From assembly GCA_016744395.1 (NCBI GenBank), contig JADGEK010000033.1, forward strand, positions 5,056 to 46,187: a stretch of DNA of 41,132 nucleotides, given 5' to 3'. Shown here one piece after another: positions 1-41,132 of the stretch. Each line of letters opens with the position of its first letter. The stretch's first letter is position 1. Source of the DNA: Gammaproteobacteria bacterium (GTDB taxonomy: Bacteria; Pseudomonadota; Gammaproteobacteria; GRL18). The position numbers and the translations under genes were made by a program. Below the pieces are notes generated by a model. That model had not been told where the DNA came from, ran no database searches, and saw nothing but the letters and a program-made list of their open reading frames with translations.

Positions 1-553
1 GTATAGAGCCTTCAGCTGGCAAAGAGCCTTCAGCGGGTAAAGAATCATAAGCAGACACCAGTACAGAATCATCCAATAAAACATAAGTTTCAATGTCTCT
101 ACCCTGCCCCGATGATAATCGGGTATCAATTTTATGTGACTTTTCTAATAACGATTGACAAGACTCATAAGTCACTTCTTTTATAGGTGTACTTTTAACA
201 GAGGCATTATTAATACGAGAAAAATCTTCTGGACAGAGATAAAAATGAATATTCAAGTTAATGGATTGTAAGCGATGTTTATTTGACAGATTTTGTAAAT
301 GACCTGTCAATTTATGATAGTAACCATATGCCAGACTGTGAGATACATTACTTAATTGAATTTCACTGACAGGTATAAGACTCTTTTTTTGTTCATCACG
401 GCTATCGGTTTGAAAATAGAAAAATACAGTAACCAGGATCATTAAAACAGACAAAGTGATGATCACTTCACCGAAAACAGGCCTCCTAACAGTAATATAG
501 ACCAGTAAAAAAATAACAATTAAAGCAACAACCGCACCGATTACAAATGCCAT
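1..553 (-). CDS. Membrane-anchored protein of unknown function, C-terminus cut by window edge
   Basis: This open frame runs off the left edge of the window, so only the N-terminal 184 codons are seen. The ATG at 553 follows a good ribosome binding site (GGTGGAG about 9 bases upstream). The protein starts with two closely spaced hydrophobic helices (about residues 2-22 and 29-47), then a mostly hydrophilic region with two Cys and no motif I recognise. At the cut end, a six-residue unit LPAEGS occurs twice in a row, mirrored by a short tandem repeat in the DNA at about 7-42. It lies downstream of aroG on the same strand, with a hairpin between them, so a shared message is not certain. I cannot assign a function. 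Confidence 0.7.
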   Translation of the reverse strand, partial: MAFVIGAVVALIVIFLLVYITVRRPVFGEVIITLSVLMILVTVFFYFQTDSRDEQKKSLIPVSEIQLSNVSHSLAYGYYHKLTGHLQNLSNKHRLQSINLNIHFYLCPEDFSRINNASVKSTPIKEVTYESCQSLLEKSHKIDTRLSSGQGRDIETYVLLDDSVLVSAYDSLPAEGSLPAEGSI

Positions 554-579
554 TTAATGACTCCACCTCATTTTGTATG

Positions 580-614
580 AAACAGTCAAGCTATCTTAGA
601 TATGTTGACTGTTT
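580..614 (-). terminator. Candidate terminator hairpin after aroG
   Basis: A perfect 10-base inverted repeat (AAACAGTCAA at 580-589, TTGACTGTTT at 605-614) with a 15-base loop lies between the aroG stop and the ribosome binding site of the next minus-strand gene. The run of T after the stem on the minus strand is short, so it may be a weak terminator or an attenuating hairpin. Confidence 0.45.
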
Positions 615-646
615 TATCCTGAATTTTCTGTCCTGTGTAACATAAG

Positions 647-1711
647 CTAATCAGATAAACTAACACGACGTTGTTGAACCGCTTCAGAAAGCTTTGTCAA
701 AACTTCTAAGCTATCGTCCCAGTTAATACATTCATCAGTAATACTTTGGCCATACACAAGCTCATCTTTATTCACACAATTTTGACGACCTTCAACCAAA
801 TGGCTTTCAACCATCACGCCAATGATACGTTGATCACCTTCAGATATTTGTTGTGCTACATTTTCTGCAACATCAATTTGCTTCTTAAATTGTTTCTGGC
901 TATTAGCATGACTGAAATCAATCATAAGGTTGGCTTTAATATTAGCCCCTTCCAATTCTGAAGCCACTTTTTCAACATGTGAAGCATCATAATTGGGCTC
1001 TACACCACCGCGTAAAATAATATGACAATCGTCATTACCTGATGTATTAAAAATAGCTGACTTACCCTGTTTTGTCACTGATAAAAAAACATGAGGACGG
1101 CTAGCAGAGGAAATAGCATCAATGGCAACGCGAACTCCTCCATCTGTTGCATTTTTAAAACCGACAGGACAGGATAAACCCGAAGCAAGCTCTCTATGCA
1201 CCTGACTTTCGGTTGTACGAGCACCAATCGCTCCCCAACTAATCAGATCAGCCACATATTGAGGTGAAATCAGATCTAAAAATTCTGTCGCAGTGGGAAC
1301 CCCCATATCATTGACTGTCACTAAAAGATCACGAGCAATTCCCAGACCATAATTGATTTCAAATGAACCATCCAGTTTGGGATCATTAATGAGCCCTTTC
1401 CAACCAACCGTTGTGCGTGGTTTTTCAAAATAAACTCGCATAATAATCAATAAGTCTTTTTCCAGCTTTTCACGAGCTGTTTTTATAAGATGCGCGTATT
1501 CTTTGGCTGCTTTGACATCATGGATGGAACAAGGACCGATAATGACAATCAATCGATCATCATTACCCATCAGGATATCATGAATTTGTGTTCTGGCATC
1601 AGTCACCGTTTTTTGGACGTTTTCAGTGCTTTTAAACTGCTTATGTATCTCTTCAGGTGCAATAACCTCATTCATACCTTGAATGCGTAAATCATCAGTG
1701 ACAAATTTCAT
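647..1711 (-). CDS. aroG: 3-deoxy-7-phosphoheptulonate (DAHP) synthase, class I AroG type
   Basis: Catalyses condensation of phosphoenolpyruvate and erythrose 4-phosphate, the first step of the shikimate pathway, in the cytoplasm. The 354-residue length is normal for the class I AroF/G/H family. Visible family blocks are GPCSIHD (PEP site region), MRVYFEKPRTTVGWKGLINDP, WGAIGARTTESQVHRELASG, DCHIILRGG and MIDFSHANS. The N-terminus (TDDLRI, TENV, MGNDDRL) reads much closer to E. coli AroG than to AroF or AroH, hence the symbol; which amino acid inhibits it cannot be told from sequence alone. The ATG at 1711 has GGAAG about 9 bases upstream. No other aromatic pathway gene is adjacent. Confidence 0.93.
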   Translation of the reverse strand: MKFVTDDLRIQGMNEVIAPEEIHKQFKSTENVQKTVTDARTQIHDILMGNDDRLIVIIGPCSIHDVKAAKEYAHLIKTAREKLEKDLLIIMRVYFEKPRTTVGWKGLINDPKLDGSFEINYGLGIARDLLVTVNDMGVPTATEFLDLISPQYVADLISWGAIGARTTESQVHRELASGLSCPVGFKNATDGGVRVAIDAISSASRPHVFLSVTKQGKSAIFNTSGNDDCHIILRGGVEPNYDASHVEKVASELEGANIKANLMIDFSHANSQKQFKKQIDVAENVAQQISEGDQRIIGVMVESHLVEGRQNCVNKDELVYGQSITDECINWDDSLEVLTKLSEAVQQRRVSLSD

Positions 1712-1796
1712 ACCATACTTCCAACAGACTAAATTATAATAGCGGAGAATTATAGCACAACCAAAAATTATGAATCCAATATTCGATTTTAAGACA

Positions 1797-1822
1797 TAAA
1801 AAAACCGACATAAAGTCGGTTT
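1797..1822 (-). terminator. Rho-independent terminator of the rhodanese gene
   Basis: An 8-base perfect stem (AAACCGAC 1802-1809, GTCGGTTT 1815-1822) with a 5-base loop is followed on the minus strand by a run of seven or more T. It lies about 50 bases past the rhodanese stop and separates that gene from aroG. Confidence 0.8.
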
Positions 1823-1868
1823 AAATCAATAAATGCCCTTTGAGAGCCATTTATTAAATAATACTGCT

Positions 1869-2300
1869 TTATTGTGCTGATACAACTTTATCACCCGCTT
1901 TAATCCAGTTTTTTATTCCTTTTTTCAGGTGATAGACTTTTGTATAACCTAATTTTTTATCCAGAAAGTTAGAAAGCTGGCCAGTGCGATTACCAGAGCG
2001 GCATATCAAAATAAACTTATCATTTTTACCTGCAACTTTATCCAGATCAGCAAGCCATTTATCTATGTTAAAATTTCCACGTGCATCAAAAAAGGTCATG
2101 AGTTTACTGCCATGAATCACACCTGTTGAGCGCCACTCATCAGCTCTGCGAATATCAATAACAGGCACATTTTCAGCCATTAATTCTTTCATCTGCACAT
2201 TGCTGAGGTTGATGACTTCTGCTGAAGCAAAAGTACTGAAGAATAATGAAACGAAAAAGATAAAAGATAAGATTGACTGAATTTTACTGCGTATAGACAT
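1869..2300 (-). CDS. Exported single-domain rhodanese-like protein
   Basis: A 143-residue protein with an N-terminal signal peptide (a hydrophobic stretch followed by FASAEV, cleavage expected near residue 27) and one rhodanese domain. The active-site loop CRSGNRTG carries the persulfide-forming Cys at residue 100, and the domain opens with VIDIRRADEW, so the catalytic Cys is present. It probably acts in the periplasm as a sulfur transferase; the substrate is unknown. A longer ATG start at 2318 exists, but the ATG at 2300 has GAGG 8 bases upstream and places the signal peptide correctly. The next gene encodes a DUF2892 membrane protein; in E. coli YgaP these two modules are one protein. Confidence 0.85.
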   Translation of the reverse strand: MSIRSKIQSILSFIFFVSLFFSTFASAEVINLSNVQMKELMAENVPVIDIRRADEWRSTGVIHGSKLMTFFDARGNFNIDKWLADLDKVAGKNDKFILICRSGNRTGQLSNFLDKKLGYTKVYHLKKGIKNWIKAGDKVVSAQ

Positions 2301-2416
2301 TACTGAAACCTCAAACATATTAATAAAATATTAATTTACCATACACTAATATTTCTTAGCAAATTACTATGAAATAAATATAAATTTAAGTGAGTTATGT
2401 CACAAATAAAATACAA

Positions 2417-2451
2417 TAAAAAAGCGCAAAAGGATCGACACCTATTGCGCT
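2417..2451 (-). terminator. Rho-independent terminator of the small DUF2892 gene
   Basis: The arms AGCGCAA (2423-2429) and TTGCGCT (2445-2451) pair perfectly, an inner AGG/CCT extends the stem, and the minus strand continues with six T. It ends the message of the small membrane gene before the rhodanese gene, so the two are probably separate units. Confidence 0.75.
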
Positions 2452-2526
2452 AAAAGGGACAAATTTTATCCATCCAGATAAACATTCGTTATATTCCCCG
2501 CCCTCCAATAATAAATTTTACGTTAT

Positions 2527-2739
2527 TTATCGCATTTGGCACATCTCAGCTTCTGTTTTCATTCCCAATTTTTTGAATAACCATTTAGGTGGGCAAAAAC
2601 CAGTAAAAGTACTTTGCATCATGTTAAATCCAACAAATAGGGTAAACCAGGACCAGTTGCTGTTAACATACATAGCAAGTAAGGTACTAAGGATAACCAT
2701 AATAGCGGCTAATAAAAAAAGACTGCGTTCAATAGACAT
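2527..2739 (-). CDS. Small YgaP-like DUF2892 inner-membrane protein
   Basis: A 70-residue protein with two hydrophobic helices and the DUF2892 ending, including GFCP and a KLG motif near the C-terminus. In YgaP this module anchors a rhodanese domain in the inner membrane, and here it stands alone beside a separate exported rhodanese gene. The frame can be extended upstream to 2784, but the ATG at 2739 has GGAG 10 bases upstream and yields a protein starting MSIERSLFLL, as is usual for this family. The role is inferred from the family only. Confidence 0.8.
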   Translation of the reverse strand: MSIERSLFLLAAIMVILSTLLAMYVNSNWSWFTLFVGFNMMQSTFTGFCPPKWLFKKLGMKTEAEMCQMR

Positions 2740-2864
2740 GATAAATAGGCTCCAATCAAATAAATAATGTTCTTCTGTGTTCAATAACTAACTTGATAAG
2801 TATTTTCTATTTTTTTAATTCTCTTAACAAGAACCTAAAAGAATAGTATTTAGGGTGTAATAAT

Positions 2865-2882
2865 TAGACAAAAGTCTATAAT
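2865..2882 (+). promoter_or_regulatory. Possible promoter -10 with overlapping inverted repeat, before the LuxR-type gene
   Basis: A perfect -10 hexamer TATAAT lies at 2877-2882, 120 bases before the regulator start. A small inverted repeat TAGAC-AAAA-GTCTA (2865-2878) overlaps it, as an operator might. No convincing -35 is seen at the usual spacing, so this is a weak call. Confidence 0.3.
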
Positions 2883-3002
2883 TAGGACATTAGGAAATAT
2901 CTTTATCCTGCCATGTAAATTTCTGAGTATAAGAGCAGATAATGATAACTTGTTAAGAGATGACCCATTTTTATTGTAATTGAGCAAATTTAAATCACTA
3001 TA

Positions 3003-3734
3003 ATGAGTACTATTCAACTTTTTATTTCAGCTAAATCGGATATTTTTCTTGATGGATTACTACGAATTTTAAATGATAATGAGCAATTCACTGTCTGCCA
3101 TAGTGACCAGGACATTGATGAGGGCATAGATGAGATTCGACAAGTGCGTCCTGATATTTTACTCATACAATCAAACTTACTCACTCCCCCGTTTGATTTA
3201 TTTATTAACCAATTAAAATCAAAAACAAATTTACAGCACTTAAAAATTCTGGTTTTTGGGCAATTAATGGAAAATGATTTTTTATTGACCATCATACGTT
3301 CTGGTGCCAATGGCTATATCAATTCAAATATGTCAGCCAAACATTTACTACTGGCTGTGAAATACGTGAATAATGGTCAAATGTGGGTTGAACGGCACAT
3401 ACTTGAACAGCTAGCTCAAGATGCATTACAAATGGAAAGTGTCTTAGAACAAATTGCGATGGAAAAAACACGAATGATCAGTGATTTATTAACGAAACGT
3501 GAAGCGCAGGTTTTTCAGTGGATTTTAAAAGGTTTATCAACAAAAGAGATCGCTGAACAAATCCACTTATCAGAGCAAAGCGTGAAGCTTCATCTTGGTA
3601 AATTATTTAAAAAGTTTGATGTAACCAATAGACCTCAATTGATCTTATCAGCATTTGAAAGAGCTTCACCTGTTAATAATATTATTCCTTTAATACAAGA
3701 AACTCTGGAGAAAAAATACTTGAACCATCAGTAA
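3003..3734 (+). CDS. LuxR/CsgD-type transcription regulator with a degenerate receiver domain
   Basis: A 243-residue protein with an N-terminal receiver-like fold (residues 3-125) and a C-terminal LuxR helix-turn-helix (163-218: LTKREAQVF, GLSTKEIAEQIHLSEQSVKLHL). The receiver lacks its chemistry. The acidic pair is Ala10-Lys11, the phospho-acceptor Asp is Gln56 (in DILLIQSNL), and the switch Lys in GYxxK is Ser108. It therefore probably does not take phosphate from a kinase and may respond to a ligand or a partner, as CsgD- and VpsT-like proteins do. It is the only plus-strand gene in this part of the window and has no obvious Shine-Dalgarno sequence. Its target genes are unknown. Confidence 0.88.
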   Translation: MSTIQLFISAKSDIFLDGLLRILNDNEQFTVCHSDQDIDEGIDEIRQVRPDILLIQSNLLTPPFDLFINQLKSKTNLQHLKILVFGQLMENDFLLTIIRSGANGYINSNMSAKHLLLAVKYVNNGQMWVERHILEQLAQDALQMESVLEQIAMEKTRMISDLLTKREAQVFQWILKGLSTKEIAEQIHLSEQSVKLHLGKLFKKFDVTNRPQLILSAFERASPVNNIIPLIQETLEKKYLNHQ

Positions 3735-3761
3735 TTTGAAATGGATAGTCAAATAGATTAT

Positions 3762-4697
3762 TTACTTATCTATCAATACAGTACAAACGACACTATTACC
3801 TTTGCCTATATATTCGAGTTCATCAAAACATTTTTCTTTAGTCATCGCAATCCCTCGACCATGTTGATCAAAAACCCTTTTAATAGAAATTTTTAAAAAG
3901 GGTTCCCAATCAAAACCACTGCCTTGATCTGAAATGGTAACCACAACTTTGGTCTCAGTTTTAACAAGGCTGATCTCTCCAACGCGTGATGAGTATTGCT
4001 TTTGCTCAAGACGGTTATCAATTTCATCTACCCATAACTCTTGAGCCAATAAATCTGACTTTTTCTCATAACCTATTTCTAAGTTCCCATGTTCAACGGC
4101 ATTGGTCATTAGTTCAGATAGGCCAAAAATGACTCTTTCAGGTTCAGGAAACATATTGGCAAGTGCAATGGCAAGGCGTTGACAATCCAATAGGCTTTGA
4201 AAATAAAAACGCCCTTCTTGACAGTTTTTAAAAATTGAACCAATATTTTTTACTTCATTTTTTAAATAAATATTCCGGCGGTAATCACCCACTGCAACCT
4301 TTAGTGTCGAAGTCAGTTTCTGCTGAACAACGGGCTTGGTTAAATAATAATAAGCACCATTATTAAGGCCTTCTAAAATTGAACTCTCTGAACCCTCGGC
4401 AGTCTCCATAATGACAGGGATATCCATAAGAGCCACATCAGCCTTAATTTGCTTAAGCATTTCTATTCCAGAAATACCTGGTAGATTAATATCCAAAAGA
4501 ACACAATCAAATATAAATTGATCATCATTCAAAACATCCCAGGCTTTTTCAGCGCTCTCCACACCAATACAGGTAAAGTCTTCTTTGTGAAGATATAAAA
4601 CCAATAAATCAGTCATTAATGGATCATCTTCTACAATAAGGATTGAACCACTATTATAGCCAATATTATTGATTGAAAAGGGTGATGGATAATTCAT
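3762..4697 (-). CDS. Response regulator: receiver domain fused to an RsbW-like ATPase domain
   Basis: A 311-residue protein (residues counted from the TTG codon just upstream). The receiver (about 18-135) is intact: acidic residues Glu24-Asp25-Asp26, phospho-Asp70 in LLDINLP and Lys122 in TKP. A linker leads to a GHKL ATPase domain (about 180-312) with an N-box (SELMTNAVEHGN, Asn200), G1 box (SDQGSGFDW) and G2 box (HGRGIAMTK). That ATPase resembles anti-sigma serine kinases (RsbW/SpoIIAB) more than histidine kinases, since no HisKA domain is present. The probable role is phosphorylation-controlled partner switching. The ATG at 4697 has AAGG upstream. It follows the hybrid kinase gene on the same strand by about 60 bases, so that kinase is its likely phosphodonor (inference). 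Confidence 0.85.
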   Translation of the reverse strand: MNYPSPFSINNIGYNSGSILIVEDDPLMTDLLVLYLHKEDFTCIGVESAEKAWDVLNDDQFIFDCVLLDINLPGISGIEMLKQIKADVALMDIPVIMETAEGSESSILEGLNNGAYYYLTKPVVQQKLTSTLKVAVGDYRRNIYLKNEVKNIGSIFKNCQEGRFYFQSLLDCQRLAIALANMFPEPERVIFGLSELMTNAVEHGNLEIGYEKKSDLLAQELWVDEIDNRLEQKQYSSRVGEISLVKTETKVVVTISDQGSGFDWEPFLKISIKRVFDQHGRGIAMTKEKCFDELEYIGKGNSVVCTVLIDK

Positions 4698-4758
4698 CAA
4701 TATTTACCTTAACATTAAATCTAAAATAACAGACAGAGTGTCATATGAGTGTCATAAA

Positions 4759-7062
4759 CTACACATTATATTGTGATATGACTTCAAAGCAATATTCCTG
4801 AAAACCATTGAATTGAAGAATAAAATCATCATAATCATTCGCTTTAAGTAAAATTTCAAGATGACTGGCTAATGTCGTTATTTTGGGAAATCCAAAACTG
4901 CCACCGCGTCCCTTAATATTATGCAGCAATTTTTGACAATGAGCCCAATCTTTATTTTTAATAAAAGCATTTAAATCAACAAGTTCTTGTTGTAAAGCGA
5001 ATAAAAACTGTTCTACGAGTGATTTAAATACATCATCAGTTGATGGCTGTTCTGAAAAAATATTTTTTGCCGATAAGTGATTTATCTTACTTTTAGATTG
5101 CACATAGGTCTGAATGGTTGAGTAGAAATCATCAAGAATAATTGGCTTGGTCAGTATGGCATCGAAACCTGCCTGTAAATACACATCACGTTCATTTTTT
5201 AACACATTTGCTGTTAAGGCAATGATAGGATTTTCATAATTATCTTCTCTTAATCGCTTTGTTGCACTTAAACCATCCATAACTGGCATTTGTATGTCCA
5301 TTAAAATGACACTGTATTCTTTGTTATTGACTTTATTAAGAGCCTCTTGACCATTGTTTGCAATTTCAACACTTAAACCAGCCTGATGTAAATACATTGA
5401 AATCAATTTTTGGTTATCAACAATATCTTCAACCAAAAGAACACGACCCGTTATATTTGGGATACTATCAGTCTTTATTTCAGATTTTAAGCTAACATCA
5501 TCTTCTTGAATCAATTGCTTCGTTTTGCTTAAATTACCTGTCGTAATATCAAAATCAAAAATAGCACCTTCGCCAAGCTCACTAGTCACAGTGATATCAC
5601 CTCCCATAAGGTTCACAAGGCGCCGTGAAATCATCAAGCCGAGCCCTGTACCACCAAATTTTCGTGAGGTTGATTTTTTTGCCTGTACATAGGGTTGAAA
5701 CAAATGTGCAATTTGTTCATCTGATAAACCAATGCCATTATCGCTAATACTGAGATGTAATTTTTCCTCTTCAAAGAGACAACTTAAGGCAATAGTGACA
5801 TGTCCTTCATTACTAAATTTCAAAGCATTTGATATTAAATTAAAAAGAATTTGTTTCAAACGAGTGGGATCATTTGTAATTAATTCAGGTAAAGGAAATT
5901 CATAAATGAATTTTAGTTGTATTCCTTTTTCTTTAGCTTGTAGTGACATTAACTGATCGACTTCATCCATCAATTTCACAGGTGAAAAAGAAAGGCTTTC
6001 AATTTCTAACTTATCAGCCTCAATTTTGGACAAGTCTAAAATATCATTAATAATGTTTATAAGGTGTTTACTGTTTCGATATATCGTTTCTAAAGCATCT
6101 GATTGTTCCTTTTTATCTGTGATACCAAATCGATACAAATTTTCAGCATAACCATGAATCGCAGTCATTGGTGTTCTAATTTCATGACTCATATTGGCAA
6201 GAAAGAGACTTTTTGCACGACTTTCCTCTAATGCCATCTCTTTATTTTTAACCACGCTTTCCAAATACCGATTGGAATCAGTCAAGCATTGTTGCTGTAT
6301 CTCCAGTTCTTCGACCATGTGATTAAAAAAATGAGCCAAATAACCAAATTCATCATTACTATTAATATCAAGACGTGTTTCTAATCGCCCACCTTTAACG
6401 CTCTGTGTCGCATCTATTATCTTTTGAAAGGGTTCATGTAGCGTATTACGAATAACGTAAACCAGGTATAAGCCTAATATAATAGTAAAGATAACAATCA
6501 AGCTACCAAACTTCATATGCTCAAGTTCAATGCCTCGTTCAATGGATGGGAAAACCAACGTCAGAACAAAGCCAAAATCATTTTTTGAATCTGAGGGAGT
6601 GTTTGCTTGATTAATTCGGTGTGTTGAATCATAAGTATAAATACTATATTCAGGATCTTTTTGTCCAATAATAATCGATTTTCCTGAATATTTAAGTTCA
6701 AGATAGTCAAAATTATATTGATCTTTTAAGGTAAACAAACTGTTTCGTAAAGTCTCTTTATTTTTTTCATTTGAAATGGCGGGATCAGCAACATATGATT
6801 GCTCAATGCTGACATGGACCTGCTCTAATTTCCACAGATGGTCCTTATTAATTTCATCTTCTAGGGAACTTAACAATGGGATAGTAATGGCAAAAGCAAT
6901 AGGCATCACTCCCCAAACCACTACCGCTGTTATTTTTCCAGCAATACTGGTTGATTTCCAATTCAGAGGCAGTTCTGAAGACGAACGTCCAGCTTGAGAA
7001 GACTTGATATCAGCAGATTCAGATTGATTCTGTTGTTTGTCCTCACTGGATGAGGAGGTCAT
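4759..7062 (-). CDS. Membrane hybrid sensor histidine kinase (HAMP, HisKA, HATPase, receiver, HPt)
   Basis: A 767-residue BarA-like phosphorelay kinase. In order: a polar Ser/Gln-rich cytoplasmic N-terminus, a TM helix (about 44-67), a sensing region of about 115 residues, a second TM helix (186-203), HAMP and coiled coil, HisKA with phospho-His293 in SHEIRTP, an ATPase domain (NLISNALKFS, DNGIGLS, GGTGLGL), a receiver with Asp589 (ILMDIQMP) and an HPt with His714 (LLHNIKGRGGSFGF). All relay residues are present. The frame extends upstream to a TTG at 7101, but the ATG at 7062 overlaps the previous stop as ATGA, which suggests translational coupling to the DUF2892 gene. The signal is unknown. 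Confidence 0.92.
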   Translation of the reverse strand: MTSSSSEDKQQNQSESADIKSSQAGRSSSELPLNWKSTSIAGKITAVVVWGVMPIAFAITIPLLSSLEDEINKDHLWKLEQVHVSIEQSYVADPAISNEKNKETLRNSLFTLKDQYNFDYLELKYSGKSIIIGQKDPEYSIYTYDSTHRINQANTPSDSKNDFGFVLTLVFPSIERGIELEHMKFGSLIVIFTIILGLYLVYVIRNTLHEPFQKIIDATQSVKGGRLETRLDINSNDEFGYLAHFFNHMVEELEIQQQCLTDSNRYLESVVKNKEMALEESRAKSLFLANMSHEIRTPMTAIHGYAENLYRFGITDKKEQSDALETIYRNSKHLINIINDILDLSKIEADKLEIESLSFSPVKLMDEVDQLMSLQAKEKGIQLKFIYEFPLPELITNDPTRLKQILFNLISNALKFSNEGHVTIALSCLFEEEKLHLSISDNGIGLSDEQIAHLFQPYVQAKKSTSRKFGGTGLGLMISRRLVNLMGGDITVTSELGEGAIFDFDITTGNLSKTKQLIQEDDVSLKSEIKTDSIPNITGRVLLVEDIVDNQKLISMYLHQAGLSVEIANNGQEALNKVNNKEYSVILMDIQMPVMDGLSATKRLREDNYENPIIALTANVLKNERDVYLQAGFDAILTKPIILDDFYSTIQTYVQSKSKINHLSAKNIFSEQPSTDDVFKSLVEQFLFALQQELVDLNAFIKNKDWAHCQKLLHNIKGRGGSFGFPKITTLASHLEILLKANDYDDFILQFNGFQEYCFEVISQYNV

Positions 7063-7466
7063 CGAAAGCCTATCCAACGTAGGAACATCACCATCGGACA
7101 AATATTAGAGATGCCAGACACAATCATCATACCTGCAACATACCATGGAAAAAACCACAGCACATCAGGTAATGAAAAAAAAGAGATAAGAATAAAGATA
7201 ACCACAATAAAACGCATCATACGCTCGGCTTCAAAATCGCTAAAAAGAGCAACTGGAAGTAATGTTTTCGATGCATTCGCTTTTATTGTTTTTTTACTAT
7301 AACGTATGTTCGAGATAATCGTTGGTATACGCCAATTCGTCAAGCCTTCAAAAAGCAAAACAATGCAAAAAACAATCATAAGAGTATGATTTTGATAGAT
7401 TGTGGAAATTAATAAAATTGCCCACAAAACCATGCCCATTATGAGCCGAAACACTCGCTCACTCAT
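7059..7466 (-). CDS. DUF2892-family inner-membrane protein
   Basis: A 135-residue membrane protein with about four hydrophobic segments. It carries DUF2892-like features at both ends (FEGLTNWRIP in the middle, GISNICPMVMFLRWIGFR at the C-terminus), suggesting two copies of the two-helix unit. Its stop codon overlaps the ATG of the hybrid kinase gene, so the two are probably made together and the small protein may accompany the sensor in the membrane (inference). It is longer than the single-unit DUF2892 protein at 2527-2739. Its biochemical function is unknown. Confidence 0.8.
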   Translation of the reverse strand: MSERVFRLIMGMVLWAILLISTIYQNHTLMIVFCIVLLFEGLTNWRIPTIISNIRYSKKTIKANASKTLLPVALFSDFEAERMMRFIVVIFILISFFSLPDVLWFFPWYVAGMMIVSGISNICPMVMFLRWIGFR

Positions 7467-7615
7467 TTGAACTACCCATTTTTAGCAATTATATCGACTG
7501 TTGACAAAAGTAAAATGAAACAAAATTGCCATACTCTAAAGTTTAGACCATTTATTAACCGCTTTCGTTTAATTTTAATTAAAAATTCAAGATTTAATGC
7601 TGAAAATTAAGAGCC

Positions 7616-9196
7616 TCAGTGTTCACGAGTATTTAAAAACTCAACCTCAGGCCAACGTTCCATGGTTAAATTTAAATTAACTCGGGTGGGTGCGATATAA
7701 GTCAAATCACCACTACCATCAATTGCCAGATTATCACTGAGCTTTGATCTAAAATCATTGAGCTTAGCCTCATCATTACAAATCACCCAACGCGCTGTTT
7801 GAACATTAACTGGCTCAAAATCACAATCGACTTTATATTCTCCCTTAAGCCGTTCTTTGACAACATCAAACTGTAGAATACCTACCGCACCAAGAATTAA
7901 ATCATTATTATTCAGTGGCTTAAATAATTGTGTTGCGCCTTCCTCACTCAATTGTTCCAAACCTTTGAGTAATGCCTTCATCCGCATGGGATCCTTCAGT
8001 CGAGCCCGTCTGAATAATTCAGGTGCAAAATTGGGAATGCCTGTAAATTTCAATTCTTCACCCTGGGTGAAAGTATCGCCAATTCGAATGGTTCCATGAT
8101 TATGTAAACCGATAATATCACCAGAATAAGCTGTTTCTACATGGCTTCTATCTTGAGCCATAAAGGTTATTGCATTGGCAATTTGTATGTCTTTACCAAT
8201 ACGAACATGGCGCATTTTCATACCTTTAGCATATTGACCCGAGCATATTCTCATAAAAGCCACCCTGTCACGATGCTGCGGATCCATATTTGCCTGAATT
8301 TTAAAAACAAAGCCAGTCATTTTATCTTCATTAGATTTAATAGTTCGACTTGTCGTCGCGCGATCCATCGGTGCTGGTGCATAGTCAACAAAGGCATCCA
8401 GCATTTCGTCTACACCAAAGTTATTAATTGCTGAGCCAAAAAAGACAGGTGTTATTTCACCGGCGAGAAAAAGTTCCAAATCAAATTCGTTACTGGCACC
8501 GCGAACTAGCTCCACTTCTTCTCGTAACTCTTCAGCTTGATCGCCAATGAGCTCTTCTAGCTTAGGGTTGTCCAGGCCTTCAATGACCTCACCTTCCTGA
8601 ATTTTTCCACCATGTGTCGCACTGAACATGTGAACTTTATCATTGTATAGATGATAGACACCTTTAAAACGTTTACCCATACCAATTGGCCAGGTAATTG
8701 GTGCACAGCCTATCTTAAGGACATCTTCCACTTCATCCATCAAATCAATAGGATCTCGCCCTTCTCTATCCAGTTTATTAATAAATGTTAGGATAGGTGT
8801 GTCACGTAATCGACAAACTTCCATCAACTTAACGGTACGTTGCTCAACACCTTTTGCAACATCAATGACCATTAGAGCTGAGTCAACTGCGGTTAAGGTT
8901 CGATAAGTATCTTCTGAGAAATCTTCATGTCCCGGGGTATCCAAAAGATTAATAGTACAATCTTTATAGGGGAACTGCATCACCGATGAAGTCACCGAAA
9001 TACCACGCTCCTTTTCCATATCCATCCAATCTGACGTGGCATGCCTTGATGCTTTACGTCCTTTAACGGTACCAGCCATTTGGATAGCACCCCCATAAAG
9101 TAACAGTTTTTCAGTTAAGGTTGTTTTTCCTGCATCAGGGTGTGAAATAATCGCAAAAGTTCTTCTGCGTCTTATTTCATCTAAAAATTCACTCAT
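7616..9196 (-). CDS. prfC: Peptide chain release factor 3
   Basis: RF3 is the translational GTPase that removes RF1/RF2 from the ribosome after peptide release. The 526-residue length is normal. GTP-binding motifs are intact: SHPDAGKTT (residues 18-26), DTPGHEDF (from 86) and NKLD (140-143). The family block TSVMQF-like [11 protein letters not shown] and the C-terminal [12 protein letters not shown] are also present. It begins with ATG, about 60 bases after rimI on the same strand. In E. coli prfC also lies close to rimI. Confidence 0.97.
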
Positions 9197-9255
9197 TTAA
9201 TAATCCAAAATTATAGAAATACAAAGTTTAAAATAAAAAAATAATTCATAGGTCT

Positions 9256-9756
9256 TCAGCCCCATGCTAATTCACACGCATAAAGCTGGGCATCTTCTTT
9301 ACCATTTTTTGCAGGATAATAGTTAGGTCGAACGCCTAATTCATTAAACCCCATGGTCTCATAAAGATGAATGGCAGCTGCATTAGATGCTCTGACTTCA
9401 AGGTAAAGCGTTTTACTACCCATTTCACGAACGTGATTCTTTAACCAGTTTAAAAAAGCAAAACCATAGCCCTTATTTTGGTAGTGTTGATCAATACAAA
9501 CATTCAGTAAATGCACTTCGTCAAGTACTGTGCTGAAAATAAGATAACCTCGTATTTCACAATCCACTTCATAAACAAAACAGTGATACCCCACCCGTAA
9601 ACAATCAGACATTATTCCAGTTGTCCATGGAAAATCGTAAGCTTGATTTTCAATGCTCATAACAGGCTCTAAATCAAACTCTGTCATTTTTCGAATAAAT
9701 TGAGAAATATCAGGCGCATGACCGCTTTGGGAAATGCAAGATTTAGACTCACTCAT
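9256..9756 (-). CDS. rimI: Ribosomal protein bS18-alanine N-acetyltransferase
   Basis: A GNAT acetyltransferase of 166 residues that acetylates the N-terminal Ala of ribosomal protein S18. The acetyl-CoA loop is visible (VCIDQHYQNKGYG, about 86-98), as are the RimI blocks LYLEVRASNAAAIHLYE, MGFNELGVRPNYYP and the EDA motif. It carries about 20 extra N-terminal residues compared with the E. coli protein; an internal ATG at residue 24 (MTEFDLEP) could be an alternative start. The gene overlaps the end of the preceding UDG-like gene by 8 bases, so the two are probably coupled. Confidence 0.92.
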   Translation of the reverse strand: MSESKSCISQSGHAPDISQFIRKMTEFDLEPVMSIENQAYDFPWTTGIMSDCLRVGYHCFVYEVDCEIRGYLIFSTVLDEVHLLNVCIDQHYQNKGYGFAFLNWLKNHVREMGSKTLYLEVRASNAAAIHLYETMGFNELGVRPNYYPAKNGKEDAQLYACELAWG

Positions 9757-10744
9757 TACATAATTTCTTTATCATGATTAAATCGGAAAGTGCTTCACGT
9801 TTATAAAGTGGGTTTCGTAATAAATAAGCAGGGTGATAAGTTACAATGACAGGATATTCTTTATCATTAATAGTGACATGATGTATTTTACCCCGTAACT
9901 CATTAAAACTATTTTTACTTTGAAGTATTGCTTGTGCCTGAATTGCGCCAAAAATAACCAGTACTGATGGTTGAATTTGTTCAATTTGAGTATATAAAAA
10001 AGGTGCACATTGAGCCACTTCAGATTCAGTAAAAAGATAATCGGAAAAAGAATAACATTTGATGATACCAGTATAAAAATAATCATCAGTCGAATCAATA
10101 CTCTGAAACATAGCATCAAATAATAAGGCCGATTGTTGATTCAAATACTGCCCTGAGCGATCTTCTTCGGCTGTTGGTGCTTCACTAACAATAAAAATTG
10201 AAGCTTTGCTATTACCCTGACCTGATAATGCATTTAAACGTGTTTGACGATTTGCACACTGCTTGCAATGGGTGATAGATTGTTCGAGTTCAGTGACGAT
10301 TTTAACTGTTTTAACAATGGGGCTAACTGATACCACTTCTTCAGACTGCAAATTTTCTCGTTCATGCGACTCATTAATAATCGGTTGCAACATAGTTGAA
10401 GATTCATGAGTATCTATTGCAGTGGGAGATTCAAATAAAGTATTAGGCTGCTCTATAGAGGCATTGGGTCCAGATGGCCTTACAATAAGCTCATTTGTAA
10501 GGTTTTGATTTTCTGATGGTGTGCTGCCATAAGCCTGTTCTTCTAAAGATTGTTCGACTCTTGGCTCTTTGGTCTGAAACTTATTAACAGTCTCACAGGA
10601 TTGAACAGGTTCATTCACTTCATATGAAAGAACATCTACCTCATCTACTGAAGTATTCTGTTCAGAATAATCTGGCGTAGACTTCAATTGCCAGTTTTGA
10701 ACGCCAATGGCTTCAAGGTATTGTTGTCTTTGATTCTGGTTCAT
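9749..10744 (-). CDS. Iron-sulfur uracil-DNA glycosylase-like protein with a HolD (psi)-like N-terminus
   Basis: A 331-residue protein in three parts. Residues 1-22 (core YLEAIGVQNWQLKS) match the chi-binding start of E. coli DNA polymerase III psi (LQQLGITQWSLR): same spacing of Leu, Gly, Trp, Leu and a basic residue. A polar low-complexity linker of about 130 residues follows. The rest is a family-4-type UDG domain with four Cys that could bind 4Fe-4S (C160, C163, C230, C246) and the HPAYLLR motif. Active-site positions have drifted: SEAPT replaces GEAPG, GQYLN replaces GxPFVG. It precedes rimI, where E. coli has holD. It may be psi, a glycosylase or both. The frame extends to 10780 inside leuA, but the ATG at 10744 gives the HolD-like start. 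Confidence 0.75.
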   Translation of the reverse strand: MNQNQRQQYLEAIGVQNWQLKSTPDYSEQNTSVDEVDVLSYEVNEPVQSCETVNKFQTKEPRVEQSLEEQAYGSTPSENQNLTNELIVRPSGPNASIEQPNTLFESPTAIDTHESSTMLQPIINESHERENLQSEEVVSVSPIVKTVKIVTELEQSITHCKQCANRQTRLNALSGQGNSKASIFIVSEAPTAEEDRSGQYLNQQSALLFDAMFQSIDSTDDYFYTGIIKCYSFSDYLFTESEVAQCAPFLYTQIEQIQPSVLVIFGAIQAQAILQSKNSFNELRGKIHHVTINDKEYPVIVTYHPAYLLRNPLYKREALSDLIMIKKLCNE

Positions 10745-10754
10745 ATCAAGGTAA

Positions 10755-12290
10755 TTATAGCTGTGGGTGTGCCCTATCATCAGCCAGAAATAATTTATTT
10801 AAAGCATTGATGTAGGACTTAACCGAAGCAATCACTATGTCAGTATCTGCCCCCTGACCATTAACAACACGGTTATCTTTTTCTAAACGAACAGTGACAT
10901 CACCCTGTGCATCAGTACCACTGGTAATATTATTGACTGAATACAACTTAAGTTCCGCCTCACTATTAATAATTTGCTCAATCGCTTTAAAAGCAGCATC
11001 AACAGGGCCACCACCGGTTGCATCTGCCATTTTTTCTTCACCTTGCACACTTAAGATCACACTGGCGTTTGGTGTTTCACCCGTTTCGGAACAAACTTTA
11101 AGAGACACTAACTTAAAGGTCTCATTGTGAAAAGCTGAGGTGGTTTCTGAAACCAGGGCCTGCAGATCATCATCAAATATTTCATGTTTTTTATCAGCAA
11201 GCTCTTTAAATCGAGCAAAAGCCTGATTTAAGCTTTCTTCTGACTTAAACTCTATACCTAGATCTTTCAAGCGACTCTTTAGGGCGCTACGACCAGAATG
11301 TTTACCGAGAATGAGCTTATTTTCCGACCAACCAACATCCTGAGCAAGCATAATCTCATAGGTTTCACGATTTTTTAATACTCCATCCTGATGAATTCCT
11401 GATTCATGAGCAAAGGCATTTGCTCCAACTATGGCCTTATTGGGCTGAACAGGAAATCCTGTGATGCTGGCAACAAGGCGTGATGCGGGTATTATTTGAG
11501 TTGTATCCAGTGTGGTATCACAGCTGAAAACATCTTGCCGGGTGCGTATAGCCATCACTACTTCTTCTAAAGAGGCATTACCTGCACGCTCTCCAAGCCC
11601 ATTAATTGTACACTCAACTTGACGTGCACCATTTAAAACAGCAGAAAGTGAGTTGGCAACAGCAAGCCCTAAATCATTATGACAATGAACAGAAAAGATG
11701 GCTTTATCTGAATTAGGTATTTTTTCTAACAAATTATGCAATAAAGAACCAAATTGATGAGGGATGTTATATCCTACTGTATCAGGGATGTTGATTGTTG
11801 TTGCACCCGCATCAATGACTTGCTCAATGACACGACATAAAAAATCTAAATCCGAACGCCCTGCATCTTCAGGTGAAAATTCAACATTATCAGTATGCTG
11901 ACGAGCTCTTTTAACTGAAGCAACAGCCTGCTCTACCACTTGGTCAGGCGTCATCCTTAACTTCTTTTCCATATGTATGGGTGAAGTGGCAATAAAGGTA
12001 TGAATTCGTGAAGAATTAGCACCCTTCAACGCTTCACCAGCTCGATCAATGTCCTTATCAAGTGCACGAGCTAACCCACAGATAGTACTGTCTTTTATGC
12101 TATCAGCGACGCCTTTTACTGCTTCAAAATCACCAGGACTGGCCACTGGAAATCCAGCTTCAATGACATCTACTTTCATGCGTTCGAGCACTTTTGCTAT
12201 ACGGATTTTTTCTTCTCTGGTCATTGAGGCACCAGGACTTTGCTCGCCATCACGTAAGGTTGTATCAAAGATTATTAATTTGTCAGACAT
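10755..12290 (-). CDS. leuA: 2-isopropylmalate synthase
   Basis: Condenses acetyl-CoA with 2-oxoisovalerate, the first committed step of leucine synthesis. The 511-residue length fits bacterial LeuA type 1. The catalytic barrel shows [12 protein letters not shown] (9-20) and the metal-binding HCHNDLG (His202, His204) plus [10 protein letters not shown]. The C-terminal part (about 390-505) is the regulatory domain that binds leucine, with [15 protein letters not shown]. It sits between pssA and the UDG-like gene on the same strand; the next gene starts about 10 bases after its stop, so they may share a message. The rest of the leucine pathway (leuBCD) is not in the window, but ilvC, ilvH and ilvI, which supply its substrate, lie about 1-4 kb away. 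Confidence 0.96.
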
Positions 12291-12353
12291 ATAATGGTTC
12301 CAGTGATAAACGAATTAAAGCTTAATCCATTTATGAAAAAAATATGATGTTTA

Positions 12354-13160
12354 TTATTTAAGTTTTTTAAATTTTCGTATTAAATAGCCAAATAAACCAG
12401 AAAAAGTATACAATGCAAAAATTGAGAATAAAATAAAAGGTGGATGATAAACAATTGAAATAAAGATCAATACCATAATTAAGATGGTCACAAAAGGTAC
12501 TTTATTTTTTAAATCCAGATCTTTAAAGCTTCGATATTTGACATTGCTCACCATGAGTAAGCCAACACTCACAGTAAAAATTAATACTAACCAACTTAAA
12601 CTTTGACCCGTAATACCATTATCGGTACAAAGCCAGACAAAGCCCACTAAGAAACCTGCAGCAGCAGGACTGGCCAGTCCTTGAAAATAACGTTTATCAG
12701 CATGTCCAATTTGTGTATTAAAGCGAGCCAGTCGGAGTGCCGCTCCAACCACATAAATAAAAGAGGCAATCCAACCTATTTTCCCCAGTGTCGATAATGA
12801 CCAGGTATACATAATAAGTGCAGGTGCAATGCCAAAAGACACCATATCAGAAAGACTGTCGTATTCTGCACCAAAATCACTTTGAGTATTGGTCATCCGA
12901 GCAACACGACCATCAAGACCATCCAGAATCATGGCAATAAAAATAGCCAGTGCAGCCCCTTCAAATTGTCCATTCATCGCTGCGATGACAGCATAAAAAC
13001 CAGTAAATAATGCACCAGTAGTTAAGGAGTTAGGCAGAAGGTAAATACCTTTTCGTTTTTTTGATTGCTCAGAATTCGGCTCTGAATTACACTCAGAATC
13101 ATTGACCACTTCAACCTTATTGTGGCTTTCATCTTCATTTGAAACTTGATTCTTATCCAT
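12354..13160 (-). CDS. pssA: CDP-diacylglycerol--serine O-phosphatidyltransferase
   Basis: An integral membrane CDP-alcohol phosphotransferase that makes phosphatidylserine, the precursor of phosphatidylethanolamine. The family signature is complete: DGLDGRVAR, then Gly and two Asp at the required spacing (GAEYDSLSD). Several TM helices follow. The first 40 or so residues are polar and acidic. The frame begins with a GTG at 13205, but the ATG at 13160 follows AGAAGAA and is preferred, giving 268 residues. It is the type II (multi-TM, Bacillus/archaeal-like) enzyme rather than the phospholipase-D-like E. coli PssA. A terminator separates it from ilvC upstream. Confidence 0.92.
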   Translation of the reverse strand: MDKNQVSNEDESHNKVEVVNDSECNSEPNSEQSKKRKGIYLLPNSLTTGALFTGFYAVIAAMNGQFEGAALAIFIAMILDGLDGRVARMTNTQSDFGAEYDSLSDMVSFGIAPALIMYTWSLSTLGKIGWIASFIYVVGAALRLARFNTQIGHADKRYFQGLASPAAAGFLVGFVWLCTDNGITGQSLSWLVLIFTVSVGLLMVSNVKYRSFKDLDLKNKVPFVTILIMVLIFISIVYHPPFILFSIFALYTFSGLFGYLIRKFKKLK

Positions 13161-13282
13161 TTTTTCTTCTTTTAACCAATATGCATTTAGCGCTCTATTA
13201 TCCACAAAAAAATCATTTTTTGCGAGTTTGTTATCAATATTATAATATAAACCTGTTTTATTAATGTCAATTTAACCAGCAT

Positions 13283-13315
13283 AAAAAAAGCCCGCTATTT
13301 CTTAGCAGGCTTTTT
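13283..13315 (-). terminator. Rho-independent terminator of the ilv genes
   Basis: A 13-base stem (13285-13297 with 13303-13315, loop TTTCT) reads on the minus strand as GCCTGCTA/TAGCGGGC with one wobble pair, followed by seven T. The same position is a mismatch on the plus strand, which supports minus-strand use after ilvC. Confidence 0.85.
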
Positions 13316-13382
13316 ACATGATTTCACACAAAAACTATCGTATTGTTTAAAGAGAAATTACATACAACATTTTTTACAAATT

Positions 13383-14429
<1,047 letters not shown>

Positions 14430-14530
14430 TCAGCCATAATGACCTTCAAGCTACTATTTTTTTAAATTGAAAAAATTATAAATCAGAAAAAATGTTTAAT
14501 CTAATTCATTGATTGTTTTGTAATAAGAAG

Positions 14531-15028
14531 TTACAGATGCAGCGATGAACTGCCTCGTGCAATTCCCATAACACCCGAACGAACAGTTTCAAGAATGCTA
14601 TCACAGTCAAATGATGCAATAAAAGCATTCAGTTTATCACTGGTGCCAGTCAATTCTACCGTATAGGTATCATCGGTGACATCAATGATGTTGCCTCTAA
14701 AGATATCACTTAAACGCATAATTTCATCTCTTGATGAAACAGGCGCTTTAACTTTAATAAGCATCATTTCACGCTCAATGTGTTGCACACCAGAGACGTT
14801 TAAGTCGTTTAATTTAACGACATCCACTAACTTATTTAATTGCTTAGTGATCTGCTCAATAATTTCAGCAGAACCTGAGGTCACTAAAGTCATTCTGGAC
14901 AGAGAAGAATCTTCCGTCGGAGCAACAGTGAGTGATTCGATGTTGTAAGCACGAGCAGAAAAAAGTCCAGCAACTCTAGAAAGCGCTCCTGATTCATTTT
15001 CCATTAAAATTGATATTATATGACGCAT
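14531..15028 (-). CDS. ilvH: Acetolactate synthase small (regulatory) subunit
   Basis: A 165-residue regulatory subunit that activates the large subunit and carries the valine-binding ACT domain. The N-terminal ACT domain (residues 2-76) begins RHIISILMENESGALSRVAG and includes the RAYNIESLTV block. A second regulatory domain follows (VSSRDEIMRL, FRGNIIDVTDDTYTVELTG). Length and both domains match E. coli IlvH. The gene starts 26 bases after the large-subunit gene on the same strand, the usual operon order. Confidence 0.95.
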   Translation of the reverse strand: MRHIISILMENESGALSRVAGLFSARAYNIESLTVAPTEDSSLSRMTLVTSGSAEIIEQITKQLNKLVDVVKLNDLNVSGVQHIEREMMLIKVKAPVSSRDEIMRLSDIFRGNIIDVTDDTYTVELTGTSDKLNAFIASFDCDSILETVRSGVMGIARGSSSLHL

Positions 15029-15054
15029 TTTAACACTCTTTAACTTTATGTACT

Positions 15055-16800
15055 TTAGACAAGCTCACTATCTGGAGCCAGTTCCATTTCATGTTGACCT
15101 TTACCAGCAGCAATCATTGGGTAAACGTTTTCTTCACGATTTGTTAAAAAATCAATAAAGACCAGTTTATCTTTCATTGCAAAAGCTTCTTTGAGTGCAT
15201 CTTCAACGTCACTGGTTTGATCGATCTGCATACCAACATGGCCGTAACTTTCAGCCAATTTAACAAAATCAGGAATGGAATCCATATAAGACATAGCGTA
15301 TCGTCCTTCATAGAAGAATTCCTGCCATTGTCTCACCATACCTAAATACCGATTATTCAAGTTAATGATCTTAATAGGTAATTGGTATTGCATACAGGTG
15401 GCAAGTTCCTGAATATTCATCTGAATACTACCCTCACCTGTGACACAGGCAACGGTTTTATCTAGATGAGCTAATTGAGTGCCCATCGCAGCAGGCAAGC
15501 CGAACCCCATAGTGCCTAAACCACCAGAGTTAATCCAGCGTCTCGGTTCATCAAAACCATAATATTGCGCAGCAAACATCTGATGTTGTCCCACATCGGA
15601 TGTAATAAAGGCATCACCTTTAGTGACTTCATGTAATTTTTCAATAACATATTGTGGCTTAATTGATTTCGTTTTCTTGTTATAACGTAGACAATTTTTC
15701 TTACGCCACTGCTTTATTTTCTTCCACCAGTCTTTAAGATCCTGATCACAACTAGATTGGTCAACCTTGAACGAGGCTTTCTCACCATCTGATTCTTTAA
15801 GCATTTCAAGCATTGTTGTTAAGACATCATCAACATCACCAACGATAGGGACATCCACTTGCACTGTTTTTGATATCGATGAAGGATCGATATCAATGTG
15901 AATTATTTTTGCATTAGGGCAAAATTGCTCCAAATGGCCTGTCACACGATCATCAAAACGAGCACCAACTGCAATTAATACATCGGTATCATGCATTGCC
16001 ATATTCGCTTCATAGGTACCATGCATACCCAGCATACCCAGAAACTGTTCATCTGAACTAGGATAAGCACCCAGCCCCATTAAAGTACTGGTGATAGGAA
16101 ATCCCAGCTTCTTGACTAAAGAACGTAACGATGAAGAAGCATTACTAAGCACGACTCCGCCACCTGTATAAAAAACAGGCCTTTTAGCACGTAACATCAA
16201 CTCAAGTGCTTTTTTAATTTGAAATGGATGCCCTTTAGTAACAGGGTTATAAGAACGCATTTCAATCGTTGGCAAATAAGTATATGGAATTTTAATATTC
16301 GGATCAGTCACATCCTTTGGAATATCAACAACAACAGGTCCTGGTCGACCAGTGGATGCCACATAAAAAGCCTTCTTTAATGTTTCAGCTAGATCTTTAA
16401 CATCTTTAACAAGAAAGTTATGTTTTACACAAGGACGTGAAATACCAACAGAGTCCACTTCCTGAAAAGCATCACTACCAATTACTCCAGTAGGCACTTG
16501 ACCAGTTAAGACAACCAAAGGAATAGAGTCCAGGTATGCAGTGGCAATACCAGTGACTGCATTTGTCATACCTGGACCCGATGTCACTAATGCGACTCCT
16601 GGCTTACCTGTTGAACGAGCATATCCATCCGCAGCGTGAGTCGCTGCCTGTTCATGACGAACAAGAATATGTTTCACCGTATCTGCACGCAATAATGCAT
16701 CATAAATATGCAACACTGCTCCGCCTGGATAACCAAACAGATATTCTACACCCTCATCTTCGAGGAATTGTGCAATAATTTCAGCACCTGATAATTCCAC
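15055..16800 (-). CDS. ilvI: Acetolactate synthase large (catalytic) subunit
   Basis: A thiamine-diphosphate enzyme that makes acetolactate or acetohydroxybutyrate from pyruvate. The 581-residue length is typical. Seen motifs: catalytic Glu in [16 protein letters not shown], the FAD region, and the thiamine-diphosphate motif [14 protein letters not shown] ending in [14 protein letters not shown]. The start codon is GTG with GGGAG 7 bases upstream, so no ATG upstream is needed. ilvH follows directly. I use ilvI because the paired small subunit reads as IlvH; the E. coli paralogues IlvB, IlvG and IlvI cannot be separated by eye. Confidence 0.94.
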
Positions 16801-17052
16801 TATTTAACTCCCGTATAACCATATATTTAATAGTGTATTAAAACCAATCATTTAACGGATCAGTTTCATTTGATTTAATCTGACATTATATAGTGTCTGC
16901 TCAAGTGTTTCAGCAAAAAAATAGAAATCTTAGCGTAATAATTGAAAAAAAATCATTTATTTATTACGAAACAAGAAATAATTGAAAAAGGGGAACGGAA
17001 ATAGGAGTAAAAATATAAAGTAAAGTCGGTAAAGCAGAATTGAGAAAAGTTT
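16801..17052 (-). promoter_or_regulatory. Leader and promoter region of ilvI-ilvH, with a -10 hexamer
   Basis: Between the ilvI start and the ahpC terminator lie about 250 AT-rich bases without a gene. On the minus strand a perfect TATAAT occupies 16885-16890, which would start transcription near 16878 and give a leader of about 78 bases. The -35 is poor (CTGAAA at 17-base spacing, TTGCTG at 20). I saw neither a leader peptide rich in Val, Leu or Ile codons nor a strong attenuator hairpin. Confidence 0.4.
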
Positions 17053-17085
17053 TAAAATTTCACCCTGAAGAAATCAGGATGAAAT
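17053..17085 (-). terminator. Rho-independent terminator of ahpC
   Basis: A 12-base stem (17057-17068 with 17074-17085, loop AGAAA) sits 16 bases past the peroxiredoxin stop. It pairs fully on the minus strand through one G-T wobble, and continues into TTTTAAAA. Confidence 0.7.
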
Positions 17086-17100
17086 CTCAAAGCAGATAAC

Positions 17101-17739
17101 TTATAGTTTACCCGCTTCTTCAGCTAGATATTCAGCAACACCTTCAGTCGTCGCTTTCATACCAGTATCACCTTTGTTCCAACCTGCTGGACAAACTTCG
17201 CCGTGCTCTTCAGTGAATTGTAGAGCATCAATCATACGTAGCATTTCGTCAATGTTACGACCAAGAGGTAAATCATTAACAACCTGGTGACGAACAACAC
17301 CTGACTTGTCAATCAAGAAAGAAGCACGGTAAGCAATACCAGCACCACGATTGTAAGCACCATCTTCACCTGCGCCACCACCTACTTCAACATCATAGTC
17401 GTTACAAACAGATTGTTTTAAATCAGCAACTAAAGGATATTTAACTTCACCAATACCACCATTATTGATAGCGGTACTTCTCCAAGCTTTATGAGTGAAG
17501 TGGGAATCAGTCGAACAACCAATGACTTCAACACCACGACTTGTGAATTCTTCAATACGATGATCAAAAGCAATCAATTCTGAAGGGCAAACAAAAGTGA
17601 AATCAAGTGGGTAAAAGAATAAAACAGCATATTTACCATTGATATGTTCAGCAAAATTAAAATCTTCTTTTATTTCGCCATCAGCCATTACAGCATTTGC
17701 AGTAAAATCAGGTGCAGCTTTACCAACTAATACGCTCAT
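17101..17739 (-). CDS. ahpC: Typical 2-Cys peroxiredoxin, AhpC/Prx1 family
   Basis: Reduces hydrogen peroxide and organic peroxides in the cytoplasm. The peroxidatic Cys is Cys51 in DFTFVCPSE and the resolving Cys is Cys183 in EVCPAGW. The GGIG element (in NNGGIGEVKYP), linked in this family to sensitivity to over-oxidation, is present, but there is no C-terminal YF motif. A Gly-rich insertion (about GGGAGEDGAYNRGAG) lies before the conserved Arg region, where many AhpC proteins have a shorter loop. At 212 residues it is slightly long. No ahpF is adjacent, so electrons probably come from thioredoxin or another partner. A 24-base palindrome lies just upstream. Confidence 0.93.
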   Translation of the reverse strand: MSVLVGKAAPDFTANAVMADGEIKEDFNFAEHINGKYAVLFFYPLDFTFVCPSELIAFDHRIEEFTSRGVEVIGCSTDSHFTHKAWRSTAINNGGIGEVKYPLVADLKQSVCNDYDVEVGGGAGEDGAYNRGAGIAYRASFLIDKSGVVRHQVVNDLPLGRNIDEMLRMIDALQFTEEHGEVCPAGWNKGDTGMKATTEGVAEYLAEEAGKL

Positions 17740-17784
17740 TATATATTTCTCCGATTGTAGTTAAATGTAATTAAATTTTTTTGT

Positions 17785-17808
17785 AAATTTGCTCTATAGA
17801 ACAAATTT
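17785..17808. promoter_or_regulatory. 24-base palindrome upstream of ahpC, candidate operator
   Basis: An inverted repeat with arms AAATTTG and CAAATTT around the centre TCTATAGA (11 of 12 base pairs match) lies 46-69 bases before the ahpC start. The position suits binding of a dimeric regulator near the promoter. It lacks the 7-base spacing between ATAG/CTAT blocks of OxyR sites, so I do not name the regulator. Confidence 0.45.
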
Positions 17809-17974
17809 TACTTAGTCATTATTTAATAAGACCGCTCAAGTTTAAAATCAAGAGCCCTTAGCCAAAAACATTAGTGACCATCATTTTAGTCACATAAAGC
17901 CTCTAAAATTATGGTTGTTAAATTTTTTGTTAGTTAGAAGAAAAAAACTATTTTTCAAATAATCTTAAGACTTA

Positions 17975-18001
17975 AATAACCCAGCAATTTAGTGGGTTAT
18001 T
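17975..18001. other. Hairpin between tex and ahpC, possible weak terminator
   Basis: A perfect 9-base inverted repeat (AATAACCCA and TGGGTTATT, 9-base loop) stands alone in the 361-base gap between ahpC and tex. It is about 100 bases past the tex stop on the minus strand. No good T run follows on either strand. Apart from this, the palindrome by ahpC and AT-rich sequence, I see nothing in the gap. Confidence 0.4.
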
Positions 18002-18100
18002 CTATAGGGGCTTAAAAATGAAAGCAAGTTAATTTATCTATTTTTTTTTATAAATACAATTTATTTCATAATAAACCATTTAATTAAGTAACTAATGATA

Positions 18101-20413
18101 TTATGATTTTAATTTCGCAAAAGCATTCGCCATCGCATTATTAGCAGGTGGCACCTGGGTCGCTTTTTGTTTTTGACGTTTATTCTGCATGGGCTCCCTT
18201 TGCGATTTTGGCGCAGATTCAACTTTTTCACTGAGACGCATTGTTAAAGCAATACGATTGCGTTTAAGATCCACTTCAACGACTTTAGCCTTGACCACAT
18301 CACCTGCTTTAACCACTTCTCGTGGATCTTTAACAAATTTATCAGCAAGTTGTGATATATGAACCAAGCCATCTTGATGGACTCCAATATCAACAAAAGC
18401 ACCAAAATTAGTCACATTGGTAACGACCCCTTCCAATATCATGTCAGGTCTTAGATCTTTAGGTTGTTCAACACCTTCTTTAAATTCAGCTGTTTTAAAT
18501 TCAGGCCGTGGATCGCGGCCTGGTTTTTCAAGTTCTTTAATAATATCAACAACTGTCGGCAAACCAAATTGCTCATCCGTAAATTCAGCAGGATTTAAAG
18601 CACGAAGAAATTTAGAGTCTCCAATTAAATGCTGTATATCAAATTCTTTTGCACTTAGAATCTTCTCGACTAAGGGGTAAGCTTCAGGATGAACAGCAGA
18701 GTTGTCTAGCGGATTATTACCATTGGTTACTCGTAAAAAACCAGCGGATTGTTCGAATGCCTTTTCACCCAGACGGGTTACTTTAAGTAATTCCTGTCTA
18801 TTTTTGAAAGCACCATGGTCTTCTCGATAAGACACGATGTTTGCTGCCAGAGTGCGACTGAGTCCCGATACCTGAGTCAGCAAAGGTATGGAAGCTGTGT
18901 TCAAATCAACCCCAACACCATTGACACAATCTTCTACAATGTTAACCAGTTTTTTAGTCAATTGAATTTGACTGACATCATGTTGATATTGTCCAACCCC
19001 TATGGCCTTAGGGTCAATTTTAACCAGTTCTGCCAGAGGATCCTGTAAACGACGTGCAATTGATACTGCACCACGAATAGAAACATCAAGATCGGGAAAT
19101 TCTTTCGAGGCTAATTCAGAAGCGGAGTATACCGATGCCCCAGCTTCAGAGACTACAATCTTATTCATTCTAAATTCAGGGTTTTGCTTTATCAGATCAG
19201 CAGCCAATTTGTCTGTTTCTCTGGAGGCCGTACCATTGCCAATACTGATGAGGGTTGCTCCATGTCTTTTTGTCAGGTCAGCTAAAATATGCAGGGATTG
19301 ATCCCACTGATTTTTTGGTGCATGTGGATAGATGGTTGCATGTTCTAAATATTTGCCTGTTTCATCAACAACGACTACTTTTACCCCTGTACGTAAGCCA
19401 GGATCCAGCCCGATAGTCACTTTTTGGCCTGCAGGCGCAGCTAATAATAAATCACTTAGATTCTTTCCGAAAACATCAATTGCCCCTTCATCTGCACTTT
19501 CTCTGAGACGTTTTTTCAAGTCCATATCAAGTGATGTTTTGACCTTGATTTTCCAGGTCCATTTAACCACTTCTAACAACCATTTATCCGCAGGTCTTCC
19601 CTTATCTTGAATACCAAAATGGTGAGCAATCTTACGTTCCATTGATGATAGAGCTTGAAGCTTGGTATCAACGGCAATCTCTTCATTAAGCTCAGTATTG
19701 ATGGTTAAAAAACCTTCTTTCCTACCACGAAATAAGGCAAGAATACGATGTGAGGGCATTTCTTCAAGCTTTTCACTGGCATCAAAGTAATCTGAAAACT
19801 TACTGCCCGCATCTTCTTGCCCTGCAACCACTTTAGAAACCATCAGACCGTTATCCCACAGGTTTTCTCGGAGTTGTCCAACCAATTCTGCATTTTCCGC
19901 AAAACGCTCCATTAAAATTTGCTTAGCCCCATCGAGCGCATCTTTAGCCGTTATTACCTTATGTTCGTCACTCAAATTGAGAAACAGTCCTCCCTGAGTT
20001 TCAGGGCTAAGTGTTGGATCGCTTAATAAGGAATCAGCCAAGGGCTCAAGTCCTGCTTCTCGCGCAATTTGTGCCTTTGTCCTACGTTTCACCATGTAGG
20101 GCTTATACAAATCTTCCAAACGAGTCTTTGTCTGCGCAACCATTAGCATGGTTTTAAGCTCAGGTGTCAATTTACCCTGCTCTTCAATGGTATTAATGAT
20201 GACATTTCTACGTTCATCGAGCTCACGTAAATAATTTAAACGTTCATCAAGCTGCCTCAATTGTATATCATCAAGTCCCCCTGTTACCTCCTTGCGATAG
20301 CGAGCAACAAAAGGCACAGTATCACCGCCATCAAGTAGAGTAATTGTGGCGTCAATTTGGGATTGATTGACATTCAGTTCTTCTGCAATTCTTTGAGAAA
20401 TCGGTTTTAGCAT
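18101..20413 (-). CDS. tex: Tex-family RNA-binding transcription accessory protein
   Basis: Tex (YhgF) is a conserved nucleic-acid-binding protein linked to transcription. The 770-residue chain has the usual order: helical N-terminal Tex domain with [19 protein letters not shown] and [16 protein letters not shown], a YqgF/RNase-H-like domain ([16 protein letters not shown]), helix-hairpin-helix repeats ([27 protein letters not shown]) and a C-terminal S1 domain (about 657-727, from [17 protein letters not shown]). A basic, Gln-rich tail of about 40 residues follows. It stands alone on its message: a strong terminator lies upstream after the next gene and a weak hairpin lies downstream. Confidence 0.96.
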
Positions 20414-20470
20414 TCAGTTTTTCCAGGTGCATTTTGAAATATAAAAAAAATAAATAATAGACTCTGAAAA

Positions 20471-20506
20471 ATAAAAAGGCTACTTCTTTATTCAAGAAGT
20501 AGCCTT
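20471..20506 (-). terminator. Strong Rho-independent terminator of the tail-anchored receiver gene
   Basis: A perfect 13-base stem (AAGGCTACTTCTT 20476-20488, AAGAAGTAGCCTT 20494-20506) with a 5-base loop is followed on the minus strand by TTTTTATTTTT. It separates the receiver gene from tex. Confidence 0.9.
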
Positions 20507-20557
20507 ATTTATCAAAAGTGGACTCAATAGGATAAAAAGTGGGGTAAAAAAGTGGCC

Positions 20558-21514
20558 TTAATTAAGAGCAATATAAACGGCAAAAGCAGATAAAATGCCC
20601 ACACATGAAGCAAATAGGCTTGCATAAGTGATGCGTTTTGCCATCTTTTTATTAGAATCATTAATAGCATCTGTAACCATCATCATAGACTCATGAGCCA
20701 CCATACTTGCTGTTTCTTTAGCAGCATCAATTGCTTTAGAGGTTGATGAAAGGCGAGCCACACTTTTAATTTCTTCCAGTGTTTGTGCATCAATTTTAGA
20801 AATATTGGTTTTACTGTCACCAATGCCATCAAGCTTAGAAGCCAATTCAGACATCGACTCTTCAATCTGACCTGAAATTTTATTTGAATATGAACTGATT
20901 CTGGTATCAAATACTTTTTCCGAAATAGACTCAGCTTTTACTTCATCGCATAACTTGAGTTCATTTCTAAATTTTGATAATTGTTGAGCCATTGTGCCAA
21001 TAACCTGATAGCGAACCGCTGTAGCAACAGCAGCTTCTGCCGTTTTTCTCACCATTTTTTCAATGTCTTCAGCCGAAATTTGGTGAGCATCATTTGATGC
21101 ATTTTGTCCTGTCTGAATCTGACCCATAGGAATCTCAGGTAGTTCATTCAATTTTCGTACGACAGCATTTAGATTATCAGGAGACGCAGGCTTGGGTAAA
21201 ATATCCATGACTCCATGAGAAATCACGTTTTTTTCGTATTCATCACCATCTTGAGAAGTATACATAACAACAGGGATCACAGCAGTTTCTGGGTTAGTCT
21301 TTATTTTTTCAACAGTTTCAAGACCATTCAGTCCTGGCATCATATGATCCATAAAAATGGCATCAGGCTGATTATCTTTTAAATAAACAAGAGCCTCTTC
21401 CCCTGATTCAGCTAAATCAGCAGTGAGGTTTATTTTACCTAGCATTTTACGTAGCATGAACCGCGCTGACTTTGAATCATCTACAACCAGTACGTGTTTT
21501 ACTGTCATACTCAT
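20558..21514 (-). CDS. Receiver-domain protein with a C-terminal membrane anchor
   Basis: A 318-residue protein. The receiver domain (about 6-125) has all phosphorylation residues: Asp12-Asp13, Asp56 in IFMDHMMPG and Lys108 in LPKPA. A long helical region follows (about 145-285), rich in Ala, Ser, Glu and Lys, likely coiled coil. The protein ends in a basic patch and one hydrophobic helix (about 296-316), so it appears tail-anchored with the receiver in the cytoplasm. No DNA-binding or enzyme domain is visible, so it may act through membrane-bound protein contacts, as in motility or chemosensory systems (inference). An internal ATG at 21508 has AGGG at better spacing and may be the real start. 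No partner kinase is adjacent. Confidence 0.82.
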   Translation of the reverse strand: MSMTVKHVLVVDDSKSARFMLRKMLGKINLTADLAESGEEALVYLKDNQPDAIFMDHMMPGLNGLETVEKIKTNPETAVIPVVMYTSQDGDEYEKNVISHGVMDILPKPASPDNLNAVVRKLNELPEIPMGQIQTGQNASNDAHQISAEDIEKMVRKTAEAAVATAVRYQVIGTMAQQLSKFRNELKLCDEVKAESISEKVFDTRISSYSNKISGQIEESMSELASKLDGIGDSKTNISKIDAQTLEEIKSVARLSSTSKAIDAAKETASMVAHESMMMVTDAINDSNKKMAKRITYASLFASCVGILSAFAVYIALN

Positions 21515-21968
21515 TACCCTATCTTAATCTCATAATGACACCAAAATGATATCAAAAATAAAAATTGGAAACCCCAATACATAGTAAAATAAAATTTAAG
21601 GAACAGACCATTTACATGATATTGTTCACTTTCTTATTAACTTCTAATTATTCTTATCAATTTTAGTAAAAAAAATAAAAAATACAACAATTTAAGAAAT
21701 ATATCCACCTCAAACCGATAAGTGGTTGCACTTTCAAGATGTAATGTTAATAAATTAAAACAAATAAAGCTCGTATCTAACTGTTTACTATAAACTTATA
21801 AGCAAACAAATCAAGTTTTTCCCTATTATTTAAAACTGTGATTGACTTCATACTTAACAGTTTTAACCTGACCATTCTAATTATGCACTATTTTGTAGGG
21901 TTTTTACTAAAAATATTATTTGCTGGCAATCATTTTTGTCATTGAGCAATTAGTGATACACTCTGTTT
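21515..21968. other. AT-rich divergent intergenic region, no gene seen
   Basis: This 454-base gap lies between the minus-strand receiver gene and plus-strand dinG and must hold both promoters. It is very AT-rich. I found no open frame with a ribosome binding site, no tRNA-like fold and no strong hairpin. The only supported signal is the promoter-like pair directly before dinG. Confidence 0.6.
21936..21962 (+). promoter_or_regulatory. Candidate extended -10 promoter at the start of dinG
   Basis: A -35-like TTGTCA (21936-21941) and an extended -10 TGATACACT (hexamer TACACT at 21957-21962) are separated by 15 bases. Transcription would begin near 21969, the first base of the dinG start codon. 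The spacing is short, so confidence is modest. Confidence 0.4.
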
Positions 21969-24167
21969 GTGTTGACAGAAAAATTAAAAAAAACCATACA
22001 AACGGCCTATTCTCAAATTTTAGAAAGTAAAGAGATCAAGGCAAGATATGGTCAAAGACTTATGATAGCAGATATTGCCAGAACCTTAGGCAACATCGAT
22101 CGCGACAACCCAAACCAAGCTCATATCTGTACATTAGAGGCAGGCACAGGCACAGGCAAAACAATTGCCTATATTCTAGCCGCTCTCCCTATTGCCAAAG
22201 AACACAAAAAGAAGCTTATCATCTCGACGGCGACCATCGCGTTACAGGAACAAATACTTCTAAAAGATCTACCCGATATACACCGCCATAGTGGTCTAAA
22301 TTTCTCGTTTACTCTGGCAAAAGGTCGCAAACGATATGTGTGTCTACACAAGCTCGATAATTTTATTGTTCATAAAAACCAATCTGAATTACCACTAGAC
22401 ATACCTGCAAATGAAGTCCTTCTAAACAATAAAGATGATATGAAACTTTATGAAGCACTTAATCAGGCATGGCACAATAAAACCTGGGATGGCGAACTTG
22501 ATAGCTGGGAAGATTTTATTCCTCACAGCAGCTGGTCACCATTGACTTCTGATCAACATCAATGTACAGGTAAACGTTGTTCATTCTATAACGAATGCAT
22601 TTATTTTAAAGCTCGAGAATCAGTATTTAAGGTCGACTGTATCATTGCGAATCATGATCTTGTGTTAAGTGATCTCAATATGGGTGGCGGTTATATATTA
22701 CCACCACCTGAAGAATGCATTTATATTTTTGATGAAGGTCATCATTTACCTTTAAAAGCAATCAATCACTTTAGTTATTCATTTCATATTAACACAACGC
22801 TCAAGTGGCTTGAGCAAGTGAACTCAACACTGAATAATTTTGCCTCATTGGCAAAGCCACCCGCTCAAATCCAACAACTCATTAATCAGTTTCCTGAACA
22901 GGCAAAAGAAATTTCAACTGAAATAAACCACCTTGATAGTATTGTTGGTCAATTTGAATTTCCCGAAAACCGTTTTGCTTCACAATCCATGAGTCCAACA
23001 GGTAAATCACAGGAACAGATCTTACGATTCGAATTTGGCCAAGTACCTGATGTATTAAAAGTACAATGTGAACAGCTTCTCAAACAATTTGAAAAACTCG
23101 CGGGTCAACTTTTACATATCAATACCGTGTTAAAAGAGACTCTGGAAGGTGAAATTACGGGTTTAAAACCAGAAGTGGCTGAACAGTGGATGCCAGCTTT
23201 AGCACCGATGGAAGGTCGTGCAACTGCAGCAATGAACCTATTTGAGTTTTTTACCAAACAAGACAAACAGGGCCAGCCACCCAATGCACGCTGGTTACAT
23301 AAAAATGAGAGTTCTAATTCCTTTGCCCAAAGTAATGAAGTACAAGGAATTGAATTATCCTGCAGTCCAATCCTGGCGGCAAATACTCTTGAACAGATAC
23401 TCTGGTCACAATGCTATGGGGCAGTTGTCACCAGTGCCACAATTGCAGCATTGGGCAGTTTTGATCGTTATGTCTTAAATTCTGGAGTACCTGGCTTTTT
23501 TAATATCTTACCAAGCCCTTTTAACTATCAGGAAAATGTTCAATTCATTGTCCCCAAAATGCACAGTGAAGCAACGCAATATCAATCTCATACAGATGAA
23601 GTCGTTGAAATATTAAATAAGATTATTGATCCTTTAAAAGGTACTTTAGTGTTATTTGCTTCTAAAAAACAAATGAGTGACGTCGAATACGAGTTACTTC
23701 GCAGTGATGATATTTGGAAAAAATTATTACTCACTCAAGGCCAAAGAAATAAGCAAGTCATTATTAATGATCACAAAAAACAAATAGATAAGGGTAAAGG
23801 CAGTGTAATCCTGGGTCTTAATAGTTTTGCGGAAGGTATTGATCTCCCAGGAGAATATTGTGAGCATGTCATTATTGCTAAGCTCCCTTTTTCTGTTCCC
23901 AATAATCCTGTGGATGCTGCACTGACTGAATGGATTGAGTCACAGGGTAGGAATGCATTTATGGAAATTGCAGTACCTGATGCATCCATTAAATTAGTTC
24001 AGGCCTGCGGACGATTAATTCGTAAAGAAACCGACACAGGCAAAATCACTCTTTTGGATAAAAGAGTCATCACTAAATTTTATGGAAAAAAAATCCTCAA
24101 CTCCCTGCCGCCGTATAAACTAATGTTGAATGTTGAATTGAAATCAAAAACAAATCGACTTATATAA
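21969..24167 (+). CDS. dinG: DinG-type ATP-dependent DNA helicase with an iron-sulfur cluster
   Basis: A 732-residue superfamily 2 (XPD-like) 5'-3' helicase for DNA repair and R-loop or fork clearance. Motifs: Walker A EAGTGTGKT (57-65), four Cys of the 4Fe-4S cluster (C125, C199, C204, C210), the DEGH box (255-258), TSATIAALGSF, GTLVLFASKKQM and the C-terminal QACGRLIRKETDTG. The frame opens only just before the start: an in-frame stop lies at 21954-21956, and the first usable codons are GTG (21969) or TTG (21972). No ribosome binding site precedes them. It converges on the LplT-like gene, with a hairpin repeat between them. Confidence 0.93.
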   Translation: MLTEKLKKTIQTAYSQILESKEIKARYGQRLMIADIARTLGNIDRDNPNQAHICTLEAGTGTGKTIAYILAALPIAKEHKKKLIISTATIALQEQILLKDLPDIHRHSGLNFSFTLAKGRKRYVCLHKLDNFIVHKNQSELPLDIPANEVLLNNKDDMKLYEALNQAWHNKTWDGELDSWEDFIPHSSWSPLTSDQHQCTGKRCSFYNECIYFKARESVFKVDCIIANHDLVLSDLNMGGGYILPPPEECIYIFDEGHHLPLKAINHFSYSFHINTTLKWLEQVNSTLNNFASLAKPPAQIQQLINQFPEQAKEISTEINHLDSIVGQFEFPENRFASQSMSPTGKSQEQILRFEFGQVPDVLKVQCEQLLKQFEKLAGQLLHINTVLKETLEGEITGLKPEVAEQWMPALAPMEGRATAAMNLFEFFTKQDKQGQPPNARWLHKNESSNSFAQSNEVQGIELSCSPILAANTLEQILWSQCYGAVVTSATIAALGSFDRYVLNSGVPGFFNILPSPFNYQENVQFIVPKMHSEATQYQSHTDEVVEILNKIIDPLKGTLVLFASKKQMSDVEYELLRSDDIWKKLLLTQGQRNKQVIINDHKKQIDKGKGSVILGLNSFAEGIDLPGEYCEHVIIAKLPFSVPNNPVDAALTEWIESQGRNAFMEIAVPDASIKLVQACGRLIRKETDTGKITLLDKRVITKFYGKKILNSLPPYKLMLNVELKSKTNRLI

Positions 24168-24198
24168 GCACTTCTATAAGATATTCAGATTAAAGGAA

Positions 24199-24290
24199 AG
24201 TCCGTATCAGAGCAGAGAATGTTTGATTTGTTCGGACTTCGTCAAATCACAAAACAAAACATTCTCTGCTCTGATACTCTGTATTTGTTG
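24199..24290. repeat. Hairpin repeat element, copy A (after dinG)
   Basis: Perfect 21-base inverted repeats (24204-24224 and 24257-24277) enclose an inner 6-base stem (GATTTG 24225-24230, CAAATC 24243-24248) and a 12-base loop. The stretch from the loop through the right arm to about 24290 matches copy B (25721-25803) closely, with the identical core CGTCAAATCACAAAA at 24240-24254. Paired changes between the copies keep the stem intact. It lies between the converging dinG and LplT-like genes. No T run flanks the stem, so it is not an ordinary terminator. Confidence 0.85.
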
Positions 24291-24331
24291 CTTAGGAAAA
24301 ATTATTCAGATGGCAAATATTGCTTTTGCAG

Positions 24332-25654
24332 TTAATTCAACATTATCTTTCTCACGGCAGCTGAAAAACGCCAGAATAAAAAAGTAAAGACTGCAATATT
24401 TGTTATTGCAATCAGTGCAAACAAAGTATGCAGTGACACGCCATTATCAAGTAAAAGCATGGTTGCGATGGCTGAAAATACCATGAAGAGTGCGTTGGTA
24501 ATATTGTTTGCAGCAATGGTTCTTGAGCGTGTTTCAATTGCACTGTGCTCTTGAAGAATAACGTACAGTGGGACAATGTATAATCCACCCGCAGCACCTA
24601 GTAATAGAACATCAATTAAAACATGAGCGGTTAAAGGTTGAAAAAACATAACTTTCCAGGAAACTAATTCAGAGGCACTGGCATTGTGATTAATGAGGGC
24701 CAACTGATCACTCACCCAATATAAGTCAAAAGCAATCAAGCTAATTCCAATAGCGCCAATGATTATCCATTTTATACTCTTGCTTAAAGTGACTGATTTA
24801 CCCGCTATGATTGAACCAATTCCAATTCCTATTGAAAAAAGTGCCAATAATAATGTAATTACCTGCTCCTTAGCATGCAAAATATTCTGTGTGAATTCTG
24901 GTAAAGGTAGTAACGATAACATTGTTGCCCCAATGAACCAGAACCAGGAGATAGCAATAATAGCACCTAAAATCAAACGAGACTTAAATGCTGCAACAAG
25001 AATATTCCATGTTTGTGAAACGATATTAAATTTAATAATTAATTGCTCATCAGCAGAAGGAGCAGATGGTATTTTTCGACTGCTTATCCAACCTAGAACA
25101 GCAACACTTATCACTAAAGCACTGACATAGATACGTCCAAAGTCTTTATCCATAATGAGGATACCACCCACAAGGGTACCTAATAAAATAGCAAGGAAGG
25201 TCCCCATTTCAATAATCGCATTGCCCTTTAATAATCCATTTTCAGATAAGTGTTGAGGTAAGATACTGTATTTTACTGGTCCAAATAAGGAAGATTGACA
25301 CCCCATAAAGAATAAAACTGATAATAAAAACCAAATATTCTCAAAGTAAAATCCTAATGCAGCTAAAAGCATAATATTTATTTCACCAATCTTAATCATC
25401 CGTATCAGTTTCGATTTTTCAAATTTATCGGCTAATTGCCCTGCAAGTGCAGAAAAAAGAAAGAACGGTAGAATAAATATGCCGCCACTCAGCGGTATTA
25501 ATAATTCAATCGATAGGCTTGTATAAGAAGCGGCATTAATGGTTACTAGTATAATTAATGCATTTTTATAAAGATTATCATTAAACGCACCTAGAAATTG
25601 AGTCCAAAAAAGAGGTGCGAAATATTGGCTGGAAAGTAAAGAACTAAAATTCAT
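24332..25654 (-). CDS. MFS transporter, LplT/Aas-like lysophospholipid transporter family
   Basis: A 440-residue polytopic membrane protein with about 12 hydrophobic segments. The N-terminus (FWTQFLGAFNDNLYKNALIIL), the loop ALAGQLADKFEKSKLIR and the block QSSLFGPVKYSILPQHL are typical of the LplT group and of the transporter half of Aas-type fusions, which flip lysophospholipids across the inner membrane for re-acylation. No acyltransferase or acyl-ACP synthetase (PlsC/Aas) is fused or adjacent, so the substrate is uncertain. The gene stands alone, converges on dinG, and is bracketed by two direct copies of a hairpin repeat, one past its stop and one about 70 bases before its start. Confidence 0.8.
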   Translation of the reverse strand: MNFSSLLSSQYFAPLFWTQFLGAFNDNLYKNALIILVTINAASYTSLSIELLIPLSGGIFILPFFLFSALAGQLADKFEKSKLIRMIKIGEINIMLLAALGFYFENIWFLLSVLFFMGCQSSLFGPVKYSILPQHLSENGLLKGNAIIEMGTFLAILLGTLVGGILIMDKDFGRIYVSALVISVAVLGWISSRKIPSAPSADEQLIIKFNIVSQTWNILVAAFKSRLILGAIIAISWFWFIGATMLSLLPLPEFTQNILHAKEQVITLLLALFSIGIGIGSIIAGKSVTLSKSIKWIIIGAIGISLIAFDLYWVSDQLALINHNASASELVSWKVMFFQPLTAHVLIDVLLLGAAGGLYIVPLYVILQEHSAIETRSRTIAANNITNALFMVFSAIATMLLLDNGVSLHTLFALIAITNIAVFTFLFWRFSAAVRKIMLN

Positions 25655-25720
25655 TGATATACCTATTAAATATGGCTAAATAGCGGTTCCGAAGTTATAA
25701 ATAAATTCAAAGAAAATTTG

Positions 25721-25803
25721 CATAAGAGCAGGCAATATATTATTTTGCTCAGACTACGTCAAATCACAAAATAATAGATTGCCTGCTCTTATACTCCGTA
25801 TTT
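25721..25803. repeat. Hairpin repeat element, copy B (upstream of the LplT-like gene)
   Basis: Inverted repeats of 26 bases with one mismatch (25722-25747 and 25767-25792) enclose a 19-base loop. It has the same orientation, loop and right flank as copy A, with CGTCAAATCACAAAA at 25757-25771. The shared arm segment is AGAGCAG; the bases beside it differ from copy A, but in pairs. It may contribute to the upstream region of the LplT-like gene on the minus strand. An IS200-type end lies about 25 bases to its right. Confidence 0.85.
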
Positions 25804-25825
25804 ACAATTCAAGAACAGCTAAGTA

Positions 25826-25860
25826 AAGAATCCATCTTCTTAGAAGGTGGTTTTGTTTTT
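25826..25860. mobile_element. Probable right-end hairpin of a decayed IS200/IS605-type element
   Basis: A short hairpin (CCATCTTC 25832-25839, GAAGGTGG 25843-25850, one T-G pair) flanked by AATC and TTTTG looks like the subterminal palindrome that IS200-group elements carry past the transposase stop. The transposase remnant at 25933-26145 reads toward it. On the plus strand the stem is followed by TTTTGTTTTT, so it could also stop transcription. I could not find a matching left end. Confidence 0.5.
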
Positions 25861-25932
25861 ATCCACTATAAGAGGACTATGCTTGTCCTATTAGAAGGCA
25901 AGCTGGTTATCCCAAGTTCAACGTTTAAAAAT

Positions 25933-26145
25933 CTAATCGTTCTTGTTGCTTTCAAGTTTTTCCTGGAATTTTACAGACTTTCTGATCATTTCTGCATCAA
26001 GGCCAACGGTATCAACACAATAACCCTTAGCCCAGAAATGGTTACCCCAGTGTGAGAAAAGATTTTCCAGTCTGTCAGGAGTCACCCTACCTGATTTAGA
26101 AATGAAAAGAATGAGTTTTAGAAAGGCTAAGAAAGGTTGACTCAA
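25933..26145 (-). pseudogene. C-terminal remnant of an IS200/IS605 Y1 transposase (TnpA)
   Basis: This 70-codon frame ends with the conserved C-terminal block of IS200-type transposases (GNHFWAKGYCVDTVGLDAEMIR). Full-length proteins of the family have about 130-150 residues. The N-terminal half with the metal-binding HUH motif is missing, and the sequence upstream of 26145 does not restore it in any frame I read. The helix that carries the catalytic Tyr reads MIRKSVKFQEK, with Ser where active relatives have Tyr. Both changes point to a dead copy. The first 25 or so residues do not resemble the family and may be out-of-frame sequence. Confidence 0.75.
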
Positions 26146-26269
26146 TTCAAACTATGAATAGAAATAACTCTATTTTATCAAGGGTTGATGAAATCTTGAC
26201 GAACATAGCTATGCTTACTACTCTCGTTTTTCCTTAAACTTACTTTGTATAGTATTTAAGCACATTATT

Positions 26270-27916
26270 TTAAATATCTTCAGCTTCCATCGCAATGGCA
26301 CCACATGGACATTCTGACTCACACATACCACAGCCCTTACAGTAATCATATTTAAATTCAAATCCTTTACCTGGACCTAATTTAGTAATGGCATTATCAG
26401 GACAAATACCATAGCAATTATCACATTCAAAACAATTTCCACAGGACATACAACGTCTGGCTTCATATTTTGCATGATCTTGGTCTAAGTCGCCAACCAC
26501 TTCGGCAAAACCATTTTTTCTTCTGACCGCATCAAGGTGTGGTTGAATTGTACGAGGAGCATCGGAATAGTACCAGGGTTCCATTTTATCAAAAGTGGCC
26601 ACTTCATTTTGTGGGGCAGGTTGATATGATTGGCCATTGAGCCAGGCATCAATAGCACGGGCCACTTTTTTTCCATGCCCTAAAGCAGTTGTCACTGAGC
26701 GTTGCGATGGTACTACATCTCCCGCTGCAAAAACGCCATCCAAGCCAGTTTTCATAGTATTATCGATTTGGATAGATTCATTGCTGATTTCAATTGGAGC
26801 GATATTTTCAAAAAGTTGTCGATCAATAACCTGACCAATGGCCAACACCAGCACATCAGCCTCAATGGATTCAACTTCACCCGTCTCAACCACAAAAGAA
26901 TGTCCTGAATGATGCTCTTCACTTGTTTTTAATAACTCTAGAGTAATTTCACAGCCATTAATGGCTTTAATAGAGCGCAAGCTGATAATTTGAGCTCCCT
27001 CTTCTAAAGTTTCCTTGATTTCAAAAGGATGTGCACTCATATTGTCAATTTCCTGTCGACTTATCACCGTGACATCCTGAGCACCCATCCTTATCGCAGT
27101 TCGGGCAACGTCCATTGCCGAATTACCACCACCATACACAACCACTTTTCCAATGAGTTGGTTGGGGTTTTCATTTTCAGTATCTCGAAGCACTGTCAAT
27201 GCATCAAGCACTGGAATGGATGACTGTCCTGGAAATGAAATAAAGTGTGATTGTTGTGCACCAATACCAATGACAACTGCATCGAAGCCACCCTGCTTTT
27301 TGGTTTCTAAAATATCTTTAACAGGATGATTGAGTTTAAATTCAACCCCCATCTTTTGAATTCGGTAAATTTCAGCATTGAGTTTTTCTCTGGGTAAACG
27401 GTATTTTGGAATTCCATAGCGCATCATCCCACCAGGTTTTTCAGAGGCTTCATAAATAGTAACCTGATGACCAAAACGTCGCAAATGATAGGCCGATGAC
27501 AAGCCTGCTGGACCTGCGCCTATTACCATTATTTTTTTTCCTGTATCTTCTCCAGCCTTAAACTGCCAGTTATTGATAAGACCTTGCTCACCGATAAAGC
27601 GTTCAACCGAATTAATGCCAACGGGCAGATCCAGTTGACCTCGATTACAGGTATTTTCACATGGGTGATAGCACACTCTTCCCATAATAGCTGGGAACGG
27701 ATTATCTTTGGTTAATAATTCCCAGGCTCCCCGATAATTCTTTTCTTCAGCAAGACTTAACCAGCCTTGTATATTTTCACCAGTGGGGCACGCTTTATTA
27801 CAAGGAGGTAAACGATCGATATACACGGGGCGCATACTGCGCCAGCTACCTGTTTTATTCAGGTGACTGGTACCAACATCAAGGGTAATTGCAAAAGGTT
27901 TATGCTGAATAGTCAT
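26270..27916 (-). CDS. GltD-like NAD(P)-linked flavoprotein fused to a two-cluster ferredoxin, POR-associated
   Basis: A 548-residue protein. The N-terminus has the iron-sulfur Cys set of the glutamate synthase small-subunit family (C39, C43, C82, C86, C90). FAD and NAD(P) folds follow (VIGAGPAGLS near 132; VVYGGGNSAMDVARTA; the late FAD motif GVFAAGDVV). The C-terminus is a ferredoxin domain with two Cys sets (C489, C492, C495, C498, C501 and C505; C526, C529, C532 and C536). It is the last gene of the por operon, where other organisms have a small ferredoxin-like delta subunit. It probably moves electrons between the enzyme or ferredoxin and NAD(P)H. Glutamate synthase is unlikely, because no gltB is nearby. 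Confidence 0.85.
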   Translation of the reverse strand: MTIQHKPFAITLDVGTSHLNKTGSWRSMRPVYIDRLPPCNKACPTGENIQGWLSLAEEKNYRGAWELLTKDNPFPAIMGRVCYHPCENTCNRGQLDLPVGINSVERFIGEQGLINNWQFKAGEDTGKKIMVIGAGPAGLSSAYHLRRFGHQVTIYEASEKPGGMMRYGIPKYRLPREKLNAEIYRIQKMGVEFKLNHPVKDILETKKQGGFDAVVIGIGAQQSHFISFPGQSSIPVLDALTVLRDTENENPNQLIGKVVVYGGGNSAMDVARTAIRMGAQDVTVISRQEIDNMSAHPFEIKETLEEGAQIISLRSIKAINGCEITLELLKTSEEHHSGHSFVVETGEVESIEADVLVLAIGQVIDRQLFENIAPIEISNESIQIDNTMKTGLDGVFAAGDVVPSQRSVTTALGHGKKVARAIDAWLNGQSYQPAPQNEVATFDKMEPWYYSDAPRTIQPHLDAVRRKNGFAEVVGDLDQDHAKYEARRCMSCGNCFECDNCYGICPDNAITKLGPGKGFEFKYDYCKGCGMCESECPCGAIAMEAEDI

Positions 27917-27969
27917 AATTTACTCTATGGAAGAATCTTCTTAAGTAGTTTTGATTGAATCATTAATAA

Positions 27970-28977
27970 TTATAATAATTGATATCGCTTAATATTTTTT
28001 TCTGCTATTGCTCGGATTGTTTCCAATTGATCAACATTGGCTGGCTTTAATATATGAGCAAAGCGACGTTGTAATTGAAGATACTCTTCAACAGGCACTT
28101 GGTAACGAATTTTGGTCGAATTTGTCAAATCACCATGCTCTGCTTCAAATAAAGGCACTAGTCCTGATTCAACTCCTATACGTGCTAATTTAATGGTTTT
28201 TGCAGGTTCACTTCCCCAGCCTAATGGACATGGTACATTAATTTGAATATAACGAGCCCCACGAAAACTCATGGCTTTTTCAATTTTTCGTTCCAAATCG
28301 TGCAAATCATGCACAGAAGCAGTGGCCACATAAGGGATTTCATGAGCCATTGCAATGGCGGGTAAAAACTTACCCGTGGTAAATGAACTTCCAGGATGTT
28401 CGCCAACAGGCATACTTGTAGAAGTTCTGGCACCACCAGGCGTGGCACTTGAACGTTGCACCCCTGTGTTCATATAACCACCATTGTCATAGCAGATATA
28501 CAAAACATCATCATTTCGATCAAACATTCCAGAAAGGCAAGCAAAACCAATATCAGTTGTGCCACCATCACCGCCTTGAGCTATAACCCGTGTTGTCGTA
28601 TCCCCTTTTGCTTTGAGCGTAGCAGCAATGCCAGAAGCCACTGAAGCGACATTGCCAAACAAAGAATGAATCCAGGGGATAGACCAGGCAGTTTCAGGAT
28701 AAGGAGTCGTAAAAACTTCAAGACAGCCAGTAGCATTAGCCGCAATTATTTTATTATCAGTCACTCTCATCGCCGTATCTAAAGCATAACGTGCTCCCAG
28801 TGCCTGACCACATCCCTGGCACGCCCTATGACCGGAATCAATTGAATTAGAGCGTTCAGAAGTCGCTTGTACTGTTCTAAACTCTTCATCTAGCAAGCGA
28901 TTACCAACAGTAAATGTACCCGTTTGATAAAATTTTATCATTTGTTCATCAGTTGCGGGTTGTTCTTTCTTGGTCAT
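27970..28977 (-). CDS. porB: Pyruvate:ferredoxin oxidoreductase, beta subunit
   Basis: A 335-residue thiamine-diphosphate subunit. The four Cys expected to bind a 4Fe-4S cluster are present (C53 and C56 in ACQGCGQ, C85 in TGCLEVF, C250 in VPCPLGW). The thiamine-diphosphate motif runs from GDGGTTDIG to YDNGGYMNTG. The block CLEVFTTPYPETAW is characteristic of pyruvate enzymes rather than 2-oxoglutarate ones. It lies between the alpha-subunit gene (63 bases upstream) and the flavoprotein gene (53 bases downstream) on the same strand. Confidence 0.92.
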   Translation of the reverse strand: MTKKEQPATDEQMIKFYQTGTFTVGNRLLDEEFRTVQATSERSNSIDSGHRACQGCGQALGARYALDTAMRVTDNKIIAANATGCLEVFTTPYPETAWSIPWIHSLFGNVASVASGIAATLKAKGDTTTRVIAQGGDGGTTDIGFACLSGMFDRNDDVLYICYDNGGYMNTGVQRSSATPGGARTSTSMPVGEHPGSSFTTGKFLPAIAMAHEIPYVATASVHDLHDLERKIEKAMSFRGARYIQINVPCPLGWGSEPAKTIKLARIGVESGLVPLFEAEHGDLTNSTKIRYQVPVEEYLQLQRRFAHILKPANVDQLETIRAIAEKNIKRYQLL

Positions 28978-29040
28978 TGAATAATACCTTTTTCTTTAAC
29001 TGAATAACCTGTATATAAAATACTTCAAAAGCCTATTCAT

Positions 29041-30306
29041 TTAATGCGTCTTAGAGGCTGAAACGACACCAATATCACGTAGAATATTTTCTGCGACAGG
29101 GCCAGATGATTGCTCTTCTTGCTGGCGTTTTAGTTCTCGAACGACTGTTGTGCCATCAAGATCCATAAACACTTCATCATCAAGTTCATTTTTATTTGCA
29201 CTGTCAATGAGTTTACGTAATGACTTTTTAGTAATCGTTCGACCACCTAAGCCTCCAATAACGGATTTAATAATGAGCTTATCCCCGACAAATCGCTGGG
29301 TAGCCATATGAATTTCACTGGCTAAAATACCTCCCATACCAACAGCAAAGCTTTTTTCAAAAACGATGACTTGCTTGGCATTTTTTAGTGCATTACAAAT
29401 GGCATTGGCTGGAAATGGACGAAAAGATCTTAAGCTTAAAATACCAACAGAATAACCTTCATTACGTAAATCATTTACTAAATCCTGCATCGTACCAATC
29501 ACCGATCCCATGGCCACTAAAACAATGTCCGCATCTTCTGAAAAATAAGATTTGACCAGGCCACCCGAATCACGGCCAAAAATTTTGGCAAACTCTTTTG
29601 CTTGCTGCTCTATAATAGCCAGAGCCTCTTTCTGTCTATGATGAGCAAGATAGCGGACTTCAGTAAAGGCATCGGGACCCACCATTGCACCAATGGACAA
29701 AGGTGCTTCAGTGTCCAGTTTTTGTCTCGGCACAAAGGGAGGCAAAAATTGATCAACCTGCTCCTGTTCTGGCAAATCAACACGTGTGATCGCATGGGTT
29801 AAAATAAAGCCATCCATATTGACCATTACAGGTATACTTAAGGCTTCTGCCAGCTTAAATGCCTGTATATGCACATCAACAGCTTGTTGGTTGCTTTCTA
29901 CAAACAACTGTATCCAACCTGCGTCACGAACAGACATTGCATCTGAGTGATCATTCCAAATATTGATGGGTGCACCAATTGCACGATTACCTAGTGTCAT
30001 AACTATGGGCAAACCCAGTCCAGACGCATTATAAACTGCTTCCATCATATACAATAAGCCCTGACTCGCTGTCGCAGTATAGGTTCTGGCTCCAGCAGCT
30101 GACGAGCCAATACAAAAACTCATGGAAGCAAATTCAGATTCAACATTCTCATAAGTACAATTTTCTAATTGACCGCTTTTCACTAACACACTCAAATGTT
30201 CAACAATATGTGTTTGAGGTGTAATTGGATAACATGGAACAACATCAGGACGACAAAGTGCTATTGCTTTTGCAACAGCAATAGAACCACTCATTTGGTA
30301 AAGCAT
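29041..30306 (-). CDS. porA: Pyruvate:ferredoxin oxidoreductase, alpha subunit
   Basis: A 421-residue subunit with the pyrimidine-binding domain of the oxidoreductase. The N-terminus shows the family features CYPITPQT, ENVESEFASMS and TATASQGLLYMMEAVY. The block INIWNDHSDAMSVRDAGWIQ is typical of PorA. The C-terminal part (about 255-380) is a transketolase-C-like domain (VLVAMGSVIGT, LSLRSFRPFP). The complex splits pyruvate and CoA into acetyl-CoA and CO2 with reduced ferredoxin, reversibly. It starts 12 bases after porG, so the two are translated from one message. Confidence 0.92.
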   Translation of the reverse strand: MLYQMSGSIAVAKAIALCRPDVVPCYPITPQTHIVEHLSVLVKSGQLENCTYENVESEFASMSFCIGSSAAGARTYTATASQGLLYMMEAVYNASGLGLPIVMTLGNRAIGAPINIWNDHSDAMSVRDAGWIQLFVESNQQAVDVHIQAFKLAEALSIPVMVNMDGFILTHAITRVDLPEQEQVDQFLPPFVPRQKLDTEAPLSIGAMVGPDAFTEVRYLAHHRQKEALAIIEQQAKEFAKIFGRDSGGLVKSYFSEDADIVLVAMGSVIGTMQDLVNDLRNEGYSVGILSLRSFRPFPANAICNALKNAKQVIVFEKSFAVGMGGILASEIHMATQRFVGDKLIIKSVIGGLGGRTITKKSLRKLIDSANKNELDDEVFMDLDGTTVVRELKRQQEEQSSGPVAENILRDIGVVSASKTH

Positions 30307-30318
30307 AATGATTTATCC

Positions 30319-30891
30319 TTATGTGTTTTCTAATTGTTTTATAATGAAATTATAACCTGCTGTGGTTGCAGCAATATTGGGTTCCGCAATTTTTTTAGGA
30401 AATTTACCACGAATGGCATCTTCAAGCGCAGGGATTTTGATCGTATTGCTCAGTGCTGCAAAGGCACCTAGTAAGACTGTGTTTGGCTTTGGTTGTTTAA
30501 TATACTTAAGCGCTAACTCTGTAGCTGGCAGGGTCATAACATGATTGTTTGGGTATTGAGAAGTCACATCATCAATTCCCAGTTCTTCAGGGGTTTTGGA
30601 ACTATTAATTAATAAGTAACCATCAAATTTAGCACCATCAAAAACATTAATCGCCTGAAACAGTGTAGGGTCTTGTATAATGAGCATATCAGGCTCCATC
30701 ACAGGTTCACGAATGGTGATATTTGAATCACTGATTCGTGCAAAAGCCTGCACAGGCGCACCCATCCGCTCAGAACCAAAACTGGGGAAAGACTGAGAAA
30801 ATTTACCTTCTGAAAATGCTGCAACTGATAAGAGTTCAGAGGCTGAAACAACGCCCTGCCCACCGCGACCATGAATTCGAATTTGAAACAT
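30319..30891 (-). CDS. porG: Pyruvate:ferredoxin oxidoreductase, gamma subunit
   Basis: A 190-residue subunit that starts with the family signature FQIRIHGRGGQGVVSASELL and continues with SFPSFGSERMGAPVQAF; lengths of 180-190 are normal. It is the first gene of the operon (gamma, alpha, beta, flavoprotein). The ATG has AGGTTGGA just upstream. Only about 80 AT-rich bases separate it from the protease gene upstream, and I see no clear -35/-10 pair there, so the operon promoter is unplaced. Confidence 0.92.
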   Translation of the reverse strand: MFQIRIHGRGGQGVVSASELLSVAAFSEGKFSQSFPSFGSERMGAPVQAFARISDSNITIREPVMEPDMLIIQDPTLFQAINVFDGAKFDGYLLINSSKTPEELGIDDVTSQYPNNHVMTLPATELALKYIKQPKPNTVLLGAFAALSNTIKIPALEDAIRGKFPKKIAEPNIAATTAGYNFIIKQLENT

Positions 30892-30972
30892 ATTCCAACC
30901 TGATTATGATATGAATAAATCGTGTAATCGAGATATGAATTAAAGTACAAATTCGTTAAAAAGTCTATTAAA

Positions 30973-32016
30973 TTAAAGTTTATTAGTGAGGCTTGTGGAA
31001 AGAACCATTATTTTGCCAGCTCGCAGTATCTTGACAGAAATAGTTTTACCCTGTTTTAGTGAAGATAATTTCTGCCGTATCTGATTGAATGTTTGTGAAT
31101 TATTATTAATAGTGACACCGAGCATTTCAAGAATAATATCTCCACCTAACAGAAAATGAGTATCATAAATTGTCGTTGGAATTGTGCCACCACGAAGTCC
31201 CATTTGATAAGCAATAGAGTTTTCTGCGACATGTTGGACTAAGTAACCCGCTGTTTGCGGCACATTTAATACAGTTGCCAGCTTGGTTATTATGATACCA
31301 TCAAGACCACTCCAAACAGGTTTTTCTTCCAACAACAGTTTTTTTGACATATTCGATGTCACAGCAAAACCAAGTCCTTCATTGCCTCCTGAATGTGAAA
31401 TAATATGGCTGACAATCGCAACGACTTCACCATTTTCATTAAACATTGGCCCCCCAGAGTTTCCTGTATTGATGGCAGCATCTGTTTGAATGAGTTCGCT
31501 CATTCCCATTTCAGTATCCAGATCTCCAGGTTTATAACGGGCACTAACGATGCCTTTGCTAATCGTATGACTATAACCATAGGGAGCACCAATGACAAAA
31601 ATTTCATCGCCCACTAAAACCTTATCAGAATCCCCTAAAGTAGCCACTTTGAGCTCCCTTGGTAATCGTTTAAGTTGAATTAATGCTACATCCGCATGAG
31701 GAACTGATGACAGTACTCGAGCAGGGATTATTTTGCCATTTAAAAACTCAACTTGCACTTTATCTGCCGTATGAACCAGGTGTGATGCGGTCATAATTTT
31801 ACCGTCGTTGCTGATAACAACACCTGAACCAATATTCTTTTTATTGTTTTTGTTCTGATCTGATTTGAGAGGAATTTGTTTAGTGTTTTTAGTATGGATG
31901 ACGACGACAGACGAGTTCACTTGTTCAAAAACTGGATTGAGTGAATGGCCAAAACTAATAGTGGGTATGAGTAATACGATTAAAATTTTAATGTTCACAT
32001 TAATATTCTCTAGCAT
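30973..32016 (-). CDS. Periplasmic HtrA/Deg-like serine protease with one PDZ domain
   Basis: A 347-residue trypsin-like protease of the HtrA type. The N-terminus is a signal peptide (hydrophobic residues about 10-22, ending SFGHS). The catalytic triad is complete: His79 (TASHLV), Asp109 (HADVALI) and Ser187 (NTGNSGGP). A single PDZ-like domain (about 240-345) follows, more divergent than the protease part. With one PDZ domain it is nearer DegS than DegP in layout, but it has no obvious uncleaved anchor. Its ATG overlaps the radical SAM stop codon by 7 bases, so translation is probably coupled, though a functional link is unproven. Confidence 0.88.
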   Translation of the reverse strand: MLENINVNIKILIVLLIPTISFGHSLNPVFEQVNSSVVVIHTKNTKQIPLKSDQNKNNKKNIGSGVVISNDGKIMTASHLVHTADKVQVEFLNGKIIPARVLSSVPHADVALIQLKRLPRELKVATLGDSDKVLVGDEIFVIGAPYGYSHTISKGIVSARYKPGDLDTEMGMSELIQTDAAINTGNSGGPMFNENGEVVAIVSHIISHSGGNEGLGFAVTSNMSKKLLLEEKPVWSGLDGIIITKLATVLNVPQTAGYLVQHVAENSIAYQMGLRGGTIPTTIYDTHFLLGGDIILEMLGVTINNNSQTFNQIRQKLSSLKQGKTISVKILRAGKIMVLSTSLTNKL

Positions 32017-33521
32017 TGGGCAAATTGTTTATAAAATTCAGGCATTCCTTTTAAACCCGCATGCTTATAGTCTTTAAGAAGTGTGTCGATTATTTCATCA
32101 TTGGTACTCTCTTCAATATCACTCTCATTTAAAGAAAAACAGCTTAAGTAGCCATAGTATAAATAATCATACAGTTTTCTCAGTGAAATCTGGTGTGTTT
32201 TACCTGAATATTGAAACAGCCAGTCACTGAAAGTTAAAAAACGTTCAAACGCCTGTTCAGCCAGCAAAAGCTTAAGTGTGTGTTTAAAATGTCCTGAATT
32301 GGCAATAAGCTCCCAATATCGAGCAAACCGACTGACTCTTTGGATTAAAGAAAAATCAATAGAGCTGGTCGATAAAATGCTATACGGTGAAGACGAATCA
32401 TAAACCATTTTATAGTCAGTCGTATGGCGTATTACAGGAGTACCCCTTAAACGCTTCAAAATACCCAGTTGAATATCATGTGGTTCTAAAGTATATAATT
32501 GATTAAAGCCACGAGCAAAACTGAGCAGATCATCACCTGGTAAAGCAAAAATAAGATCGGCATGTATATGAGCATTAGAATGCATTTTTAACCATTTTAA
32601 ATTATCAACAGTTTTTAAGTTGTCTTGCTTTCGACTGATCAGTTTTTGAACCTCTGGATTAAAACTTTGTACACCAAGTTCAAATTGCAAACACCCTTCT
32701 GGAAACAATGAAATGGCTTCTTTTAATGCTTCAGGCAGTCGATCGGGGATGATCTCAAAATGTAAAAATAGCCGTTCATCTATTCTTTCAAGAAAAAAAT
32801 AAAGAATTTTTAAACTGGTTTCAATTTTAAGATTAAAAGTTCTGTCAACAAATTTAAAGTTTCGGGCACCGCGATCGTATAGTTTTTCCATTTCATTAAG
32901 AAAAATATTAATATCAAAGGGTAAAGATGTTTTATCCAATGCTGATAAACAAAATTCACATTTAAAGGGACAGCCTCTTGAGGCTTCTACGTACAACACT
33001 CTATTTGCGATGTCTTCATCTGTATAATACTGATAAGGCAGTTCAAGCTGATCCAGTGATGGTTCTTGAAAATGAAAAACTTTATCGATGGTCTCTGTAG
33101 GAACTGAATCATCACTATTTTGCTTCAATAAATGACGACATAAATGCAAAAAAGCAGTGTCAGCAGCCCCTTTAATCAGATGGTTTGCCAGAACAAAAAT
33201 TTCTTGTTCCTCACATTCATAACTGACTTCAGGCCCACCGATGACAATGACAATCTCTGGTGCAATTTGTTTTAATAAACTGACGACTTTTGTGGTGTGT
33301 TCGACATTCCAGATATAAACCCCAAAACCAATAATTTTAGGTTTAACTTGAAGAATTTTTTCAACAATATCTGCGGGTCTTAAATGACTGGTAAATTCTA
33401 AAATTGAGGTATGAGTCTGTAACTCATCTAAATTTGCATAAAGATAACGAAGCCCAAAAGCCGCATGAATATAGCTGGCATTGATGGTAGTTAACAGAAT
33501 ATCAGACTGTTTGGAGATCAT
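32010..33521 (-). CDS. B12-binding-type radical SAM protein (DUF4080-like)
   Basis: A 503-residue protein. The N-terminal domain (about 8-135) has the Rossmann-like fold of cobalamin-binding proteins (IIGFGVYIWN, VIVIGGPEVS) but no DxHxxG motif, so B12 binding is doubtful. The radical SAM core starts with RGCPFKCEFC (C184, C188, C191), which holds the 4Fe-4S cluster, followed by FELGVQSFN and HADLIFALPGDD. The C-terminal 130 or so residues are helical and match the DUF4080 region that accompanies this arrangement. The substrate is unknown. It is followed by the HtrA-like gene with overlapping codons. Confidence 0.85.
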   Translation of the reverse strand: MISKQSDILLTTINASYIHAAFGLRYLYANLDELQTHTSILEFTSHLRPADIVEKILQVKPKIIGFGVYIWNVEHTTKVVSLLKQIAPEIVIVIGGPEVSYECEEQEIFVLANHLIKGAADTAFLHLCRHLLKQNSDDSVPTETIDKVFHFQEPSLDQLELPYQYYTDEDIANRVLYVEASRGCPFKCEFCLSALDKTSLPFDINIFLNEMEKLYDRGARNFKFVDRTFNLKIETSLKILYFFLERIDERLFLHFEIIPDRLPEALKEAISLFPEGCLQFELGVQSFNPEVQKLISRKQDNLKTVDNLKWLKMHSNAHIHADLIFALPGDDLLSFARGFNQLYTLEPHDIQLGILKRLRGTPVIRHTTDYKMVYDSSSPYSILSTSSIDFSLIQRVSRFARYWELIANSGHFKHTLKLLLAEQAFERFLTFSDWLFQYSGKTHQISLRKLYDYLYYGYLSCFSLNESDIEESTNDEIIDTLLKDYKHAGLKGMPEFYKQFAQC

Positions 33522-33589
33522 ACTTCAAATCTCCTGAAGTGGATTTAAAAGACAAGGGAAGAAAATAAAAACTGTATTGAAATTCTAAA

Positions 33590-33623
33590 GTTCACAAAGC
33601 GCCTGTCAATGCGCTCTGTGGAC
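33590..33623 (-). terminator. Hairpin after the repeat-protein gene, probable terminator
   Basis: Arms of 13 bases (33590-33602 and 33611-33623), strongest in AGCGC/GCGCT, lie 20 bases past the stop of the repeat-protein gene. Pairing is better on the minus strand (one wobble, one mismatch). The following T stretch is short and broken. Confidence 0.5.
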
Positions 33624-33643
33624 TGGTTTAAATCTGCTTTCTA

Positions 33644-34489
33644 TTACTGAGCAGGTTGTGCCGCAGGTTGCTGATATGGATTATTTCCGTAACCATAAGG
33701 ATTACCGTACTGATTACCATATTGGTTACCATAAGGATTGCCGTACTGGTTACCATAAGGGTTGCCATATTGAGGCTGTTGCTGGTAATAGTTGTTTTGA
33801 GGCTGCCCATACTGATACCCATAAGGGTTATATGCTTGAGCAGGTTGAGCCACAACTGCATCCGTCGTCTCAGCAACTGTTTCAACGACATCGACAACTG
33901 GAGCTGCCACTGCATCCGCCGCTTGTTTAGCCGCATTCATCGCTGGCATCATCATTGAAGAAACAGAAGACGCTGGTGTAACAGGTTCAGGAGCAGCTTC
34001 TACTACTGGGACAGCAACTGGTTCAGCATTAATAACGGGAGCGGGAGCAGGAGTAAGAGCAGCTTCAACGACTGGAGCTGCTGCTTTTTCTTCAACAGGA
34101 ACAACAGCCGTTGTCACTACTGTTTTTTGCTCAATTTTTTCTACAACCACTGCTGCTGGCGTTTCTTCAGTGGCAGGAATTTCAATCATGGGCTTTATTT
34201 CAACCGATTTTATCTTTTCAATACTGACAACGACAGGTTCTAAGGCGGGTTCAACTGCTGTTTCTGAAGCCACAGGCGTTGTTGAGCTATTCGAGCCATA
34301 ACGCTGTTCTTTATCATAGGAAATATAAAATCCCATACCCACAATCAATGCAAGCATAATGATATAAAAGCTCATATCTGATGATTGTCCAGAATCTGAA
34401 GTACTATTTTGAGATGAAGATTTTCCATCATTCATAGCTCCCATTTTATCAAGAGTGTCATTTAGTTTTTCACTGGTTTGTTTATCCAT
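33644..34489 (-). CDS. Ala/Pro/Val-rich single-pass membrane protein with C-terminal NPYGNQYG repeats
   Basis: A 281-residue protein I do not recognise. A short polar N-terminus leads to one TM helix (about 39-57). A long low-complexity stretch follows, rich in Ala, Pro, Val and Glu, such as might span the periplasm. The last 55 or so residues are Gln/Asn/Tyr/Gly-rich, built from NPYGNQYG units. The frame extends to an ATG at 34516, but the ATG at 34489 follows GGAGAG. The layout recalls TonB-like or surface-linking proteins, but no TonB C-terminal domain is present. It is not obviously linked to its neighbours. Confidence 0.8.
   Translation of the reverse strand: MDKQTSEKLNDTLDKMGAMNDGKSSSQNSTSDSGQSSDMSFYIIMLALIVGMGFYISYDKEQRYGSNSSTTPVASETAVEPALEPVVVSIEKIKSVEIKPMIEIPATEETPAAVVVEKIEQKTVVTTAVVPVEEKAAAPVVEAALTPAPAPVINAEPVAVPVVEAAPEPVTPASSVSSMMMPAMNAAKQAADAVAAPVVDVVETVAETTDAVVAQPAQAYNPYGYQYGQPQNNYYQQQPQYGNPYGNQYGNPYGNQYGNQYGNPYGYGNNPYQQPAAQPAQ
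33691..33775. repeat. Tandem coding repeat (NPYG/NQYG units)
   Basis: The DNA repeats with a period of about 15 bases, grouped in roughly 30-base pairs (TTACCATAAGG and GTACTGGT alternate). It encodes alternating NPYG and NQYG units in the protein above. Such repeats can change in number by slippage, so copy number may vary between strains. Confidence 0.75.
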
Positions 34490-34633
34490 GTGTCTCTCCA
34501 TGTCAAAGACTGTCATTTAAGTTTTAAATTTAGAATTCTCTAATACTATCCTAATTAGCTTTGAAAAGTAAAGCTTACTACCTGTGAAATCAATACATAA
34601 TAAAAAGCACATGGTGATTATGTACAATAAGTC

Positions 34634-35560
34634 TTAAAGTATTTGATTAACCGTAATCGTTAAACTGATTGAATGCATTTCACCTGGGGCTAAAAGCAAC
34701 TGATTTTTTGACACATTTGCAGGCTCAATACACACCATTTGTAACCAGGCATCATTAGACATATCAGACATCGATGTCGATTTTTCCTGCCATGGGTTCC
34801 ATATCACAGTTGAACTTGAATTCTCTTTTGAAATGATTATCTTTCGGCCAAAATCAGGATCAGTAAGAACAATATCACTATGAGTATCAACAAAGACTCT
34901 ATCAGTCTCACGGTCAAATTTAAGCACCGCTTCATCAAAAGAGGATTTTTCCCCATTTAATTTATCATGGAAAGTTGTTTTTTCTAATCCCTGAATATTC
35001 ACATTTCTAATATTACTGATATTAAAATAACTGTGTAATGCATTACTGATGGGTACTTCCTGCTGGCTGTGGTTAATTGAAATTAACTCAAGTTTTAAAA
35101 CATCAGTTATTGTGATTTTCAATAATAATTGACAGTTAAAATGATTCATTACTTTTTTATATTGCAAACACACATCGTCACATGGCATTTTGAGGATCAC
35201 TTCAGTTCCGCCTTCCTTCAGTGTTTGAGTCGATTTAATATCCCAATACACAATTCTGGCAAATCCATGCGCAGGTAATGTGGCGTCAACAGATTGTGAG
35301 TTATAATCCCCAAACCATGGCCAACACAGCGGTATTCCACCACGAATTGCTTTATTTTGCATAAAAACAGCCTTTCTACTCAGCCAAATAACTGGCTCAC
35401 TTTGATCATGAGGCTTATATTCTAACAACTGTCCTCCATACAAACTGATTGTTGCAGTCGCATAGTGATTATTGACTTTAATCACAGGAAACCCAGGACT
35501 AATTTCATCAAAACATAATTGTTCACCCAAAGAAAATTTCTGCATTAATTCTTTATTCAT
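34634..35560 (-). CDS. yeaD: D-hexose-6-phosphate mutarotase (YeaD family)
   Basis: A 308-residue aldose 1-epimerase-fold protein that interconverts the alpha and beta anomers of glucose 6-phosphate and related sugar phosphates. Family blocks: SLYGGQLLEYKP, IRGGIPLCWPWFGD, LPAHGFAR (catalytic His region), NALHSYFNI, TVIWNPW and MVCIEPANV (catalytic Glu region). The length is normal. The gene is alone on the minus strand; the hydrolase gene diverges from it across about 90 bases. Confidence 0.92.
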   Translation of the reverse strand: MNKELMQKFSLGEQLCFDEISPGFPVIKVNNHYATATISLYGGQLLEYKPHDQSEPVIWLSRKAVFMQNKAIRGGIPLCWPWFGDYNSQSVDATLPAHGFARIVYWDIKSTQTLKEGGTEVILKMPCDDVCLQYKKVMNHFNCQLLLKITITDVLKLELISINHSQQEVPISNALHSYFNISNIRNVNIQGLEKTTFHDKLNGEKSSFDEAVLKFDRETDRVFVDTHSDIVLTDPDFGRKIIISKENSSSTVIWNPWQEKSTSMSDMSNDAWLQMVCIEPANVSKNQLLLAPGEMHSISLTITVNQIL

Positions 35561-35647
35561 AATTCAATTGATTTCAAATATTTAAAAAAAAGGATAAAAT
35601 GATTAGTGTTATTATTAACCAGAATAATCAAAATACAAAGGACATTA

Positions 35648-36460
35648 ATGATGAAGTACATATTAAGGAAATTGCTTATATCGATACTCATTTTTTCCCC
35701 CACTCTGGTACTGGCTGATATTGCACTTCTGGTTCATGGCTACCATAGTTCAGGGCACTCATGGCGATATAATGGTATTACGACACTTCTCGCTTCTAAT
35801 GGATGGAATGATGCAGGTTCTTACACTCCAGAAGGAAATCTTGTTTATTATGGTCATTCTTTAAGTAAAACAGGCAAACACTTGGTCACGGCTGAATTAC
35901 CTTCTGAGGCCCCTATCGATATACAGGCAACTCTATTAAATCAGTACCTTGACGACATCACCCAACAGTTTCCAGAGCAAAGAATTCATTTAATTGGACA
36001 TTCTGCTGGCGGACTTGTGGCTCGACTTGCACTGGTTAAAAATTTCTCACAAAATAATAACTATAATGTTGCTCAATTGATCACTATCGCTACCCCGCAT
36101 TTAGGCTCTCCTATCGCCAATATGGCAGAAAAAGCATCGGATACCCCTATTGGTTTTTTTGCACCACTCATAGGAGCCAATGAGATCAATAGAGCAGAGC
36201 AACTGTACAAACAACTCGGCAATGAAGACAAAAATCATTTTCTTCTATGGCTAAACCACCAGGCTCATCCTCCAATGCATTACACTTCAATTATCAGAGC
36301 AGATGGTTCTATTCTTAATGGTGACTGGCTTGTGCCTTCTCGTAGCCAGAATATGGCTTTTGTATCTGCCATTGGACGGAATGCACAAATTATTTTAACG
36401 CCAGGAGAACATCATCTTAAATATGCTGATGGCTTTATCTTGAGAAGATTATTGCCTTAA
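35648..36460 (+). CDS. Exported alpha/beta hydrolase, lipase-like
   Basis: A 270-residue protein with a signal peptide (MMKYILRKLLISILIF... ending VLADI). The hydrolase core shows LLVHGYHSSG (oxyanion loop) and the nucleophile elbow GHSAGG, then TIATPHLGSP, as in triacylglycerol lipases and PGAP1-like esterases. A His near the C-terminus (GEHHLKYADG) is the likely catalytic base. It probably acts in the periplasm on a lipid or ester; the substrate is unknown. The frame can begin at a GTG at 35606, but the ATG at 35648 has AAAGGA upstream and places the signal peptide correctly. Confidence 0.85.
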   Translation: MMKYILRKLLISILIFSPTLVLADIALLVHGYHSSGHSWRYNGITTLLASNGWNDAGSYTPEGNLVYYGHSLSKTGKHLVTAELPSEAPIDIQATLLNQYLDDITQQFPEQRIHLIGHSAGGLVARLALVKNFSQNNNYNVAQLITIATPHLGSPIANMAEKASDTPIGFFAPLIGANEINRAEQLYKQLGNEDKNHFLLWLNHQAHPPMHYTSIIRADGSILNGDWLVPSRSQNMAFVSAIGRNAQIILTPGEHHLKYADGFILRRLLP

Positions 36461-36526
36461 ATGATTATCCATCAATTCTTTAGGTTATTGATTTTATGTT
36501 AAATACCATTCTTTAAAAAATGCTAT

Positions 36527-36555
36527 CTGACAAGGGTTTCATTTTCCTCTATAAT
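36527..36555 (+). promoter_or_regulatory. Sigma-70-type promoter before the methyltransferase gene
   Basis: CTGACA (36527-36532) and a perfect TATAAT (36550-36555) are 17 bases apart. This is the best promoter match I found in the window. Transcription would start near 36562, leaving a leader of about 43 bases. Confidence 0.7.
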
Positions 36556-36604
36556 CCAGCTATCTAAACAAAGCTCTTACTACCATCAAAGGAACAAGTC
36601 TTGT

Positions 36605-37204
36605 ATGTCACAGAAAAGTAAGTATTTTCAGGATGTTGAACAGTATCGAGAAGATATGCTGATTAAAACTGAACTTTGTGGTGAACCCATGCAATTTAGT
36701 ACCACCTGGGGTCTATTTTCTCCGCGGGCAATTGATGAAGGTTCAAAGTTAATGTTGGATTACATAAAAGTCAATGATGACGATAATTGTTTAGACATCG
36801 GTTGTGGCTACGGTCCTCTTGGCCTCACTTTGGCAAAACTGGCGCCAAAAGGAAAATCCATTCTCATTGATAAGGATTTTGTGGCTATAGATTACACGGT
36901 TAAAAATATCAAACTCAATCGTCTGTCCAACTGTGAAACGTTTTTGAGCAATGGCTTTGATCACATTGGCTCACAAAAATTTAATCTTATTGTTTCTAAT
37001 ATCCCAGCAAAAGTTGGCAATGAGCTGTTAAGCTTGTTTTTAATTGATGCTTATAACCATCTTGAGCCTGGAGGACGTTTTTATGTGGTCACCATTACGG
37101 GGATCAGAAAATATATTGAGCGTTCTTTCAAAGAAGTTTTTGGAAATTATAAAAAAATTAAACAAGGAAAAACCTATACTGTTGCAATGACAACCAAGCA
37201 TTAA
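36605..37204 (+). CDS. RsmC-like class I SAM-dependent methyltransferase
   Basis: A 199-residue single-domain methyltransferase. The SAM-binding motif I is CLDIGCGYGPLGLTLA (about 62-77), preceded by STTWGLFSPRAIDEGS, as in RsmC/RlmG-type RNA guanine methyltransferases. The catalytic motif expected as NPPF or NPPI reads VSNIPAKVG, so one Pro is replaced by Ile. It is much shorter than E. coli RsmC, which has an extra N-terminal domain, and resembles the compact YbxB-like proteins. An RNA target is likely but unproven. It has its own promoter and precedes the MltF-like gene by about 50 bases. Confidence 0.82.
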   Translation: MSQKSKYFQDVEQYREDMLIKTELCGEPMQFSTTWGLFSPRAIDEGSKLMLDYIKVNDDDNCLDIGCGYGPLGLTLAKLAPKGKSILIDKDFVAIDYTVKNIKLNRLSNCETFLSNGFDHIGSQKFNLIVSNIPAKVGNELLSLFLIDAYNHLEPGGRFYVVTITGIRKYIERSFKEVFGNYKKIKQGKTYTVAMTTKH

Positions 37205-37217
37205 TAATAAATAGACC

Positions 37218-37223
37218 TATAAT
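37218..37223 (+). promoter_or_regulatory. -10 hexamer before the MltF-like gene
   Basis: A perfect TATAAT lies 33 bases before the MltF-like start, but the base stretch 17 bases upstream (CAAGCA) is a poor -35. It may add to readthrough from the methyltransferase promoter. Confidence 0.35.
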
Positions 37224-37256
37224 AGTATTACCTGTTACTAAAACTCAGAGTGTTTT

Positions 37257-39488
37257 ATGGATCTCAATTTAAACCGAACTTTTTATATAAAAAATCTCAC
37301 TGCCTATTTAAAAAAATTTTCACTTCTCCTATTAAGCCTACTGGTACTCATTTCATGTTCTGATGATACCGAAACAAAACCTTCAAGCAAGCAAGAAATC
37401 AGTGAAAGTAAAATAATTACTCAGGATATTAACAATAGGATTATCCCAAAAGAGTCCATTATATCTGGTCATGAAACACAAAGTCTAGCTGACTGGGATT
37501 CAATTATAAAATCAGGAAAGCTACGAATAATTGTACCTCACTCCTTTCAGTACAACGACTTTCTTCCTAGAGAATCAAAATCTTACAACAATGAATTAAA
37601 GTTAATTCTAAGGTTTTGCGAAGATAATAATTTGACTCCAAACTTTATTTCTAGCAAACATTTTTCAAATATGCTGCCACTACTTAATGAAGGAAAAGGT
37701 GACATTGTCGTAGCCAATTTAACCATCACTGAAAATCGAAAAGAAAAATTCAACTTTACGATACCCGTTGATCACAGTACTGAACAATTAGTTGTCTCAA
37801 ACTTATTTGAAAAAAAAATATCAATTGAAACTTTAGATAGTTTAAAAATTGGTGCTCGTGAAAACACTTCATTTTGGGATACTCTTTCTAAGATCAATCA
37901 AAAACACATTAAAGGCGACCGACAAGATCTACAAATTATCAAGTTAGATGACCAATTATCGGCTGATGAAAAGTTTAACCTGATTGTATCAGGTAAAATT
38001 GACGCTGTGATTGAAGACAGTAATCGTCTCGCCTTATTTAAAGAGTATCGTAATGATATTAAAACGGTACTCAATTTGGGAGAAGAAAGGCCAATAGCAT
38101 GGGCAGTGCGTAAGAAAAATCCCGACCTGCTCAAACAACTCAATCGTTATATTAGAACAGAAAAATTACTCCAACATCTTCCAGACAGACGTTTAGGTGA
38201 TTTTGATAGTATCAAGCAACGTCGTCAGCTAAGACTCATTACCAGGAACAATGCTTCAACTTATTTCCTTTGGAAAAACAAATTAATGGGCTTTGAATAT
38301 GAACTACTTAAAGAATTTACCAAACAAGAAAAAATTAACCTTAAAGTCCTGGTTGCTAATGATTTTCAACAAATGACTCACTGGTTAGAACAAGGTTACG
38401 GTGATGTCATTTCTGCCGGACTCATTCAAACACCAGAGCGTTCAAAATTACCCATTTCGTTTTCAGCCCCTTATTTATTTGTGCAAGAAGTCATTGTCCA
38501 AAGAAAAGATGATAAAGACATAACATCCATCCAAAATCTTGATGGTCGAACTTTTTTTGTAAGAAAAAGTTCGACCTATTGGGGTACTCTTCATAAGATA
38601 CAAAATCAATTACGCAATGAAAACAAACACTTTACAATCAATGCAGTGCCTGAATCGATGGAAACTGAAGAGATCATCGCTAAGGTGATTGATGGCGAAT
38701 ATGATCTCACTTTAACTGACTCCAATGTGATTGCCATTGAAAAAAGTTGGCATAATCAATTAAAGGCTTCCCTGTCTTTAACTGGTGAACGAGGGCAACG
38801 ATGGCTGGTTAGAAATACCGATAAACAACTCTTAATAAAGTTAAACCAATTTATAAAAAAAGAATATAAACAATTGTTTTACAATGTAACTTATAATAAA
38901 TATTTTAAAAATTCACGACAATTATTTGATGCAAAAAAACGGGACAACAACAATAAATCCATATCAGCTTATGATGATCTCATTAAATCCCTGGCTAAAG
39001 AATATGATTTTGACTGGCGTCTGATCGCTGCACAGGTTAACAAAGAAAGTCAGTTTAATCCAAAAGCCAAGTCATGGGCTGGAGCGAAAGGTCTTTTACA
39101 GGTCATGCCAAGAACAGCTAGAGAAGTCTCTATTAAAGATCTTGAAAAGCCAGAAAATGGTTTACGAGCTGGAATTAAATATATGAGATGGATAGACGAT
39201 CAATTATCAAGCGAATTACCCGCAGATGTTCAGGTTTGGTTTTCTTTAGCCGCCTATAATGCAGGTTTAGGCCATCTTAAAGATGCTCGAAATCTGGCAA
39301 CCAAAGAAGGTCTCAATGCCGATCGTTGGTTTGGTCATGTTGAAAAAGCTTTTTTATTATTGTCAAAACCCCAATATTATAAAAAAGCACGTTATGGCTA
39401 TGTCAGAGGTACCGAACCAGTATCCTATGTAAAACATATCCAGGCACTATATGAGCTCTACAGTAAAAAACACACAGATGAGGCGTAG
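37257..39488 (+). CDS. MltF-like membrane-bound lytic transglycosylase with two substrate-binding domains
   Basis: A 743-residue outer-membrane lipoprotein. A hydrophobic signal ends in a lipobox-like LISC (Cys34). Two successive SBP_bac_3-type periplasmic binding domains follow (about 86-312 and 319-545). The C-terminus is a family 1 lytic transglycosylase domain (about 575-735) with catalytic Glu597 in VNKESQF and the AKGLLQVMP, AYNAG and VRGTEPVSYVKHI blocks. E. coli MltF has one binding domain and about 500 residues, so this protein has an extra one. The binding domains could sense cell-wall fragments or amino-acid ligands and control the enzyme. Its stop lies just before the ABC transporter start. 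Confidence 0.9.
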   Translation: MDLNLNRTFYIKNLTAYLKKFSLLLLSLLVLISCSDDTETKPSSKQEISESKIITQDINNRIIPKESIISGHETQSLADWDSIIKSGKLRIIVPHSFQYNDFLPRESKSYNNELKLILRFCEDNNLTPNFISSKHFSNMLPLLNEGKGDIVVANLTITENRKEKFNFTIPVDHSTEQLVVSNLFEKKISIETLDSLKIGARENTSFWDTLSKINQKHIKGDRQDLQIIKLDDQLSADEKFNLIVSGKIDAVIEDSNRLALFKEYRNDIKTVLNLGEERPIAWAVRKKNPDLLKQLNRYIRTEKLLQHLPDRRLGDFDSIKQRRQLRLITRNNASTYFLWKNKLMGFEYELLKEFTKQEKINLKVLVANDFQQMTHWLEQGYGDVISAGLIQTPERSKLPISFSAPYLFVQEVIVQRKDDKDITSIQNLDGRTFFVRKSSTYWGTLHKIQNQLRNENKHFTINAVPESMETEEIIAKVIDGEYDLTLTDSNVIAIEKSWHNQLKASLSLTGERGQRWLVRNTDKQLLIKLNQFIKKEYKQLFYNVTYNKYFKNSRQLFDAKKRDNNNKSISAYDDLIKSLAKEYDFDWRLIAAQVNKESQFNPKAKSWAGAKGLLQVMPRTAREVSIKDLEKPENGLRAGIKYMRWIDDQLSSELPADVQVWFSLAAYNAGLGHLKDARNLATKEGLNADRWFGHVEKAFLLLSKPQYYKKARYGYVRGTEPVSYVKHIQALYELYSKKHTDEA

Positions 39489-39489
39489 C

Positions 39490-41132
39490 GTGACAAGCGA
39501 AGTCAATCAAACACAGAATACCTTACCAAAAAATGAAAGCTTTTCATTTAACCAAATCATCACCTCTGCCTTTAAGTATAAAAAACAGCTCATTTATGCC
39601 AATATTATTGCCATAATTGCAGCCCTGCTCTCTGTCCCCATCCCATTGATCTTGCCATTAATGGTTGATGAAGTGTTACTTAATAAGCCTGCTGGCGCAA
39701 TTGCTGCAATGAATACATTTTTGCCAGTGAGTTTTCAAACGGCCATTTTCTACATCATCACGGCATTAATATTTTCTGTATTTTTACGTCTCTGCTCAGT
39801 CGCACTCAATGTCTGGCAAATGCGTATTTTTACTATTTTGGCTAAATCCATTACTTTACAAATGCGTGAAAAACTTTCTCATTATCTGAAGAGAATTGCG
39901 ATCAGTGAATATGAAACCATTGGCAGTGGTGGCTTTGCCTCTCATTTTATTACGGATATAGAAGTAGTTGATCAATTTATAAGTGCTACTATCAGTAAGT
40001 TTATTGTTGCTGTTTTATCTATTATCGGGACTGCAATCGTTCTTTTGTGGATTGATTGGCAGCTCGGTATGATCTTACTCATTTTCAACCCCATCGTTGT
40101 CTTTATCACCATCCGCATGGGGAAAAAAGTAAAAAAGCTAAAACTTAAAGAAAACAATGCAATCGCTTTATTCCAACAAGCATTGGTCGAAACTCTGGAT
40201 GCCATTCACCAGGTAAGGGCTGCCAACCGAGAAACTCATTACATACATCGTTTAATTGATCAAGCAAGCCAGGTGAAAAAATATTCCATTGCCTATTCTT
40301 GGAAAACAGATGCTGCAGGTCAGCTTTCTCATGTCGTATTTCTTTTTGGTTTTGATGTATTTCGTGCCGTCAGTATGATTATGGTTTTCACATCCGATTT
40401 ATCCATTGGACTCATGTTTGCTGTTTTTGGTTACCTTTGGTACATGATGGGCCCAGTGCAGGAAGTTTTAAATATTCAGTATGCTTATTTCAGTGCAAAA
40501 GCCTCTATCAATCGATTAAATAAGATATTTGCTTTGGAGCAGGAGCCTATTATTGAAAATAAAATCAATCCCTTTAAAAACCAGAAAACCATTGCCATTG
40601 AGCTTAAACATATTTGCTTTAAATATCCTCTAAAGTCCAAAACAGAGAACATAATGCCTGATGAGGACTCAAATTCAGAAAATGATTACATTTTAAAAAA
40701 CCTGTCTCTGACCATCAATAAAGGTGAGAAATTGGCTCTGGTTGGCTCAAGCGGTGGTGGAAAATCAACTTTGATCCAAATTTTACTGGGCCTCTACCCC
40801 ATCGAATCAGGGGATATTCAATTTGATAATGTCCCAATTTCAGAAGTTGGTTTTGAACTGGTGCGTGAAAATACTGCTGCAGTCTTACAACACCCTGTCC
40901 TTTTTAATGATTCCGTTCGTGCAAACCTTTGTTTAGGCAGTGAATTGAGTGATGATAAGCTATGGCATGCTCTTGAAATTGCACAACTGGATAACACGAT
41001 TAAAAAGTTACCTGAACAACTCGAAACCATGGTTGGACGTCAGGGAATACGCTTATCTGGTGGTCAAAGACAACGCCTGGCCATTGCACGCATGATATTA
41101 ACCGAACCTAAACTTATCATTTTGGATGAAGC
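39490..41132 (+). CDS. ABC exporter: fused permease and ATP-binding protein, C-terminus cut by window edge
   Basis: The open frame runs off the right edge after about 547 codons. The N-terminal half has six TM helices typical of ABC exporters. The ATPase half has a Walker A GSSGGGKST (about 418), a Q-loop (AAVLQHP), the signature LSGGQRQRLAIAR and a Walker B LIILDEA at the very end. An acidic Ser/Asn/Asp insertion separates the A-loop from Walker A. I place the start at the GTG at 39490, with GAGG 7 bases upstream; an in-frame ATG at 39478 overlaps the MltF-like gene. Tight linkage with that gene suggests an envelope role. The substrate (lipid, peptide or drug) is unknown. Confidence 0.85.
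   Translation, partial: MTSEVNQTQNTLPKNESFSFNQIITSAFKYKKQLIYANIIAIIAALLSVPIPLILPLMVDEVLLNKPAGAIAAMNTFLPVSFQTAIFYIITALIFSVFLRLCSVALNVWQMRIFTILAKSITLQMREKLSHYLKRIAISEYETIGSGGFASHFITDIEVVDQFISATISKFIVAVLSIIGTAIVLLWIDWQLGMILLIFNPIVVFITIRMGKKVKKLKLKENNAIALFQQALVETLDAIHQVRAANRETHYIHRLIDQASQVKKYSIAYSWKTDAAGQLSHVVFLFGFDVFRAVSMIMVFTSDLSIGLMFAVFGYLWYMMGPVQEVLNIQYAYFSAKASINRLNKIFALEQEPIIENKINPFKNQKTIAIELKHICFKYPLKSKTENIMPDEDSNSENDYILKNLSLTINKGEKLALVGSSGGGKSTLIQILLGLYPIESGDIQFDNVPISEVGFELVRENTAAVLQHPVLFNDSVRANLCLGSELSDDKLWHALEIAQLDNTIKKLPEQLETMVGRQGIRLSGGQRQRLAIARMILTEPKLIILDE

What the first reader, a model, noticed from the sequence alone, without database searches (positions are those of the whole stretch)
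24199..25803. Two copies of a hairpin repeat with covarying arms bracket a transporter gene
Copies A (24199-24290) and B (25721-25803) share orientation, loop and right flank (core CGTCAAATCACAAAA) and fold into long stems of 21 and 26 bases. The stems differ at matched positions in a way that keeps pairing: C-G (24208/24273) in A is A-T in B, A-T (24216/24265) is G-C, and G-C (24217/24264) is C-G. Three double changes with the pairing intact argue for selection on structure, either as RNA or as a single-stranded DNA signal. I do not recognise the family. The copies lie on either side of the LplT-like gene, and copy B is beside a dead IS200-type element, so a non-autonomous mobile hairpin is one explanation.
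Basis: partly seen in the sequence, partly recalled or inferred. Interest (0 to 1): 0.75.

Follow-up and report, generated by a model that had tools for sequence, protein, structure and literature searches.

The report
Jumping hairpin with a protected loop
The two hairpins are worn copies of a small, likely jumping, DNA element found about 30 times in this bacterium's genome; across related genomes its stem letters change in matched pairs while its loop hardly changes, so the hairpin is probably read as a folded strand, likely RNA, rather than being mere debris.

Summary
A and B are two decayed members of a family with 30 distinct places in this genome at E<1e-7 and matches in 10 of 15 other genomes of the genus. 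The full element is about 155 bp with ends CTAAATAGCTGTTCC..., shared with IS630-type (DDE_3) transposase elements, one with an open frame in a congener. One copy has filled and empty sites; A and B are absent where relatives keep the gene junctions. I read it as an IS630-type MITE, not an IS200 product. New is the inside: a ~25-bp stem rewritten while pairing is kept (94.3% of 599 cells; 20 of 25 pairs changed on both sides), around a conserved loop. In four same-site insertions shared by species, loop columns vary 3 of 91 against 12.1 expected from flanks, and 11 of 20 varying stem pairs show two Watson-Crick types. Mismatch polarity points to the complementary strand as the folded one, with results against it too. 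Template switching probably copies changes between arms; loop constraint argues for selection besides. RNA versus single-stranded DNA, and any partner, are open.

The parts
24159..24309 (+). Copy A, whole element with decayed ends (orientation by the loop GCTCGGAC strand)
   Evidence: ends set by eye against L013, L014, L017
24204..24224 (+). Copy A, left arm of the stem
24225..24256 (+). Copy A, loop region with the conserved GTTCGGACTTCGTCAAATCAC
24257..24277 (+). Copy A, right arm of the stem
25676..25826 (+). Copy B, whole element; left end CTAAATAGCGGTTCCGAAG, right end decayed
25722..25747 (+). Copy B, left arm of the stem
25748..25766 (+). Copy B, conserved loop
25767..25792 (+). Copy B, right arm of the stem
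24332..25654 (-).

Best explanation
A and B are decayed copies of a likely IS630-moved miniature transposon whose inner hairpin keeps a nearly fixed loop and a freely rewritten but still paired stem, likely because one strand of it is read as a folded molecule (probably RNA) while template switching in replication probably copies changes from one arm to the other. Shown: the repeat family; ends shared with an IS630-type transposase element; a filled and empty site; stem covariation within and between genomes; compensated changes in same-site orthologous copies; a slow loop; a mismatch bias that favours the complementary strand. Inferred: that the IS630-type enzyme moves it, that something recognises the fold, that this happens as RNA, and that template switching supplies the paired changes. 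Predicted fold on the complementary strand: long stem, asymmetric internal loop 5'-GAUUU / 5'-YGA (room for tandem G.A pairs), a 3-bp mini-stem and a 3- or 4-nt end loop.
For: Family: 30 places at E<1e-7 in the own genome, 10 of 15 other genus genomes. Ends: 24 matches to CTAAATAGCTGTTCCTAAA at up to 3 mismatches against 2 for the reversed-pattern control; two such ends enclose DDE_3/HTH_33 pieces on C72 and a 329-codon open frame in G005. Empty site: G012 and G004 lack 156 bases at the L180 site of G005. Covariation: 94.3% of 599 cells paired, 20 of 25 pairs with changes on both sides, 0 of 500 shuffles as high, slid controls at most 45.6% paired. Same-site orthologs: loop 3 of 91 columns variable, 12.1 expected, Fisher p 0.0033; 11 of 20 varying stem pairs with two or more Watson-Crick types. 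Tree of 96 copies: loop 3.87 changes per site, arms 7.7-7.8, spacers 11.6-13.4. Polarity: A.C over G.T mismatches 63 to 30 distinct events, p 0.0008, 55 to 29 on the tree, p 0.006; loop-closing pair C-G 44, C.A 35, T-A 18, T.G 0 of 97, i.e. always G-C, G.U or A-U on the other strand. Complementary strands of L012, L231 and L217 fold alike. Template-switch marks: 5 of 97 copies with switched flanks or inverted loop.
Against: The mismatch bias in stems rests on G>A (33 to 11), not on T>C (22 to 18), and the loop also shows G>A over C>T, 27 to 13, so biased mutation could cause it. It does not turn with gene direction: A.C to G.T is 17 to 11 where genes run with the loop strand and 16 to 5 where they run against it (Fisher p 0.36), which an effect in host transcripts would predict. 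Ortholog group G3 has 5 varying pairs and none with two Watson-Crick types. Young copies often carry single mismatches: within clusters 54 distinct single against 31 double events. The spacer rates are inflated by comparing without gaps. No expression data; no partner known; no Rfam match at gathering score.
Confidence: 0.6

Rival explanations
1. Neutral palindrome: the arms stay complementary only because DNA polymerase switches template between them; the hairpin has no function and rides in an ordinary MITE.
For: Arm homogenisation and spacer inversion by template switching are known (PMC8794818 abstract; PMC8604942 passages). 5 of 97 copies have an inverted loop or a flank of the other side's type. 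Adjacent transversional pairs differ between G015 and the other three species of ortholog group G1.
Against: It does not explain the slow loop (3 of 91 against 12.1 expected; 3.87 against 11.6-13.4 changes per site) or the closing pair with 35 C.A and 0 T.G.
Confidence: 0.2
2. Single-stranded DNA hairpin: the fold is read as DNA, for example by a replication or transposition enzyme, and serves the element's own spread.
For: The mismatch bias is intrinsic to the element and not tied to gene direction; G.T wobble and tandem G.A also form in DNA (recalled). An IS200-type remnant lies beside B.
Against: IS630-type transposition acts on double-stranded ends (recalled) and the ends are conserved terminal repeats. 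Compensation continues after insertion in three of four ortholog groups, when mobility no longer matters to the host.
Confidence: 0.15
3. The hairpin is kept as a transcription terminator or 3'-end stabiliser behind genes.
For: 84 of 86 copies with gene context lie outside reading frames, 18 between converging and 8 between diverging genes. In 54 co-directional gaps the median distance is 52 nt to the upstream stop and 106.5 nt to the downstream start.
Against: No conserved T-run beside the stem in the copies read. A terminator needs no fixed loop. Insertion bias or selection against promoter hits explains the placement as well.
Confidence: 0.05

Closest known systems
RUP of Streptococcus pneumoniae, a MITE proposed to be moved by IS630-Spn1 (PMC2229807, passages)
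   Same: Short intergenic repeat, terminal repeats like those of an IS630-type element, TA target, long stem-loop in the transcript.
   Different: Here an inner hairpin keeps its loop while the stem is rewritten. I did not compare the sequences.
ERIC and Correia/NEMIS elements (PMC2229807, passages)
   Same: 100-200 bp MITEs whose transcripts form long stems; proposed effects on mRNA through RNase III (NEMIS) or RNase E (ERIC).
   Different: In those the stem is described as formed by pairing of the two ends of the element; here it is an inner stem with its own conserved loop. No processing is shown here.
CIR repeats of Caulobacter and Brucella (PMC2229807, passages)
   Same: A motif is kept exposed in a hairpin loop of a small repeat.
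   Different: CIR have two arms and a GANTC loop motif; here one stem and GCTC...AAATCRC.
REP palindromes, GTAG and CGTC families (PMC3733652, passages)
   Same: Many-copy palindromes with differing stems and loops.
   Different: REPs there have stems of 5-13 bp and a terminal GTAG or CGTC tag; here about 25 bp and IS630-type terminal repeats.
RNA hairpins maintained by template switching (PMC8794818, abstract and opening)
   Same: Multi-base compensatory change explained by copying from one arm to the other.
   Different: That work is on RNA genes; here it is a mobile intergenic element.

Membership tests
IS630-type MITE | Terminal inverted repeats shared with an IS630-type element | tested here: met
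   Ends CTAAATAGCTG[AT]TCC[AG]AAATGGTGTACA of L305/L306 match the element's ends
IS630-type MITE | Transposase with DDE_3 domain in the genome or a relative | tested here: met
   DDE_3 and HTH_33 on decayed C72 pieces; 329-codon open frame in G005
IS630-type MITE | Insertion at TA with TA duplicated | tested here: inconclusive
   TA at the empty site in G012 and at both edges in G005, but no TA at the same spot in G004; C outside the left TA in 43 of 48 and G outside the right TA in 35 of 38 ends found by a pattern
IS630-type MITE | Mobile: filled and empty sites | tested here: met
   156 bases absent in G012 and G004 at the L180 site
IS630-type MITE | Moved in trans by the IS630-type transposase | not testable with these tools
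   Needs a transposition assay
REP / RAYT palindromes | Terminal GTAG or CGTC tag next to a short stem | tested here: not met
   Bases next to the stem are mostly CCG and CTCA, stem about 25 bp; definition from PMC3733652 passages
Integron attC site | RYYYAAC / GTTRRRY core at the stem base (recalled) | tested here: not met
   By reading of the stem bases; no attC program was run
Known Rfam family | Match at gathering score | tested here: not met
   0 matches in the window; 15 sub-threshold hits at the hairpins, 14 of them to microRNA families, taken as chance

The most novel reading that the evidence does not exclude
A transposon-borne RNA motif: IS630-type transposition seeds the same loop-recognised RNA hairpin, mostly just behind genes, across a genus, and the motif (GAUUU/YGA internal loop, covarying mini-stem, disposable stem sequence) is kept after insertion because an unknown factor binds it, giving many transcripts a shared handle.
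Probability: 0.3. Interest if true: 0.75.

Novelty: new variant of a known kind. Interest (0 to 1): 0.55.

Why it matters
It offers same-site orthologous copies in which compensatory change, template switching between arms and loop constraint can be told apart in natural bacterial DNA. If the loop is bound, it is also a way in which a miniature transposon could spread a regulatory RNA part through a genome.

Tried and rejected
IS200 as mobiliser: only a remnant lies beside B, and the family's ends are terminal repeats like those of an IS630-type element. Promoter in the loop (TTGACG on the complementary strand): absent from the second loop type GCTCATATTGGCATAAAATC, rejected by reading. Host-transcript reading of the mismatch bias: it does not turn with gene direction. 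Kink-turn: the bulge is on the wrong side of the G.A pairs (recalled geometry). Transversions among tree-inferred double changes (77 of 112) as proof of template switching: saturation gives much the same, so not used. Spread beyond the genus: no match in plasmids or phages with one 161-base query; 0 in viral contigs with two exact loop patterns; one loop-motif hit in a betaproteobacterial MAG lacks the stem. Paper searches for bacterial MITEs with covarying hairpins or conserved loops and for Thiohalomonas with miniature inverted repeats (0 papers): I saw the listings only, and no title there describes this family; subscription papers are mostly not in that library. A further search brought the template-switch papers.

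Rows dropped before counts: of 130 loci (30 own, 100 from relatives) 22 failed the loop filter or lay too near an end. Of the other 108, 4 that returned a neighbour or the same place twice and 9 with indels were dropped. The own C37:14790 copy fell out because its locus returned its neighbour; A and the own C150:6838 copy were added back, giving 97. A was then left out of the stem counts because an indel shifts its register; include it, so one search's 101 to 33 mismatch count is not used (in one search A is a cluster of one and adds no event). Of 19 second-type loci 18 were read and 17 used. Gene context was available for 86 of 125 copies. One search does not list all matches; I fetched 100 from relatives.

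Full report
Observation. The two hairpins exist as described. A has perfect 21-nt arms; B has 26-nt arms at 96% complementarity. Both fold far better than shuffled sequence (z -8.5 and -8.2, 0 of 200 shuffles). Rfam has no match at gathering score in the window.

Family. A 61-base piece of A gives 26 matches in the own genome at E up to 10, some of them chance or the same place twice. A covariance model from 24 copies (R1) finds 30 distinct places at E<1e-7 and one weak one (150 of 3208 first-look candidates were scored, so this may be a lower bound). In 40 genomes including the own one, 10 of 15 other genomes of the genus have matches, 1 of 8 from other genera of the family has weak ones, and 0 of 16 outside the family have any. 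All 24 genomes held for the family give 12 with a match at 1e-5. Named records with the exact loop pattern are mostly MAGs of uncultured Gammaproteobacteria, one deposited as Thiohalomonas sp.; the one betaproteobacterial record has the loop without the stem.

What the element is. L013, L014 and L017 show the whole unit: CTAAATAGCTGTTCCTAAA, a spacer, the hairpin, and the inverse of the same end. That end also encloses a decayed element on contig C72 with DDE_3 and HTH_33 pieces, and its relative in G005 has a 329-codon open frame between such ends (L306). IS630-type elements insert at TA, often in CTAG (recalled); C lies outside the left TA in 43 of 48 and G outside the right TA in 35 of 38 ends found by a pattern. 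At the L180 site of G005, both G012 and G004 lack 156 bases while flanks match at 71-81%; TA is at the empty site in G012 but not at the same spot in G004. In six relatives with the helicase-transporter junction and four with the transporter-oxidoreductase junction in hand, R1 finds nothing; the distances are too great to read an exact empty site for A or B. I file the element as an IS630-type MITE; that the transposase moves it is inferred.

Structure. On 24 copies 94.3% of 599 cells pair against a shuffled mean of 70.4%; slid controls reach at most 45.6%; 20 of 25 pairs change on both sides; the covariation score is 0.635 against 0.177, 0 of 500 shuffles as high. The stem can be wholly different with the same loop: L237 keeps GCTCATATTGGCATAAAATC with a stem unlike its relatives'. 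Two loop types share CTC and AAATC around different mini-stems; L217 keeps only the layout. The complementary strands of L012, L231 and L217 fold to one plan: long stem, internal loop of 5 against 3 or 4 bases, 3-bp mini-stem; L191 folds somewhat otherwise at the tip.

After insertion. Flank comparison found four insertions shared by species: G1 (G005, G012, G004, G015), G2 (G005, G012), G3 (G003, G014), G4 (own genome, G004). Flanks vary in 268 of 2031 columns; loops vary in 3 of 91 where 12.1 are expected (Fisher p 0.0033; flanks include coding sequence; two of the three loop changes are one compensated mini-stem pair in G4). Of 20 varying stem pairs 11 show two or more Watson-Crick types, 8 one type plus a mismatch, 1 mismatches only; G3 has 5 of the second kind and none of the first. 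So pairing is largely kept after insertion in three of four groups.

How changes pair up. Template switching between arms is a known source of multi-base compensation and spacer inversion (PMC8794818: abstract and opening; PMC8604942: passages). The family bears its marks: by the flank test, L101, L167 and L177 have the hairpin inverted against the flanks, and L153 and L166 have the same type of flank on both sides, 5 of 97. Adjacent transversional pairs differ between G015 and the other species of G1. Paired change alone is therefore weak evidence of selection. The loop is stronger: on a tree of the copies it changes 3.87 times per site, arms 7.7-7.8, spacers 11.6-13.4 (spacers compared without gaps, so inflated).

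Polarity. Single-arm mismatches on the strand with GCTCGGAC are more often A.C than G.T: 63 to 30 distinct events, 55 to 29 on the tree; polarised inside clusters it is 23 to 14. On the other strand A.C is G.U. At the loop-closing pair the other strand has G-C, G.U or A-U in 97 of 97. Spacer and loop changes polarised by cluster show no such bias, 33 to 36. Against this: on the tree the stem bias rests on G>A (33 to 11) and not T>C (22 to 18), and the loop too shows G>A over C>T, 27 to 13; and the bias does not turn with gene direction. Biased mutation or a DNA form remains possible.

Placement. Of 86 copies with gene context 84 lie outside reading frames called by a simple length rule: 31 and 23 between co-directional genes, 18 converging, 8 diverging, 4 with one side unknown. 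In the 54 co-directional gaps 44 copies lie nearer the upstream stop than the downstream start (medians 52 and 106.5 nt).

Verdict. The MITE part is firm. A selected, strand-specific fold, probably RNA, is my preferred reading at about 0.6. What reads it is unknown.

Noticed in passing
L295 (G008), between the transporter and oxidoreductase orthologs: A different long palindrome with ends like CTATTCAGCGTATT lies at the junction where the window has copy B; R1 does not match it.
   Followed up: no
L184:231-310: A second repeat family, often as inverted pairs, also in G001 and G006 where R1 finds no hairpin of the present family.
   Followed up: no
L184 and L207, right of the hairpin: About 60-70 bases beside the hairpin are present in G005 and G012 but not in G004 and G015.
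   Followed up: no
window 25933-26145, minus strand: Remnant of an IS200-type Y1 transposase beside copy B, just under the Pfam cut-off (22.5 against 23 bits).
   Followed up: partly
G008 loci such as L151, L160, L161, L274: Many G008 copies lie at contig ends, so the repeat probably breaks the assembly and is undercounted.
   Followed up: no
L012 / own contig C150:6838-7050: Two family members of opposite orientation lie about 110 bases apart; G004 has only the first at that site.
   Followed up: partly
L108 (own contig C180): A loop GCTCATGACTGCGTCAAAATCGC that looks intermediate between the two loop types.
   Followed up: no
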